Assembly (NCBI GenBank): GCA_947473475.1
Contig: CANJBZ010000022.1
Coordinates: 1 to 64,000, forward strand
Direction of reading: 5' to 3'
Source: Alphaproteobacteria bacterium
GTDB taxonomy: Bacteria; Pseudomonadota; Alphaproteobacteria; Micropepsales; Micropepsaceae
Length of the DNA: 64,000 bases
Every line of letters starts with the position of its first letter. Within the stretch, counting starts at the first letter, position 1. Below are positions 1 to 64,000 of this stretch, in pieces. The position numbers and the translations under genes are program-made. Below the pieces are notes generated by a model. It had not been told where the DNA came from. It saw nothing but the letters and a program-made list of their open reading frames with translations, and ran no database searches.

Positions 1-120
1 CGTCTCACGCATCATGTCCATATCCTGGAGATGAATGGCGAAAGCTTCCGCCTCGCGGCCAGCAAGAAGGCACAACGCCGGCCAGCCCAAACCAAAGGAG
101 ATGCCGACACCAAAACATAG
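1..120 (+). CDS. istB: IstB-like helper ATPase, C-terminal end (partial)
   Basis: An open frame enters from the left edge and stops at TAG 118-120, encoding 39 residues. It contains RLTHHVHILEMNGESFRLA, which I recognise as the C-terminal signature of IstB, the AAA+ helper ATPase of IS21-family transposons. The last ~20 residues are a basic, low-complexity tail. IstB works with the IstA transposase in target selection. The istA gene and most of istB lie outside the window, so whether the element is complete cannot be judged. Recognition is from the motif alone. Confidence 0.8.
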   Translation, partial: RLTHHVHILEMNGESFRLAASKKAQRRPAQTKGDADTKT

Positions 121-279
121 ATCGGTTCCGCGGGCTGTGTCCCGCGCTTCGCTCCGCTACGCGCGCCTCACAGCCCGCGATGACACAACACCAACCCGGG
201 GCTTCAAAGCCCTTTTCTCTTAACCAGACTGGTACACAATCACGCCGCCATCCGGCACATTTTGTCTCCGCCATTTACA
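121..279. mobile_element. right end of an IS21-family insertion sequence
   Basis: The sequence after the istB stop has the features expected of an IS21-type terminus. There are two related inner repeats, around 231-262 (GGTACACAATCACGCCGCC and following) and around 262-279 (TCCGCCATTTACA). Read from the outside the end is 5'-TGTAAATGGCGGA, and IS21 elements usually begin with TG. The exact boundary (279 or 281) cannot be fixed without the left end and the target duplication. Confidence 0.5.
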
Positions 280-281
280 CA

Positions 282-840
282 GCGGATGTGGGCAAACGAT
301 ATTGCCGGTATTTACTCAGTTATTTGCGCATTATCAGGATAAAGGCGGACGCCACCGGACATGGTATTGGTGCCGTCCCTGGGCACCATTATTTCTTATT
401 TCAAATCAATCGCTTGAAGCTTGGGCGGTCTGCATTGCGCAGGTAATTACGTGCATCCGGAGAATTGCGGGATTTGACGGGAAATGCCGGGATTTACTGG
501 GATTTCTCTCGCTCTGACCGCCCCTGAAAAAAAACGGCGCCGCGCAACGCGGTTAAGTCCGTATAGGCAGCGCCGCGGAGCAATTTTTTCCGCCTCCCGC
601 CGTATGCGATCGAAGCGCGGTAAAATCGGCAACGCGTGCGCCCATTTGAGCAGAGGCGCGGTGGCCGCAGAGAACGGACGGTATGGTTCAGTTAGCAGCC
701 ATTGAGTACCTGTTAGAACTGCCGCGCGCTCAAGGCCAAAGCCAATCGCCTCCTGAAAACGGCCGCGCAAAAGGTGCAGGTAGACTCTCGATGGACCTGG
801 CCCTAAAGGCACATGGTCCGTGCTGACGATGAGATGACCG
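282..840. other. intergenic stretch with no supported gene
   Basis: The 560 bases between the insertion-sequence end and leuC carry only short overlapping open frames with no recognisable domain and poor ribosome binding sites. The segment probably includes the leuC promoter region. It may also hold DNA scrambled by the insertion, since nothing in it looks like an intact gene. Confidence 0.5.
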
Positions 841-2250
841 ATGGTCTTGACGCTCTTCGACAAGATTTGGGAAGCCCATGTGGTGGCCCGCCGTGCCGAT
901 GGTCGCGACCTCATTTATGTGGACCGGCACATCCTGCATGAATTGCATGCGCCGCATGCCTTTAGGAAGCTTGAGGCCGCCGGCCGTAACGTACGCAGGC
1001 CGGACCTCACATTTTCTGCACTGGATCACACGCCCTCTTCCAATCCTGGCCGCGACGAGAACACCAATCGCGAAGGGGCGCCGCTCATTGCAGCGATGCG
1101 CGAAGGCAGCAAGCGCAACGGCATTCGCGTATTCGACCTTAGCGATGCTGAGCATGGGATATCGCATGTCGTGGCGCCCGAGATTGGCATGGTCCTGCCC
1201 GGCGCCACGCACGCGGTCCCCGACTCGCACGCCTGCACTGTCGGAGGGCTTGGCGCGTTGGCGTTTGGATGCGGCACGACGGAGCTTGAGCACATTCTTG
1301 CGACGCAGGTCATCGCACTTAAGAAACCCAAGCGCATGCGGATTCGGCTCGATGGACGCATTGGGCCGCATGCGCGTGCCAAGGACGTGGCGCTGAAGAT
1401 ATTGAGCGTTATCGGAAGCTCCGGCGGACGTGGTTACACGATCGAGTACGCGGGCGCTGCGGCACGTGCCCTTCCGATTGAGGGGCGTCTGACCTTGTGC
1501 AATCTCACAATAGAGATGGGCTCTCGCACGGGCCTTATCGCCCCGGATGACTCGGCCTTTTCATGGCTCTATGGACGCCCCTGGGCTCCCACAGGTGCCA
1601 TGTGGGAGCGGGCGCTTTCCGAGTGGAAGACGCTTATCAGCGACAGCGATGCCCAATTCGATGCCGAGCTTTGCATCGATTGCAGTGATCTTGAACCTCA
1701 AATCACCTGGGGCACGGATCCGGGGCAGGTCGTGGCCATCAGTGGGCGGGTGCCGGATCCCGCGAACGCTGAAGCGGACCGGCGCCCGCTTCTGGAGAAA
1801 GCCTTGCGCTACATGGGGCTCACGCCGGGCATGGCGATGGAAGGCCTGCCCGTACACCGCGTTTTTATTGGGTCCTGTACGAATGCGCGGCTTCCGGACC
1901 TGCAGGAGGCCGCAGCCGTCGTGCGCGGACGGAAGGTCGCCCAAGGTGTCCACGCCCTCGTTGTTCCTGGCTCGGCCAAGGTGCGGCGCGATGCCGAAGC
2001 CCTCGGTCTCGACCGTGTGTTCCGCGAAGCCGGGTTCGTCTGGGGAGAAACGGGCTGCTCCATGTGCGTTGGCGCTAATGGCGACAAGGGTGAACGCGGC
2101 GAGCGTATTCTCTCGACCACGAACCGCAATTTCGAGAATAGACAGGGCGCAGGTGCGCGCACGCATCTCGTGGGCCCAACGCTTGCGGCTGCCGCTGCCG
2201 TGACGGGAAAGATCACCGATGTGCGTAAGCTTATGACGGGAGAGGTCTGA
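841..2250 (+). CDS. leuC: 3-isopropylmalate dehydratase large subunit (paralogue-type LeuC)
   Basis: Aconitase-superfamily large subunit of 469 residues, the normal LeuC length. With LeuD it isomerises 2- to 3-isopropylmalate in leucine synthesis. The three [4Fe-4S] cysteines are present: C346 in FIGSCTNAR and C406/C409 in TGCSMC. The N-terminus LFDKIWEAHVV and the C-terminal STTNRNFENRQG segment are typical. Several usually fixed positions differ: the substrate loop reads PDSHACTVGG where GDSHTSTHG is usual, and the cluster loop is followed by VGANGDKGERG. This fits a divergent paralogue that might act on a related hydroxy-acid. ATG at 841 is preceded by a weak purine stretch. It overlaps leuD by one base. 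No leuA or leuB is adjacent. Confidence 0.88.
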   Translation: MVLTLFDKIWEAHVVARRADGRDLIYVDRHILHELHAPHAFRKLEAAGRNVRRPDLTFSALDHTPSSNPGRDENTNREGAPLIAAMREGSKRNGIRVFDLSDAEHGISHVVAPEIGMVLPGATHAVPDSHACTVGGLGALAFGCGTTELEHILATQVIALKKPKRMRIRLDGRIGPHARAKDVALKILSVIGSSGGRGYTIEYAGAAARALPIEGRLTLCNLTIEMGSRTGLIAPDDSAFSWLYGRPWAPTGAMWERALSEWKTLISDSDAQFDAELCIDCSDLEPQITWGTDPGQVVAISGRVPDPANAEADRRPLLEKALRYMGLTPGMAMEGLPVHRVFIGSCTNARLPDLQEAAAVVRGRKVAQGVHALVVPGSAKVRRDAEALGLDRVFREAGFVWGETGCSMCVGANGDKGERGERILSTTNRNFENRQGAGARTHLVGPTLAAAAAVTGKITDVRKLMTGEV

Positions 2251-2864
2251 TGCAGCCCTTCACGGTCGTAGAGGGTGTCGCTGCTCCGCTGCTCGAAGAC
2301 GACGTCAACACGGATCAAATTGCGCCCCTTGGCTCGAGCGCTTGGATGAACCCCGACTATGCGAAAATGTTTTTCGCGCGACGGCGCAAGACCGCGAATG
2401 GCGCCGATGAGCCCGGCTTTGTTTTCAATCGGCCGCAATTCCATGCGCCGGAGATTCTCGTTACGGGATCGAACTTTGGATGTGGATCGTCGCGTGAGGC
2501 CGCCGTCTGGTGCCTTCAGGCCGCAGGAATTCGTTGCATCGTTGCACGCAGTTTCGCGGATATTTTTCGCGAGAACTGTTTGCAGAATGGGGTTGCGCCG
2601 ATTGTCTTGGACCCGGACGACGCGCATGCATTTGAGGCGCTTGCCGTTACGATAGACGGCCGCTCTAAAATTCGCGTCGACCTCGCCGCTCAGATCATCA
2701 AATTGGCCGACGGCACTGTGTTCAAATTCGAATTGCCATTGGCAGACCGAACCCGCCTGCTCGAAGGGCTCGACGACATCGGGCTGACGATGAAACACCT
2801 TTCCGAAATCACAGCCTATGAAGAGCGCGTGTCGCTTCAACACCCCTGGCGTTCGAAACCGTAA
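2250..2864 (+). CDS. leuD: 3-isopropylmalate dehydratase small subunit
   Basis: Swivel-domain small subunit of 204 residues, the usual LeuD length, which completes the active site of the LeuCD heterodimer. Family features are DDVNTDQIAP near residue 17, GSNFGCGSSREAAVW near residue 75, and ARSFADIFRENC near residue 100. The start overlaps the leuC stop as TGATG, so translation is very probably coupled and the two subunits are made together. The pair stands alone without other leucine genes, so its substrate should be considered open. Confidence 0.9.
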   Translation: MQPFTVVEGVAAPLLEDDVNTDQIAPLGSSAWMNPDYAKMFFARRRKTANGADEPGFVFNRPQFHAPEILVTGSNFGCGSSREAAVWCLQAAGIRCIVARSFADIFRENCLQNGVAPIVLDPDDAHAFEALAVTIDGRSKIRVDLAAQIIKLADGTVFKFELPLADRTRLLEGLDDIGLTMKHLSEITAYEERVSLQHPWRSKP

Positions 2865-2879
2865 CGGTTGCAACAATTC

Positions 2880-3131
2880 ATGCATGATCGTCCGAGCCTG
2901 ATTGAGCTCCACCTGGGTTAAGACGAAGCGTTCATCCTGTGGTCGCGCAACGATGCCTTGCCGCCCGCTAACCTACCGTTTGAGGATGGATGCGAATTTG
3001 GTCTGCTGGCTTGTCGCTGGAAAAGCTTTGAAGAGCTGTCAGCAATTGCGCGGAAGCCGCCCATTTCTCAGAATGGGGGCTTATCAGCGGCCGGGCGGAA
3101 AGGCCTGGCAGCACTGCCAATGCCCCCTTAG
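2880..3131 (+). pseudogene. small protein-like frame interrupted by an in-frame TAA
   Basis: Reading from ATG 2880 gives 13 residues, then TAA at 2919-2921, then 69 further codons in the same frame to TAG 3129-3131. The downstream part has ordinary protein composition (for example DEAFILWSRND and FEELSAIARKPP). I do not recognise the family. One point mutation to TAA in a former small gene would explain the layout, but no ribosome binding site is visible and chance cannot be excluded. Confidence 0.22.
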
Positions 3132-3157
3132 CGGCGAATACCGTCAGGGACCAAAGC

Positions 3158-3260
3158 TAGAGCGCAATCCGACGAAGTGGACGCCGGTTCGTCGTTAGAT
3201 TGCGCGCCAAACTAAGAAATCCAGAGCATGATCCGATTCATTTTGATCGGATCATGCTCT
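3158..3260. repeat. 103-bp double-hairpin intergenic repeat, copy 1
   Basis: Two palindromic modules lie side by side. The first is an imperfect stem GCGCAATC...GATTGCGC around the core GACGAAGTGGACGCCGGTTC. The second is a near-perfect stem AGAGCATGATCCGAT / ATCGGATCATGCTCT with a short loop. Further copies are at 5143-5247 (same orientation) and at 11329-11432 and 11431-11534 (opposite orientation). All are intergenic. It resembles the GAGCATGATCC-type dispersed palindromes common in alphaproteobacteria. Confidence 0.85.
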
Positions 3261-3278
3261 GGCGCAATTACGCTTGGG

Positions 3279-3524
3279 CTAGTTTTCGAATAACTCGGGC
3301 AATTGTCCCGCCTTGAACAGCACCGTTGGTTCGTCGTCGTAATCACCGAGGGCCTGATCGCCCGAACTGGAAAATGCAATCACGCCAAGCTTTCTTGGTG
3401 CAAGTTGTTCCGCCTTTCTGCGCGCGGCTTCGGCCGATTTGCAAGGAAGTGGCGTGTCAGCCTTCAGGCGATTTCCCTTGCCGGCTATATAGGCCTGGAC
3501 GACATAGACCGTCTCGCGTGCCAT
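3279..3524 (-). CDS. conserved-looking small protein, function unknown
   Basis: Soluble 81-residue protein starting MARETVYVVQAY, with no signal peptide or membrane segment. The start at 3524 has a strong ribosome binding site, GGAGGAG, seven bases upstream. The sequence has an N-terminal strand (TVYVVQAYI), a Lys/Ala-rich helix (KSAEAARRKAEQLA) and a middle strand (KLGVIAFSSS), followed by an acidic end. I do not recognise the family, although the layout resembles short hypothetical proteins common in alphaproteobacteria. It converges on the repeat at 3158-3260. Confidence 0.7.
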   Translation of the reverse strand: MARETVYVVQAYIAGKGNRLKADTPLPCKSAEAARRKAEQLAPRKLGVIAFSSSGDQALGDYDDEPTVLFKAGQLPELFEN

Positions 3525-3839
3525 GAGGCTCCTCCAAATCGGAAAAACACAATTCGAATCGAACGACGGCTAGTTTAGCGTCACGCCACCAATATAGGTG
3601 GCAAAGGCCGCCGGCCCGATCATCAATACTTTGGGTAGGAAAGTCTCCGCGGCTTGCAAGCCGGCGCACAAATGCGTATGTACGGTACGCGATAGCGTTC
3701 CGTCAGATGAAGCGCACTGTACAATCCAAACCGCCTGAGTGCGCCAGGACGAAACAGCTAACTTTCCGAACTGATGATTGCGTTTCTCGCGTGCTCGAGC
3801 AGTCGCTTTGGCGCAACCCGATGCATGAGGAACAATCAT
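3525..3839. other. region between two divergent genes; probable cspA leader
   Basis: No supported coding sequence is seen. The part next to cspA probably carries its promoter and 5' untranslated leader, as cold-shock genes often have long leaders that fold differently in the cold. No clear -35/-10 pair stands out. Confidence 0.4.
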
Positions 3840-4043
3840 ATGGCTATCGGAACAGTTAAGTTTTTCAATACCAGCAAAGGCTTTGGCTTTATTTCACCGG
3901 AAGGCGGCGCCAAGGACGTGTTTGTGCATGCAACCGCCCTGGAAGATGCCGGAATGAGCAGCCTGACGGAAGGTCAAAGGGTATCGTTCGATATCCAGCC
4001 GGACGCCAAGGGCTCGAAGGCTGTCAATTTGAAGGCCGCGTAG
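3840..4043 (+). CDS. cspA: cold-shock protein, single CSD
   Basis: A 67-residue single cold-shock domain beginning MAIGTVKFFNTSKGFGFI. It contains both nucleic-acid-binding motifs: RNP1 KGFGFI near residue 13 and RNP2 VFVHA near residue 29. Such proteins bind single-stranded RNA/DNA and keep mRNA unfolded. ATG 3840 is preceded by GAGG at a good distance. An in-frame upstream start at 3774 would add a non-homologous extension and is not preferred. A strong terminator follows at 4061-4097, so it is a monocistronic unit. Confidence 0.93.
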   Translation: MAIGTVKFFNTSKGFGFISPEGGAKDVFVHATALEDAGMSSLTEGQRVSFDIQPDAKGSKAVNLKAA

Positions 4044-4060
4044 GGTCCGATTACACCAAG

Positions 4061-4097
4061 GGACGGCAGAGATAGAGTCCTCTGCCGTCCTTTGTTT
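4061..4097 (+). terminator. intrinsic terminator of cspA
   Basis: Perfect 11-bp stem GGACGGCAGAG / CTCTGCCGTCC (4061-4071 with 4080-4090), an 8-base loop, then TTTGTTT. It lies 18 bases after the cspA stop. Confidence 0.9.
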
Positions 4098-4153
4098 CCG
4101 TCGTCTGCGGGATAGCCTTGCCGGCACAACGCTTACGCAATCGAGGAGATTTA

Positions 4154-4534
4154 ATGCCCCATGATCGCGCTAATACCTTGGAGCCGGCGCAAGGGGGCGA
4201 GTTGGCCTCGTCCAGCTGGCATACCGGCCCCGTAATTTTGGACGAACTTCGGACCGTTCTTGCGGCCCATCCGGGTGGCCTTCGACGTTGGTCGGTGATG
4301 CGGGCTATCCGAAAGGAGCGCGAACGCACGGGGCAACACATGCCTCAGAACCTCGAAGTCGAAGTCGAGCGCACGTTCCGGAGATTTTGTGCCGATGCGG
4401 ACAAGAAGCATGGCGTTCGCGCGTCAAGTGACGCACTCTTTTTTCGTCCCTCTGAAAAAGCCGGTGAAGTGTGGGCCATCCTTCCAGAGCGCGCCTCAAT
4501 GTGGCGCAATGAGGAGCCAGCCGAGCTGATCTGA
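4154..4534 (+). CDS. hypothetical protein with possible winged-helix-like core
   Basis: A 126-residue soluble protein starting MPHDRANTLEPAQ. ATG 4154 has GAGGAG seven bases upstream, so it is preferred over the in-frame ATG at 4118. The segment VILDELRTVLAAHPGGLRRWSVMRAIRKERERTG looks like packed helices followed by a basic turn. The C-terminal half (DALFFRPSEKAGEVWAIL) predicts strands. That order could suit a small winged-helix fold, but this is a guess from pattern only. No family is recognised. Confidence 0.65.
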   Translation: MPHDRANTLEPAQGGELASSSWHTGPVILDELRTVLAAHPGGLRRWSVMRAIRKERERTGQHMPQNLEVEVERTFRRFCADADKKHGVRASSDALFFRPSEKAGEVWAILPERASMWRNEEPAELI

Positions 4535-4831
4535 GCGCGGCGGCCTCGCCGCCGGCACAGACTTGCCGGCGGGAAACGATCTCCGACGAGCAAACCGCGT
4601 CGCGTGAACGCATGAACGGGCGACCCCAAGACAGGTTCGGCGCGGCGATGTATCTCGGAACCGGGCGCCGTGTTGCTGTTTGCATTTCGGCCACGGCGTC
4701 CTTTACCGATGCATGCATTTGATGCAAGAAATGAGGAAGGGCTGCGCGACAGCGTGAGCGCGTGGAGGATATTTTGCATCCGTGCGCGAGCTATCCTGCC
4801 TGTTGGCCGAATTTTTATGGAGAATGAGAAG

Positions 4832-4981
4832 ATGGGTGCAAGTCGCAAGAACGCGAAGAAGAAGCGCAAGAGCCGCGCGCATGCCGAAACCAGAAAAGCG
4901 CAGGCTGCAGCCACAGCTTCTGTGGTCGAAAAGGCAGCTGAGCGAAACCAGCGCCCCCCCAGCAGACCCGCCTCCCGCTAG
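4832..4981 (+). CDS. possible very basic 49-residue peptide
   Basis: ATG 4832 is preceded by GGAGAATGAGAAG, a plausible ribosome binding site, and opens a 49-residue frame beginning MGASRKNAKKKRKSRAH. Lys and Arg dominate the first third, an Ala-rich helix follows, and a Pro/Arg/Ser tail ends it. Nucleic-acid binding would suit the composition but is not shown. An alternative ATG at 4817 adds five residues. Short basic frames arise easily in GC-rich DNA, so confidence is low. Confidence 0.33.
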   Translation: MGASRKNAKKKRKSRAHAETRKAQAAATASVVEKAAERNQRPPSRPASR

Positions 4982-5142
4982 CCCGGCACGTTCTCAAACC
5001 CGGACCTGAAAGGCCTGACCCGCCCTCATGGTGCAGTCCGTGCCCACGAGTTTTTGAATCGCGGGAACGGTTGCTGCAGGGGCAAGCCTCAGATGCGGTC
5101 GGCATGCATCCGGAACCGGCGAGCGCCGCGCGAGTTGTTGCT

Positions 5143-5247
5143 TAGAGCGCAAGCCGGCGAAGTGGACGCCGGTTCGTCGTTAGATTGCGCGTCAAACTAA
5201 GGAATCTAGAGCATGATCCGATTCCGTTTGATCGGATCATGCTCTAG
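5143..5247. repeat. double-hairpin intergenic repeat, copy 2
   Basis: Same orientation as copy 1, with the GAGCGCAAGCCGGCGAAGTG module followed by the GAGCATGATCCGATTC palindrome. It lies 40 bases upstream of the RcnB-like gene. The rest of 4982-5286 shows no gene. Confidence 0.85.
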
Positions 5248-5286
5248 CAATTCTCTGCGGTGTAGATGCACAGAAAGGGAACCGAG

Positions 5287-5643
5287 ATGAGAACGCTTGC
5301 CGGCTGCGTGATCGGGCTGACTTTGCTTAGTTCAGTAGCGGTCGGACAACGCTACGAGAACGACAATCGCCCACCTCCTCAACAAGATCGCTACGACAAT
5401 CAGGACCGGCAACGAGATCAGAACTACAACCGTCAATACGGCGACCGGAATTTCCGTGGCGGCCAGAAGTGGCGTCCTGGGGAGGTGCTCCCTGGACTGT
5501 TTCTCAACAGGGTGGTGACCGATTGGGAAGAGCGGGGTTTGAGTCGCCCGCCTAGAGACCATCAATGGGTCCGGGTTGGGGAGCAGTTTATACTGGTAAG
5601 GGGACGCGACAGGATGATCGCTAGAATTTTGAATTTCGATTAA
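5287..5643 (+). CDS. RcnB-family exported protein
   Basis: A 118-residue protein with a Sec signal peptide (MRTLAGCVIGLTLLSSVAVG), then an Asp/Arg/Gln/Tyr-rich linker of about 40 residues. The C-terminal domain matches the RcnB pattern: GEVLPGLFLNRVV, DWEERGLSRPPRDHQWVRVG, then LVRGRDRMIARIL. RcnB in E. coli is a periplasmic modulator of nickel/cobalt homeostasis, but alphaproteobacterial members are mostly uncharacterised, so a metal role is only a family hint. ATG 5287 has AAAGGGA upstream. Confidence 0.75.
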   Translation: MRTLAGCVIGLTLLSSVAVGQRYENDNRPPPQQDRYDNQDRQRDQNYNRQYGDRNFRGGQKWRPGEVLPGLFLNRVVTDWEERGLSRPPRDHQWVRVGEQFILVRGRDRMIARILNFD

Positions 5644-5746
5644 ATCGTCTTGAATCCAAGAGCGCGAGGCCGGCTTTCGGCGTCGCATCGGTCGAAGTCT
5701 TTAAGGGCGGCTGCCGTCACTTTTCGCGATGGGGTACACGTCTCAA

Positions 5747-6913
5747 TCAGCGCACGCCAGAGGTAGGGCGCGGCAGAGGGCGATAGGCGATAGCATCGGC
5801 TGCCGCAGAGCCGATCCATAACGCATTGCCCACCACGACGCCGGTCGCAACGACGGAAATTGCCGGATTGGGCTCCGCATAGGCCAGAACGGTCCACGCC
5901 ATTGTCTGGGGATCGAGCTGCGCCACCATAAAACCGCGATGGCAGCTGGTCAGGACGGGATCGTCGACGACCGCCAGCCGGGTGCCCCCGCAGGCCGGTT
6001 CGTCATACATCGGGCCCGCTGCGATGAGCCGGTCGCCGCTCCAGCGCAAATTGTCAGGCATGAATCCGGGCGCTACCGTCTGGCGCAACGGCTTTCCAGG
6101 AGCCTGACGCGAAAAGACCGCAACGGTATGCGCGCCGAACGAGACGACGTAGAATTCTTTTTCGTCCAATGAAATCTCGATACCGTTGTTTCCGGCGAGT
6201 TGGGTTCCTGGGATGACGCGGAACGCATCTGTGCCCGGCTTCCATTCGATGACGTCACCCGTGGGTTCGCCGCGGAGCCGCTGCACATTTGTTGTACCGG
6301 GACGCTGGGGCACCGTTGCGATAATGGCGCCATCCGAGAAAGCCGCAACCGAGTTCGCCGCCAGGCGGTTCGGCGTCGCCTGTGAGCCCAGACCGGGGTA
6401 AGCCTTATTTCCCTCGGGCATGGGAACGCACCCGGCCCATGCCAAAGCGGGCTCCGAACCCTTCACATCGATGGTGAACACCTGGATGCTTTCCAGCGCG
6501 CCGTGGCTGACGGCATAAAGCCTGTAAATTCCCGCTTCCGGCGCGCGGCGCAGATAGAGGCCATGGGTGTTGAACGTCCTGGCGTCCGGCGCCGACGGAC
6601 AATTCGGGAAGAGCCCCTTGTCTGGGCGCTGTTGCGCGGGTTGGCCCGTGTAGAAAAGCCGTACCGTCTTGGCATCCGTATCGACGAGCTTGAGTCCGGC
6701 CCCTTCCTTCATCCCGCTTGCAATCAGCCAGCGTGTACCGGGAATAGGGACGAGGTCTTCCGGGTTCGCGTTGCCGCATAACAAACTCCACCCGTTCGCC
6801 GGGGCGCACGAAGCTGGAGCCGCCGGTTGTGGCGTCTGAGCAAAAAGCGGGGAGCAATTTGCCGTTGCAGCCGCAAGCAATGCCGTCGCGGCAAACGCGC
6901 GCAAAATATTCAT
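5747..6913 (-). CDS. exported SMP-30/gluconolactonase-like beta-propeller protein
   Basis: A 388-residue protein with a Sec signal peptide ending near LFAQ. After it comes a repeated strand pattern of a six-bladed propeller, with PGTRWLIASGM near the start, FNTHGLYLRR, NGIEISLDEKEFYVVSFG and GFMPDNLRWSGDRLIAAG. The motifs N-G-I-x-x-S and PDN-L are the usual metal-site segments of SMP-30/gluconolactonase/paraoxonase-like enzymes, which hydrolyse lactones or esters. The substrate is unknown. It is divergent from the acetamidase-like gene at 7089, and the two share a 175-base promoter region. Confidence 0.72.
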   Translation of the reverse strand: MNILRAFAATALLAAATANCSPLFAQTPQPAAPASCAPANGWSLLCGNANPEDLVPIPGTRWLIASGMKEGAGLKLVDTDAKTVRLFYTGQPAQQRPDKGLFPNCPSAPDARTFNTHGLYLRRAPEAGIYRLYAVSHGALESIQVFTIDVKGSEPALAWAGCVPMPEGNKAYPGLGSQATPNRLAANSVAAFSDGAIIATVPQRPGTTNVQRLRGEPTGDVIEWKPGTDAFRVIPGTQLAGNNGIEISLDEKEFYVVSFGAHTVAVFSRQAPGKPLRQTVAPGFMPDNLRWSGDRLIAAGPMYDEPACGGTRLAVVDDPVLTSCHRGFMVAQLDPQTMAWTVLAYAEPNPAISVVATGVVVGNALWIGSAAADAIAYRPLPRPTSGVR

Positions 6914-7088
6914 TAGGCCTCCCGAGCAAACGCTCTCCTACAGCTGGCCGCCCCGGCCGCCATGGCGGGAGAGTATGGCTGGCTGAGGCATTGGGAAAGC
7001 ACAAAGGCGAGGCAATTTTCAGCGCGAGGCCGACTTGAGATAGAAGGATGCAGCAGAGGGTAAAACCGCATTCGTCTGGGAGTTGTTC

Positions 7089-8129
7089 ATGAGCAAATCG
7101 AAGGGCTGCCTGATTGGGCTTACCTTGCTGACGGTTGGCGTGTGGCCCGCCACCATGGCTTTTGGCGCCGAATACACGCTGATGCCCAGCCCGGCGACCG
7201 TGCATATCGGCGACTTCAACGCTGCCAGGCGCCCGGTTCTCACCATCAATTCGGGCGACACGGTGGTTCTGGAAACAGCGGCCGCTTTGGAAGCCGAAGC
7301 GATCGAGCAATCCGGCGTCGTGCCTGCCTCGATTGTCCCGCAATATGTGCGCGACATCTATCGCGAGGTGAAGGATCGCGGCCCTGGCCCGCACATCCTC
7401 ACCGGACCGATCTTCGTCAATGGCGCAATGCCGGGCGACGTGCTGGAGGTTCGCATTCAGCAAATCGATCTCGCGGTGGACTATGGCTACAACCGCCAGC
7501 GTCCTTACTCGGGTGCGCTGCCCCAAGAGATCAACGCGTTCTGGCAGCGCGTAATCCCGCTCAATCGCGCGGCAAAGACGGCCCAAGTGGCGCCGGGCGT
7601 CGTAGTGCCTCTGGATAGGCCCTTTTTCGGGACAATGGGCCTTGCGCCGCCCGCCGCGATGGGCCGCATCGCCAGCATGGCGCCCGGCATTCATTCGGGG
7701 AATCTGGACAACAAGGACCTCGGCGCGGGCTCCGTGCTCTATATGCCAGTGCATGCGCCCGGCGCGCTGTTCTCGGCTGGCGACGCGCACGCGGCGCAAG
7801 GGCACGGCGAAGTCGATCTTTCCGCCATTGAGACCGGCTTGCGCGGACGCTTCCAGTTTATCGTGCATAAGGACATGAAGCTCACCTGGCCGCGCGCCGA
7901 AACGCCCACGCATTGGATTGTGATGGGGCTGAACGAAGATCTCGACGAAGCGATGAAGATCGCGGTGCGCGAGACGATCGCCTTCATCACCGAGCGTTTC
8001 CCGAAATTGACGCGTGAGGAAGCCTATATGATCGCGAGCGTCGCTGTGGATTATCATGTGACGCAGGTCGTCGATGGCACGAAAGGCGTTCATGCCATGA
8101 TCCCGAAAGCGATCTTCGTGAACCGTTGA
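7089..8129 (+). CDS. exported acetamidase/formamidase-family protein
   Basis: About 346 residues with a Sec signal peptide ending near MAFGAE. The mature part fits the FmdA_AmdA fold: INSGDTVVLET early, PGPHILTGPIFVNGAMPGDVLEVRI near the middle, then FFGTMGLAPP, PGIHSGNLDNKDLGAGSVLYMPV and GDAHAAQGHGEV. Enzymes of this family hydrolyse short amides to ammonium and acid with a metal bound by the conserved His/Asp set. GDAHAAQG and the GNLD segment are part of that site. Export is unusual because classic FmdA/AmdA are cytoplasmic. ATG 7089 is preceded by GGGAG. It is followed after 40 bases by a PDF-tailed protein, probably co-transcribed. Confidence 0.82.
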   Translation: MSKSKGCLIGLTLLTVGVWPATMAFGAEYTLMPSPATVHIGDFNAARRPVLTINSGDTVVLETAAALEAEAIEQSGVVPASIVPQYVRDIYREVKDRGPGPHILTGPIFVNGAMPGDVLEVRIQQIDLAVDYGYNRQRPYSGALPQEINAFWQRVIPLNRAAKTAQVAPGVVVPLDRPFFGTMGLAPPAAMGRIASMAPGIHSGNLDNKDLGAGSVLYMPVHAPGALFSAGDAHAAQGHGEVDLSAIETGLRGRFQFIVHKDMKLTWPRAETPTHWIVMGLNEDLDEAMKIAVRETIAFITERFPKLTREEAYMIASVAVDYHVTQVVDGTKGVHAMIPKAIFVNR

Positions 8130-8169
8130 AAGCAGGAATCGGCTGGACTGAGTGAGAGGGGTATTTGCG

Positions 8170-9084
8170 ATGTTTCGAATGTGTCCGGCAGTGAATGTAT
8201 CGCTCGTTGTTTTGTCCCTGACCTTTTTGTGTACGGTCGCGATAGCCGTGGATAATACACCGGCGCCCGATTTTTCCGGCCTGTGGATTCATCCCACTCT
8301 TCCGGGTTTCGAGCCGCCTCTGTCAGGGCCGGGTCCCGTACGAAACCTATCGCGCACGCGCGCCGGCGTGAGCGATTTCAACCGGCTTGCCGGTGATTAC
8401 AACAATCCGATCCTGAAACCGGAAGCGGCGGAAATCGTGAAGAAGCATGGCGAAATGTCCGTCGCCGGGGTTGGCTACCCGACACCGAGCGGCCAGTGCT
8501 GGCCTGGCGGGCTGCCCTATATGTTTTGGAATCTTGAGATGCAGATGTTCCAGCGTCCGAACGAGATCACCATGCTTTACCTGATCGATCACCAGGTCCG
8601 TCATGTGCGCATGAATGTATCGCACCCCGCGCGCGTGATCCCGTCGCTGAGCGGCGATTCAGTCGGCCGTTACGAAGGCGATACGCTTTTCATCGACACC
8701 ATCGGAATAAAACCAGGCCGTTTTGCGATGGTCGATATGTTCGGCACGCCGCACAGTCCGGCTTTGCATGTGGTGGAGCGCTATCGTCTCATCGACAACG
8801 AAGCGATGAAGCAGGCAGCGGAACGGGACGAAAAAGAAAATCTGCGTTTGCCCGATTACACAAACGACGTCGGCATCGCCGTCGATCGCGAATACAAAGG
8901 CAAAGGCTTACAAATGGAATTCACCGTCGAAGATCCCGCCGTTTTCACGACGCCCTGGAAAGCGACGATTACCTACAGGCGCGGGGCGACGGAATGGCGG
9001 GAACATGTCTGCGCCGAAAACATGCACGAATATTATAACAGCAAGGATGTCGACGTCCCGACCGCGACAAGACCGGATTTTTGA
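8170..9084 (+). CDS. PDF-tailed exported protein, paralogue 1
   Basis: A 304-residue protein with a Sec signal peptide. The mature chain starts with PAPDFSGLW and continues with SGPGPVRN, NPILKPEAAE, GDSVGRYEGDTLFIDTIGI near the middle, HVVERYRLID, DPAVFTTPWKATITYRR, CAEN, and ends in -RPDF. Four more genes in this window share the same ordered motifs: 47197, 48092, 49043 and 58940. I do not know a named function; similar proteins are common in Acidobacteria and alphaproteobacteria as hypothetical proteins. ATG 8170 has GAGAGGGG upstream and is preferred to GTG 8152. Confidence 0.75.
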   Translation: MFRMCPAVNVSLVVLSLTFLCTVAIAVDNTPAPDFSGLWIHPTLPGFEPPLSGPGPVRNLSRTRAGVSDFNRLAGDYNNPILKPEAAEIVKKHGEMSVAGVGYPTPSGQCWPGGLPYMFWNLEMQMFQRPNEITMLYLIDHQVRHVRMNVSHPARVIPSLSGDSVGRYEGDTLFIDTIGIKPGRFAMVDMFGTPHSPALHVVERYRLIDNEAMKQAAERDEKENLRLPDYTNDVGIAVDREYKGKGLQMEFTVEDPAVFTTPWKATITYRRGATEWREHVCAENMHEYYNSKDVDVPTATRPDF

Positions 9085-9203
9085 GGAGATGATTTCACAC
9101 CGGCCCCAATCTTGCGCAATCGATGGTGGGGTACGCGGCCGGATGCTATCCTGCGATAAAGGTTTTCGATTACCAGAGAAATGCCAGCCGAAGGGATGTC
9201 GTT

Positions 9204-9734
9204 ATGCCTAGACTGCTCGATCGCATCGCCACCAAACTTTCCGTCACCGCAATGGCGGTATCTGCCGCGATCTCGGTCCTTATAAGCTCGGCCCAAGGCC
9301 AGCCTTTGACGATACAAACCATTTCCGCTGGCCAGGCGCTTAAGATCGTGAACGCTGCGATTGCAAAGTGCAGTCAGCCTGGCCCCAAGATTACAATCAG
9401 CGTCGCAGTGGTCGATCAGGCTGGAAACCCACGGCTGATGTTGAACGCCGATACCGCATCGCCGCACAATTTCGACCTGGCACGACGCAAGGCCTATACC
9501 GCCCGCACCTTTCGGATGCCTTCCTCGGAATGGGCGAAAGCCTCAACCGGTGACACCCCGCAGGCCGCTCAACGGCAGATGGTTGGCGTCATCGCGCTGG
9601 GCGGCGGGGTGCCGATCACGATGAAAGGCGAAACTATTGGCGGCGTCGGTATTTCTGGCGCCATGGGCGGCCAGCCCGCCGAAGAAGCCTGTGCCCGCGC
9701 GGCGGTAGATTCCATCTCGGGCGAGTTGCGATAG
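9204..9734 (+). CDS. exported GlcG/HbpS-family protein
   Basis: A 176-residue protein with an N-terminal signal sequence ending near SSAQG and a single GlcG/HbpS-like domain. Family landmarks are ITISVAVVDQAGNPRLML, FDLARRKAYTARTF, GVIALGGGVPI and IGGVGISGAMGGQPAEEACARAAVD. HbpS binds haem outside the cell in Streptomyces, and GlcG sits in glycolate operons. Neither role is established for this branch. The start is ATG 9204 with AAGGGA upstream, since an earlier frame opening at 9123 lacks a signal-like start. It follows the acetamidase-like and PDF genes in the same direction. Confidence 0.78.
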   Translation: MPRLLDRIATKLSVTAMAVSAAISVLISSAQGQPLTIQTISAGQALKIVNAAIAKCSQPGPKITISVAVVDQAGNPRLMLNADTASPHNFDLARRKAYTARTFRMPSSEWAKASTGDTPQAAQRQMVGVIALGGGVPITMKGETIGGVGISGAMGGQPAEEACARAAVDSISGELR

Positions 9735-9821
9735 CCAGGCCGTTTTCCAGCGGTAAGCGGTGGATTCTGGCCCTCATGGGCTCCGTCAGCGTTTTGCGGA
9801 TCGGTGACGGGCTTGTGAAAG

Positions 9822-10484
9822 ATGCGGGCTGAACTGACGATTCCTGGTGGAAGGTGGCCCATCGCCTGGGCTTTGGTTGCGCTGAGTTTTATCCCGGTGG
9901 CCGCCGGGATGCACAGGCTTGGGAACCTCGCCGCCGGACATGCGAACTCGCTGGAAGATGGGCGCTTCTTCGCTGCGCCAGCGCCAGTGGTTATGCACAT
10001 CATCGCCGTGTCCGTTTTCGCGATCCTTGGCGCCTTCCAGTTCGCGCCGGCGCTGCGAAATCCGTCCTCCTGTTGGCACAGGACAGCCGGATGGCTCGTC
10101 CTTCCATGTGGGTTGGTAGCCTCTTTAACCGGGCTTTGGATGACGCAGTTCTATCCCCAGATCGCGACGGACAGCGCACTGCTGTATTCCATTCGGCTGG
10201 TCGTAGGGGTGGCTATGACGTCGTTCCTCATTCTGGCCGTTGTCTTTCTCCGAAAGCGCGCTTTCCAAGCGCATGGCGCGTCCATGATGAGGGCTTACGC
10301 CCTCGGAATGGGGGCCGGAACGCAAGTACTGACCCATCTCCCATGGTTCGTGTTCGCCGGTACGCCCGGGCCGGTTGCTCGCGCCCTCCTGATGGGGGCC
10401 GGTTGGCTCATCAACATTGGCATCGCCGAAGCGATCATTCGCCGCCTTCCGCCTCGCCAAACCGGGCGCTCGGTACCGGGTTAA
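9822..10484 (+). CDS. DUF2306-like integral membrane protein
   Basis: A 220-residue protein with about six predicted membrane helices, for example WALVALSFIPVAAGMH, VVMHIIAVSVFAILGAFQF, TAGWLVLPCGLVASLTGLWM, LVVGVAMTSFLILAVVFL and LLMGAGWLINIGIAEAII. The HIIAVSVFAILGAFQF segment followed by WHRTAGW is the pattern seen in DUF2306 proteins. Their conserved histidines resemble haem-b ligands of small cytochromes, but no function is proved. GTGAAAG precedes ATG 9822. It runs in the same direction as the GlcG-like gene, 88 bases away. Confidence 0.7.
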   Translation: MRAELTIPGGRWPIAWALVALSFIPVAAGMHRLGNLAAGHANSLEDGRFFAAPAPVVMHIIAVSVFAILGAFQFAPALRNPSSCWHRTAGWLVLPCGLVASLTGLWMTQFYPQIATDSALLYSIRLVVGVAMTSFLILAVVFLRKRAFQAHGASMMRAYALGMGAGTQVLTHLPWFVFAGTPGPVARALLMGAGWLINIGIAEAIIRRLPPRQTGRSVPG

Positions 10485-10713
10485 AACCTTGGTTTCAGCA
10501 GCTTGGTGAGCGGCAGGGGCGAGGCCCGCGGACCTCGAACGGAGGCGTCCGCGGCAGATGACGCCGTTACGGAAATTGAAGTGGGGGCGCGGTCCTTGTC
10601 GGATTTTTGCACCGGGACGAACAAAACTGCGCCGTCCACGCACTGTGTTTCTTGACTTGGCGCGCCAAGAAAACGAAATTCTGTGCGGATTGAAGAAATT
10701 TCATGGACATTGA

Positions 10714-11331
10714 ATGGGCCGCTACAAAGAACACCGTGAGCCGAAACGCCGCGGATACGATGACGACAACTGGGTCAGTGATCGCGGAGCCGATCGCGGA
10801 GCCGACCGCCGCCCAAGCTATGCGAGTCCCGCCGCAGCGGACGGAGCAGAACCTGTCGATTCGGTCGTGAAATGGTTTAATGCCGAGAAGGGCTTCGGGT
10901 TTGTTTCCCTGGCCGGGGGCACCGACGCATTCCTGCACATACGTCAATTGGAGAGCGCAGGGCACAGCAGCGTCCCTGAGGGGACCCGCATTAAGGTGCG
11001 GGTCGGGAAGGGGCAAAAGGGCCCAGAGGTCACCGAAGTCGTTGAGGTGGATCTACAGCCCGCCCAGCCTGGGAGTTCGCAGCGAGGCGCTGCCAGACCC
11101 TCCCAGGCCGCAGGTCAGACCAATGACGCCCTTGGCACGGTGAAATTTTATAAGACCGACAAGGGATTCGGTTTTGTAGGTCAGGATGGCGGTGGCAAGG
11201 ATGTGTTCGTCCACGCAACCACCCTTACGCGCGCTGGATTGAACGGCCTGTCTGAAGGACAGCGCGTACGGATGCAGGTCAGCCAAGGTCAAAAAGGGCT
11301 GGAGGCTCAATCGATAGAGCTTTTGGACTAG
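10714..11331 (+). CDS. double cold-shock-domain protein
   Basis: A 205-residue protein with an Arg/Asp-rich N-terminal 45 residues and two cold-shock domains joined by a Gln/Ser/Ala linker. Domain 1 (about 48-115) carries KGFGFV and the altered second motif DAFLHI. Domain 2 (about 138-205) has canonical KGFGFV and VFVHA. Two-domain CSPs are typical of alphaproteobacteria, where related proteins act as RNA chaperones in stationary phase. The stop codon TAG (11329-11331) is shared with the first bases of a palindromic repeat, so the repeat stem probably shapes the mRNA 3' end. Confidence 0.9.
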   Translation: MGRYKEHREPKRRGYDDDNWVSDRGADRGADRRPSYASPAAADGAEPVDSVVKWFNAEKGFGFVSLAGGTDAFLHIRQLESAGHSSVPEGTRIKVRVGKGQKGPEVTEVVEVDLQPAQPGSSQRGAARPSQAAGQTNDALGTVKFYKTDKGFGFVGQDGGGKDVFVHATTLTRAGLNGLSEGQRVRMQVSQGQKGLEAQSIELLD

Positions 11332-11432
11332 AGCATGATCCGATCAAAATGAATCGGATCATGCTCTAGATTCCTTGGTTTGGCGCGCAATCTAACGACG
11401 AACCGGTGTCCACTTCGTCGGATTGCGCTCTA
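11329..11432. repeat. double-hairpin intergenic repeat, copy 3 (inverted)
   Basis: Opposite orientation to copies 1 and 2. The GAGCATGATCCGATC palindrome comes first, then the module ending GTCGGATTGCGCTCT. It starts on the stop codon of the double cold-shock gene and is joined head to tail with copy 4. Confidence 0.9.
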
Positions 11433-11534
11433 GAGCATGATCCGATCAAAATGAATCGGATCATGCTCTAGCTTCCTTGGTTTGGCGCGTAATCTAACGA
11501 CGAACCGGCGTCCACTTCGTCGGATTGCGCTCTA
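11431..11534. repeat. double-hairpin intergenic repeat, copy 4 (tandem with copy 3)
   Basis: Nearly identical to copy 3, differing at a few positions (for example GCTTCC for ATTCC and GCGTAATC for GCGCAATC). The tandem arrangement with a shared CTCTAG junction suggests recent duplication. Confidence 0.9.
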
Positions 11535-11636
11535 AGCGATCATTCCATCGCGTGGCGATTGTCTTTGGGCGCCGTTCTTTGAACGGAGTCTTCTTTTACG
11601 TTGCCTGCCACCCCGCGCAAACGGCCACAGCAATCG

Positions 11637-12383
11637 ATGCACGAACCTTTAAGTCTCAGCGAACTCGACAAGCTCAAGACGCGCATCCAGGCGCTCCGCG
11701 CCAAGACAATCGAAAACGGCTGCACCGAGGACGAAGCGTTGTCCGCTGCCGCCAAGGTCGCCGAACTGATCGACCGCTACGACCTCTCGCTCACCGACGT
11801 CGAAATGCGGGAGATGCCGTGCGAGCGGCTGGAATACGAGACTTGGCGCAAGAAGCGCATTCCGATCGACGGCTGCGTCAGCGCCGTGGCGCTTTTCTGC
11901 GACTGCAGGGTCTGGCGCGAGAAGAACCAAACCGGCGAGGCCCGATACGTCTACTTTGGCTTGCGCTCGGATATCGCCGTAGCACTTTACTTAACCGAGC
12001 TGATCGACACCGCGGTCAGGTCCGAACTCGGCCGTTACAAGACCAAGCCCGATTACCAGCGGTTCCGGCACAAGGAGCGGCACATGGCAAATGCCTCTTT
12101 CGCGCTGGGTATGGTTGCGTCCATCGCGAATAAATTGACAGCGATGAAGGCTGGGCGCGATGAAGCGAACAGCAGTACGGGGCGCGATCTAGTCGTCCTT
12201 AAGACTGCGATCGTCGACGCAGAGCTTGAAAAGCTGGATTTGAAATTGCGCAAGCCACGCGGTGCAAGCCGCATGGTGTCGATGACGGCCTATGAAGCCG
12301 GTAGTACCGCCGGTGCTTCGTTGGCCATCAACCCCGGAATTGGCGAAGCGCCGGGGCGGCAAACCGTTGGCAAGTGCCGCTGA
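11637..12383 (+). CDS. DUF2786-type protein
   Basis: About 248 soluble residues. The N-terminal ~60 residues match the DUF2786 pattern: LKTRIQALRAKTIENGCTEDEALSAAAKVAELIDRYDLSLTDVE, read across its two helices. A mixed alpha/beta region (WREKNQTGEARYVYFGLRSDIAVALYLTELI) and a long helix follow. The C-terminal SMTAYEAGSTAGASLAINPGI segment is typical of longer members, which often sit near mobile elements. No catalytic site is known. ATG 11637 is chosen. TTG 11601, with GGAG upstream, is an alternative adding 12 residues. Confidence 0.72.
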   Translation: MHEPLSLSELDKLKTRIQALRAKTIENGCTEDEALSAAAKVAELIDRYDLSLTDVEMREMPCERLEYETWRKKRIPIDGCVSAVALFCDCRVWREKNQTGEARYVYFGLRSDIAVALYLTELIDTAVRSELGRYKTKPDYQRFRHKERHMANASFALGMVASIANKLTAMKAGRDEANSSTGRDLVVLKTAIVDAELEKLDLKLRKPRGASRMVSMTAYEAGSTAGASLAINPGIGEAPGRQTVGKCR

Positions 12384-12406
12384 CGCTTTGAACGGCGTAT
12401 GATTCG

Positions 12407-13396
12407 TTACGCGCCGCTCCAGATTTTGCTTAGGATATCGAACGACCTTAGCCGTGCCGCATGGTCGAAAATCTGCGCGGTCACGATAAGTTCGTCCGGC
12501 CTGTGACGGGCGATGAAAGTTTTTAGACCGTGTTCCACCGTCGCGGGCGATCCGACGATCGCGCAGGCGCGAACGGATTCCAGTATTGCTCTGCCACGCT
12601 CGTCGAGAACGGCCGCGATGTTATCGATGGGCGGCGGCAACTGACCGGGCCGTCCCGAGCGGAGGTTGATAACGGCCTGCTGCTGCGACGTGTACAGCCA
12701 CGTGGCTTCGGAATCGGTTTCTGCCGCGAAGACACCGATCCCCAGCATGACGTGCGGCTTCGGTAGATGCGGCGAAGGACGAAAGTGCTGCCGGTACAAG
12801 GCGATTGCAGGTTCAAGATCGTGCGGCGCGAAATGCGATGCGAAGGCGTAGGGAAGCCCCAGAGCTGCGGCGAGTTGCGCGCCGTACGTGCTTGAACCCA
12901 GAATCCAAACAGGCACGTCCGTTCCGGCGCCGGGAATGGCGCGCACGGGTTGCCCCGGCGACAGCGGACCCAGATAGGCCATCAGCTCCAGGACATCCTG
13001 AGGAAAGGAGTCGTGGTCGCCCATGAGGTTTCGGCGGAGGGCCTGCATTGTGCGTTGATCGGTGCCGGGCGCCCGGCCGACGCCAAGATCGATACGGCCC
13101 GGATAAAGGGTCGCAAGCGTTCCAAATTGTTCCGCGATGACTAGAGGTGAATGGTTCGGAAGCATGATGCCGCCGGAGCCGACCCGGATGGTGTTCGTCG
13201 CGCCTGCGACATGGCCGATCACGATCGAAGTCGCGGCGCTGGCGATGCCCGGCATGTTGTGGTGTTCGGCCAGCCAATATCTGCGGTAGCCCCACGCTTC
13301 GGCATGACGGGCCAAGTCAACGGTGTTGCGCAACGCGGCCGCTGCGTCGCCACCGCGCGTGATGGGGGAAAGGTCGAGAACGGAAAGCGGTATCAT
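12407..13396 (-). CDS. luciferase-like flavin-dependent monooxygenase
   Basis: A 329-residue TIM-barrel LLM-class protein. Landmarks are LSVLDLSPI at the start, [23 protein letters not shown] near residue 45, [25 protein letters not shown] near 75, [17 protein letters not shown], and [27 protein letters not shown] near 160. The EHHN and LPNH segments are the usual FMN-proximal parts. It resembles the YhbW-like subgroup, so the substrate is not predictable. Soluble, with no signal peptide. It lies 42 bases downstream of the Tat-exported isomerase-like gene on the same strand and may share its transcript. Confidence 0.85.
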
Positions 13397-13438
13397 GCGC
13401 CGATATAGTCATAGGGAAGGCGGCGTTCAAAGGGCGGC

Positions 13439-14365
13439 CTATAATACGCCCGCCTTACCCATGACCGTTTCGCACTTCTGGCGAATCTCTCGCGCAACCT
13501 CGTACGGATCGCCCTGCTGGAATTTCGGGAGGAAAAGTTCGACCGAAAGCGGACCGGCATAGTCCTTATCCGCGAGCTTGCGCAGCATCGTGTTCAGCGG
13601 CGACACGCCATCGCCGGGAATGATCCGCGTGGTGTTGTCGAGCAGTTCCCGCGGCATGTCCGGTACATCCTGGAAGTGGACGTGCTGAATTTCACCGGCG
13701 CGGATTTGATCCATGTCTTCGAGTTTATTGAGCCCCGACCAGAAGTGATAGAAGTCGAACATGAGGCCGAAGTTCGGGTGCGCGGCCTCGCGCGTGAGCT
13801 TGAGCGCGGTCGGTAGCGTCGACATATACGGAGACGCGCGAACGAATTCGACGCTGACGAACATATTGAAGGGCTTGGCCGTCTCGCCCACGCCGCGCAT
13901 ATTGTCCGCAACGGTCTTGTAGTCGTCGATTGCGAGTTTCTTCATTCCGCCGCTGGTCGTGTAGACCTTCCGAAGGCCGAACGAGGCAAACATTTCGAGA
14001 CGGCGCTTGAGAGCCTCAATGGCTTTCGCACGGTTGGGATTTGGTTCGAGAAGTCCATCCACGCTTACCGCGCCGTGGACCACGGTGAGCCCATTGTCGG
14101 TCAGGATTTTCCGTGCGTCATTCAGCGTGTCGTTTTTCAGGAATTCGTCCAGGAAGAGGGCGTTCAGTTCGACATACTTGATGCCGGCCTTCGCCCAACC
14201 CTCCATGGCCTTCCGATAACCTGCGCTCGCGGACGTATTTGTGTGCATGCAGAGAGTCATCTTGCCCGCCGCCGCTGCCACCGCTGGGGTGGGACCGGTT
14301 GAAACGGCAATGGGCGACAAGCCTGCCGCCGCCGCACCCATCAGAACATCCCGGCGTGTCGCCAT
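13439..14365 (-). CDS. Tat-exported sugar phosphate isomerase/epimerase-like TIM barrel
   Basis: A 308-residue protein with a twin-arginine leader (TRRDVLMGAAAAGLS). Its barrel is of the AP-endonuclease-2/xylose-isomerase-like type: LCMHTNTSASAGYRKAMEGW, IKYVELNALFLDEFL, LTVVHGAVSVDGLL, FGLMFDFYHFWSG and IQHVHFQDVPDMPRELLD. The metal-binding pattern of this fold (E, D-H, H-x-x-D, E) is recognisable in VELNA, DFYHF, HFQD and LSVELF. Reaction unknown; exported members occur in sugar and inositol catabolism. It is divergent from the CMD-like gene at 14556. Confidence 0.78.
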   Translation of the reverse strand: MATRRDVLMGAAAAGLSPIAVSTGPTPAVAAAAGKMTLCMHTNTSASAGYRKAMEGWAKAGIKYVELNALFLDEFLKNDTLNDARKILTDNGLTVVHGAVSVDGLLEPNPNRAKAIEALKRRLEMFASFGLRKVYTTSGGMKKLAIDDYKTVADNMRGVGETAKPFNMFVSVEFVRASPYMSTLPTALKLTREAAHPNFGLMFDFYHFWSGLNKLEDMDQIRAGEIQHVHFQDVPDMPRELLDNTTRIIPGDGVSPLNTMLRKLADKDYAGPLSVELFLPKFQQGDPYEVAREIRQKCETVMGKAGVL

Positions 14366-14555
14366 CCCCGTCCTCCGCTTCGCTATCGTGTTGGGGGCAC
14401 CTTAAGCCGATGGGGGCAGCAATTCGAGATGGTACAGCGGCGCCCGCTAGGCCCTCTGCCCAAAAGCGGAGATCGGCCGCGGGACAACGCGCGATGTCCA
14501 GTATAGAATTGAACCAATGGCCCGAACGGGCGGGTAACATTCTGGGAGGAATAAA

Positions 14556-15218
14556 ATGAAGAAGATCATCGCGATTGCGTTGCTGGCGGCCTTCGCCGCG
14601 CCCAGTCTTTTGAGCGCCGCGGACAATACGCGCTTTCCGCCCATTCCCGTGGACAAGCAAACGGCCAAGCAGAAGGAATTTATCAAGGCGCTGACCGATA
14701 GCCCGCGTTCGGCCAATGGCGGCGGCGGCAACATCACCAATCCGCCGTTCAAGGTGTATTTGCGCAGCCCCGAATTCGGCACCTACGCGATCAAGATGTC
14801 CGATTATTTGCGCTTCGACACGGGCTTGGAAAACCGGCTGACCGAACTTGCGATTCTGATCGCGGCGCGCAACTGGGACAATGACTACATCTGGACGGCG
14901 CATTTTGGACCGGCGGTGAAGGGCGGCCTCGATCCTTCCGTCGCCGCGGACATGGCAGCCGGCAAGCGGCCCGCAAAGATGAAAGACGACGAGGCGATCG
15001 TTTACGACCTCCTGACCGAGATTTATCGCGACCGCAAAGTCAGCGATGCGACCTTCGCCAAAGCCACTGGGAAATTCGGTGAGAAGGGTGTCATGGATAT
15101 CATCGGGCTTGCCTCCTATTACGGCAATACCGCGATGGCTCTGATTGTCTCGAACGGTACGCGGCCCGCGGGCAACGAGCCCAAGCTGCAGAAACTGACG
15201 CAGAATTTTCCGAAATAA
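14556..15218 (+). CDS. exported carboxymuconolactone-decarboxylase-like protein A
   Basis: A 220-residue protein with a Sec signal peptide ending near LLSAAD. The CMD/AhpD-like helical core contains LTELAILIAARNWDNDYIWTAHFGPAVKGGL and DDEAIVYDLLTEIYRD. The protein has no cysteine at all, so AhpD-type peroxidase chemistry, which needs CxxC, is excluded; a decarboxylase-like or binding role remains possible. GGGAGGA precedes ATG 14556. A paralogue follows after 20 bases, and the pair is surely one operon. Confidence 0.8.
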   Translation: MKKIIAIALLAAFAAPSLLSAADNTRFPPIPVDKQTAKQKEFIKALTDSPRSANGGGGNITNPPFKVYLRSPEFGTYAIKMSDYLRFDTGLENRLTELAILIAARNWDNDYIWTAHFGPAVKGGLDPSVAADMAAGKRPAKMKDDEAIVYDLLTEIYRDRKVSDATFAKATGKFGEKGVMDIIGLASYYGNTAMALIVSNGTRPAGNEPKLQKLTQNFPK

Positions 15219-15238
15219 TATTTTCCGGGGGGATACCC

Positions 15239-15889
15239 ATGAAGAAGGTTTTGACAATCGCGCTGCTGGCGGCCGCATTCGCCATACCGGGCGCGTTGAT
15301 CGCCGCCGAGACACAACGCTTTGCGCCGATCGATCCGAAAGCCTATTCGCCCGCGCAGCAGGAATTCGCCAAGCTGATGACGGTTGGGCAGCGCGCGGGC
15401 ACCGTCACCAATGCGCCGTTCAAGGTGTATTTCGCGAGCCCCGAATTCGGCCTTGAAGCGATCAAGATGTCCAATTACCTGCGCTGGGGAACGGGGCTCG
15501 ATGCGCGGCTTTCTGAACTGGCGATCATCATCGCCGCGCGCCATTGGACAAGCGATTACATCTGGCACGCCCATTATCCGCTTGCGGTGAAGGGCGGGCT
15601 CGATCCTGCCGTCGGCGCGGATATCGCCGCGGGCAAGCGTCCCACAAAGATGAAAGAGGACGAGGCGATCATCTACGATCTTCTGACCGAGATGTATCGC
15701 GACCATGATATTTCAGACGCGACTTATGCCAAGGCGCGCGCCAAATATGGCGAGAAGGGCATCACCGATATTCAGGCGCTTGCGTCTTATTATGGCGTAA
15801 CCGCGATGGCTCTCATCACCGCGCGCGAGAAAACCGCACCGGGCGACGAACCCAAGCTGCAACGCCTCGCGCAGGTGTTCCCGAAGTAG
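15239..15889 (+). CDS. exported carboxymuconolactone-decarboxylase-like protein B
   Basis: A 216-residue tandem paralogue of the preceding protein with the same architecture: Sec leader, then LSELAIIIAARHWTSDYIWHAHYPLAVKGGLDP, DEAIIYDLLTEMYRD, and the shared ending DEPKLQRLAQVFPK. It also has no cysteine. The conserved His in W(T/H)AH and the Glu in SELAI/TELAI are in both copies and are candidate active-site residues. GGGGGATA lies just upstream of ATG 15239. Conservation of the pair suggests a heteromer or two related substrates. Confidence 0.8.
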   Translation: MKKVLTIALLAAAFAIPGALIAAETQRFAPIDPKAYSPAQQEFAKLMTVGQRAGTVTNAPFKVYFASPEFGLEAIKMSNYLRWGTGLDARLSELAIIIAARHWTSDYIWHAHYPLAVKGGLDPAVGADIAAGKRPTKMKEDEAIIYDLLTEMYRDHDISDATYAKARAKYGEKGITDIQALASYYGVTAMALITAREKTAPGDEPKLQRLAQVFPK

Positions 15890-16124
15890 AGAACGCTGCG
15901 GTGGCAGGCGGGAGGGGGCGGTAGGATCGGGGCTACGCGAGCCGATCTTCGTGACTATTCGTTGGCGAGATGGACTGCAGGTTGGCGATGGCTCGCAAGC
16001 GCTTTCGAGTAATTGGCTTGCGCCCGCGGCTTCGGGCCTGTGGTTAACGACCCCTTAATGCGACCGCTGTCATAAGTTGGGACGATACCTCGCCGGTGTC
16101 TCTTGCCACTTTTGGGGGCTCATC

Positions 16125-19100
16125 TTGACCGCATCGCACATGCTCACTCCGGAGGCGGCTGAAACGAAGCATCCGCGCAGTATCGGTTGGATAGGCACCA
16201 CCGCGTTGGCGATGGGAGGAAGCAATCAAAGCCTCTTCCTGTTAGCGGCCCTCTTTGTTGGCCAGGGGAGCATTCCCGGCCAAGGCAGCGCGGCCATCCC
16301 TCTGTTGTTCGTGGGGCTTCTGCTCAGTTGGGCTGCAGCGCCAGGCTGGACCGAACTGGTCATGATGTGGCCGAACCGTGTTGGCGGAATCGCGGGCGCC
16401 TGTTCGGAAGCATTTCGGCCGTACAATCCAGTCCTCTCGGCGCTGACGGGCTGCTGCTACTGGTGGGGCTGGGTGCCGACGTGCGGGTTGACCGCCATCT
16501 TGTCGGCATCGGCGATCCAGCAATGGTTTCTTCCCGGAATCCGGGTGGAGATACTGGCGACCGCCATCGTTCTGTTTTTCTCTGCGGTGAATCTCTGCGG
16601 CATCCGCTGGGTGGTACGTCTGGCGATCCCTATGGCGGCGATTTCCGCCAGTCTGGCTTTTATTTCGGCACTCGCTCCCGTATTCACAGGACACGTCGAT
16701 TGGCTGCAGGCTTCGACGTTTCATCTCACCGTCCCCTTTGCGGGGTGGTTCGGCAATCTTACCAGCTTGATGGCCGGTCTTTACTTGATCGGCTTCGCCG
16801 CCCCGGCATTTGAGGCAGCCTCCTGCCACGTCGGCGAAACGATAGATCCGAACCGCAACGTGCCCCGAGCGATGCTGGCAAGCGCGCTGATGGCCGCCTT
16901 GTATTTCGTGATCTTGCCCGTGGTGTGGCTGGGTGCGCTTGGTCCCGAATCGCTCGGCAAAGATTTGGCGCTTGTGCTCGGGCCGACCTTTGCGCCGGTG
17001 CTCGGCAGCGCCGCCAAGGCGGCGGCCATCGGTTTCATGATGTTCAACATGTTCCACGGCACATTGCAGCCGCTGGCTGGCGCGACGCGCACGCTGTCGC
17101 AGCTCGCCGACGACGGTCTGCTGCCGCGCAGTCTAAGCCTCCGGGCGCGCAGCGACACGCCTTGGGTGGCAACGCTGCTTACAGCCGGAATGGCGATCCT
17201 GTTTCTCTGGATCGGAGATCCGGTGTGGCTGATCGCGGCGGCAAATTTCACCTATCTGATCGGTATCTGCATGCCGAGCGTAGCGGTCTGGCTACTCAGA
17301 CGCGATGCACCCGATATGCCCCGGCCCTATCGGGCGCCACGCGGAATGATCGTAGCCGGCCTCATCGGCGCCGCCGGATGGATGGTTTCGGCTTTGCTCG
17401 GTTTCGAGCAGTTCGGCATCGATACGGTGATTATCGCACTGGTCATGGCCTATTCTGGAGCGGCGCTCTATGCGTGGCGACAGTTCTCGGATCGCCGCCG
17501 CGCTGGACTTCCGGGATTAAAAAGAACGCTGCATATTAAACTGACGGGCGCGATGTTAGCCGTGCTGATACTGGACGGCGCCGGCTACTATCTGGCCATA
17601 ACCAGCCTGCCAACGGGCAACAGCGCGTTGATCGATGCGTTGCAGGATATTTTCGTCGCGGTGGCCATGCTGACGATCGCGGTGGGATTGGTTCTGCCGG
17701 GCATGATCGTGCATTCCGTTCTCGATGTCTCGAACTCCGCAAAGCAGCTGGTTTCCGGAACACTGCACGATTTCACGCTGGCGATGAAAGCGCTCGGCCG
17801 CGGCGATCTCGAAGCCGCGAAAGCCGACGTGAACGTGTCCCTTGTCGTGATCCGTTCGCGCGACGAGATCGGAGAGATGGCGGACAGCTTCAACGTCATG
17901 CAGCAGGAAATCGAGCAGGCAGCGGTAGGCCTCTCGGGCGCCCGCAACGGGTTAAGCGCGGCACGCGGCGAATTGTTGAAAATCAATCAAGAGCTGGAAG
18001 ACCAGATTCGCGAACGCAACCGGCTGGTCGAAGAACTCATCGTAGCGAGAGATGCGGCGGAGGCAGCCAATTTGGCGAAAGGAAACTTCCTCGCCAAAAT
18101 GAGCCATGAAATACGCACGCCCATGAACGGCGTGCTCACCACAGCAGAGCTGTTATACCATTCGGAACTGACGCCATCGCAACGCAGACACCTGGCGATT
18201 ATCCGGTCGTCGGGCGACGCGCTCCTCTCCCTGATCGACCAAATTCTCGACCTCTCCAAGCTGGATGCGGGCAAACTCGTCCTCCAACCCGTGGATTTCG
18301 ATCTTGTGGCGCTCGTCGCAGATATAACGGCAGCTTTCGTACCGGAAATGACCAAGAAGCCGGTCGAACTTTCTGTCCGGCTACAGGACGGCCGAAGAGC
18401 GATTTGGGTGAGCGGCGATTCACTGCGCTTGCGGCAGGTGCTTTCGAATCTGATTTCGAACGCAATCAAGTTCACGCATCAGGGTGAGATTATTGTCGAA
18501 CTAAAGATCCTAAGCGAAACCGATCGAGAGTTGAACTTTACATTTGTTGTCAAAGATACCGGTATCGGCCTGAACGCCGAATTCAAGCCGCGTATGTTCG
18601 AGCCCTTCTCGCAAGCCCATGAAACTGCGACGCGGACTTACGGAGGAACGGGCTTAGGGCTGTCTATCATTAAGCAAATCGTCGATCTGTGCGGCGGAAA
18701 AATCGAAGTCGATAGCGAGCCGGGCCAAGGATCGGAGTTCCGGATTTTGCTCGCCCTTCCCAAAGCCGCCTTCCGCGAAATGAAGACAGTGGAACCGCCG
18801 CGCCTGAGCGGCGCCAGCACGGGCATGCGCAGGAAGATCCTCGTCGCTGAGGACAATATCGTGAACCAGGAAGTGATCGCGGAATCCCTTGCTAAGCTTG
18901 GCCACGATTGCGTCATCGCAGACGACGGCGAGGCGGCTCTGAGGGCTGTACAAAGTCAGAATTACGACTTGGTGCTAATGGATTTGCGCATGCCTAACAT
19001 GGATGGTTTCGAAGCAACGCAGGCCATCCGAAAAGCGGAGGCCGAGAGCGGGGCTGGAACCCACATTCCTATCGTTGCTTTAAGCGCGAATGCGATGGCG

Positions 19101-19658
19101 GGTGACCGCGAACGATGCCTGGATTGCGGAATGGACGACCACTTGGCGAAGCCATTCACACTGGACGGCTTAAGTGCCAAATTAGAGTCCTGGCTTCCCC
19201 AAGCTCGTGGCGCAAATAGCGGAGTGGCCGGCGATCTCAAGACGGACGCCACGGAAAGCACAACAACCCCGGCAGGGGGAAATTCCCTCATTGATGAAAC
19301 GGCACTAAAGAGGATTTCTGCTCTGCAGCGTCCGGGGCGGCCGAATGTGTTGGGGAAAATCATCGGAACGTTCCTTCGCACCGCGCCCTTCGCCATAGAA
19401 CAGCTGCATGCGGCATTGTCGAACGGCGAGTTCGCCGCTGCGCGCGATCTTGCTCACGGTCTGAAATCGAGCTGCGCAAATCTAGGCGCTATCGGCATGG
19501 CCGAGCGTTTTCGTATTCTGGAAGCACTCGCAGGAGAACAGAATCAGCGAGCAGCGCGCGAGGCGCTGACCGATATCAGCGACAGTTTTCCGGCGGTGGC
19601 GGCCCAATTGGAGCGATATCTGGTGGGCAGCAACGCCGCTGAGGTGAACTTTGGTTGA
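16125..19658 (+). CDS. APC-type permease fused to hybrid histidine kinase (HAMP-HisKA-HATPase-REC-HPt)
   Basis: About 1177 residues. The N-terminal ~450 form an APC-superfamily permease with 12 or more membrane helices, including the MMWPNRVGGIAGACSEAF segment typical of these amino-acid transporters. Two more helices (near 480-550) lead to a HAMP-like stretch (RSRDEIGEMADSFNVMQ) and a coiled coil. Next come HisKA with H661 in KMSHEIRTPMNG, N-box LISNAIKFT, G-boxes DTGIGL and GTGLGLSI, a REC domain with D953 in LMDLRMPNMDG, and an HPt domain with H1111 in AHGLKSSCANLG. All phosphorelay residues are present. It presumably senses an amino acid or amine while binding or moving it. TTG 16125 has GGGGG eight bases upstream; ATG 16140 and TTG 16077 are alternatives. 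It overlaps the next gene by 8 bases. Confidence 0.85.
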   Translation: MTASHMLTPEAAETKHPRSIGWIGTTALAMGGSNQSLFLLAALFVGQGSIPGQGSAAIPLLFVGLLLSWAAAPGWTELVMMWPNRVGGIAGACSEAFRPYNPVLSALTGCCYWWGWVPTCGLTAILSASAIQQWFLPGIRVEILATAIVLFFSAVNLCGIRWVVRLAIPMAAISASLAFISALAPVFTGHVDWLQASTFHLTVPFAGWFGNLTSLMAGLYLIGFAAPAFEAASCHVGETIDPNRNVPRAMLASALMAALYFVILPVVWLGALGPESLGKDLALVLGPTFAPVLGSAAKAAAIGFMMFNMFHGTLQPLAGATRTLSQLADDGLLPRSLSLRARSDTPWVATLLTAGMAILFLWIGDPVWLIAAANFTYLIGICMPSVAVWLLRRDAPDMPRPYRAPRGMIVAGLIGAAGWMVSALLGFEQFGIDTVIIALVMAYSGAALYAWRQFSDRRRAGLPGLKRTLHIKLTGAMLAVLILDGAGYYLAITSLPTGNSALIDALQDIFVAVAMLTIAVGLVLPGMIVHSVLDVSNSAKQLVSGTLHDFTLAMKALGRGDLEAAKADVNVSLVVIRSRDEIGEMADSFNVMQQEIEQAAVGLSGARNGLSAARGELLKINQELEDQIRERNRLVEELIVARDAAEAANLAKGNFLAKMSHEIRTPMNGVLTTAELLYHSELTPSQRRHLAIIRSSGDALLSLIDQILDLSKLDAGKLVLQPVDFDLVALVADITAAFVPEMTKKPVELSVRLQDGRRAIWVSGDSLRLRQVLSNLISNAIKFTHQGEIIVELKILSETDRELNFTFVVKDTGIGLNAEFKPRMFEPFSQAHETATRTYGGTGLGLSIIKQIVDLCGGKIEVDSEPGQGSEFRILLALPKAAFREMKTVEPPRLSGASTGMRRKILVAEDNIVNQEVIAESLAKLGHDCVIADDGEAALRAVQSQNYDLVLMDLRMPNMDGFEATQAIRKAEAESGAGTHIPIVALSANAMAGDRERCLDCGMDDHLAKPFTLDGLSAKLESWLPQARGANSGVAGDLKTDATESTTTPAGGNSLIDETALKRISALQRPGRPNVLGKIIGTFLRTAPFAIEQLHAALSNGEFAAARDLAHGLKSSCANLGAIGMAERFRILEALAGEQNQRAAREALTDISDSFPAVAAQLERYLVGSNAAEVNFG

Positions 19659-20874
19659 GAACCAGACCATTCTCATCGGTGAGGATGACGACAGCTTGCG
19701 CTATTTGACGCGCGAGGCGCTGGAAAGCGAGGGGTTCTCGGTTATCGAAGCCTCTGACGGCGGCAAAGCGCTCGAGCTGGCGCGAGCAATGAAGCCAAGC
19801 CTCATAATCCTCGACGTCGGGATGCCGACGATGGACGGTTTCGAGGTTTGCTCTGCGATCCGAGGCGACCCTTCTCTCAAGTATACTCCGGTTCTTATCA
19901 TTACAGGACTGGACGATGCGGCCTCGATCGACCGCGCGTACCGTATTGGGGCGACGAGTTTCTCAGCGAAGCCGGTCAATTGGCAAACGCTGCCCCATGA
20001 CGTGCGCTATATACTGCGCAATTCACACATCGAAGCGGAACTGCGGCAGAATATCGCCACGCTCGAGAACGCCAAACGCGAGCTCGAGGAGACGGGTGTG
20101 CAGCTCACTGAGGCGCTCTCGTTGACACGCGTTGCCAATGTAGCGAAATCCCAATTTCTGGCTGCGATGAGCCATGAATTGCGAACGCCCCTTAACGCCA
20201 TCATCGGCTTTTCAGAAATTCTCAAGAACCAGGTTTTCGGCCCTGTGGGACATGAGCGTTATCACGCCTATCACGAGGACATATTCAATAGCGGAACGCA
20301 CCTTCTTTCGCTGATCAACGAAATTCTGGATACGGCGCGAATTGATGCGGGAAAACTCGAATTACGTGATGACTTTGTCAGTCTCAATGACGTCGCCGAG
20401 CAGTGTCTTCACCTGATGGCACCCCAGGCCGCGACGGCGGGGGTTCGTCTCAGCGCAGAGTTCGATCCGAATATTCCTGACCTGCGGGCCGATACCAAAA
20501 GGGTGCGCCAAATCCTTTTCAATCTCTTGTCGAACGCCGTAAAATTTACAGGGGACGGGGGCGAGGTGAAGATTTCCACCTTTCTCTGCGACGAGGGATT
20601 GACGGTCTCGATTACCGATACGGGCATTGGGATGGCGCCACACGAAATCGCCAAAGCGCTCGAACCTTTCGGTCAAGTCGACAGCACACTCGCCCGGCGC
20701 TACGAAGGGGCAGGTCTCGGTCTGCCGCTGGCGATGAATTTGATCCGGTTGCATGGTGGTAAGCTCACCATCACCAGCGCGACAGGTGTCGGCACAGTTG
20801 TTTCTGTCTTATTGCCGATGGACCGGCTCTGCCTTGCCACAATGAGCAATCGGACGATATCGCTTAACGGCTAA
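19651..20874 (+). CDS. receiver-histidine kinase partner protein (REC-HisKA-HATPase)
   Basis: A 407-residue soluble protein. The N-terminal receiver has acidic residues EDDD near residue 10, phospho-acceptor D55 in ILDVGMPTMDG, and K at SAKPV. A coiled coil leads to HisKA with H175 in AAMSHELRTPLNAIIGFSEIL, then HATPase with LLSNAVKFTG, DTGIGMA and GAGLGLPLA. It starts at TTG 19651 inside the last codons of the fusion kinase, so the two are translationally coupled. It has no DNA-binding output, so it probably passes phosphate among kinases or acts on a distant regulator. A few extra residues follow the HATPase end. It converges with the helicase gene. Confidence 0.88.
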   Translation: MVENQTILIGEDDDSLRYLTREALESEGFSVIEASDGGKALELARAMKPSLIILDVGMPTMDGFEVCSAIRGDPSLKYTPVLIITGLDDAASIDRAYRIGATSFSAKPVNWQTLPHDVRYILRNSHIEAELRQNIATLENAKRELEETGVQLTEALSLTRVANVAKSQFLAAMSHELRTPLNAIIGFSEILKNQVFGPVGHERYHAYHEDIFNSGTHLLSLINEILDTARIDAGKLELRDDFVSLNDVAEQCLHLMAPQAATAGVRLSAEFDPNIPDLRADTKRVRQILFNLLSNAVKFTGDGGEVKISTFLCDEGLTVSITDTGIGMAPHEIAKALEPFGQVDSTLARRYEGAGLGLPLAMNLIRLHGGKLTITSATGVGTVVSVLLPMDRLCLATMSNRTISLNG

Positions 20875-20980
20875 CCCAACGCCGAGTCCGCGTTCTATCG
20901 TTGCGTACGCTTCCTGCGGTTTTCCGATCATGGTTTTCGGCAGGTTCGCAACCCTGGTTGGCTTGCAGAACTCGGCGACT

Positions 20981-22876
20981 TTACGCCTTATGATCCGGGC
21001 CCTTTTTACCTGCCTTACCCTTCTTGAACTTGTCACCGAATTTCTTCTTACCGGTGAATGCCGGCTTCTCGCCATGGCCGGGTTTGCCGGCCGGCTTCGT
21101 GGCGTGATCGGAGGCCGGTACGTGCCGCGGCTTCCAATCGCTTTTGCCGTATGACTTCCTTGGCGGTTTGTGCGGAGGAGAGTCCGTGGTCGCTCTATCG
21201 TTGGGCGATGATGAGGGGTCGATCTGCCCATCGCCTGGCGGCGCGCTGCGCACGGCTTGCGCGAAGCGTTCCGCTGCCGTTTCGTCGATTTCAAATCGCG
21301 TCTCATCGTCGAAGATGCGGATCGCGCCGATCTCTTTCTTGGTGATCTTGCCCTTGCGGCAGATCAACGGCACCAGCCATTTCGGATCGGCGTTTTTCTG
21401 CCGTCCGATATCGAGCCGAAACCAGATCGCGTTCATGGGCGTCCGGTGGCGGCTCTCGCCGGGACTTTCGGTGCGTTTGAAGGGGCGTTCCGGGACGTCG
21501 CGCGGTTGGTCAAATTCGCGTTTTCCACGCAGCGCACGATGGGCTTTGGGGGCATCGGCGGCTTTGCCTGGATCGCCCAATTCTTCGGCAGCCGGGAGTT
21601 GCGCACGATAGTGACGCGCCAGAGCGATGGCCATGTCCTCTGCCGAGTGTTTGCCGGCAAGCGCATTCGCAAAGGCGCGATCGTCTTCGCCCGCGGGTTC
21701 CGACGGGATGATGGTTTCCACAAACCGTTCCAGATCGCGTTCCAGTATTTGTTCGCGCGACGGCGCTTGGCCCCAAACGGCACTGATATTGGCCCAGCTG
21801 AGCAATTGGGTCGCCCGGCGGCGGGCCGCGGGCGGTACCAAGAGAATGCTGACGCCTTTGCGGCCTGCACGTCCTGTGCGGCCGCTGCGATGCTGCAGCA
21901 CTTCCGCATCGTTGGGCAATTCCGCATGAATCACCAGGCCAAGCTGCGGCAGATCGATACCGCGCGCCGCCACGTCCGTGGCCACGCAGACACGGGCGCG
22001 CCCGTCACGCAACGCTTGCAGCGCGTGGTTGCGTTCGCTCTGGTTCAATTCACCCGACAAGGCGACGACGCCGAAGCCGCGCTCGAGCAAGGTCGCATGC
22101 AGATGGCGCACCATGTCGCGCGTGTTGCAAAAGATGAGCGCGGCCGGCGGATCGATGAACCGCAAGATGTTCACGACGGCATGCTCGATGTCGCGTGCCG
22201 CGATGCGGAGCGCGCGATATTCGATATCGGCGTGGCCGCTTTCCTCGCCCGCGGTTTGAATGCGGAACGCGTTGCGCTGATAATTCTTTGCCAGGCTCAC
22301 GATGGTTTTGGGAATCGTCGCCGAAAACAGCAATGTCCGGCGTTCCTCGGGCATCGTCTGCAGAATGAATTCGAGGTCCTCGCGAAATCCGAGATCCAGC
22401 ATTTCGTCGGCTTCGTCGAGCACGAGCGCCTTGATGTGCGAAACTTCCAGCGAGCCGCGTTCCAGATGATCGCGCAACCGCCCCGGCGTTCCCACGACGA
22501 TATGCACGCCGCCTTTCAGAAGGTGCCGCTCCTCCCTGGGATCCATGCCGCCGACGCAGGACACAACGCGGGCGCCCGCATATTGATAGAGCCAGGTGAG
22601 TTCCCGCTGGACCTGAAGCGCAAGCTCACGGGTTGGCGCTACGATCAGGGCAACCGGCGCACCCGCCCTCCCAAAGGCTTCGGCGTCGCCTAAGAGCGTC
22701 GTCGCTATCGCCAAGCCGTAGGCCACGGTCTTGCCAGACCCCGTCTGCGCCGAGACCAGAAGATCTCTTTCGAGGGCATCGGGCTGCAACACCGCCGTCT
22801 GTACGGCGGTCGGTTCTGTAAAGTTATGCTCGGCTAACGCGCGGGCAAGCGAGGTATTCGTCGGTAGAAATGCCAA
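20981..22876 (-). CDS. DEAD-box RNA helicase with DbpA-type RNA-binding domain
   Basis: About 631 residues. RecA domain 1 has Walker A AQTGSGKT (43-50), PTRELALQV, VVGTPGRL, motif II DEAD in VLDEADEML, and motif III SAT. RecA domain 2 has IFCNTRDMV, ATDVAARGIDLPQ and HRSGRTGRAGRKG. A DbpA/CsdA-like RNA-binding domain (WFRLDIGRQKNADPKWLVPLI, read as its first part) and a Lys/Gly-rich tail of about 70 residues follow. Such proteins unwind RNA in ribosome assembly and cold adaptation. TTG 22876 with AGGAA upstream gives the usual N-terminus; the frame stays open to 22978. Confidence 0.88.
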   Translation of the reverse strand: MAFLPTNTSLARALAEHNFTEPTAVQTAVLQPDALERDLLVSAQTGSGKTVAYGLAIATTLLGDAEAFGRAGAPVALIVAPTRELALQVQRELTWLYQYAGARVVSCVGGMDPREERHLLKGGVHIVVGTPGRLRDHLERGSLEVSHIKALVLDEADEMLDLGFREDLEFILQTMPEERRTLLFSATIPKTIVSLAKNYQRNAFRIQTAGEESGHADIEYRALRIAARDIEHAVVNILRFIDPPAALIFCNTRDMVRHLHATLLERGFGVVALSGELNQSERNHALQALRDGRARVCVATDVAARGIDLPQLGLVIHAELPNDAEVLQHRSGRTGRAGRKGVSILLVPPAARRRATQLLSWANISAVWGQAPSREQILERDLERFVETIIPSEPAGEDDRAFANALAGKHSAEDMAIALARHYRAQLPAAEELGDPGKAADAPKAHRALRGKREFDQPRDVPERPFKRTESPGESRHRTPMNAIWFRLDIGRQKNADPKWLVPLICRKGKITKKEIGAIRIFDDETRFEIDETAAERFAQAVRSAPPGDGQIDPSSSPNDRATTDSPPHKPPRKSYGKSDWKPRHVPASDHATKPAGKPGHGEKPAFTGKKKFGDKFKKGKAGKKGPDHKA

Positions 22877-23586
22877 TAGAACCGTTCCTGTTGAAGGGTT
22901 AATGCCCGTTCGGCCGCCATCGAGGACTGGCTTAGGCCGGTTTTCATCGGAGGGGACAGCGGCATTATACTCTTGCAACCGCCAGGACCAGCTAAAAATC
23001 TTAGCAGCCTTAGCGACAGGCCTTTGAAGCCTTCCGCTTGGGGGACTTCAATTCCCGGTATTTCCAGGAACCGGGGAATTGGCTGGGCCTTCGTTCGCCG
23101 CAGCCCCCAACAGAGAATACGAACCCGTCCAGGGCTTGAATGGCGGCCGCGACGCCTCGAAGGCTGAAATCCGCGTCTTGGCGGCGTGGATAGGTGGTCA
23201 GGGGCATAGGACTGGCTCTTGCGGCCTGTGTGCTGCCTGCAACTTCTGGTTAGCCTCTCCATATAATCTTTAGACGGACAATATATGGCGTTGTGCCTTA
23301 AACGGGGATACGCCCCGCAGGCACCCCTAGAGGGCTTGGCCTTGACAGGCAGGGGGCCGCAGGCCCCGTAAACGAAAAGAAGAAAGTCAGCCGAAGGCTG
23401 GCCGAGTCATCTTGCGCGAGGGATCGTCACCGAATGGCTGAGACGCGAGAGCGGCTCGGGAAGCGCCGTCATGCGGCGCGCGTAGAGCCCGATCCGGCAC
23501 AAGCCGGACGCGCGATGCAATAGTGTCAAAATCTAAGGGACGGTCTGTTGGCGATGATGCTGAACAATCGACGACCTATCGATATG
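22877..23586. other. gene-free region with small inverted repeats
   Basis: About 700 bases hold no supported gene. A GGGGCC-GCA-GGCCCC hairpin lies near 23345-23360. The segment from about 23395 to 23520 has a repetitive GC-rich texture and a 30-codon frame beginning MAETRERLGKRR (23433-23523). The region ends at remnants of two truncated genes, so some of it may be decayed sequence. Confidence 0.4.
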
Positions 23587-23760
23587 TCAATTCCTATTCA
23601 CCCCCATTTCTTGGCTTTGCAGTTTTTGTTTCCAGCGGGCTTCCATCTTCAGGATGTCATCGATGTTCGCGTAGCTACCTGCGACTTCAAGAATGGAGAC
23701 CTGATAGTCGCTAGGCTCTCGGCTCTTCAGCGCTACGTTGCCGCCGTGGCCGGTTAAGCC
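23587..23760 (-). pseudogene. C-terminal remnant of a GIY-YIG-type nuclease-family protein
   Basis: The minus-strand frame ends at 23587. It encodes TGHGGNVALKS, then DYQVSILEVAGS and EARWKQKLQSQEMGVNRN, which I recognise as the C-terminal part of a GIY-YIG nuclease-family protein common in alphaproteobacteria. The catalytic N-terminal half, including the GIY and YIG strands, is missing. Similarity fades near 23757, where the neighbouring TPR fragment begins on the other strand, so the 5' ends of both genes are lost at one junction. Confidence 0.5.
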
Positions 23761-23772
23761 GACATTTCCCAT

Positions 23773-24075
23773 ATGGCCAGCCGATCCGGCCACCGCTGCG
23801 GTAGAGTACCGGAAGCTCTCGTCAACCGCGGTGTTGCACAGATGTTGGCCGGCCGCCCCAGGGACGCCGTGACCGATTTGACGGCGAGCCTCAAGCTTTC
23901 GCCGTCGAATTTGGAGCGCGTGTATTTCAACCGCGCCATGGCTCGCGAAGATTCGGGCGATCTTCCCGGCGCCTATCTCGACTATCGCAAAGCATCGCAG
24001 CTTTCGCCGTCATGGGATCGGCCGAAGCAGGAATTGAAACGCTTTACCGTCGTGCAGAAGAGCCCAATCAGCTGA
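23773..24075 (+). pseudogene. TPR-repeat protein, C-terminal remnant
   Basis: A frame of 100 codons carries two TPR units: ALVNRGVAQMLAGRPRDAVTDLTASLKLSPS and ERVYFNRAMAREDSGDLPGAYLDYRKASQLSPS, each read as a helix pair. It ends in a short basic tail. The first dozen residues do not look like TPR and there is no signal peptide or ribosome binding site, so this is probably the 3' end of a larger TPR gene whose start has been deleted. Confidence 0.5.
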
Positions 24076-24107
24076 GCATGACGCATTCGGGAGGAGTGGC
24101 CTGACAC

Positions 24108-24163
24108 TTGCAGTGGTTCAACCGAAACCGTTGAACCAGGGTTATTTGGGTGAGCCACTGCAA
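24108..24163 (+). promoter_or_regulatory. nested hairpin over the start codon of the next gene
   Basis: Outer arms TTGCAGTGG (24108-24116) and CCACTGCAA (24155-24163) enclose an inner perfect stem GGTTCAAC / GTTGAACC (24115-24122 with 24130-24137). The outer 3' arm lies in codons 2-5 of the GTG-started gene at 24150, so folding would enclose the ribosome binding site and start codon. A regulatory role is inference. Confidence 0.4.
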
Positions 24164-24422
24164 ATTTTTTGCTACCGCTGCCTTCCTATTGTGCACATCG
24201 TCTGCTTTCGCGGGCGAGCTTAAAGCTTCGGACATTGAAGTTGTCGCGGTTACGCCGCGCAGCCCGGACGTAAGGCCCTACGCCATGGCCATTCCCTTTG
24301 ATGGGGAAAAGCGGGTTGTAATGGCGCGGGATGTCCAAGACACAAAAATCGCCGCAGCCGCATCGCGCGACGTGCCCCAATCCACACAAGTGCAGGATCG
24401 CAAGATCGCCGCCGGCCGGTAG
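24150..24422 (+). CDS. small exported hypothetical protein
   Basis: A 90-residue frame starting GTG 24150 with a clear Sec signal peptide (FFATAAFLLCTSSAFAG), followed by a short mature region with KASDIEVVAVTPRSPDVRPYA and two similar lysine/aspartate segments (VQDTKIAAA and VQDRKIAAG). No known domain. AGGG lies at a normal distance from the GTG. The start lies inside a hairpin, described separately. Confidence 0.5.
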   Translation: MSHCKFFATAAFLLCTSSAFAGELKASDIEVVAVTPRSPDVRPYAMAIPFDGEKRVVMARDVQDTKIAAAASRDVPQSTQVQDRKIAAGR

Positions 24423-24444
24423 ACGAAGACGCCGTTCGCCTTCG

Positions 24445-25230
24445 CTACGTCGCGTATTGGAATCCGGCTTCCTGGAAATACAGCAACGTCGCAACAGCCC
24501 CGGGCGTCAGAACGACGTCGGGTATGAGGTGGTTGGTCAATTCCGCCGCCAGCGCTTCGTGTGAAAGCTTGTCGGGATTGGAGCCGTTGCGGATCAACGC
24601 TTCGGACTGCTCCCAGATGGAGTTGTGGCAGGCCAGGAAGACAGCGCCGCGGCGCTGCAAGGCCGGAATGGAATTATTGGCGGGGGAGTAGGCGCCCTCA
24701 GGGTCCTGCAGATTTTTCGGGTCGGCGGACCCGGCCTTCTGCTCGACGATCAGTCTGTTGTTGGTGAATCCGGCGCCGGCCAGTTTGGACAGGTTGTACT
24801 TGTCCCACGTCTCCTGATCGTACATCGCCAGATGCGCCGAGGCGTGCGTCGCCGACAGGATCAAGAAATCCGGTTTTTTGAACGAGCGCGACTGCACGTT
24901 GAGATTATTGCGCATCAAATTCAGCCAGGGGCCGCCGAGGTCCTTGTTGTCCCAGATCTGTTTGGGCGCGCCCCGATAGGCCAGCAATTCGTTGAGCGCC
25001 TCGTGGTCCCAAAAATTCTCGTCTTCCAGAACCATGGGAACGGATTTGAAATCGCGGCGGTGCGGCAGGGCGTTGAGACGCGCATGAAGCGCCTTCAGCG
25101 TCGCGGCGCCTTGCGCCATCCACGTGTCCGACGCCTTTGCTGCCTTCGCCGGGTTACTGCCAAGCGCCGCCGCCCCAGCCGCCATGCCAAGTCCTGCAAG
25201 CGCCGCGCGCCGCCCTGAATCGTGCTTCAT
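24445..25230 (-). CDS. Tat-exported protein with DsrE-like C-terminal domain
   Basis: A 261-residue protein with an Arg-rich exported leader (SGRRAALAGLGMAAGAAAL). The middle contains DFLILSATHASAHLAMYD and DKYNLSKLAG. The C-terminal third (RRGAVFLACHNSIWEQSEALI, HLIPDVVLTPGAVATLLYFQEAGFQYA read as strand-helix units) fits DsrE/DsrF-like proteins, which carry persulfide or act as small sulfur-relay folds. The single Cys in FLACHNS is at the position used by that family. Function here unknown. It is divergent from ggt across a 164-base gap. Confidence 0.62.
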   Translation of the reverse strand: MKHDSGRRAALAGLGMAAGAAALGSNPAKAAKASDTWMAQGAATLKALHARLNALPHRRDFKSVPMVLEDENFWDHEALNELLAYRGAPKQIWDNKDLGGPWLNLMRNNLNVQSRSFKKPDFLILSATHASAHLAMYDQETWDKYNLSKLAGAGFTNNRLIVEQKAGSADPKNLQDPEGAYSPANNSIPALQRRGAVFLACHNSIWEQSEALIRNGSNPDKLSHEALAAELTNHLIPDVVLTPGAVATLLYFQEAGFQYAT

Positions 25231-25394
25231 CCGTTCAATCCCTGCCCCTCAGTCTCCCATAAGATAGCGCGGTTGCGCCTCAGGAAGAACCATCCAAAGG
25301 CGTGGGAACGCCCCGCCACTGTGGAATTGCCTATTCGAGGTGGCTATGGTTGCGGCCATAGCAATGCCGCATGGGACGTTTGGGAGGACTTAAG

Positions 25395-27092
25395 ATGTTC
25401 AAAACGCTTCTTGCCACGACGGTGGCTGCCTTCACGCTGGTGAGCGCCGCCGCGGAGGCCCAGGACCGTTCGCAGTCTCGCTCCGTGGTGGCCTCACAAT
25501 CCGGCGTCGTTGCAAGCGAGAGCGTGCTCGCATCGCAAGTCGGCGCCCGCATACTTGAATCGGGCGGCAACGCCATCGATGCGGCTGTGGCGACAAACGC
25601 CATGATGGGCCTGATCGCCCCGATGAATGACGGCATCGGCGGCGATCTCTTCGCTATCGTCTACGACGCCAAGTCCGGCAAGCTGTATGGGCTGAACGCC
25701 TCGGGCTGGTCGCCCGCAGGACTGACGGCAGATTACCTGCTGCAGCGCGGCTATAAGAGCATGCCGCAGCGTGGCATCTATTCCGCGACCGTGCCTGGCG
25801 CCGTGGAAGGCTGGGACCAGATGTTGAAGCGCTTCGGCACCAAGAAATTTGCCGAACTGCTGGCGCCTGCGATTCATTTTGCAGAGAAGGGATTCCCCAT
25901 TGGGGAAGTTGTAAGCGTCTACTGGAAGGACAGCCTGGACGCTCTGAAGGCCGATGAACCGACGGCCAAGACGTTTCTGGTCAACGGCCGCCTGCCGAAT
26001 GCGGGTGAAGTCTTCAAAGATCCCGACCTTGGCTGGTCGTACCGGCAGATCGCGGCGCAAGGGCGGGACGCTTTTTACAAAGGCGAGATCGCAAAGAAGA
26101 TTCTCACCACCGAGACAACGCATGACGGCGTCATGAAGGCGGCCGACCTTGCGGAATATAGCGCGGAATGGGTCGATCCGATCTCGACCACGTATCGCGG
26201 CTGGACGGTCTACGAATTGCCGCCGAACGGGCAGGGCATTGCCGCGCTCGAGATGCTGAACATCATGGAGCGGTTTCCGCTCAAGCAGATGGGACAGAAC
26301 TCGGCCAAGGCCCTGCACGCGATGATCGAAGCCAAGAAGGTCGCCTATGCGGACATGATCCGTTACGACGCCGATCCGCGCTTCGCCAAAATTCCGGTTG
26401 CGGGGCTGAAGTCGAAGGATTTCGCGGCTGAGCGGGCTAAGCTGGTCAATTCCAGCAAAGCGGCGTGCGATGTCGGCCCCGGCGTTCCTCCGGGTACGGA
26501 TAATGGCACGACCTATCTTTCCGTTGTCGACAAAGACGGCAACATGGTTTCGTTGATCCAGAGCAATTATTCGACGGTCGGTTTCGGCTCTGGCATTGCG
26601 GTCGGTGGCGCCGGCTTTGTGCTGCAGAACCGCGGCGGCTTGTTCACGCTCGATAAGGGCCATCCCAACGTGCTCGCCGGGCGCAAGCGTCCCGTTCACA
26701 CGATCATTCCCGCCTTCATGGAGCGTGGCGACGTGAAGGTCGCCTTCGGCATTATGGGCGGCTGGAATCAGGCCCAGGCCCACGCGCAGTTTGTCTCCAA
26801 CGTGGTGGATTACGGCATGAACATCCAAGCGGCCTTGGATGCGCCACGCTTCTCCAAGGAAACCTTCGCCGGCTGCGACGTGAACTTCGAGTCGCGCATT
26901 CCCGAAGCCACGCGCAAGGAGTTGACCGCGATGGGCCATGAGATCGTCATGCGCGGCGATTATTCATCGACGCGCATGGGATCTGGGCAGGCTGTGCAAC
27001 GCGACTTCAAAGCCAAAGTAAATCTTGGAGCTTCCGACCCGCGCAAAGACGGAGCGGCGGTCTCCGAGCTGGTAAGCTTCGCCAAGCCCTGA
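25395..27092 (+). CDS. ggt: gamma-glutamyltransferase
   Basis: A 565-residue Ntn-hydrolase precursor with a Sec signal peptide ending near AEAQ, so periplasmic or secreted. It cleaves gamma-glutamyl bonds, for example of glutathione, by autoprocessing into two subunits at T372 in DNGTTYLSVVD; that Thr is the new N-terminal nucleophile. Landmarks are ESGGNAIDAAVATNAMMGLI, MNDGIGGDLFAI, SATVPGAVEGW, ELPPNGQGIAALEMLNI and GGLFTLDKGHPN. The C-terminal IMGGWNQAQAHAQ replaces the common GGSRIPTTV-like stretch and is typical of the bacterial subgroup. GGGAGGA precedes ATG 25395. Confidence 0.92.
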   Translation: MFKTLLATTVAAFTLVSAAAEAQDRSQSRSVVASQSGVVASESVLASQVGARILESGGNAIDAAVATNAMMGLIAPMNDGIGGDLFAIVYDAKSGKLYGLNASGWSPAGLTADYLLQRGYKSMPQRGIYSATVPGAVEGWDQMLKRFGTKKFAELLAPAIHFAEKGFPIGEVVSVYWKDSLDALKADEPTAKTFLVNGRLPNAGEVFKDPDLGWSYRQIAAQGRDAFYKGEIAKKILTTETTHDGVMKAADLAEYSAEWVDPISTTYRGWTVYELPPNGQGIAALEMLNIMERFPLKQMGQNSAKALHAMIEAKKVAYADMIRYDADPRFAKIPVAGLKSKDFAAERAKLVNSSKAACDVGPGVPPGTDNGTTYLSVVDKDGNMVSLIQSNYSTVGFGSGIAVGGAGFVLQNRGGLFTLDKGHPNVLAGRKRPVHTIIPAFMERGDVKVAFGIMGGWNQAQAHAQFVSNVVDYGMNIQAALDAPRFSKETFAGCDVNFESRIPEATRKELTAMGHEIVMRGDYSSTRMGSGQAVQRDFKAKVNLGASDPRKDGAAVSELVSFAKP

Positions 27093-27175
27093 TCATCCTA
27101 AGCTGAACTATCGAACGGCCGAGGCAAAAGAGTCCACCGGGAAGCGGGTTATTCTCAGTATCCGCGCCGTGCGCG

Positions 27176-30100
27176 CTATTGCGCGGCGTTAAGGATTTGC
27201 CGAGGGCGCATGCGCGTAAAGCGGCGGCGGTCCAGATCGTCCGTCTCGGCAGGTGATGGCGCCGCGCCGCGCAGCAAGACCTTTTTCGCCTGCCATTCTT
27301 CGTTCGGCGCCAACGTTTCGAGAAATTCGATCGCGCCGCCCTGCAGAACCGCAATCGGAACGCCGTCGCGGTAGAGCAACCGGTTGCCCGTCAGTGAGGA
27401 TAGCTTCGGCCCCGGCGTCAGTATGCCCAATAAATTCAACGGATCGGCGCCGGAGACGGAAATCCAGGCGCCCGTCGGTTCTTGTCGCTTCATCTCGCGC
27501 AACGCGCCGATAGCCTCGGGCAGGGCGAATTGCTCGCCGGAAAAACCGGAGACGAAACGCCCGCCGCGAATTTCGCCGCGGCTTTCGAGACGGCGGTACA
27601 CGCGCAACAGATCGCGCCAGGGCGGGAGCCAATCGGCTTCGCGCGCCAGCAATTTCCAGAACACCACGCCATAGCGATTAAGCAGCGTGCGAGCGACGTG
27701 CTCGGCCGCTTCCGCGTCAGCGGCGGGCGAAACACCGCGCGCGGCACGCCGCGTTAGCGCCCATCGGCCGGCGTCTTCCATGCCAAGCTTGGCCCGGCGG
27801 TGGTGCGAGGACGCGGACTTACGTTCGCTCGCCGGGACGAGCAGCGCACGCAGTCCGGCAAAGCTGTCGGAATTGACGCGGCCTAAAGCCACGAGTTCCG
27901 CGAGTGCCGCTTCCACCTGAACCCGGAGCAGCCCGCCGCCGTCCACGATTTCGTCAAAGAACGAGGCGCCGTTCTCGCGGATGAAGTCCGCCACGGCCTG
28001 CGCGTGGGCGCCCGGCTCGGCAGCTTCTGTCGAGGAGGAAAGCGACGACCAAAGATTGGCGTGACGCCGCGCGAACAAAGCAATCGGCGTCGTGCGCACG
28101 GGAGAGGGCTTGTTCTCGCCGCCGGTGGCGCGCGGCTTCAGACGCGTCCAGGTGATCTGGCCGGCAAGGCAGCGGTCGTCCAGCCACGCGGGATCGTAGC
28201 CCTTGATGCGCGCAGGCAGGATTTCCGATTCCCAGGCGGCGGCCGCGCCTTCGAAGCCTTCGAGCTGATTGACCACTGTGTCCAGCGCATCAGGGCCTTC
28301 CATGCGCGTGTCCGGCGCGACGCGCTGCCAGGCCGCAAGGAAACGCAGATAGTCGCGCGCAGGGACGGGCTGAATTTCCGCCCGCAGCCGCTTGACGGTG
28401 TAGCTATGAATGCGCGCGAGCAGCCGGCGCTCGCACCATTCGTCCGCTGCTGTGCCCGGCGTGAAGCGCCCGCGCATGGCAAAGCCTTCGGCTTGCAGGG
28501 CCGCCAAGGCGCCCGCGATGTTTGCTACCGAATATCCGAGAGGAGCGGCGAGCGCGGCTTCCGTGATGGCGCCGGAACCTTCCAACCGTCCACGGATGAT
28601 TTCGACCAGCGCGTCCTCGGGCGTCCAGTTCTTCGCGGCATAGGCTTCGGGCGCCAGGATATCAGGATCGAGTTTCACATTGGGCCACAGGGCCCGGAAC
28701 TGCGGCAGGCGCTCCGCCGTAATCCAGATCGGCCCGGATGCCAAAGCCAGTTTTGCCACACGCTTTTGCTGCGCCAATTGCGCCAGCCATTCGGACCAGC
28801 CGGTATGAGCAGCAGCTTCTTCCGCGGTGGCAAAGCTGAGCCAAGCCAGCGCGTCGTGAAGTTCGTCGGCATTGGTGGCGTCGGGCCAGGCTTCCTCGCG
28901 CACGCGTTCGACGGCTTCGTCATCGAGCCGACCGATATCGGCGGCATCTTCCGGCGACAAGAAACGCCGCCCCATAACAGCCTGCGTGCGCCGCTCTTCC
29001 AGCGGGGCGTCGTCCAAAAAGGCGTAAGGCCGCGCCGACAATATTTCCATAGCCAGTGGCGACGGCTCGGTCAGGTCGCACGCGACGATACGAATTTCGC
29101 CTGCCTCTATCCGCTTAAGCAGACGTATCAGCCCCGCCAAATCCATTGCTTCCGTCAGGCAGTCATGGATCGTCTGATTGACCAGCGGGTGATCGGGAAT
29201 TTCGCGTTCGCCGGTCAAATTCTCGAAGCAGGCGATTTGATCGGGAAACACCGCGCCCAAAAGGTCTTCCGCCGCCATGCGCGCAAGCTGGGGCGCCACC
29301 TTCTTGCCGCCGCGGAAGCGCGGCTCCGCCAGCGAAATCCCGATCACCCAGCGCCAGCGGGTAGCGAACATCGGCGCATCGAGCATCGCCTGGATCAGGA
29401 TGTGTTCAACGCTGTTGGAATTGAGATAGCGCGCGACATCCGTCAGATCGAAGCTGTGCGCCGTTGTCAGCGACAGGATGATGTTGTCTTCGGTCGCGGC
29501 GGCTTGCAGCTCGAAATTAAACTTGCGGCAGAAGCGTTTTCGCAACGCCAGACCCCAGGCGCGATTGATGCGGCTGCCGAACGGGGAGTGAATGACAAGC
29601 TGCATCCCGCCTGCTTCATCGAAGAAGCGTTCGAAGACGATGGTGTCTTGTGTCGGCAATGTGCCCAGCGCCGCGCGCGCGGCGGCGAGATATTCGGTCA
29701 GCTCATAAGCGGCGATGTCGGAAAGCCCAAGCTCATCAGTCAGCCATTGCCTGGTTTTGTCGCGCGCCGGATCGTCCGTCAGCTTCGCGTCTATTTTCTC
29801 GCGGAGGCGCGACACCGACACGGACAACTCGTCGCTGCGGCCCGGCGCTTCGCCCAGCCAGAATGGAATGGTGGGTGGCTGGCCGTGGGCGTCTTCCACG
29901 CGCACTGTGCCGCGCTCGACGCGGATGATCTGATAGGAATGATTGCCGAGCTGGAAAATATCCCCGGCCATGCTCTCGACCGCGAAATCCTCGTTCACAG
30001 TGCCAATGAAATTGTTTTCCGGTTCGAGCAGAACCTTGTAATCGGCATTGTCGGGAATGGCGCCGCCCGACGTGATGGCGGTCAGACGCGCGCCACGGCG

Positions 30101-31540
30101 TCCCTTGATGACGTGGTTGACGGCGTCATGATGGATCAGCGCGCCACGCCGTCCGCGTCTTGTGCTGAACCCTTCGGCCAGCATGGTGACGATGGCATCG
30201 AATTCCTTGCGCTCGACATTGCGATACGGCCACGCGCGCCGCATCAGCGCGAACAGGCCGTCTTCGCTCCATTCACGCGCCGCGCTTTCGGCCACGATCT
30301 GCTGCGAAAGCACATCGAGCGGATGCTTAGGCACGGCAAGCTTGTCCAATTCGCCGCGACGCACGGCATCCAGCAGCGCGGTGCATTCCACCAGTTCATC
30401 GCGCGACAGCGGAAACAATCGCCCCTTCGGCGTCGCGCCGACCGCATGACCCGAACGCCCGACACGCTGAAGGAAGGAGGCGATGCCGCGCGACGATCCG
30501 ATCTGGCAGACGAGATCGACATCGCCAATGTCGATGCCCAATTCCAGGGACGCGGTGGCCACCAGCGCCTTCAGCTTCCCGATTTTCAGCCGCTGTTCGG
30601 CATCGAAACGCTGTTCCTTTGCCAGACTGCCATGATGTGCGGCGACGGCGGTTTCGCCCAGGCGGTCGGACAACTGCGCCGTGACGCGCTCCACCATGCG
30701 CCTGGTGTTGACGAAGATCAGCGTCGTCTTGTGTACTTCGATCAGCTGCACCAGACGGTCGTAAATCTCGGTCCACACCTCATTCGACATGACGGATTCG
30801 AGCGGCGAGGGCGGCAGTTCCAGCGCAAGATCGCGGGCGCGAATGTGGCCGGTGTCGATGATCTTGCAGCGCGCCTGCGGATCGGAGCCGACGAGAAACT
30901 TGGCCACCTCCTCGATGGGCTTCTGCGTCGCCGACAAACCGATGCGCGTCAGCTTGCGCTCGCACAGGGCCTCCAGCCGTTCCAGCGAGATCGCGAGATG
31001 GCTGCCGCGCTTGTTGGGCGCAAGCGCATGGATTTCGTCCACGATCACCGAGCGCGTGGTTTTCAGCATGGCGCGCCCGGATTCGGAGCCGAGCAGGATG
31101 TAGAGCGACTCCGGCGTGGTGACCACGATATGGGGCGGGCGGCGTCGTGCGCGGTCGCGGTCGGCTTGCGGCGTGTCGCCGGTGCGCACGAAGGTGCGGA
31201 TTTCGACCTCGGGCAACCCTTCGGCGCGAAGCTCCTCGGCAATGCCGGCAATGGGGGCTTCCAAATTGCGTTGGATATCGTTGGAGAGCGCCTTCAGCGG
31301 CGAGATGTAGACAATCTGGGTCTCATCCGGCAGTTGGCCTTCGATGCCCTCACGAACCAGCGTGTCGATGGCCGCGAGGAAGGCCGCCAGCGTCTTGCCC
31401 GAGCCCGTGGGGGCGGCAATCAGCACATTCCGCCCTTGCTTGATCTCCGGCCACGCTTCCGCCTGCGCCGGCGTTGGTACGGGGAAAGTCTTTTCAAACC
31501 AGCGTCTTACGGCGGGATGGAAGAGGTGGTCGGGCAGCAT
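27176..31540 (-). CDS. lhr: Lhr-type large DEAD/DEAH helicase
   Basis: About 1454 residues, the length of full Lhr proteins. RecA1 has Walker [10 protein letters not shown] (43-50), [10 protein letters not shown], motif II DEIH in VIVDEIHAL and SAT in GLSATQKP. RecA2 has [30 protein letters not shown] and QRVGRSGH. A winged-helix/beta-barrel segment and the long C-terminal Lhr-core extension follow to the end. Lhr proteins translocate 3'-5' on DNA and take part in DNA repair. ATG 31540 is used; GTG 31576 is an alternative. It is preceded by a TerB-like gene on the same strand, 57 bases away. A long antisense open frame across it is a codon-bias shadow. Confidence 0.93.
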
Positions 31541-31597
31541 GGATGAGAATATAAGGTGAACGCGCCCGCGTTTCACCCTAAATCGAGACCGCTCGCC

Positions 31598-32053
31598 TTA
31601 ATGTTGAAGCCGGGCCAGAACGCGCTGGCGGGCCGCCACGCGGTCGGCATCCGACACATATATAAGGCCGGCGATACGGCGGACGAGGGCGTCCTCCTCC
31701 GGGTCCAGCACGCCGTCGGCGTAAACGACTTCCCACAACATTTCGATCAGCCGAACCCGCTGTTCGGGCGACATGCGTTCCACCGCAAGCCGCGTGAACG
31801 GATGAAGCTGAGACGTGCGGTCGGCGGTGGCTTCCGCCTGAGCCAGCAGTTCGCGCGTCTCTTCGGGCGTAAGCTCGAATTTGGCGGTAAGCAGATGCTC
31901 GATCTTTTCCCTTTCCACCCCATCGAAGGTGTCGTCGCGGCGCGCGGCCTCGACGAGCAGAACGGCGACGGCGGTTTGCAACTCATCGCGCCCCACGGGT
32001 TGGGTGTTGGGAGCGACCAGAAATTTCCGGATTTGAGAGAGTGATTTCAGCAT
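31598..32053 (-). CDS. TerB-like protein
   Basis: A 151-residue all-helical soluble protein matching the TerB / DjlA-N fold. It contains DELQTAVAVLLVEAARRDDTFDGVEREKIEHLL and LIEMLWEVVYADGVLDPEEDALVRRIAGLIYVSD, each with the acidic EF-like turn typical of the family. TerB proteins were named for tellurite resistance and may bind metals, but in alphaproteobacteria most have no proved function. The start chosen is ATG 32053. It probably shares a transcript with lhr and is divergent from dinB. Confidence 0.75.
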   Translation of the reverse strand: MLKSLSQIRKFLVAPNTQPVGRDELQTAVAVLLVEAARRDDTFDGVEREKIEHLLTAKFELTPEETRELLAQAEATADRTSQLHPFTRLAVERMSPEQRVRLIEMLWEVVYADGVLDPEEDALVRRIAGLIYVSDADRVAARQRVLARLQH

Positions 32054-32149
32054 GGGGGATAGATAGCCCGCCACTCGCGCTTTGGGCAATGAAATGCACG
32101 ATAGAATTAACGGGTGCGTTAGAATGGCCGCAGCACGTTTGGGATTCGT

Positions 32150-33409
32150 ATGGGCGCGTTCTGCCGGGACTGTCTGGCCGATGCCGCGGAGGAGGATCGT
32201 TCCTGTCCGCGTTGCAGCAGCGCGCGCATACTGGCGCATCCCGAGTTGGACGATCTTTCGATCGCGCATGTCGATTGCGATGCATTTTATGCGGCCGTGG
32301 AAATCCGTGACGATCCTTCGCTGTTAGGCAAGGCGGTGATTGTCGGCGGCGGCAGCCAGCGTGGCGTGGTGACGACGGCCAGCTATGAAGCGCGGAAATT
32401 CGGGGTGAAGTCGGCGATGCCGATGTTTCAGGCGAGGAAGCTTTGCCCCCATGCCATTGTGATTCCGCCGCAGATGGCAAAATACGCCGCCGTGGCGCGG
32501 GATATCCGAGCGCTGCTGACGGCGCTGACACCGATGGTCGAGCCGCTTTCTTTGGATGAGGCCTATCTCGATCTATCGGGCACCACACGGCTGCACGGCA
32601 TGGCGCCGGCCAAGACCATGGCCGCGCTAACGAGCCGTATCGATAAGGAGATCGGTATCTCCGTGTCGGTGGGGCTGTCCTACAACAAGTTTCTGGCCAA
32701 GCTTGCGTCCGATCTGAAAAAGCCGCGCGGCTTTGCCGTCATCGGGCGCGCTGAGGCTGTCAGCTTCTTGTCGGACAAGCCGGTGGGAATGATCCGTGGC
32801 GTCGGCCCGGTGCTGGAAAAGCGCTTGTCAAAGGATGGCATCGCGCGGATCGGGCAGCTTCAGGTGATGACCGCGCGGATGCTGGCAGATCGCTACGGGG
32901 AAACGGGATTGTGGCTGCATCGCTTGGCGAACGGCGAAGACAGACGCGGGATTGAGCCGGAAGGCGAGGCGAAAAGCATCTCCGCAGAGACCACCTTCGA
33001 GCGCGACATTGCCGCGTTCGCGGAGCTGGAGCGCATTTTGTGGGACCAAGCCGAGCGGGTGTCGGCGCGCGCCAAAGCGGACGAACTCGGCGGGCGCACG
33101 GTCACGCTGAAACTGAAAACGGCGGCGTTTCGGATTGTCACGCGCAGCGCGAGTTTGGAAGCGCCGACGCAATTGTCCGACGTGATCTTCCGCGTCAGCC
33201 GGACATTGCTGCAACGCGAAGCGAAGGGCACGCCGTATCGCTTGCTCGGCGTGGGCCTCAACCAAATCAGACCGGCGGTGGAATGTGATCCGCCTGATTT
33301 TCTGGACACCGGTGCGGGCCGCCGCGCCGCCGCCGAACGCGCCATCGACAGCGTCCGTGCCAAGTTCGGCCGTGCCTCGGTCGTCAAAGGCCGCAGCTTT
33401 CGAGATTAG
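32150..33409 (+). CDS. dinB: DNA polymerase IV with N-terminal zinc-knuckle extension
   Basis: A 419-residue Y-family polymerase for translesion synthesis. The palm has the catalytic acidics in AHVDCDAFYAAVE and SLDEAYLDLSG. HhH and little-finger parts follow (RGVGPVLEKRLSKDGI, ETTFERD). Residues 4-22 hold two Cys pairs, CRDC and CPRC, a likely zinc knuckle found in several alphaproteobacterial DinB proteins. ATG 32150 has TGGGA upstream. Unlike short DinB, the extension precedes the usual HVDCD start. It is divergent from the TerB-Lhr genes, and a long palindrome follows. Confidence 0.93.
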   Translation: MGAFCRDCLADAAEEDRSCPRCSSARILAHPELDDLSIAHVDCDAFYAAVEIRDDPSLLGKAVIVGGGSQRGVVTTASYEARKFGVKSAMPMFQARKLCPHAIVIPPQMAKYAAVARDIRALLTALTPMVEPLSLDEAYLDLSGTTRLHGMAPAKTMAALTSRIDKEIGISVSVGLSYNKFLAKLASDLKKPRGFAVIGRAEAVSFLSDKPVGMIRGVGPVLEKRLSKDGIARIGQLQVMTARMLADRYGETGLWLHRLANGEDRRGIEPEGEAKSISAETTFERDIAAFAELERILWDQAERVSARAKADELGGRTVTLKLKTAAFRIVTRSASLEAPTQLSDVIFRVSRTLLQREAKGTPYRLLGVGLNQIRPAVECDPPDFLDTGAGRRAAAERAIDSVRAKFGRASVVKGRSFRD

Positions 33410-33410
33410 G

Positions 33411-33561
33411 ATCACCTCCACCTTGCGGGTAGGTCGAAATGCTGAAGCGGCTTCAGCCGCGAGGCATTTCGGGTGGGGGGGATTGTTCCGGTTAGCTTCC
33501 CCCCCACCCGAAATTGCTCGCTGCGCTCCCAATTTCGACCTCCCCACAAGGTGGAGGTGAT
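33411..33561. repeat. 151-bp cruciform-forming palindromic element
   Basis: The outer arms are a perfect 15-bp pair, ATCACCTCCACCTTG and CAAGGTGGAGGTGAT, extended by GGTCGAAAT / ATTTCGACC. Inside lies a 17-bp pair ATTTCGGGTGGGGGGGA / TCCCCCCCACCCGAAAT (33466-33482 with 33498-33514) and a small GCTGAAGC / GCTTCAGC hairpin. It starts two bases after the dinB stop. It could terminate dinB transcription or be a non-autonomous mobile palindrome. Confidence 0.85.
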
Positions 33562-33656
33562 GATTGCGCTAGTTCTCCCGTATTTCGGGCGTTTTTTACG
33601 CCGTTGTCAGGACCAGGACTGTCCTCTAGCCTCACGCAAAACAACAGGAGGGGATT

Positions 33657-33953
33657 ATGCCTAAGGCTTATTGGATCACGACCTATCGTTCCATTTCGAA
33701 TCCGGATGCCGTTGCGGCATATGCCAAAATTGCGGGGCCGGCATTGGCGGCGCAGGGCGGGCGGTTCATCGCGCGCGGCATGCCGACGAAGACGATGGAA
33801 CAGGGACTGATGCAGCGCACGGTCATTATCGAGTTTCCCAGCGCCGAAGCGGCGGCGAGCGCCTATGCCAGCCCGTCTTATAGGGAAGCCTTGGACGCAC
33901 TTGGCACCAATTCGTGCGAGCGCGACATCCGCGTGATCGAAGCGGTCGAATAG
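33657..33953 (+). CDS. DUF1330-family protein
   Basis: A 98-residue dimeric-barrel-type protein. Landmarks are KAYWITTYRSISNPDAVAAY, GGRFIARGMP and TVIIEFPSAEAAASAYASPSYREA. DUF1330 proteins are small soluble proteins near catabolic genes, with no settled reaction. AGGAGGGG precedes ATG 33657. The stop is two bases before the next GTG, so it leads a three-gene operon with the PhyH-like and TctC-like genes. Confidence 0.85.
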   Translation: MPKAYWITTYRSISNPDAVAAYAKIAGPALAAQGGRFIARGMPTKTMEQGLMQRTVIIEFPSAEAAASAYASPSYREALDALGTNSCERDIRVIEAVE

Positions 33954-33955
33954 CC

Positions 33956-34807
33956 GTGCCCAAACGCCTGACGTTAGCTCAGGTGGAGAATTACCGGCGA
34001 GATGGTTTCATCTCGCCGGTCCGCATGATCTCGGCGGAAGCCGCGGCGGATACGCGCCGGGCGCTGGAAGCGATGGAAGAGTCGCAAGGCGGCGCATTGC
34101 GCGGGACCGTGCGGACCAAGCTCTATCTGCGTTTTCCCTGGGCGTACGCGTTGGGCACGCATCCCGCCATTCTGGATGTGGTGGAAGACCTCATCGGCCC
34201 CGACATTCTGCTCTACCAAAACACGGTGTGGGCAAAGAGCGCGGATGAAAGCTCCTATGTGAGCTTCCATCAGGACAATACCTATTTCGGGCACACGCCC
34301 TGCGAGGTCGTGAGCGTGTGGCTGGCTCTGACGCCGTCGAAGCCTGAGAGCGGTTCGATGCGGTTTCTGGCGGGATCGCACAGGCTTGGACAATTGCCGG
34401 TGCGCTATGAAGTCGAGCAGCGCAACATGCTGTCCAGCGGCCAGCGCGTCGACGCCGATTTGTCCGGCTTCACGGCTGTGCCGACTTCGCTCGAACCCGG
34501 CGAGGCGTCTCTGCATCATGGGTTGCTGGTACATGGTTCACCGCCCAACACAGCAATCGAGCGGCGTATCGGCGTGACCTTCGTCTATCATTCGCCTGCG
34601 CTGACGCAAGTAGGCGCGCTGAAGACGAGCGCGCTGCTGGTGCGTGGGCAGGACCGCTACGGCTATTTTGAATTGGAACAGCCGCCGCTCTCCGCCGACG
34701 ATCCCGCAACGATCATGCGGCATGAGCGTGGGGCAGCCCTCTATCGCGCCAAAGCGGAAGAGCTCGGCAATCACACCATCACGCGGCACGACACAGTGGG
34801 GGCGTGA
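33956..34807 (+). CDS. phytanoyl-CoA dioxygenase-family oxygenase
   Basis: A 283-residue Fe(II)/2-oxoglutarate dioxygenase-like protein. The HxD pair is H105-x-D107 in SFHQDNTYFG, the distal His is in SLHHGLLVHGSPPN, and the 2-oxoglutarate-binding Arg follows in IERRIGVTF. All metal ligands appear intact, so it is likely active. Family members hydroxylate fatty acids, ectoine or natural products; no substrate can be assigned here. GTG 33956 gives the expected N-terminus and lies two bases after the DUF1330 stop. The stop overlaps the next start by one base. Confidence 0.83.
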   Translation: MPKRLTLAQVENYRRDGFISPVRMISAEAAADTRRALEAMEESQGGALRGTVRTKLYLRFPWAYALGTHPAILDVVEDLIGPDILLYQNTVWAKSADESSYVSFHQDNTYFGHTPCEVVSVWLALTPSKPESGSMRFLAGSHRLGQLPVRYEVEQRNMLSSGQRVDADLSGFTAVPTSLEPGEASLHHGLLVHGSPPNTAIERRIGVTFVYHSPALTQVGALKTSALLVRGQDRYGYFELEQPPLSADDPATIMRHERGAALYRAKAEELGNHTITRHDTVGA

Positions 34808-35826
34808 TGCGCGCCTCCTTTATATCCGCCGTACTGGCCATCGCGGTCGCTGCGTCGTCCGCGGAGGCGGCAACGCCTGCGGACTTTTATAAAGGGCGCA
34901 CGGTCCAGCTCATCGTCGGGTTCAGCGCTGGCGGCGGCTACGATCTGTATGCGCGCGTGCTGGCGCGTCATATGGGCCAGCACATTCCGGGTAATCCCGC
35001 GGTCGTGCCGCAAAACATGCCGGGGGCGGGTTCGGTCAAGGCCGCCAATTATCTGTATAGCGTTGCGCCCAAGGACGGCGCCGTGTTCGGCATTTTCGAC
35101 CGCGGCCTGCCGATGGAGCGTCTGCTCGGCCGCACGGAAGGCCAGCAATTCGACGCGACGAAATTCACCTGGATCGGCAGCGTTACGGATGAACCGGCGG
35201 TCTGCGGTTTTTCCGCGAAGTCCGGCATCCGTTCCTGGCAGGACATGAAGACCAAGCCCTTCAAAGTCGGCGGGGCGGGCGCTACGGCGGACGACGAAAT
35301 CTATCCGGCGGTGTTGAAGAACATGTTTCATGTGCCGGTGCGCGTGGTGTCGGGATTTCCCGGCCGCGCCGAAACGGTGTTGTCCATTCAGCGTGGCGAA
35401 ATCGATGGCCTGTGCGGGTGGTCGTGGTCGAGCCTGATGAGCCGCGACAAGCAGCTTCTGGATTCCAAGCAGATCACCATCGCGCTGGAACTGGGCGTCG
35501 ACAAAGCGTTGGATTTGCCCGGCGTGCCGCTACTCGGCGATCTGACGGATGACGCAAAGCAGAAGGCAGCGTTGAAGCTGATCTTCTCGCGGCTAACCGT
35601 GGCGCGCCCCTTTGCAGCGCCGCCCGGACTTCCGGCGGACCGCACCAAGGTCCTGCGCGATGCCTTCGACGCTACGATGAAGGACCCGGCGTTCGTGGCT
35701 GAGATGAGAAAATTGGCGCTGGACGTGCGCCCGCAAACCGGCACGAAAGTCGAGCAATTGGTGCGCGAGGTCTACGCCTACCCACCCGACGTCGTGAAAC
35801 TCGCCGCCGACTCCATCCGCAAATAG
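34807..35826 (+). CDS. TctC-like solute-binding protein (Bug family)
   Basis: A 339-residue periplasmic binding protein with a Sec leader ending near AEAA. The N-terminal ADFYKGRTVQLIVGFSAGGG, ARVLARHMGQHIPGNPAVV and NMPGAGSVKAANYLY segments are characteristic of tripartite tricarboxylate transporter receptors. No TctA or TctB membrane gene is nearby, a common situation for orphan Bug proteins, which may sense or deliver carboxylates. The ATG overlaps the previous stop (TGATG), so it is coupled to the dioxygenase gene. Confidence 0.82.
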   Translation: MRASFISAVLAIAVAASSAEAATPADFYKGRTVQLIVGFSAGGGYDLYARVLARHMGQHIPGNPAVVPQNMPGAGSVKAANYLYSVAPKDGAVFGIFDRGLPMERLLGRTEGQQFDATKFTWIGSVTDEPAVCGFSAKSGIRSWQDMKTKPFKVGGAGATADDEIYPAVLKNMFHVPVRVVSGFPGRAETVLSIQRGEIDGLCGWSWSSLMSRDKQLLDSKQITIALELGVDKALDLPGVPLLGDLTDDAKQKAALKLIFSRLTVARPFAAPPGLPADRTKVLRDAFDATMKDPAFVAEMRKLALDVRPQTGTKVEQLVREVYAYPPDVVKLAADSIRK

Positions 35827-35902
35827 CTCCTCCCCTGCGTAGCGTAGCGAAGCGGGGGAGGGGGACCGCGAAGCGGTGGAGGGGGCGGCGGCAGCGCAGC
35901 GG
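35827..35902. repeat. GC-rich CCTCCCC/GGGGAGG intergenic repeat
   Basis: CTCCTCCCCTGCG...GCGGGGGAGGGG and CGCGAAGCGG form stem-loops. The sequence resembles a dispersed intergenic repeat of GC-rich alphaproteobacteria, and a related block occurs at 36384-36455 on the other side of the cupin gene. Confidence 0.6.
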
Positions 35903-35965
35903 CCATGTCCGATGACGCCGATATGCTTTATCCTTCCCGAACAAATAGACCCGTGGGAGGGATCG

Positions 35966-36379
35966 ATGACCAAAGCCATACTATCCATCGCAATCGTGTC
36001 CGTTGCAGCATTTGCTCTCACCGGCGTGTCTTTCGCCGCCGAGCCGTCTGGTTCGGGTTTCCAGCCCAAGCCCTATTTCCAGATGCCGCTGGAAAAGGAC
36101 CCGACGCGTCAGGTGCGTCTGCAGAACGTGATTATTCCTCCGGGGGCCAGCAATAAGTTTCATCGCCATCCCGGCGATCAGTGGTGGGCGGTTCAGGAAG
36201 GCGAGGTCACCTTCCAAATCAAAGGTCAGCCGCCGCGCACGCTCAAACCCGGCGAGTATGTGTATGTCCCGCGCGGCACGATCCATCGCAATCAGAACCT
36301 GACGAACAAGCCGGTGCGGTCGATCGAGTTGAACATCACCGACAAGGACAAGCCGCAAACGGAGCAAGTGCCGGATTAG
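35966..36379 (+). CDS. exported cupin-domain protein
   Basis: A 137-residue protein with a Sec signal peptide ending near VSFAAE. Its single cupin domain has motif 1 KFHRHPGDQWWAVQEGEVTFQI and motif 2 KPGEYVYVPRGTIHRNQN. The His/Glu metal ligands HRH...E and H are present, so it probably binds a divalent metal, but the activity is unknown. ATG 35966 has GGGAGGG upstream. It is flanked by two GC-rich repeats, so it is probably monocistronic. Confidence 0.78.
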   Translation: MTKAILSIAIVSVAAFALTGVSFAAEPSGSGFQPKPYFQMPLEKDPTRQVRLQNVIIPPGASNKFHRHPGDQWWAVQEGEVTFQIKGQPPRTLKPGEYVYVPRGTIHRNQNLTNKPVRSIELNITDKDKPQTEQVPD

Positions 36380-36383
36380 ATTG

Positions 36384-36455
36384 AGCGGCCAGCGCCCCCT
36401 CCGTCGCGCTGCGCGCGCCACCTCCCCCGTAACAACGGGGGGAGGAAAGGGAGGG
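36384..36455. repeat. GC-rich intergenic repeat downstream of the cupin gene
   Basis: GCGCCCCCTCCGTCGCGCTG is followed by the hairpin CCTCCCCCGT / ACGGGGGGAGG with a four-base loop (36421-36445). It resembles the 35827-35902 block in the opposite sense and may double as a terminator. Confidence 0.6.
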
Positions 36456-36513
36456 CATGACACTTCGGAAGAGTAATGTTACTGAATCGCATCGCTATTT
36501 TTCGGAGGGTTTT

Positions 36514-37431
36514 ATGAACGCGTCGAGGCTTGCTCTTTTGGCGTCCGCTGTTTCGGGCTTGGCGCTGTTGACCGTTGCGGATCAGGCGCTGGCGCAAAAC
36601 CCTCCTCCGCCGGATCATCCGGCGGTTACCGTGCATGGCCAGACCTTCACGCCGCGTTCGATCCTGTCCCGCAATATGGGGACGAAGGAAGACCAGGAAT
36701 CCCAGTTCCCGCCGCACAAGATCATCGGCAACATTTATTATGTGGGCACCAAGACTCTCAGCTCGTTCCTGATCGTCACCCCGCAGGGCAATATCCTGAT
36801 CGACAGCACCTATGAACGCAATGTGCCGGTGATCCAGAAATCGGTCGAGCAATTGGGCTTTAAATTCGCGGACACGAAAATCCTGCTCGGCAACCATGCC
36901 CATCTCGATCACATGGAAGGCGACGCCATGGTGAAACAACTCACCGGCGCGCAGGTCATTCACATGGCCGAAGACATGCCCGCGCTGAAGGACATCAAGC
37001 CGAGCGGCAAGGAGCACCCGATTGATCGCGTCATCCATGACGGCGATAAGGTGACGCTGGGCAATGTCACGCTGACGGCGCATCTGACGGCGGGCCACAC
37101 CCGCGGCTGCACCTCCTACACGACCACGGTTGCTGACGGCGGCAAGAGCTACAACGTCCTGTTCGGGTGCAGCTTGCGACCGGGCCTGACGGTTGCGCCC
37201 AACGTCGCCGAGGAGTTCACCCGGTCCTTCAAAGTCGTCCGTACGCTACCGTGCGATGTGCAGCTCGGCGATCACGGCGCGCAATATAATATGCTGGAGA
37301 AGTACGCGAAGCTGAAACCCGGCGCGCCCAATCCCTTCATCGACCCGGCAAGCTGCTTCGCCGAGGCGGACGTGGAAGAAGCGATGTTCCACGCCATCCT
37401 GGACGAACAGAAGGCGGCGCCAGCCCGCTAA
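36514..37431 (+). CDS. subclass B3 metallo-beta-lactamase-like exported hydrolase
   Basis: A 305-residue protein with a Sec signal peptide ending near ALAQ. MBL-fold zinc ligands are H128, H130, D132 and H133 in NHAHLDHMEGD, His in AGHTRGCTSY and His in LGDHGAQYNM. The GHTRGC-TSY and GDHGAQY patterns, and the spacing, match B3 enzymes, and all six ligands are present. Environmental B3-like proteins often hydrolyse other lactams or lactones, so a resistance phenotype is not implied. GGAGGG precedes ATG 36514. A strong terminator follows. Confidence 0.82.
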   Translation: MNASRLALLASAVSGLALLTVADQALAQNPPPPDHPAVTVHGQTFTPRSILSRNMGTKEDQESQFPPHKIIGNIYYVGTKTLSSFLIVTPQGNILIDSTYERNVPVIQKSVEQLGFKFADTKILLGNHAHLDHMEGDAMVKQLTGAQVIHMAEDMPALKDIKPSGKEHPIDRVIHDGDKVTLGNVTLTAHLTAGHTRGCTSYTTTVADGGKSYNVLFGCSLRPGLTVAPNVAEEFTRSFKVVRTLPCDVQLGDHGAQYNMLEKYAKLKPGAPNPFIDPASCFAEADVEEAMFHAILDEQKAAPAR

Positions 37432-37463
37432 GGTTTCATCCGGAATTTTGTAGTCGTGACAGA

Positions 37464-37499
37464 CGCCGTTTGCCCGTAACCAGGGCGAGCGGCGTTTTT
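37464..37499 (+). terminator. intrinsic terminator after the B3-type hydrolase gene
   Basis: Stem CGCCG...GCCC / GGGC...CGGCG (37464-37475 with 37483-37494), seven-base loop, then TTTTT. Confidence 0.75.
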
Positions 37500-37689
37500 C
37501 TTTGCGCGTGCCGTCCGGTGACTAAATAAGCGCCAGTGCCTAAATTGTGTGCAAATTACATTAGCAGGCACCACCGATACACATGAAAATGCCTGTAAAC
37601 AGGGCATATCCCGAGTTGACGCGATGGCACAGGCCTTGCTTTGCTGCGCTGCAACACCGGTCGTGCGGCAAGCCATGGAGAGCCAGAGC

Positions 37690-38493
37690 ATGAAGAAGAC
37701 GCAGATGAAATGGGCGCTAGGACTGATTGCCTCTTTGCTGATGGGAACAGGCGGAGCGGAGGCTGCTCCCCTCAAGATCGGCTACAGCGATTGGCCCGGC
37801 TGGGTCGCCTGGCAGGTGGCCATCGACAAAGGCTGGCTGAAACAGGCCGGCATAGATGCCCAGTTCGAATGGTTCGATTACTCCGCCTCCATGGACGCGT
37901 TCTCGGGCGGCAAGATCGACGGCGTGCTGGTGACGAACGGCGATGCCCTGGTCACGGGCGCGTCCGGCGGCAAGAGCGTGATGATCATGCTCACTGATTA
38001 TTCCAACGGCAACGACATGATCGTCGCCAAAGCGAATTTCAAAACGCTGAAGGATCTGAAGGGCCAGAAGATCGGCATTGAATTGGGTCTGGTCGAACAC
38101 CTTCTGCTGCTCGACGGGCTGCAGAAGAACGGGATGACCGACAAGGATGTGACGCTCGTCAACGCCAAGACAAATGAAACGCCGCAAGTCCTGGGGTCGG
38201 GGCAAGTCGCGGCGATTGGCGCGTGGCAGCCCAATTCCGGCATGGCCATGAAGGCGATGCCTGGTGCCCATCCTGTTTACACCTCCGCCCAGGCGCCGGG
38301 TCTGATCTACGACGTGCTGACGGTCAGTCCTTCCAGTCTCGCATCGCGCAAGGCTGAGTGGCAGAAACTCGTGAAGGTGTGGGACCGCGTCGTTACCTAC
38401 ATCAACGATCCCAAAACGCAGGACGATGCTGTCAAGATCATGGCGGCGCGCGTCGGCTTACCAGACGTCGCCCAACGATCCGTTCGACCATGA
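37690..38493 (+). pseudogene. NitT/TauT-type binding protein, truncated at its C-terminus
   Basis: The frame begins with a Sec leader (MKKTQMKWALGLIASLLMG), then APLKIGYSDWPGWVAWQVAIDKGWLKQAG and DGVLVTNGDALVTGASGG, typical of ABC-type nitrate/sulfonate/taurine-class receptors. It is collinear with the family until about 38458 (residue 256, KIMAARVGL). After that the reading frame gives only 10 unrelated residues, while another frame becomes a quinoprotein. Roughly 70-80 C-terminal residues are missing. No ATPase or permease gene is nearby. ATG 37690 is used; ATG 37675 is possible. Confidence 0.75.
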
Positions 38494-39277
38494 CAATGTG
38501 AACGCGCTGATCCTGGCGGATGTGAATGTCGCGGGCGCTTCGCGCAAAGTCGTGATGCAGGCCTCGCGCAATGGATTTTTCTATGTGCTCGACCGCGCCA
38601 ACGGCAAACTGCTGGCGGCGAACAAATATGTAAAGGTCACCTGGGCCGACAAAGTCGATATGGCGACGGGCCGCCCGGTGTGGTCCGAAGACACCAAGAA
38701 GATCATCAATGGCGTCGCGAAAATTCAGAGCTGGCCGTTCATTTCTGGCGGCACGAACTGGTTTCCGATGTCGTTCAGCCCGATGACAGGGCTCGCCTAT
38801 GTGAACACCTTCAACATGGGTGTGGAATACGAAACGCTGCCCGTCGATCAGGTGAAGAATCTGAAAGAAGGCGACCGCAGCGGCGGCGTCACAGTTCGGC
38901 AGCGCACCCTTTATCCCGATCCCGATCCGCGCGGATATCTCAAGGCCATCGACCCCATGACCGGCGCGGCCAAGTGGCAGACCGGGTTCAAGAGCCCGAA
39001 TTATTCGGGCACGCTGGTGACGGCTGGTGGGCTCGTCTTCACCGGCGAGTTGACGGGCGAATTTATTGCGGTGGATGCCGACACCGGCAAAATCCTGTGG
39101 CAGTTCCAGACACCGTCAGGAATTATCGGTCAGCCCGTCACCTGGGAGCGGAACGGCCAGCAATATGTAACCGTGACGAGCGGGATCGGTGGGGTATATG
39201 CCCGTCAGCCCGATCCGAATCTGACGCATGTGCCACACGGCGGGTCGCTATGGACGTTCAAGCTGCTGCAACAATAG
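38459..39277 (+). pseudogene. PQQ-dependent alcohol dehydrogenase, C-terminal half only
   Basis: About 272 codons match the C-terminal half of a PQQ-ADH beta-propeller. YQTSPNDPFDHDNV begins at the junction, then VVMQASRNGFFYVLDRANGKL, ISGGTNWFPMSFSPMTGLAYV and GGLVFTGELTGEFIAVDADTG. The N-terminal ~300 residues, with the Ca/lanthanide- and PQQ-binding parts and the signal peptide, are absent, and the upstream sequence is a different gene in another frame. It cannot be a working enzyme as assembled. It ends 17 bases before an MBL-fold gene. Confidence 0.8.
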
Positions 39278-39294
39278 TTGCGAGGGAGAAACCG

Positions 39295-40263
39295 ATGAAG
39301 TCACGTATCGCTATACTGTTCGCCGCCGCATCCACGTTTGCGATCGCGCACGCGGCAGCCGCGCCTGCGGGCGAGGGTGTGGAAGCCCATCTCGCCGCCG
39401 CCAAAGCTGCCGCGGCCTTCGACTTCACCGGCACGCTTGCGCGCGTCTGCATTGCGCCGGCAACCGGGCCGGGACGCGATGTGGCGCCGCCTCCACCGCC
39501 CGCGCGCGACACCTGGTTCACGGAACCCGCCAAGGTGTTCGACAATTTGTATTTCGTCGGCACGAAAATCCATTCCTCCTGGGCGCTGACTACCAGCGAC
39601 GGCATCATTCTCATCGATACGCTGTACGATTATGCGTCCGACGAAGCGATCGCGGGCGGGCTGAAGAAACTCGGCCTCGATCCGAACAATGTGAAATACG
39701 TCATCATCAGTCACGCGCATGGCGACCATGTTGGCGGCGCCAAGATGATGCAGGACCGCTTCCATTCGCGCCTTGTGATGACTGGGCTCGATTGGGACTC
39801 AATCGAGAAATCGCAGAACCAATATCCCAAGGGCAAACCCAAGCGGGATATCGTTGCGACTGACGGCCAGAAGATCATGCTCGGCGATGGCAGCGTGACG
39901 CTGATTACGACGCCGGGGCATACCCCGGGCACGCTGTCGTTTATCTTCCAGGTGAAGGATAACGGACGGCCGCTGACGGTCGCATATTCCGGCGGCACGG
40001 CCTTCAACTTCGTGAACGACGTGCCGCACTTTGATATCTACATCAATTCGCAGCGCAAGCTCGCGGACGCCGCAGCCAAAGCGGGCGCAACCATTCTGAT
40101 GGCGAACCATTCGGAATTCGATGAGGCGGTGACGAAGATCAAACTGATGGCGGCACGCAAGCCCGGCGAACCGCATCCCTTCGAGATCGGCCGCGAGGCG
40201 ATGGCGCGCTACTTCAAAGTTACCGATGAATGCGCCCAAGTCGCGCGTATGAAGCTGCAATAG
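39295..40263 (+). CDS. exported MBL-fold metallohydrolase
   Basis: A 322-residue protein with a Sec leader ending near AAAAPA. MBL ligands are H140, H142, D144 and H145 in SHAHGDHVGG, His in TPGHTPGTLS, and the late His in ANHSEFDE. NLYFVGTKIHSSWALTTSDGIILIDT is the usual lead-in strand. It is similar in plan to the B3-type protein at 36514, but lacks its GDHGAQY ending and is about 20 residues longer. Substrate unknown. GAGGGAGAA precedes ATG 39295. It sits between truncated genes. Confidence 0.82.
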   Translation: MKSRIAILFAAASTFAIAHAAAAPAGEGVEAHLAAAKAAAAFDFTGTLARVCIAPATGPGRDVAPPPPPARDTWFTEPAKVFDNLYFVGTKIHSSWALTTSDGIILIDTLYDYASDEAIAGGLKKLGLDPNNVKYVIISHAHGDHVGGAKMMQDRFHSRLVMTGLDWDSIEKSQNQYPKGKPKRDIVATDGQKIMLGDGSVTLITTPGHTPGTLSFIFQVKDNGRPLTVAYSGGTAFNFVNDVPHFDIYINSQRKLADAAAKAGATILMANHSEFDEAVTKIKLMAARKPGEPHPFEIGREAMARYFKVTDECAQVARMKLQ

Positions 40264-40344
40264 AGCATCGCAACTTTTTGGCACTACCCCCACCGGGCGG
40301 CGACGCTTCCATGCGTCACGCTCCGGTTTGCGCTGTTGCATTGA

Positions 40345-40921
40345 ATGAAGATTGCCACGTTCAACATCAACAATGTGAACAAGCGGCTGGGTAATCTGCT
40401 CGAATGGCTCGGTGAGGCGCGACCGGACGTCGTGTGTTTGCAGGAGCTAAAATCCACCGATGCGGATTTTCCCGAAGCAGCGCTTTCAAATGCGGGTTAT
40501 GGCGCGGCGTGGCAGGGGGGACTTGGAATGGTGTGGCGATTCTGGCGCGCGGCTGCGATCCGGTCTTCACGCGAAAATTTCTGCCTGGCGATCCCGGCGA
40601 TGCGCACAGCCGTTATATCGAAGCGGCGGTGAACGGCGTTCTGATCGCATCGCTGTATGCCCCGAACGGGAACCCGCAGCACGGACCGAAATTCGTCTAC
40701 AAACTGCGCTGGGTGAAACGTCTCGCCGTTCATTCCGCCGAGCTGCTTTCCGCGAACGTGCCAGTCGTGCTCGCGGGGGATTTCAATGTCGTGCCAACCG
40801 AGTTCGAAATTTATCCGACAACATCTTATTCCAACAACGCGCTGGTACAGCCGCCGGCGCGCGGTGCGTTTCAAATTCTCCAAGGGCAACGCTGGGTCGA
40901 TGCGATCCGCGATCAACCACC
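40345..40921 (+). pseudogene. xthA: exodeoxyribonuclease III, N-terminal part with a frameshift
   Basis: Starts MKIATFNINNVNKRLGNLLEWL and continues DVVCLQELKSTDADFPEAAL, typical ExoIII/APE1-family sequence with Asn and Glu metal ligands. At a run of six G (about 40516-40521) the frame moves: NGVAILARGCDP, IASLYAPNGNPQ and VLAGDFNVVPTE continue in another frame. It reaches WVDAIRD at ~40915 and then stops matching; the last ~70-80 residues with the essential His are missing. A different nuclease follows. Confidence 0.78.
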
Positions 40922-41251
40922 CTCGATTCCGGACAGGGGCCTGATTTTATCGCCTTGCGCGGCGATCCTTCCGACAAACTTCCAGGCGCGCCCGGCGTCG
41001 GCACCAAAAGGTGCGGCCGTGCTATTGCGCAAATACGGCACGCTGGAACAGGCGCTGCAAGCCGGACGCTTTCCAGCCGAGCGAAAAAAAAGCTGCTGCT
41101 CTATAAATCCATCACGACAATGGATCGCCGTGCGCCACTCCCCAGGCTACCGGCGCAGGCGCCAAATTTCGAAACCGCCGCAAAGCTCGCCCAGGAATGG
41201 GAGCTGAACGCCTTGGCAAAGCGCCTGGATCAGATAGCTGCGGCGCGCTGA
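40922..41251 (+). pseudogene. 5'-3' exonuclease (PolI-type) C-terminal fragment
   Basis: PDFIALRGDPSDKLPGAPGVG is the helix-hairpin-helix segment of 5'-3' exonuclease/FEN-type proteins. It continues across two frame changes at A-runs (AAAA near 41008, eight A near 41085) as GAAVLLRKYGTLEQAL and KKLLLYKSITTMDRRAPLP, and ends LAKRLDQIAAAR. Only the C-terminal ~110 residues remain, so the metal-binding catalytic half is gone. It is fused head to tail with the truncated ExoIII gene. Confidence 0.75.
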
Positions 41252-41358
41252 AAACAAATATGCCGCCGTTGATCTTCATCAATGCACCATGGGTGCGGAA
41301 GTGATCGATTGACGTCGCTTCCCAATTGCTCCCGCCCGTGTGTGTGGGCGTTGGTTGA

Positions 41359-41505
41359 CAGGGCGCGCTCCCCCAACGTGCCCTGTCAGCACTTTCCCAG
41401 GAGCTGACGCTTTACATCACGCCGATTATCTACGGCACATTCGGGCGCGAGAGCCTGCGTATGGAACGAATTCCCGCGCGGGACGTATCCGCTCCAGCAG
41501 CATAA
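41359..41505 (+). pseudogene. possible C-terminal remnant of an RND efflux transporter
   Basis: A short open frame reads ALSQELTLYITPIIYGTFGR and ends SAPAA. The LTLYITPIIY segment resembles the last membrane helix of RND pump proteins. It has no start codon in place and is only 48 codons. Recognition rests on one motif, so this is tentative. Confidence 0.28.
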
Positions 41506-41771
41506 GGAAAACAGTGGTGGCGCTCGTTGCGTCTTGTCAGTCCGGTACCGGCGCTCAATTCATTTGTGACAGATCATTGGCGCGCACGTTGATGCCGATC
41601 AACTTTCGAGCGGGGCATATCACTTAGCTCTAGTTCCTGCCCGCATTGGGCTGCGAACCGAATGTGTACGTACTTTTCCATAGGCATTCTATTCGTTCGA
41701 CATCTGTACCTTCGGCTGTTGCTTCCTATCTAAGTGCGAAGCGGGTTCTTCGGATACTGCGTAGGATAAAA

Positions 41772-42173
41772 ATGCCTAGAAAAAACACCTTGTCGGCCGA
41801 CGTCCTGATCGGTGAGCGCGTAAGACTCGCGCGTCAAGCGGCCAAAATGTCCAGCCAGACTTTGGCGACGCGACTTGGCGTAACATTCCAACAGGTGCAA
41901 AAGTACGAGAAAGGGAAGAACCGCATCGCCGCTGCGATGCTATGGGAAATCGCCCATATTCTCGGACAGAATCTCGGCTGGTTCATGGAAGGTTTCGACC
42001 CCGCGCAGCAAAGTGCGCGCGGTCCGATGGCTGCTGACATCATGAGCCTCGCAATGGAAGTCGACCGTCTTGCGCCCGAAAAGCGTACCCACATGCTGAA
42101 GATCATCCAGGTTTGCCTGGATGCCTGCCAGGACATGGAGCCGGCAATGACCGCCCAGCGCGAAGCCGCGTAA
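41772..42173 (+). CDS. XRE-family helix-turn-helix regulator
   Basis: A 133-residue protein with an N-terminal Cro/C1-type HTH at about 15-70: LIGERVRLARQAAKMSSQTLATRLGVTFQQVQKYEKGKNRI, read across five helices. The C-terminal ~60 residues are helical and may dimerise. It resembles small alphaproteobacterial regulators of the MucR-unrelated XRE class near cell-cycle or motility genes, but the target is unknown. ATG 41772 is used; the frame opens earlier without a plausible start. It stands alone after a gene-free stretch (41506-41771). Confidence 0.83.
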   Translation: MPRKNTLSADVLIGERVRLARQAAKMSSQTLATRLGVTFQQVQKYEKGKNRIAAAMLWEIAHILGQNLGWFMEGFDPAQQSARGPMAADIMSLAMEVDRLAPEKRTHMLKIIQVCLDACQDMEPAMTAQREAA

Positions 42174-42254
42174 GGGCTGGACGCCGCCGGTTTGCGGTTG
42201 GCTGGCGGGTGGTTTGCCGGGTAGTGTGCTGCCTTCACTTTCCGGGAGGGCGGC

Positions 42255-43466
42255 ATGACAAAGAAAATTGAGAAAACAACGGGAAAAGAGGGCGGTGCGG
42301 TATCGCGGCGCGGTGCTCTTCTTGGGCTTGGAACGGCTGCCGGAGCGGCGGCAATCGCCACGAGTGCGTTGGCCCAGCAGGGGCCAGCACCGAGCCCGCC
42401 GCGAATCGGTCCGCCGAGCGTCATCTCAAGCCCGCCGCGGGATTTCAGCCCGAACAATCCCGTCACCTATCCCGATCCGGACATCATCACGATCGATCCG
42501 GAGTTCAACGCGCTGCGGGTGAACAACACGGCCATTCACCGGCTCTTCACGGGCGGCATGTGGGATGAGGGTCCGGCGTGGTGCGGTCAAGGGCGCTACC
42601 TCGTGTGGAGCGACATCCCCAACGACCGCCAGCTTCGCTACATCGAAGACGACGGGCGGGTGTCGGTGTTCCGTCAGCCTTCCAACAACAGCAACGGCAA
42701 TACGTTCGATCACCAGGGCCGGCAAATAAGCTGCGAACATCGCGGCCGCCGCATTGTGCGCTATGAGCACGACGGGTCTGTCACCATCGTCGCCGATTCC
42801 TGGCAGGGCAAGCATTTGAATTCGCCCAACGATGTCGCCGCGCATGTCGACGGCAGCTATTGGTTCACCGATCCGCCGCCGGGCGCTTCGTTGTACGAAG
42901 GCATGCCGGATGCACCGGGCGGCCTGCGCAACATGAACGGGTTGCTCAACGGTAAAGTGGGACAGCCCGCCGGTTCAGGCGTGTTGAAGGGCGAGCTTCC
43001 CTCCAACATCTATCGCGTGGATTCCTCCGGCCGGGTCGATCTCATCATCAGCGAGGAAGCGTTTGGCGGCGGCGGCAACGGCATTGCCTTCTCGCCCGAT
43101 TACAAGAAAGTTTACATCGTTAGCCGCCAAGTGGTGTGGAGCTTCGACATCGCCGCGGACGGCAAGACCATCCGAAACCAGAAGCAATTCGCCGACTTCA
43201 TGGTGGATGGGATTCGCTGCGCGACCGATGGAATCCGCGTCGACATCTACGGAAATCTCTGGTGCGGCAGCAATGCGGGCAACAATGTGGGCTACAGCGG
43301 CGTGACGGTGTGGAATCCCGCCGGCAAGCTGATCGGACGGATTCGCTTGCCGGAAACCTGCGCCAATGTGTGCTTCGGCGGGCCGAAGCGGAACCGGCTG
43401 TTCATGACGGCGGGGCAGTCGCTTTACGCCCTCTACGTCAACACGCAGGGCGCCTCGCCGGGTTAA
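42255..43466 (+). CDS. Tat-exported SMP-30/gluconolactonase-family protein
   Basis: A 403-residue protein with a twin-arginine leader (SRRGALLGLGTAAGAAA) and a proline-rich link. The propeller holds MWDEGPAWCGQGRYLVWSDIP, NSNGNTFDHQGRQISCEHRGRRI, LNSPNDVAAHVDGSYWFTDPP, GGGNGIAFSPDYKKVYIVSR and DGIRVDIYGNLWCGS. The metal-site residues E (WDEGPAW), N (NSPND) and N/D (GNGIAFS, TDGIRVD) are all present, so a lactonase or related hydrolase is likely. The longer N-terminus distinguishes it from the 5747 paralogue. GGGAGGG precedes ATG 42255. Confidence 0.85.
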   Translation: MTKKIEKTTGKEGGAVSRRGALLGLGTAAGAAAIATSALAQQGPAPSPPRIGPPSVISSPPRDFSPNNPVTYPDPDIITIDPEFNALRVNNTAIHRLFTGGMWDEGPAWCGQGRYLVWSDIPNDRQLRYIEDDGRVSVFRQPSNNSNGNTFDHQGRQISCEHRGRRIVRYEHDGSVTIVADSWQGKHLNSPNDVAAHVDGSYWFTDPPPGASLYEGMPDAPGGLRNMNGLLNGKVGQPAGSGVLKGELPSNIYRVDSSGRVDLIISEEAFGGGGNGIAFSPDYKKVYIVSRQVVWSFDIAADGKTIRNQKQFADFMVDGIRCATDGIRVDIYGNLWCGSNAGNNVGYSGVTVWNPAGKLIGRIRLPETCANVCFGGPKRNRLFMTAGQSLYALYVNTQGASPG

Positions 43467-43499
43467 GAGGCTCTCGGCGGTTAGCTATGGGAGGATGAA

Positions 43500-43878
43500 A
43501 TGCGGTTTCGTTTGGCGTTGTTGACGGTATGCAGCGGGTTGGCCGTTGCGGGAGCATTCGGCGGCTTGGCGTTGCAAAGCAAAGCGGCGCCCGCGCCACA
43601 GGCCACGCCCGTTCCTCCGGCGGATACCGCCGCTATGCGCGCGCAATATGAGCAGTGGCGGACGCAGTTCAAAACGCCCCGGCTGGGAAGGGATGCGCAA
43701 TCCCATCCATGTGGCGGTGCTGAATTGGATGGGCATCAACATTGTGGAATGTCTCGACCTGGAAGAATTGGTCGCAACGGCGCGGCGCCTGAACCGCTAT
43801 GAATTTGCCATCACCTTCGCGCCCCTTCCCGTTGAAGGCGGCACCGGTTCGCCGGTGAACCCCATCGCCCTTTTCTAG
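43500..43878 (+). pseudogene. cyclase-family hydrolase with an internal deletion
   Basis: The first ~60 codons encode a Sec leader (MRFRLALLTVCSGLAVAG) and MRAQYEQWRTQFKT, the N-terminus of an exported cyclase/kynurenine-formamidase-like protein. At about 43680 the family sequence resumes in another frame as GWEGMRNPIHVAVLNWMGIN and ends GGTGSPVNPIALF. The middle ~180-220 residues, including the HxGTHxD metal site, are missing. RBS GGGAGGATGA overlaps the start. Non-functional as read. Confidence 0.72.
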
Positions 43879-43901
43879 GAGCCATTTTTCTGAACAAACA
43901 T

Positions 43902-44741
43902 ATGGCGCGCGAGCGCAAGCAGGCCAGTGCCAAAGACACCTTATCGGAGCTTTGGCCAAGCCAGCGGTCTGAGAATTCGATCGCTCTCCTAAAGTCGCTG
44001 CATATCCTTACCCGGGACGGCGCGTTGAACGCCGATTCCCGGCGGAAGCTGAAACAGGTTTTGCACCTGACGCAATTGCTGCGTCCGTCTTTGGACGCGA
44101 TGCTTCAGGAATCGGAAAATCCTGTGCTTGCCGATCTGGGCGCGGGCAAATCCTATTTGGGTTTCGTCCTTTACGACCTGATTTTGGGGCCCGCCGGAAG
44201 GGGACAGGTCTTTGCAGTGGAAACGCGGCAAGAACTCGTCGAACATTCGCGGTCGTTGGCGGCGTCCTGTGGTTTCGATCGCATGGATTTTCTGGCGGCG
44301 CCAATAGCAACGGCCACTCTGCCGGGCGGGCACGCCGATATGGTGACAGCCCTGCATGCCTGCGATACGGCGACCGACGATGCCATTCGCTTTGCGCTGC
44401 GCCACGAAGCGAGGCGCATTGCTCTGGTGCCATGCTGTCAGGCAGAGCTACCCCGATTGCTGGAAGGAAAGAGGGGGCCGCTGAATCAGCTCTGGCGGCA
44501 TCCCATTCAACGGCGGGAATTCGGCGCGCATCTTACCAATGTGATCCGGGGTCTCGTACTCGAGGCGCACGGTTACAAGGTGCGCGTGACGGAACTTGTC
44601 GGGCTGGAGCATTCGCTGAAGAACGAGTTGATCCTCGCCGAGCGGCACCAGCGGAGCAACCCGCTTGCCCGGGCGGAACTGGATCAGCTCGTCAGTCAGC
44701 TTGGCGTTACGCCGGGCCTGTTGGATGTGATGAACGGATAA
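43902..44741 (+). CDS. class I SAM-dependent methyltransferase
   Basis: A 279-residue soluble protein. SAM motif I is in VLADLGAGKSYLGFVLYDLI near residue 75; the acidic motif II is in GQVFAVETRQELVEHSRSL. A later ALHACDTATDDAIRFAL and ALVPCCQAELPRLL segment is typical of the METTL25/Methyltransf_32-like group, some of which act on RNA or small molecules. No substrate can be assigned. ATG 43902 has only a weak ribosome binding site. It converges on selO with 11 bases between the stops. Confidence 0.75.
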   Translation: MARERKQASAKDTLSELWPSQRSENSIALLKSLHILTRDGALNADSRRKLKQVLHLTQLLRPSLDAMLQESENPVLADLGAGKSYLGFVLYDLILGPAGRGQVFAVETRQELVEHSRSLAASCGFDRMDFLAAPIATATLPGGHADMVTALHACDTATDDAIRFALRHEARRIALVPCCQAELPRLLEGKRGPLNQLWRHPIQRREFGAHLTNVIRGLVLEAHGYKVRVTELVGLEHSLKNELILAERHQRSNPLARAELDQLVSQLGVTPGLLDVMNG

Positions 44742-44752
44742 CGAGCGTCCGT

Positions 44753-46255
44753 TCAGGTGCCGCAGAATGTCTGCTGCACGATTTCTTCCGGCAGCGGGGG
44801 GGTGGCGTAGTCCGCGAATTCCGGCTGCTCGTCGAAAGGGCGCACCAGAACGGTGAGCAGCGTCTCGAACGGCGCAATGTTGCCGCCGAGCGCGGCGCCT
44901 ATAACCTGCTCGATGCGGTGATTGCGCGGAATGAACAGCGGATTGGCGGCGCGCATTGCTGTCGCGCGTTCGGCGGCGCTTGTGGCTTCTTGCGCCAGCT
45001 GTTCGCGCCACTTTAACGCCCACGCATCATAGGCTGTTGCATCAGTAAATAGCGTTATCAAGGCGGCATCCGCGCCGGGATTTTCGGCGGCGTCCGCCAG
45101 CCGCCGGAATGTCAGCGTGTAGTCCGCTTCGTTCGCCGCCATGATTTCCAGAAGCTGTTGTGCAATATCCAAATTTGCAGGTGCTTGAGACAAGCCGATC
45201 TTGCGGCACAGCCCGTTCCCATAGGCAGCCTGGAATATGGGAACGAAGGAATCGATACCCTCCTGTGCTTGCTGCAGCGCGGCTTCATCGGTTTCACCGA
45301 GTAGCGGCAGCAAGGTTTCCGCCAGCCGCGCAAGATTCCACTGCGCCATGCGGGGCTGGTTGCCAAAGGCGTAGCGGCCGTCCTGATCGATGGAGCTGAA
45401 CACCGTGCCGGGATGATAGGAATCCATGAACGCGCACGGGCCGTAGTCGATTGTTTCTCCGGCGATCGACATGTTGTCGGTGTTCATGACACCGTGAATG
45501 AAGCCGATCAGAAGCCAGCGCGCGACCAGATCTGCTTGCCGTGCCGCGACTTCATCCAGCAGACCGCGATACGGATTGGGGCGGTCAGCCAAATGCGGGT
45601 AATGCCGGGCAATGACGTAGTCGGCCAGATCGCGCACGCCCTGCACATCGCGGCGTGCGGCGAAGTATTGGAACGTGCCAATGCGAACATGGCTCGATGC
45701 TACGCGGGCCAGCACCGCGCCGGGCAACCCCGTCTCGCGCCAAACCGTTTCGCCCGTCGCAACGGCCGCGAGCGAGCGTGTGGTTGGAATGTCCACTGCG
45801 GCCATGAACTCACTGACAATATATTCGCGCAGGACGGGCCCTAACGCGGCACGTCCGTCGCCCTGGCGAGAAAAGCGCGTCGGGCCGGAGCCTTTGAGCT
45901 GAATGTCCCGCCGCGCGCCATCACGGGCAACCACCTCGCCAAGCAAAATGGCCCGGCCATCGCCCAGCTGCGGCACGAAATTGCCGAACTGATGTCCGGC
46001 ATAGGCGAGCGCAATCGGCATGCTTCCGGGCGCGACCGCGTTGCCGGCGAGCATTGCCACACCGTCAGGCGACGTGAGCCAATCGGGATCGAGGCCAAGC
46101 TGCTCGGCCAGCGGCACATTCAGACGAATGAGGGTGGGTGCTGAAACCGGGGTGGGATCGAGACGCTGATAAAACCTGTCGGGCAGGCGCGCATAGGTGT
46201 TGTCGAAAGGGAGGGAAGGCGAGGGACGATCCATATCCATAGTTTTGTTCGCCAT
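44753..46255 (-). CDS. selO: protein adenylyltransferase SelO (YdiU)
   Basis: A 500-residue pseudokinase-fold enzyme that AMPylates proteins in redox stress. Landmarks are FDNTYARLPDRFYQRLDPTPV, AYAGHQFGNFVPQLGDGRAILLGE, DIQLKGSGPTRFSRQGDGRAALGPVLREYI, HGVMNTDNMSIAGETIDYGPCAFMD and the C-terminal FCGT, where Cys takes the place of the selenocysteine of mammalian SelO. The LKGSG, QLGDGRA and NTDN segments bind ATP/Mg in the flipped orientation. No signal peptide. Long inverted repeats lie just upstream of its start. Confidence 0.93.
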   Translation of the reverse strand: MANKTMDMDRPSPSLPFDNTYARLPDRFYQRLDPTPVSAPTLIRLNVPLAEQLGLDPDWLTSPDGVAMLAGNAVAPGSMPIALAYAGHQFGNFVPQLGDGRAILLGEVVARDGARRDIQLKGSGPTRFSRQGDGRAALGPVLREYIVSEFMAAVDIPTTRSLAAVATGETVWRETGLPGAVLARVASSHVRIGTFQYFAARRDVQGVRDLADYVIARHYPHLADRPNPYRGLLDEVAARQADLVARWLLIGFIHGVMNTDNMSIAGETIDYGPCAFMDSYHPGTVFSSIDQDGRYAFGNQPRMAQWNLARLAETLLPLLGETDEAALQQAQEGIDSFVPIFQAAYGNGLCRKIGLSQAPANLDIAQQLLEIMAANEADYTLTFRRLADAAENPGADAALITLFTDATAYDAWALKWREQLAQEATSAAERATAMRAANPLFIPRNHRIEQVIGAALGGNIAPFETLLTVLVRPFDEQPEFADYATPPLPEEIVQQTFCGT

Positions 46256-46303
46256 TCCATGACCGCCGCTGCCTCGTACATATAGGGAGTGGCGGCGGCT
46301 CTG

Positions 46304-46343
46304 TCAGCACAGCCACATGCCGATGGCGCTGTGGCTGTGCTGA
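46304..46343 (-). promoter_or_regulatory. 14-bp perfect hairpin between isochorismatase-like gene and selO
   Basis: TCAGCACAGCCACA (46304-46317) pairs with TGTGGCTGTGCTGA (46330-46343). It sits after the isochorismatase-like stop and before selO on the minus strand. There is no T-run, so it may slow 3' decay, act as a weak terminator, or be an operator. Confidence 0.5.
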
Positions 46344-46358
46344 ACAGGTGGAAGGCGC

Positions 46359-47024
46359 TTATTGGAACGTGACCAGGTCCGTGCGGCTCAGCGTGACGGA
46401 CTTGTCCTTCAGCGCCTGGTTCGCGAGGTTCGCGTTGCCGGAATTCAGCACGTTGTAGAAACCGATGGTGGTCTCGTAGTCGCTGCCGGCCGAGGTCGTG
46501 TCCATCGGAATGACCACGGTGTAATCGTGCGCCATGGCGCCGACCGAGGTGTAGGTGATGGAACCGCTGATCTTCCAGCCGACCAGAATGAGGGTCTTGA
46601 TGCCCTTGGCCTTGAGCAGCTTATCCAGATCGGTGCCGTAGAACCGGTCCTGCGCGGTGTTGGTGACTTTGATGTCGTTGGCGGCAGGCGCCACCTGCGG
46701 CAGCCATTTTGTCATGTTCTGCGCGCGCGTGCCGTAAGCGACGGTGAGGCCTGCTTTGCGGACCTTCTCCATGAATGGCGTCATAGCCGGCAGCATCTTG
46801 CCCGTGCACGACGCCTGGCTGTTGCAGATGTCTTCGACATAATCGAGGACGACCAGCGCGGTGGTTTTCGGGTCGAGCTTCACCGGCTGCGGAGCCGGCG
46901 TCGCCGGCATCTGGACGGTTTGCATGGGACCGGCCGCGCGTTCGGCGGCCGGGGCTTGCGCTACGCCAGCAAAGAACGCCAGGGCGGCACTGCCGGTCAT
47001 CAGGGCAAAAGAAAATCGTGTCAT
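46359..47024 (-). CDS. exported isochorismatase-like protein, catalytic residues altered
   Basis: A 221-residue protein with a Sec signal peptide ending near QAPAA. The fold is recognisable from TTALVVLDYVEDICN, FMEKVRKAGLTVAYGTR, FYGTDLDKLLKAKGIKTLILVGWKISGS and MAHDYTVVIPMDTTS. The catalytic Asp is D61, but the usual Cys position, in SITYTSVGAM, is Ser (S160), and the usual Lys before FYGTDL is Asn (N122). It is therefore unlikely to work as a normal cysteine hydrolase. AGGAG seven bases upstream fixes the start at 47024. Confidence 0.72.
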   Translation of the reverse strand: MTRFSFALMTGSAALAFFAGVAQAPAAERAAGPMQTVQMPATPAPQPVKLDPKTTALVVLDYVEDICNSQASCTGKMLPAMTPFMEKVRKAGLTVAYGTRAQNMTKWLPQVAPAANDIKVTNTAQDRFYGTDLDKLLKAKGIKTLILVGWKISGSITYTSVGAMAHDYTVVIPMDTTSAGSDYETTIGFYNVLNSGNANLANQALKDKSVTLSRTDLVTFQ

Positions 47025-47196
47025 TTGAAATCTCCTATCGGCGGGGCGTGGCGCGCAACCTAGGGCAAGAACGGCCAAATTTGAACTGCCGTGTGGGTAA
47101 GTCGCGGTTAAGCATCTTGTGCCGCTGATAGGCGAGGCCATTGTGGCGTCGAAAGTCCCATACTACCCTCACAATATTGCGATGAGGGAAGCGCCC

Positions 47197-48084
47197 ATGA
47201 GACTGCACCCATTCGTTGCCGCAATTTCGTTTCTGGTCGCCGCTCCCGCCTCCGCCCAGATTTCCGGTCAAGCCACTCCCGATTTTTCCGGCCTTTGGGC
47301 GCACCCGAGCGTGGGCTGGGAGGCGCCTGTTTCCGGGCCAGGACCGGTCCGCCACAAGCCGGGCTTCACAGGTTCGGCGCAGCTCGTCGGTGACGACACC
47401 AATCCGGTGCTGAAGCCTGACACGGCGGCGGTTATTCGGCGCAATGGCCAAATCTCGCAGTCGGGTCTCGCATTTCCGGACCCGGACAATCAGTGCATGT
47501 CGCAGCCGGTGCCCTATGTGTTCTGGAATTTTGAAATCCAATTGCTGCAGCAGAAAGACCGCGTCACCATCCTGTACAATCACGACCACGATTTTCGCGT
47601 GGTGCGGTTAAACGGCCAGCACCCCGCCAAGGTGGCGCCCTCGGTACACGGCGATTCTATCGGCCACTATGAAGGCGACACGCTTGTGGTCGACACGGTT
47701 GGCATCAAGACCGGCAAATATAGCACCATCGACCGCTTCGGTACTCCGTACTCGGAGAGTATGCACGTCGTCGAACGCTATCGCTTCATCCCCTATGAAG
47801 CCGCCAAGGAAGCGCAGGCGCGCGGCGAAAAGGAATGGGGCCACGTCGGGGCGTATGACGTCGATCCCGCCTATCGCGGCCGGGGCCTGCAACTGGAATT
47901 TCAGGTGGACGATCCCGGCGTGTTCACCATGCCGTGGAAGGCGACGGTGACGTATCTGCGCTCATCGCACACGGAATGGGAAGAACGCGCCTGCGCCGAG
48001 AATGTCGGGCATTACTATGAACTGACGCAGTATTTCTCGGACAAGGACGCGCGCGTACCGACCGCGAACCAGGCGGATTTTTGA
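47197..48084 (+). CDS. PDF-tailed exported protein, paralogue 2
   Basis: A 295-residue protein with a Sec leader (LHPFVAAISFLVAAPASA), then TPDFSGLWAHPSVGWEAP, VSGPGPVRHKPG, NPVLKPDTAAVIRRNG, HGDSIGHYEGDTLVVDTVGIK, MHVVERYRFIPYEAAKEAQ, DPGVFTMPWKATVTYLRS, ACAENVGHYY and the end QADF. It is the most similar to paralogue 1 (8170), and the terminal motif is ADF in place of PDF. The mature part looks like a single mixed alpha/beta domain. Function unknown. It is the first of three co-directional family genes. GAGGGAA precedes ATG 47197. Confidence 0.75.
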   Translation: MRLHPFVAAISFLVAAPASAQISGQATPDFSGLWAHPSVGWEAPVSGPGPVRHKPGFTGSAQLVGDDTNPVLKPDTAAVIRRNGQISQSGLAFPDPDNQCMSQPVPYVFWNFEIQLLQQKDRVTILYNHDHDFRVVRLNGQHPAKVAPSVHGDSIGHYEGDTLVVDTVGIKTGKYSTIDRFGTPYSESMHVVERYRFIPYEAAKEAQARGEKEWGHVGAYDVDPAYRGRGLQLEFQVDDPGVFTMPWKATVTYLRSSHTEWEERACAENVGHYYELTQYFSDKDARVPTANQADF

Positions 48085-48091
48085 GGCAAGC

Positions 48092-48979
48092 ATGACCCGT
48101 TTCTCAGCTATGATCGTTTTCGGTGTCGCGATTGCCAGCGGGGCAATGGCGCAGCCCGCCTCGCCCAATTTTGCCAAAAATTCCAGCCAGGCATGGTACG
48201 CCTATAACCGCGTCTTCATCCCGCCGGCCAGTGGACCGGGACCTGTCATGCAGGACCCGGCTCATCCCTACGTGACCAACGATGAATACCGGGTGACGGG
48301 GCGGCAACCTACGCAGCGCATCGCCGATTTGAGCGCCCCTATTCTTCAGCCGTGGGCGCGCGAGGTGGTGGCTAAAAAGAACGCCATCGCGGTGTCCGGC
48401 AAGCGGGTGCCTTCGCCGATCGCGAGCTGCTGGCCGAAGGGGCCAACCTATTTCCTGCTCTCACCCATGACCCAGCCTATGTATTTCATCCAGGGGCCGA
48501 AGGAAGTGGTGATGATTATCACCAGCTTCAACGATGTGCGCCACATCCACCTGACCGATAAGCACTCGGCGAATGTGAAGCCGTCCTGGTACGGAGAATC
48601 CATCGGCCATTACGAAGGCGACACCCTGGTCGTTGACACGATTGGGATCGACGAGCGGACGTGGGTGGACGGCTACGGTACGCCCCACACCAAGCAGATG
48701 CATATGGTGGAACGCTTCCACCTCATCGAAAACGGCGACGTGCTGGAGGTGAATGTTCGCGTCGAGGACCCCGGCGCCTTCACCACGCCGTGGAACGCGA
48801 GCCAGCGCTACCGCCAATACGAAGCGGCGGTGCGGCAGGTGCCAGTCGAGAATCTCGCGCAATTGGCCAGCGGCGAAGAAGGCCCGCTTATCGAGCGCGC
48901 CTGTGCGGAAAACCCCAGCTCGTTCTTCTCGGGCGAGGACAACGTACCAATCCCGGAAGCCACGACGCCGGATTTTTGA
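48092..48979 (+). CDS. PDF-tailed exported protein, paralogue 3
   Basis: A 295-residue protein with a Sec leader (MTRFSAMIVFGVAIASGAMA). It lacks the PDFSGLW opening but has PPASGPGPVMQDPAHPYV, YGESIGHYEGDTLVVDTIGID, TPHTKQMHMVERFHLIENG, DPGAFTTPWNASQRYRQYE, ACAEN and the ending TTPDF. The shared plan with paralogue 5 (58940), down to PSWYGESIGHYEGDTLVVDT, shows a separate subgroup. It starts seven bases after paralogue 2, so the two are translationally close. Function unknown. Confidence 0.74.
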   Translation: MTRFSAMIVFGVAIASGAMAQPASPNFAKNSSQAWYAYNRVFIPPASGPGPVMQDPAHPYVTNDEYRVTGRQPTQRIADLSAPILQPWAREVVAKKNAIAVSGKRVPSPIASCWPKGPTYFLLSPMTQPMYFIQGPKEVVMIITSFNDVRHIHLTDKHSANVKPSWYGESIGHYEGDTLVVDTIGIDERTWVDGYGTPHTKQMHMVERFHLIENGDVLEVNVRVEDPGAFTTPWNASQRYRQYEAAVRQVPVENLAQLASGEEGPLIERACAENPSSFFSGEDNVPIPEATTPDF

Positions 48980-49042
48980 ACCATCGCCAAGGCGAATGGG
49001 GTGCGATAAAATTAGATCGTTCGGGAGGCGGGGGAGCCGGGA

Positions 49043-49969
49043 ATGAAAGCAAATTTGGCAAGATTTTGCGGCGCAGCAATTGCGGTGTTCGTTTCGACGG
49101 CGGCTTTCGTCCGGCCGAGCACCGGTACGGAAGCGGCGTCCATTCCGGATTTCTCGGGCATATGGTCCCGTATCTCGATGGATCCGGAGCTGATGCCGTC
49201 TGGGCCGAAGCCGCTGGTGAATTTGCGCCGCGCGATGGATGACCCGCACGTCAATGGCGGTGGCGATCCGTTGCCGCTGGTCGGCGATTACACCAATCCG
49301 ATTTTGAAGCCGGCCGCGGCGGAGGCTGTGAGGAAGGCGGGCCAACTTTCCGAGAGCGGGAAAATCAATCCCGATCCATCCAACCAATGCAGGCCGTATG
49401 CGCCGCCCTATGGTTTCACCATTCAGCTTGGCGTGCAGTTGGTGCAGCTAAAAGATCAGGTCCTCGTGCTGTATCCGCAGGACGATCAGGTCCGCCATGT
49501 GCGTCTGAACGCCGAGCACCCGAAGAAGGTAATCCCCTCCTGGATGGGCGACTCTGTTGGCCACTACGAGGGTGATACGCTCGTCATCGACACCGTCGGC
49601 ATAAAGGTGGGCAAGGTCACGGTGTCCGACCGCTACAGCACGCCGCAGAGCGAGGCGATGCATGTGGTGGAACGCTATCGCGTCATCGACGTGGAAGCCG
49701 CCAAAGAGCGGATGACTTTCCACGAAAGACGCGTGGGGCGAGGCCCCGGCGCACCGGGAACCGGGCCTTACGATCCCAAGGAGGCGCGCGCGCTGCAGCT
49801 CACCTATACGGTGGAAGACCCGAACGTCCTGACGATGCCCTATACGGCCCAGATCACTTACCGCCGCACCGTCGTTCCGTGGGCGGAACAAGTGTGCGCA
49901 GAGAACATCGTCGAATATTGGCCTGGGATGAACATCGCCGTTCCCAAAGCGGACAGACCGGATTTTTGA
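49043..49969 (+). CDS. PDF-tailed exported protein, paralogue 4
   Basis: A 308-residue protein with a leader rather rich in Ala/Val ending near TGTEAA. Motifs are IPDFSGIW, NPILKPAAAEAVRKAG, SNQCRPYAPPYGF, WMGDSVGHYEGDTLVIDTVGIK, MHVVERYRVIDVEAAKERM, DPNVLTMPYTAQITYRR, CAENIVEYW, ending RPDF. It has an insertion of about 15 residues rich in Gly/Pro (RVGRGPGAPGTG) before the late motif. It is third in the row 47197-49969, and its product probably shares a compartment with the other paralogues. A convergent terminator follows. Confidence 0.75.
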   Translation: MKANLARFCGAAIAVFVSTAAFVRPSTGTEAASIPDFSGIWSRISMDPELMPSGPKPLVNLRRAMDDPHVNGGGDPLPLVGDYTNPILKPAAAEAVRKAGQLSESGKINPDPSNQCRPYAPPYGFTIQLGVQLVQLKDQVLVLYPQDDQVRHVRLNAEHPKKVIPSWMGDSVGHYEGDTLVIDTVGIKVGKVTVSDRYSTPQSEAMHVVERYRVIDVEAAKERMTFHERRVGRGPGAPGTGPYDPKEARALQLTYTVEDPNVLTMPYTAQITYRRTVVPWAEQVCAENIVEYWPGMNIAVPKADRPDF

Positions 49970-49996
49970 GAGCTCACTAACCGCAGGCAAGAAGAA

Positions 49997-50028
49997 AGGG
50001 CGCGCCCCGTAACCTGCGGACGCGCCCT
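49997..50028 (-). terminator. terminator of the 50046 gene, shared with the PDF gene
   Basis: Stem AGGGCGCG / CGCGCCCT (49997-50004 with 50021-50028). Read on the minus strand it is followed by TTTCTTCTT, so it works best for the minus-strand gene, but it lies between two convergent genes. Confidence 0.65.
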
Positions 50029-50045
50029 CATTCATTGCAATGTTA

Positions 50046-50327
50046 CTACTTGGACGAACCGTCCTTGCTGTCCTTGGTATCGGTTTTGACCTTGGCGGCG
50101 TCCGTGTGACCGGCGCCTTCATGGCCAACCGTTGCCTCCGTTTCGCCAGCGGCTTTCATATCGGTTTTGACTGGGGTGTCCTTGGCGTCGGACTTCACCA
50201 CCGCATCTGTCTTCGTATCCGTCATGTGTGTGTCATTCGAAGCAGGACCGCTTGCGCCATCCACGGCCGCGAGGGCAAAGCCGGGGACCAATGCAACGAC
50301 GGCGCTGAGGGCCAATTTGCGAAACAT
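50046..50327 (-). CDS. small exported Asp/Lys/Thr-rich protein
   Basis: A 93-residue protein with a Sec leader (MFRKLALSAVVALVPGFALA). The mature part is low complexity, repeating D-T-K / V-K-T-D units (MTDTKTDAVVKSDAKDTPVKTD) and ending KTDTKDSKDGSSK. It is likely intrinsically disordered and periplasmic or extracellular. No family recognised. The mixed charge may suit ion or water retention, which is speculation. Confidence 0.6.
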   Translation of the reverse strand: MFRKLALSAVVALVPGFALAAVDGASGPASNDTHMTDTKTDAVVKSDAKDTPVKTDMKAAGETEATVGHEGAGHTDAAKVKTDTKDSKDGSSK

Positions 50328-50551
50328 GCGACACCTATCTATTTACACGTAAGAGCTAATCCCATGCGTTGTGTCGCTTAATTTATGGACGTTGCTTTGA
50401 ACCGCGGCTGAACCAAGTGCGGCGGTTTTGCGTGTTACGCTGCGGTAATTTCGATGAATTTCACAGTGCCATCATCCATTTAGGCGCCAAGTGCGGTTTG
50501 CGGCATTCCTGTGGCGCCAAACTTTCTTGTTCAGACACCGCGCTTCTCCAT

Positions 50552-53500
50552 TCATTCGTCTCCGCCAAGGAAGGCGAGCAGACGCTTGCTGGGCAGGAAG
50601 AAGTAGCCGCCGCCAAGCGTTTTCACGAAACGCTTCAGCGGCGCCAGACGCACCGGCCCGTCGCGCGTCGGAATCACATAGCCTTTGCAGCGCGGGTCGC
50701 CGCCGACAATCGGATCCTGCTCGCCGACAAGTCCATGGAATGATGTGCTTGCAAGCCATGTCTGTTGAATGAATTCGAACTGCCTCTCCAGATCGCCATT
50801 GAGGCACATGAACAGAAGACCGGGATCGCGCCCGGGCTCCGGGTCGTAGAAGCGGCCGACGCGCAGCAGACGATGGCGATTTGTGATGTCGATCTGTTCC
50901 TGGGAGCCGGGATCGAGACTTTCGCGTGGATTGGAGCGGCGAATGTGCGCGCCATAAGGGCAGCGCAACGCTTCGGGGTCTTCCTCGCCAAAGAGAAAAT
51001 CATTGTCAGCACGCCTTACGTCCGGCGACTTTTCAATGGGTTTGGAATGGTCGGGCGCGGTTGTGGCGCGAGTGGTTTGCTGGCTCTCCGGTTGGGCTTG
51101 TGCGGCCGGTTGGCCCTTGGCTGCGTGCTTGCCAGTGTACGGCCCTTGCGGATTTTCGCCGGAAGAATTCGCCTGCAGACGATGGGTGCCGGAAACTTGT
51201 TCCGTACGCGGCCGGTACGGATGGCGAACGAGGGAGGACCCGTCCTTCCAGCGCCCGACCAATTTCGCGCCGATGAATTCCGCATCGACGACATAAGGAG
51301 GGCTCAAACGCTCACTCACGCGTTCGGCTTCTTCTTCGCAATATTGCGCAAACGCGGCGACGTTCTGTTCCAGATGGCGGATTACCAGAAACGTGCCGTT
51401 GCGGCCGATATCGCGCGGCGCACTCACGATGTTGGTTGTGAAATCATGATCGTCGGCAGCGATGGGCAAGCGGTTGTGCGGGTCCAGCAGCGGAGATAGC
51501 GACGGACCCGGCGGAATGTTTCCTCGGTTGTCGGGATAGCCCAGAATGAACTCGCCCGGCTCGACAAGGTGGATGGCATCGGGTTCGCGCAGGCTCTTAT
51601 ACGTGCCGCGGATCAGCGGCTGCGAAATGCCATCTACAAATCCGAACGGCTCGGTCTTGGCGCCGGTTGGCTCGACCGGCTTCAGTGGAATGCGATAGGC
51701 GGAAGTGGCGCCGGTGTCTTCCGACCAGCTCCGCAAGGCGTTTTCGACATTCGCAACGCCTTCTTCCGTTTCGCCGTAAATCAACAGAGCCAAATCGATG
51801 GCCTCATTGCGGCCCCAGAGCCAATGGGCCAGCGCGTTCGTCTCATCCGACGGATTGGCGTCGTCGATGTCGCCAAGAATACGGGCGCGGGATGACATGC
51901 CGTTTAAAAACGCCGCTGGAAAGCCGTCCACGCAATCCTCTGGAAGACCAAGCTTGGTCAGCGCATTCGGTCCCAAACCCAGCGTAACGACCGTGTGGGT
52001 TTGCAGCCGGCGGCCGTCATTGTACGCCACGAGCGGCGCTATGCGCCGGAGGAATCGCTGGGCGTTCGCCTGGTCCGCCGGAAGCCGGTAGAGCGCGCAC
52101 ACGCCATATCGCATGAAGCCTAAGCCGCCGAAGACGAGGCTTTGAATTTCGCTGCTTTCCAGTTTTGCATCGGGCCGCTTGGCCGAACCGAACAGCGCCA
52201 GCCAATCCAGAGCTTCTTCGTTGGTAACGGCGGAGGCGAAACCACGGCGGATCGCTTCATTGGCGCGGACATGCGCTGTGGTTGTGTCGGTATAGGCCGA
52301 GTACCAGAAGGGCGTCGGCAGCATGCTGCGCCGGGCATAGCGTTTAAAACGCTCACCGTCGGTTGCGCCGTCTTGAACAAGATTGCGGGTCCGGGGAAAG
52401 CCGACGGAATTGGACCACACGCCCGTCAGGCCGAAATGCGCCCGGGTGATGAAATCTTCCAGATAACTTTCCCAACTGCCGCCGAAATTGGAAAAGAAAA
52501 CGAAGTCGCGCGTCCCGGGCACCGTGATCCAGCGCGCAAAATGAATGGTGCCGATATCGGACAGGAAGCCCGGCTTGTAAACGCGGGTGACGAATTGCGC
52601 GATGGCCCAGAAGATCAGACGGATCGTGAATTGGCGCACGAACCCCGGTTTGGTCTCCGTTACGGAAACCATGTGGTTTTGCGCCCCGAAATTTTCGCGC
52701 TTCAGAATTTCATCCAGCACCGCGCGGCTGGGCATGCGTTCATCGACCGTATCGCCGGCCTCTTGTGTGGTGAGCGATATGTAGAGAACCACCAACAACG
52801 CCAGAACGATCGCCAGTTCGATCAGCGCGCCTTCCCAAAGCGTGTTGAGCGCGGCGGCGATGGGCGTCCAGAGGGAGACCCACATGAAATCGACGGCAGC
52901 CCATTCCATAATGAAGACGGCAGCAACCCACGCCAGCAGCACGATGCCAAACGGCCACAGGAAATTGGTCGCGAAACTTCCGATGAACCCCAGGGCGATC
53001 GTCACAATGTTGGTGGACTTGGGAGGAATAGCGGGCGGCGGAAGGCGCGAGGCCCAGGCGAAATCGGGCTTGTCCGCGATTGCCAGCCGCGCGCGGTTCA
53101 GCCGATCCAGCGCACGGTGATCTGGGCCTTGGGCGCCCAGGATTTCCGTCAATTCAGCGGCCAGATCGCGTTCGCGGCGAATGCGGCCCACGGTCATGGC
53201 GGGCGTGCCGGGAAAGCCTACGCCGGGACTGTCGAACCAGCCGAAGCCCGTGTGTATCTGATGGGCGGTGAGATAGTTCGCGATGTCCGTGCTGTCGCGC
53301 CAAGCCGCGCGACAGAGGTTCCAGCATAAGCGTTCGCTGCGGCAATAAATGAAAATAGGCGAAAATGGCCACCGAAAATCCGAGCGAGAAATTGTACCGC
53401 CGCCACGCCTCTGAGACGGATCTGGCGGTTTGTTCATCCTCCGGGATGAGCCGGTGCGGCGGAGGTGTATCCTTGTCGAAGTGCTGCGCGATTCCGTATG

Positions 53501-53702
53501 CGCCCGCCAGCCGCAATCCATCGCCGTAGAGGAGTGGGATTCGCGGCGTAAAGCCTCGCCAAAGAGCGACAACCGATGTCCAGCAGAGAAGGTGAGCTTC
53601 TTCCCGATAGGCGATCGCGTGATGGGCGAGGATAAGGCGGCATGCCTCGCTGTCGACCATCGGCGAGAAGGTCAGAAGATTGAGGGGATGCGCTTGTCCC
53701 AT
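50552..53702 (-). CDS. Dyp-type peroxidase with membrane segments and GST-like N-terminus (frameshifted)
   Basis: The long frame (to about 53320) has two membrane helices (GFIGSFATNFLWPFGIVLLAW and LIELAIVLALLVVLYISL), then a C-terminal Dyp-type peroxidase domain: GFVDGISQPLIRGTY (the GxxDG motif), HDFTTNIVSAPRDIGRNGTFLVIRHL, and CPYGAHIRRSNPRES with the proximal haem His. The upstream part continues in another frame and looks like a GST-type N-domain: LLTFSPMVDSEACRLILAHHAIAY, GDGLRLAGAYGIAQHF. The frame change falls around 53290-53335. Either the gene is frameshifted or the assembly carries an indel. The likely original start is ATG 53702. Substrate unknown. Confidence 0.7.
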
Positions 53703-53834
53703 AAAGCCCCGGCACCATCGGCTGCTTGGCGACGGTATCCGCAGCACTCATTCCAACGCAAATTGCGAATTTTTAGGCGGTAATATTTTCACGGGCGGCA
53801 GCCGGACCGGCCCCGCCCGTGAAAACAAAAGCAA

Positions 53835-56003
53835 CTACACCGAACCGCCGAGGTCCTGGCCGGCGATCGGCAGGGAGCGCAGGCGGCGGCCGGTGGCGGC
53901 GAAGATGGCGTTCGTCACCGCCGGTTGGATCATGGTGGCGCCGGGTTCGCCGACGCCGCCCCAACGCTTGCCGGGCGTCGATGAAAGGTAGACTTCGGTT
54001 TTCGGCGCATCCTTTAACCGCACCACTGGATAGGTGTCGAAATTGCCCTGTTCGACGCGGCCATCCTTGATGGTGATGTTGCCGAACATGGCGGCGGACA
54101 GCCCATAGATCATGCCGCCTTCGAGCTGCGTCTCGACACCGCGCGGATTCACGACGGTGCCGCAGTCGCAGACGATGACCACGCGCTCGACCTTGACCTG
54201 ATTGTTGCGCACGTCGACTTCCGCGATCATGCCAACAATCGAGTCATAGCTTTCGTGCACGGCGACGCCGCGCCCTTTGCCTTTCGGCATCGGCTTGCCC
54301 CAATCACCCTTTTCGACCAGCACGTCGATGACCTGCTGGAAATCGGGGCGATGCGCGAGCAGAGCACGGCGGAATTCCACCGGGTCCTTCTTGGCCGCAT
54401 AGGCCATTTCATCGACAAAGCTTTCGATGAAAAACGTGTTCTGCGAATGGCCCGGCGCGCGCCACGGACCCAGCGGCACATGCGTGTTCTTCAGCATGGA
54501 CAGCACGCGGTAATTGGGCAGCTTATAGGCTGTGTTGATCAGGCCCTGGGTGGTTTGCGCATCGAGCCCGTTTTGCACGGCCGCCGGATTGCCGGAACCC
54601 GCGGAGTTACGCATATCGAGCGCAATTGGCGTTCCGTCCGCCGCAAAACCCGCCTTGAAGCGGATCGCGGCTTGCGTGCGATAGCGTCCCTGACGGATTT
54701 CCTCTTCGCGCGTCCACACCAGCTTCACCGGCTTGCCCACGATCTTGGAAATCGCAACAGCTTGCGCGACTTCATCCGGGCCCAAGCGCCGGCCGAATCC
54801 GCCGCCCGAGAAGGTGTTGTGGATGAAGCAGTTCTCCGGCTTCATGCCGGAAGCCTGCGCGGCGAGTACGAGGGCGGCATCGGCATTCTGCGTGCCGACC
54901 CACACATCGACGCGATCGGCCTGCACGTGCGCGATGGCGTTCAACGGCTCCATCGGCGCGTGCGCGATAATCGGCACGTCATAAGTTGCTTCAATGGTCC
55001 GCGCAGCGGTAGCCATGGCGGCGTCCACATTTCCGTCGTGGCGGGCTTCCGCGCCCTTCTCGTTCAGCGCGTCGATGTAGGTCTTGCGGAACTGCGTGCT
55101 GTTGGTCGTGCCCGCCGCGCCGGTTTCCCATTCGATGGAAAGCGCATTGAGCGCCGATTGGGCGCGGTAATAACGGTCGGCGATGACGGCGACCGCGTTC
55201 GGCAGCTTCACCACCTGCATGACGCCGCGGCGTCCCGCGATCTTGCTTTCGTCCACCGATTTCAGCGTACCGCCGAAGACGGGGCATTTGATGATGGCCG
55301 CGCGCACCATGCCGGGCACTTCCAGATCCATGCCGAATTTCGCGGCGCCGTTGATCTTGTGCGGAATGTCCAGACGCGCGAGCCGGCGGCCGATGAACTT
55401 GTACTGATCGGGCTTTTTGAGCGCGGGCTCTTTGTCCAGCTTGATGGCCGCGGCTTCCACCGCCAGTTCCCCGAAGCGGAAGGTGCGGTTGGTCGGCTTA
55501 TGCGTGACCTTGCTCATGGCCGCGAAACATTCCGACGCCTGCACGTTCCAGCGTTTGGCGGCGGCGGCAATCAGGCGCTCGCGCGCGCTGGCGCCGGCCT
55601 GCTGCACAAGTTCGCCCTGCTCGCGCACCGCGCGGCTGCCGCCGGTGGAAAGCGAGCCGTAGACTTTGTTATCGACAAAGTTGCGGTTGGCCGAAGCATA
55701 TTCCGGCTTCACCAAATTCCAATCGCATTCCAGCTCTTCGGCCAGAATTTGGGGCATGGTGGTGAAGCTTCCCTGGCCCATTTCGGCGCGGCCGTAGCGA
55801 ATGATGACGGTGTCATCCGGCTGGATCACGACCCAGGCGTTTATTTCGCCAGCGGGGCGGGACGTATCGTCATTCCAGGGATGGTCGCTGCTGAGGATCG
55901 CGGCGTCCGCCTGGGAGGAGAGGCCGATGCCTATTGCAAAGGCGCCGCCCGTGGCGAGCGTGGTGACGACGAAGTGCCGGCGTGAGAGTGTCATATCGTT
56001 CAT
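53835..56003 (-). CDS. isoquinoline 1-oxidoreductase-like large subunit (IorB type)
   Basis: A 722-residue molybdopterin-binding subunit with a Tat-like leader (LSRRHFVVTTLATGGAFAIG), so translocated folded with cofactor. Landmarks are VIIRYGRAEMGQGSFTTMPQILAEELECDW, ASANRNFVDNKVYGSLSTGGS, GGGFGRRLGPDEVAQAVAISK, PLGPWRAPGHSQNTFFIESF and the active-site region VGEPGATMIQPAVTNAI, whose Glu acts as base. It carries the twin halves of a single-chain XdhB-like protein and works with the 2Fe-2S subunit encoded 15 bases upstream. Substrate open; N-heteroaromatics or aldehydes are typical. Confidence 0.88.
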   Translation of the reverse strand: MNDMTLSRRHFVVTTLATGGAFAIGIGLSSQADAAILSSDHPWNDDTSRPAGEINAWVVIQPDDTVIIRYGRAEMGQGSFTTMPQILAEELECDWNLVKPEYASANRNFVDNKVYGSLSTGGSRAVREQGELVQQAGASARERLIAAAAKRWNVQASECFAAMSKVTHKPTNRTFRFGELAVEAAAIKLDKEPALKKPDQYKFIGRRLARLDIPHKINGAAKFGMDLEVPGMVRAAIIKCPVFGGTLKSVDESKIAGRRGVMQVVKLPNAVAVIADRYYRAQSALNALSIEWETGAAGTTNSTQFRKTYIDALNEKGAEARHDGNVDAAMATAARTIEATYDVPIIAHAPMEPLNAIAHVQADRVDVWVGTQNADAALVLAAQASGMKPENCFIHNTFSGGGFGRRLGPDEVAQAVAISKIVGKPVKLVWTREEEIRQGRYRTQAAIRFKAGFAADGTPIALDMRNSAGSGNPAAVQNGLDAQTTQGLINTAYKLPNYRVLSMLKNTHVPLGPWRAPGHSQNTFFIESFVDEMAYAAKKDPVEFRRALLAHRPDFQQVIDVLVEKGDWGKPMPKGKGRGVAVHESYDSIVGMIAEVDVRNNQVKVERVVIVCDCGTVVNPRGVETQLEGGMIYGLSAAMFGNITIKDGRVEQGNFDTYPVVRLKDAPKTEVYLSSTPGKRWGGVGEPGATMIQPAVTNAIFAATGRRLRSLPIAGQDLGGSV

Positions 56004-56017
56004 GGTTCCGTTCTCCC

Positions 56018-56473
56018 TCACGTGCGCATCATGGCGGCGGCGCGATGAATCGCCTTGCGAAGGCGTTCATAGGTGCCGCAGCGGCAGATGTTGGTCATGT
56101 TCTCGTTGATGTCGGCGTCCGTCGGATTGGGATTGGTCTTCAGGAACGCGACCGTCGCCATGATCTGCCCGGACTGGCAGTAGCCGCATTGCGGTACCTG
56201 TTCGGTAAGCCATGCCTGCTGCACCGCATGCGAGCTGTCTTTGGACAGACCTTCGATGGTGGTGATTTGTTTGCCTTCCACGGTGCGCACCGGCACCGAG
56301 CAGGAGCGAACGGCCTCGCCGTTGACGTGGACGGTGCAAGCGCCGCATTGCGCGATGCCGCAGCCGAATTTCGTACCGGTCAGCCCGATCTCTTCCCGCA
56401 GCACCCAAAGCAGCGGTGTTTCAGGCTCGACATCGATCTGATGGCGAGTCCCGTTGACAGTAATATTGGCCAT
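56018..56473 (-). CDS. (2Fe-2S) subunit of the isoquinoline-oxidoreductase-like enzyme (IorA type)
   Basis: A 151-residue protein. It has an N-terminal plant-type ferredoxin fold with [17 protein letters not shown], and a C-terminal second cluster domain with [11 protein letters not shown] and [16 protein letters not shown]. Together these give the two [2Fe-2S] clusters that carry electrons from the molybdenum site. No leader: it is probably exported piggyback with the Tat-leader partner. The stop overlaps the region just before the large-subunit ATG, so they are one operon. ATG 56473 is chosen. Confidence 0.9.
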
Positions 56474-56640
56474 GAAAAGTTCCTCCGCGCGCAAGTTCCG
56501 GCAACCTTACCCCCGGCTGCCCAAATTCCAGATTCAAATTAGCATGTATTCGCCCGCCAGGGCAGCATAACACCCCGCCAGAGTGCATCTGCCGTGATGT
56601 CGAATTGAGTATTACGACGCGCGGTCCCCCCGCGTTGCGT

Positions 56641-58806
56641 TTAGTGCGCCAGCGGGTCGGGGCGGAATTGGATGTGGACGGCGCGGGGTGATGAGCCTTT
56701 GCCGGTTTCCATCAGCCAGGGGGTACGGTCGCCGTTCGTGCTCCAGAGGCCTCGGCCCTTCCAGCCAGCGTTCGGATCGTCGATGCGGGCGTCCATGCCC
56801 TTGGCGAAGAAGCTGATCGGATAGGGGATACGCATGGTGACGAACTTGCCGTCCTTCAGCGCAACAAAACCGTCGCCAAGATTTGCCGTGGAAACGGGAA
56901 TGTTCTCGCCGAGCCCCATCGCGTTGTGCTGGTCCACCCAGGTGTAATAGCTCGACTCGGCGCTGTTATCGCCCAGACCCTCAAAACCGGGCCCGGGATA
57001 TTTGTAGGAAGCCCAGCCTTCGGGGCAGTGATTGCCGGTGGCCTTTGGACCGTTCAGCGGTGCTTTGCACTTACGGCGGTCGAAGCTGACCAGATGTCCG
57101 CTTGAGGCCGAACCCCACAGCACGCCGTTCTTGTCGATGTCGCCGCCGCGAATGCCGAAGGCGGGACCGGGCATGTTATAAACTTCGGACAAGCCGGTCT
57201 TGGGATCGAAGCGCAGGAAGCCTGCCTCTCCGACGAAGACGCCCACGGTGTACCAAATGCTGCCGTCGGTCGGATGCGGCATCACCGCATAAGGGCCGTC
57301 GCCGCCGGTGATGCGCTGATCCTTGGCGGAATTGGCGGGTGCGTCCGGTTCGACATAATCGTCGCGTTTTCCGTTGCCGTTGATGTCGAGCACGAAGGGC
57401 GACCAGCCCTGCGCTTTCAGTGCATCGTGCGTCTGGTCCCACACCTTCGTATTGATCCAGCCCGCGACTTCGCCCGTGCCGGACAGCCACAGCGTATTGT
57501 CGGCGTCATAGCCGAACTGCGGATGATGCGTGCCGAAGCAGGTGTCGATGAAGTCGTACTTCATCGACTTGGTATCGAGCACCGCGACTTGGCGCGCGCT
57601 TTTCTCCAGCGGGAAGGCTTTCGCCGACGCGAGCGTGGAGCCCTTTTTGCAGATGGCGGGGTTGTCGACTCCGCGCACGGTTGCGGACAGCCACAGCCGG
57701 CCGTCCTTGCCGAACATGGAATTGTGATTGTTGGCGCGCGTGTCCCAGAGTTTCCGGTCGCCCCAATAGGCGGAAGGCTGCAGCGGATTGACGGACGCCG
57801 CATGATCCGGCCCCAGCGATTCCGGCATCTTCGTATCGCGCACCGGCATTTTGAAGAACGATACCTTGTTCGTCTTCGGATCGAGGATCGGCATGTTGTC
57901 GGTGGAATATTCGGGCGATCCGTAGAGCGGGCCGCCGGCGTTCACCGTCGGGTTGCGCTTATCGGATGAAATCAGGTCGTGCAGATACTTATCGGGCGTG
58001 GACCATTCCCAGGACGTGACGACGATATTGCGCTCCAGACCTTGCGGGCGGGAGGGCTTGGCTTTCGGCAGTTCGCCCTTCGCGATGCGATCGGTCCATT
58101 CGCCGAGATAGCCGTAAGGCACGCCGCGGAAATAGCCACCGATCTGATTGGTCATCATCTCGCCGGCTTGGCCTGACTGCGTGCGCCGCATCCAGGCTTC
58201 CTTGCCCGATTTGAAGCCGCCGAATTGGGCGGGGATGGTGCGCGTCGCTTCCTGGCCGATCTGGTGACAGCCGATGCAGCCGATGTTTTTCATCTGCTTC
58301 AGCCAATCGATCTGGGTCAGTTCTTTGGGAATGCCGCTCTTGGCGTTCGGGCCAAACTGGTCTTTGGCCGGAATCTTCATCATCGAGTACCAGTAGATCG
58401 CCGGGTAGTAGTGCGCGGCCTCAGCCTCGGTCGGTGCCGGAACGGAAGCGAAGTTCAGCCGCTGCCCCGGTTTGCCGCGCAGCTTCGGTGTATCGACGAG
58501 GCCGTAGCCGCGGACCCAGACTTGATAATTCGCCGCCGGCAGGTCGGGGAGGACATAACGGCCCTGGTCGTCCGTCACGACGATGCGCGCGTATTTTGTC
58601 GGCAGGTCCGTGGTCTCCGCGATGACCCATACACCGGCTTCGGGTTGGCCGTTGGGTGCGCGCACAACCCCGCCAATATCGTCGTTGTCGATGGCGGGCG
58701 TGGCAGCGGGTTCTTGTGCTCGCGCGGGCAGGGCGAACGGAGCCATAGCCAACGTAGCCAATGCGAAAGTAGCCACGCTTGAAGACAATACCTGACGCAG
58801 GTTCAT
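56641..58806 (-). CDS. exported carboxypeptidase-regulatory/lyase-like protein with a CxxCH haem site
   Basis: A 721-residue protein with a Sec leader (to near PARA). Residues ~45-120 form a carboxypeptidase-regulatory-like Ig fold (GGVVRAPNGQPEAGVWVIAETT, YVLPDLPAANYQVWVRGYG). A single c-type haem motif C177-x-x-C180-H181 (GCIGCHQIG) follows. The rest (about 290-690) looks like a Vgb/streptogramin-lyase-like propeller, with LWLSATVRGVDN, HHPQFGYDADNTLWLSGTGE and GDGPYAVMPHPTDGSIWYTVG. This three-part plan occurs near molybdenum or quinoprotein genes. It is in the same direction as iorAB, 167 bases upstream. The role (electron carrier or lactonase) is unknown. Confidence 0.8.
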   Translation of the reverse strand: MNLRQVLSSSVATFALATLAMAPFALPARAQEPAATPAIDNDDIGGVVRAPNGQPEAGVWVIAETTDLPTKYARIVVTDDQGRYVLPDLPAANYQVWVRGYGLVDTPKLRGKPGQRLNFASVPAPTEAEAAHYYPAIYWYSMMKIPAKDQFGPNAKSGIPKELTQIDWLKQMKNIGCIGCHQIGQEATRTIPAQFGGFKSGKEAWMRRTQSGQAGEMMTNQIGGYFRGVPYGYLGEWTDRIAKGELPKAKPSRPQGLERNIVVTSWEWSTPDKYLHDLISSDKRNPTVNAGGPLYGSPEYSTDNMPILDPKTNKVSFFKMPVRDTKMPESLGPDHAASVNPLQPSAYWGDRKLWDTRANNHNSMFGKDGRLWLSATVRGVDNPAICKKGSTLASAKAFPLEKSARQVAVLDTKSMKYDFIDTCFGTHHPQFGYDADNTLWLSGTGEVAGWINTKVWDQTHDALKAQGWSPFVLDINGNGKRDDYVEPDAPANSAKDQRITGGDGPYAVMPHPTDGSIWYTVGVFVGEAGFLRFDPKTGLSEVYNMPGPAFGIRGGDIDKNGVLWGSASSGHLVSFDRRKCKAPLNGPKATGNHCPEGWASYKYPGPGFEGLGDNSAESSYYTWVDQHNAMGLGENIPVSTANLGDGFVALKDGKFVTMRIPYPISFFAKGMDARIDDPNAGWKGRGLWSTNGDRTPWLMETGKGSSPRAVHIQFRPDPLAH

Positions 58807-58939
58807 TTGCAGTCCCTCCAGTGCCGATGATGCGATTTGTGCCTTTTTACTCCAGAGAAGCCCGGTACGCCAACGCGCGCACGTGGCTGGGTCTTCGAGC
58901 CTATGTTAGCTTCGCCCGAGGATTCCTATCCGGGGAGGG

Positions 58940-59797
58940 ATGGCGGTGTCCGTATCCAGCGTAAAAGCAAGAATGCTTGCCTGCGCAATTGCCGTGGGCG
59001 GTTTGGGCCTGACATGGGTGGCATCCGCCGCGCCGCAGAATTCAGCGCCGCCGGATTTTTCGTCCAATCTTGCGGGGTGGGTGGGGTTGAACGGAGCCGG
59101 TCCATCGTACGAGGCGGTGCCGGGCGTGGAGCCCGGTCCGGTCCGCAGTGACCCGGCGCATCCCTTCGTCCCCAATGGCACCGACAAGCAGCCGACCTTT
59201 CGTATTGCCGATCTGACCAATCCCAATCTGATGCCCTGGGTCAAAGAGGTGATGAAGAAAGACAATGACGAGGTCTTAGCCGGCAAGATGGCCTTCACGC
59301 CGCAATCGAGCTGCGTCCCCGGCGGCGTCCCGATGTTCATGGGATTGGGTGGCCCGAACCCGATCGTGTTTCTGCAGACGCCGAAGGAAGTCACCATCGC
59401 CTTCTGGAGCGATCATCAGGTCCGGCACGTCTACATGAACGTGCCGCATTCCAAGAACCCAAAACCGTCCTGGTACGGAGAATCCATCGGCTACTACGAA
59501 GGCGATTCGCTTGTCGTCGACACCATCGGGCTGACGGACAGAACCTTCGTCGATATTTACCGCACCCCGCACACGGCCAAGCTGCACGTTGTGGAACGCT
59601 GGCGCGTCATCGAGGGCGGCAAGATGCTGGAGTCGGTGTTCACCGTGGATGATCCCGGCGCCTTTTATAAGCCGTGGACGGCGCGGCGGCGCTACCAGCG
59701 TGTCGAGCAGGAACCGATGGAAGCGCCGTGCGCCGAGAACAACAGCAACAATATTTTCGACTACCACATCCCCGAAGCCAAAACGCCGGACTTCTAG
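58940..59797 (+). CDS. PDF-tailed exported protein, paralogue 5
   Basis: A 285-residue protein with a leader (SSVKARMLACAIAVGGLGL). Motifs are PPDFSSNLAGWVG, PGVEPGPVRSDPAHPF, PKPSWYGESIGYYEGDSLVVDTIGL, TPHTAKLHVVERWRVIEGG, DPGAFYKPWTARRRYQR, CAEN and the ending KTPDF. It belongs to the subgroup of paralogue 3. GGGGAGGG abuts ATG 58940, so the GTG six bases on (58946) has better spacing and may be the true start. It is divergent from the haem-containing gene at 58806. A terminator-like inverted repeat follows. Confidence 0.74.
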   Translation: MAVSVSSVKARMLACAIAVGGLGLTWVASAAPQNSAPPDFSSNLAGWVGLNGAGPSYEAVPGVEPGPVRSDPAHPFVPNGTDKQPTFRIADLTNPNLMPWVKEVMKKDNDEVLAGKMAFTPQSSCVPGGVPMFMGLGGPNPIVFLQTPKEVTIAFWSDHQVRHVYMNVPHSKNPKPSWYGESIGYYEGDSLVVDTIGLTDRTFVDIYRTPHTAKLHVVERWRVIEGGKMLESVFTVDDPGAFYKPWTARRRYQRVEQEPMEAPCAENNSNNIFDYHIPEAKTPDF

Positions 59798-59825
59798 CCA
59801 GTCCTACTCGCCGCCAATAAAAAAG

Positions 59826-59917
59826 GGGTAACACAAAGATCACGAAGGTCGCACAAGGGGCACTATGACTTGGTGTTCTTCGTGAATTCCTTTGTGGCTT
59901 TTGTGCTACCCGTTTTT
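59826..59917 (+). terminator. long imperfect inverted repeat with T-run
   Basis: GGGTAACACAAAGATCACG (from 59826) pairs imperfectly with CTTCGTGAATTCC and TTTTGTGCTACCC (ending 59911). TTTTT follows. It probably ends transcription of the PDF gene. CACAAAG/CTTTGTG-rich inverted repeats of this kind recur in bacterial intergenic DNA. Confidence 0.5.
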
Positions 59918-59984
59918 GGAAACCTCGTGCTGCCGCCTTAGGGCTGCCATGGTACGGTGAGCGCCGATCCCTCAGCGTATCATC

Positions 59985-60557
59985 ATGGCTCTCAAACTTT
60001 ACCTCGCCGGACCCGACGTTTTCCTTCCCAATGCCCGGGAGATCGGGCGGCTGAAAAAGGACATCTGCGCCGAGTTCGGCTTTGAGGGTTTGTTCCCTCT
60101 GGATACGGACGAGAAAATCTCCGTCAGCTCGCGAAAAATTTTTACGGCCAATTGCGGGCTGATGCGCAAAGCGGACATCGGCATCTTCAATTGCTCGCCG
60201 TTCCGCGGGCCGGGCGCCGATGCGGGCACCGCGTTCGAGATTGGCTATCTGTTCCACGCGGGCAAGACGCTCTGGGGCTACACCAATTCGCCGGAGACCT
60301 ATCGCGCGCGCGTCAGTGCGGTCCAGCGCACGCGCATAAAGAAAGACCGCGTCGTCGATACGCTTGGCCTCAGCGTCGAAGACTTCGGTCTTGCAGACAA
60401 TCTGATGCTGATCGAGGCCATTCGGGTTTCCAGGGGCAGAACGATCGCGGTCGCAGAGCCCCAAGGCACGCAGCACGATCCATTGGCGGCAATGGCCGCG
60501 TTCAAAAAATGTCTTGAAGGAATCAAGAAAGGGATGTCGAGACGCGGCGTTTCCTAA
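59985..60557 (+). CDS. nucleoside 2-deoxyribosyltransferase
   Basis: A 190-residue soluble protein. The Rossmann-like fold is marked by LKLYLAGPDVFLPNAREIG, ADIGIFNCSPFRGPGADAGTAFEIGYLFHAGK and LADNLMLIEA. The nucleophilic Glu lies in GTAFEIG, and the D-A-G-T stretch binds the base. It moves deoxyribose between nucleobases in salvage, or hydrolyses the bond. It starts at ATG 59985. Unrelated in pathway to its neighbours. Confidence 0.85.
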   Translation: MALKLYLAGPDVFLPNAREIGRLKKDICAEFGFEGLFPLDTDEKISVSSRKIFTANCGLMRKADIGIFNCSPFRGPGADAGTAFEIGYLFHAGKTLWGYTNSPETYRARVSAVQRTRIKKDRVVDTLGLSVEDFGLADNLMLIEAIRVSRGRTIAVAEPQGTQHDPLAAMAAFKKCLEGIKKGMSRRGVS

Positions 60558-60600
60558 GAAGGTTTTCGGAGGCGCGTCTCCCGGATTGCCTCGCGGCTCA

Positions 60601-60632
60601 GGTTGTCATATTGTCATACAGTATGATGTAAC
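60601..60632 (+). promoter_or_regulatory. palindromic operator candidate before the molybdenum hydroxylase operon
   Basis: Perfect inverted repeat TCATAC-A-GTATGA (60614-60626) with flanking GGTTGTC and TGTAACC extending the symmetry. It lies 12-44 bases before ATG 60645. The spacing suits a GntR/TetR-type repressor site. No regulator gene is in the window. Confidence 0.5.
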
Positions 60633-60644
60633 CTGAACAGGTCC

Positions 60645-63014
60645 ATGGCAAATCCCAAACTTCTGGAGAAGGCATTCAAGGCCATCGGCAAGCCGTTGGC
60701 GCGCAAGGAAGACGGGCGGCTGATTACCGGAAAGGGCCGCTTCACCGACGATTTCAACCTGCCGAACCAGACCTGGACGGCCATGGTGCGTTCGCCCTAT
60801 CCGCATGCCCGCATCGTCAGCATCGACCCAAGCGCCGCGCTCGAAATGCCGGGCGTGCTGGCCGTGTATACCGGCGCCGATTGCGCGGCCGACGGCCTGA
60901 AAGACATCCCGCATAACCCGGTTCCGTCTACCCAGTTCGACGTGAAGCTCAGGGGCCGCGGCAATACAAACGTGTTCATCGGCACGCATCCACTGCTGCC
61001 CGCCGACAAGGTGCGCTATGTCGGCGAGGCGCTGGCTATGGTCGTCGCCGAAACGCGGGCTGAAGCCTACGCGGCGGCCGAAATGGTGAGCGTCGAATAT
61101 GAGGAGCTTGCCTGGGTCGCCGACACCATCAAGGCGACCGCACCCGACGCGCCGCGCGTCTGGGACGAACTGCCGGACAACGTGCTGGTCGATGCCAAGT
61201 TTGGGAACGCTGAAGCGACCGATGCCGCCTTTGCCCGTGCGCGTCATGTGGTGACCGCCACCTACCGCATTGGCCGGGTGACCGGCGTACCCCTGGAGCC
61301 GCGCGCTGCGCTGGGCTCGTATGATGCCGAGACGGGCCGCTATACGCTTTACGCTGGCAGCGGCGGCGCAGTGCGGCAGAAACAGGAAATCGCCACCGTC
61401 CTCAATCTCAATCCGGCGGACGTGCGGGTATTGTCGTTCGATGTCGGCGGTAATTTCGGTACGCGCAACCGGACCTATGTCGAGTTCGGATTGGTGCTGT
61501 GGGCCTCGCGTAAGCTGGGACGGCCGGTGAAATTCCGCGCAGAACGGTCCGAATGCTTTCTCACCGATTATCAGGGGCGCGATCTGGTCACCGAAGTTTC
61601 GCTGGCGATCGACGAGAACGGGAAGTTCCTGGCGCTGCGGGCGTCCAATCTGAGCAATGTGGGGGCGCGCTGCGTGTCGCTGTCACCGCTCAGCAAAGGT
61701 TCGGGCTTGATTACCGGCTCATACGACATTTCCTATGCCACACTGCATGCCCGCGCGGTCTATTCCAATACGATGTCGACACAGGCGTATCGCAGTTCCG
61801 GACGGCCCGAGGTGACCTTTGCCATTGAGCGCTTGATCGACAAAGCGGCGCGCGAGACGGGTTTCGACCGCTTCGAATTGCGGCGCAAGAACCTGATCGG
61901 CACCAAACAGATGCCGTACACGAACCCGGTAGGTTCCATCTATGACAGCGGCGAATACGAGATCAACATGGACAAGCTGCTGCGGCTTGCCGATTTCGCC
62001 AATGTTGCAAAGCGCCGCGAAGAGGCTCGCCAGCGCGGCATGCTCTTTGGTTTGGGATTTGCGAATTATGTCGAATCCTCCACCGGCTCTCCGAAAGAGC
62101 GCGCCGATCTGATCGTGCGCCCCGAGGGCGTTGAGGTTGTCATCGGCACGCAGCCCGCCGGTCAGGGACATGAGACAAGTTTTGCCCAGGTAACCGCCGA
62201 TCTTCTCGGCCTTCCCTTCGACAAAGTGTCCATCACGCTCGGCGATACCGACATTGTCAGCGCGGGTGGTGGTACGCATTCCGGCCGTTCCATGCGCCAC
62301 GCCAGCACCGTGATTGCGCTTGGCGCGGACGACCTCGTCTCCAAGGCGAGCCGTCTTGCGGCACATATTTTTGAAGTGCCCGTTGAGCAGATTGCGTTCG
62401 ACGACGGCCTGTTCAGCGCCATCGGCACCAACCGCACCATCGATTGGTTTGAACTGGCGGCGAAGGCCAAGGACTCTGGGTTGCCGGAATTTGCCGACGG
62501 CTTGCGCGTGCGCCGCGACAATGAAATGCACCGTCAGGTGTTTCCGAACGGCGCCTGCATGTGCGAGATCGAAATCGATCCGGCGACTGGCGGCCTTACC
62601 ATCATGCGCTATGCAACCGTTGACGATGTGGGCCGCTGCATCAATCCACTCATCGTGCATGGACAAACGCATGGCGGTATCGCGCAAGGCGTGGGGCAGG
62701 CGCTGTGGGAAGCCTGCGTCGTCGATCCGGATTCGGGGCAGCCGGTGAACGGCTCGCTGATGGATTACGGCATGCCGCGCTTCGACAACATGCCCTCGTT
62801 CAAAACCGAAATTGCCGAGGTGCTTTCGCCGACCAATCCTTTCGGCGTGAAGGCGGGCGGCGAGGGCGGCACCACACCCGCGCCGGCCGTCATCATGAGC
62901 GCCATTGACGACGCGCTGGCCAATCTGGGAACGCCGATTGAAATCGATATGCCTGCAACGCCGGTAAAAATCTGGACGGCGATCCAGCAAATGAAACCCG
63001 GCAAAGCGGCTTGA
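60645..63014 (+). CDS. molybdenum hydroxylase large subunit (CoxL/XdhB family)
   Basis: A 789-residue molybdopterin subunit. It opens with [23 protein letters not shown] and continues [59 protein letters not shown] and [22 protein letters not shown], whose Glu is the catalytic base. At the CO-dehydrogenase-specific loop the sequence is AYRSSGRPE, not AYxCSFR, so it is not a form I CO dehydrogenase. It probably hydroxylates an aldehyde or a heterocycle. No leader is seen, unlike IorB, so it is cytoplasmic. The order L-S-M is not the usual M-S-L or S-L-M. Confidence 0.9.
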
Positions 63015-63022
63015 GGATTGTC

Positions 63023-63511
<489 letters not shown>

Positions 63512-63515
63512 GCAC

Positions 63516-64000
63516 ATGGATACCACCCACTATCGTCGTCCCAAGACATTGGCTGAAGCACGCGCGGCGTTCGGTGCGTCCACCGACGCCGCGTTCCTTT
63601 CCGGCGGGCACACGCTGCTGCCGGCGATGAAGCTGCGTTTGACAAGCCCGAGCGATCTGATCGATCTGGGCGCCATTCCCGAATTGCGCGGCATTTCCCT
63701 TAACGGCCGCACGCTATCCATCGGCGCTGCCACGGTGCATGCGGATGTGGCGCAGTCCGAACTCGTCAAGACGAACATTGCGCCGTTGGCCGGGCTGGCC
63801 GGCTCCATCGGCGACCGGCATGTGCGCCATCGTGGCACCATTGGCGGCTCCATTTCCAACAATGATCCGGCGGCGGATTATCCGGCGGGCGCTTTGGGCC
63901 TGGGCGCAACCATTGTCACCGACCGGCGGTGTATTCTCGCGGACGAATTTTTCGTCGGCCTGTATCAGACGTCGCGCGAACCCGACGAGATTGTCACCCG
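63516..64000 (+). CDS. molybdenum hydroxylase FAD subunit (CoxM family), partial at the window end
   Basis: Runs from ATG 63516 to the window edge without a stop, giving 161 residues. FAD-binding motifs are LSGGHTLLPAMKLR near residue 28 and GTIGGSISNNDPAADYPA near 108, which bind the pyrophosphate and isoalloxazine of FAD. Completes the L-S-M trio. The C-terminal cluster-domain part is outside the window. Confidence 0.9.
   Translation, partial: MDTTHYRRPKTLAEARAAFGASTDAAFLSGGHTLLPAMKLRLTSPSDLIDLGAIPELRGISLNGRTLSIGAATVHADVAQSELVKTNIAPLAGLAGSIGDRHVRHRGTIGGSISNNDPAADYPAGALGLGATIVTDRRCILADEFFVGLYQTSREPDEIVT

Follow-up and report, generated by a model that had tools for sequence, protein, structure and literature searches.

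The window analyzed here, a 64,000-nucleotide stretch from an alphaproteobacterium of the family Micropepsaceae (assembly GCA_947473475.1, contig CANJBZ010000022.1, positions 1–64,000), contains a site where a gene for a substrate-binding protein (SBP) runs directly into a gene for a PQQ-dependent alcohol dehydrogenase (ADH). The locus raises the question of whether this join is the scar of a deletion, an error of assembly or a new gene that is still in use. The features of the locus are listed in Table 1.

Table 1. Features of the SBP–ADH join, with coordinates in the window.
Feature	Position	Strand	Evidence or remark
SBP, NitT/TauT-type (SsuA/NrtA-like), N-terminal ~80%, 256 aa	37690–38457	+	Pfam and TIGR profiles, relatives
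Junction point	38457–38459	+	GTCGGC / TTACCAGACG
Out-of-frame continuation of the SBP reading frame, ending at TGA	38458–38493	+	without homology to the conserved C-terminal tail of the family
Mechanical ORF, 283 aa	38426–39277	+	opens with 11 SBP codons in the wrong frame and continues through the dehydrogenase remnant
Soluble PQQ-dependent ADH, C-terminal 272 aa	38459–39277	+	profile, structure-chain and congener alignments

Structure of the Two Remnants

The SBP gene starts with the ATG at 37690, and its homology to the family runs through 38457, in agreement with the initial annotation, which had placed the end of the similarity at about 38458. The domain is present, yet not at full length (about 290–330 aa expected): the product is matched by Pfam NMT1 (E = 6e-15) and covers positions 4–234 of 328 in TIGR03427 and 1–230 of 290 in TIGR01728. 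Alignments with intact Burkholderia and Paraburkholderia homologues are collinear up to residue 256–257 (KIMAARVGL). Past this point the SBP frame reads about 10 unrelated residues and then the TGA at 38491–38493. A scan covering 84,980 species genomes yielded 287 relatives of the SBP; 79 of the best 80 are 323–337 aa long and carry the conserved tail PEAYLPLLKGTKLL, while the sole exception among these 80 sits at a contig end.

Close relatives, for example from Parvibaculum sedimenti (locus L045), Burkholderia pyrrocinia (WP_258285418.1) and Paraburkholderia sprentiae (WP_027193608.1), are TIGR03427/TIGR01728-like SBPs of urea (guanidine) carboxylase clusters and are 64–74% identical to the window SBP over the first ~256 residues. 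Unlike them, the window SBP lacks the C-terminal ~70 residues, and its genome has neither a recognizable permease partner nor a full carboxylase. No close counterpart was found in the congeners. As judged by naming the ORFs by eye, the clusters of the relatives contain an apparent permease, an ATPase, a creatininase-like protein, a glutamine-synthetase-like protein and a urea carboxylase; existing annotation near SBP relatives also names urea carboxylase and proteins associated with it. In the window, the gene adjoining the SBP downstream is the ADH remnant and not the cognate permease. Many "urea carboxylases" are now re-read as guanidine carboxylases. The guanidine riboswitches revealed in two of the six SBP-relative loci scanned (L033 and L055) agree with this re-reading; none was detected upstream of the window SBP at E values up to 1.

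Downstream of the junction, from 38458/38459, another frame encodes YQTSPNDPFDHDNV, the second half of a PQQ ADH, as had been proposed from the sequence at the outset. Its first homologous base was placed by DNA alignment to two congeners (~77–78% identity), and the remnant reaches the usual C-terminus and the stop codon at 39277. It matches only positions 288–530 of 530 in TIGR03075 (4e-77), and its score of 260 bits falls below the curated cut-off of 480, compared with 617 bits for a congener orthologue. Similarly, the match to the 668-residue chain 1kv9_A starts at residue 286; the full eight-bladed propeller (~560–600 aa) is not present. The profile matches of both remnants are much too strong to be due to chance. 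The full-length orthologues in the two congeners (G002:C173 and G005:C302; PQQ-dependent dehydrogenase, methanol/ethanol family, TIGR03075) have 561 and 571 aa and are ~79% identical to the window ADH over its 272 residues. Compared with them, the window ADH keeps the normal C-terminus and stop, but the first ~290 residues are gone. With these it has lost the start codon, the signal peptide and the vicinal Cys-Cys (CCGIVN), the last two of which are seen in the N-terminal half of L004 and L005.

Thus, neither gene is complete, as the initial annotation had stated. Its further remark that both families are normally much longer holds for the ADH, which is short by ~290 of ~561 residues, and needs a small correction for the SBP, which is short by only ~70 of ~325. 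The mechanical ORF that spans the junction is not plausible as a functional gene.

Search for the Lost Halves and for the Joined Form

Both genes are truncated, and neither their missing halves nor two partner genes were found in the assembly, which is 99.0% complete and 0.3% contaminated. A search of the genome for the SBP tail did not recover it. For the N-terminal half of the ADH the genome holds paralogues only, the best of them 48% identical and located inside the 653-aa open frame of a different gene. The permease was not recognizable (best match 29%), and the best match to the urea (guanidine) carboxylase comprised only the biotin-carboxylase region, positions 1–427 of 1180. The missing halves are therefore not found elsewhere in this genome, as is expected for a pair of pseudogenes, although the assembly consists of 66 contigs and they could sit in small gaps.

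We also looked for the joined form and for linked intact genes in other genomes, and neither was found in 41 relatives, in 96 genomes of the family or in the loci of the best 80 of the 287 SBP relatives. The case named at the outset as one that would refute the proposal, a relative sharing the join, was thus not encountered in the 96 family genomes or the best 80 SBP loci. Intact SBP and ADH genes do occur in relatives but are never linked among the loci examined, and comparison with relatives, proposed as a way to see whether the two genes are neighbors, gave no case in which they lie side by side. In particular, no recognizable PQQ ADH relative was present near the SBP in the best 80 loci, up to 10 kb on each side. 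Among the 96 family genomes, only two congeners matched the ADH remnant with E values under 1e-80; in both the gene is unfused, and the downstream neighbors of the orthologues are unlike each other in the two. Viral contigs yielded no hit to the ADH alignment or to the exact junction sequence of 27 bases, and in the literature nothing specific on gene joins made by deletion was found.

Origin of the Junction

We infer that the two remnants were brought together by a deletion, that it was fairly recent and that both genes lost their function; the probability that the join is a deletion scar with both products dead is put at roughly 0.77. End joining with a few bases of homology at most would cause such a deletion, which would remove the last ~70 SBP codons, the first ~290 ADH codons and any DNA between them. 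The SBP remnant would be inactive because the conserved C-terminal segment is gone and the genome has no recognizable permease for the transporter. The dehydrogenase remnant would be inactive through the loss of the signal peptide and of the N-terminal half of the propeller, and the two remnants would remain in different frames.

In the DNA alignment, the junction letters GTCGGC|TTACCAG correspond to TGGCATTACCAG and TGGTATTACCAG in the two congeners. Judging from this alignment and from the codons that SBP relatives use at this point, the sequence shared at the junction may comprise a few bases at most, and a repeat search of 37400–41700 reported no long repeat there.

The initial annotation had suggested that one deletion removed the two gene ends together with whatever lay between. 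Deletion is indeed the best explanation, given that the lost halves, the permease and the carboxylase were not found, whereas the idea of former neighbors gained no support, the genes being linked neither in the best 80 SBP loci nor in the two congener loci of the ADH. Since no locus examined links the genes, a single deletion between former neighbors can only be proposed; the same picture would follow from two deletions in succession or from a rearrangement.

A chimeric contig had been offered as the alternative. Mixing of two organisms in the contig is unlikely because GC3 is similar on both sides (0.785 for the SBP, 0.746 for the ADH remnant and 0.75–0.785 for the neighbors) and because congener matches of 72–88%, mainly in G001, flank the junction (genes in 34.8–37.4 kb and 39.3–43.5 kb). 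The other possible artifact is a misjoin between two sites of one genome, or between co-assembled strains, in which case the living organism would carry both genes whole. Such a misjoin would fit the division of the assembly into 66 contigs and the lack of any relative with the two genes side by side, and the absence of stops in both remnants is equally expected of it. We nevertheless consider it unlikely, as the missing halves were found on no other contig of a nearly complete genome, the junction has no long repeat reported that could mislead an assembler, and base composition and relatedness are alike on both sides.

Compared with the congeners, the ADH remnant shows dN ~0.14, dS ~1.0–1.1 and dN/dS ~0.13, with zero stops in 271 codons. 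These values suggest that most of the ADH divergence arose under selection before the cut, and the clean frames of both remnants point to a deletion that was fairly recent relative to the divergence of the congeners. Either a recent deletion or a misjoin would produce this pattern, and it should not be read as a sign of a function for the remnant. The same open frames and the low dN/dS of the dehydrogenase part could also be expected of a functional novel fusion, or of a transcript for a truncated SBP and a half-propeller quinoprotein that is retained for some new function. Such an origin is very improbable: the two parts are not in one frame, the dehydrogenase has no start, no signal peptide and about half of its propeller missing, the form is absent from every other genome searched, and a low dN/dS is what a long period preceding the deletion would leave. 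That the junction is a retained product, with the truncated SBP or the 283-aa half-quinoprotein expressed in a new role, is hardly credible at all.

Neighboring Genes and Repeats

A second broken pair is located at 40345–41251, ~1.1 kb downstream of the ADH remnant. Here a gene of the exonuclease III type is split over two frames (40345–40632, then another), and behind it comes the C-terminal portion of a 5'-3' exonuclease, likewise split over two. The genome contains an exonuclease III relative elsewhere, in an open frame of 290 aa, while the 5'-3' exonuclease piece was unmatched, at E values up to 0.001, in the six congeners and in the rest of the genome. This second pair supports the existence of a local decay zone and speaks for the deletion reading of the join.

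Between the broken pairs lies a gene of the metallo-beta-lactamase fold (39295–40263) that looks intact; it has no match within the SBP-relative loci. Upstream of the SBP, the gene at 36457–37431 contains a HAHLDH motif, scores 250.5 against the cut-off of 240 bits of NF033105 (NCBIfam, subclass B3 metallo-beta-lactamases) and has a 72% identical relative in congener G001. At 41390–41480 a short stretch looks by eye like the C-terminus of an RND efflux pump (ELTLYITPIIYGTFGRE) and is possibly another remnant; the ORF tested there had no Pfam match.

Intergenic repeats of 60–70 bp, found at 35828–35900 and 36388–36450, have dozens of copies in the genome (83–98% identical), and at least one of them has relatives in several congeners. 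These dispersed repeats were considered as mediators of the deletion and rejected, since they are located at ~35.8 and 36.4 kb, away from the junction.

Implications for the Genome

The main consequence is for annotation: this genome should not be credited with a working transporter component or a working alcohol dehydrogenase on the strength of either ORF. The join marks a small decay zone at ~37.5–41.3 kb whose gene pieces are mostly without close congener counterparts. It is a fresh instance of known gene decay, most likely of an ordinary and commonplace kind that makes no new protein.
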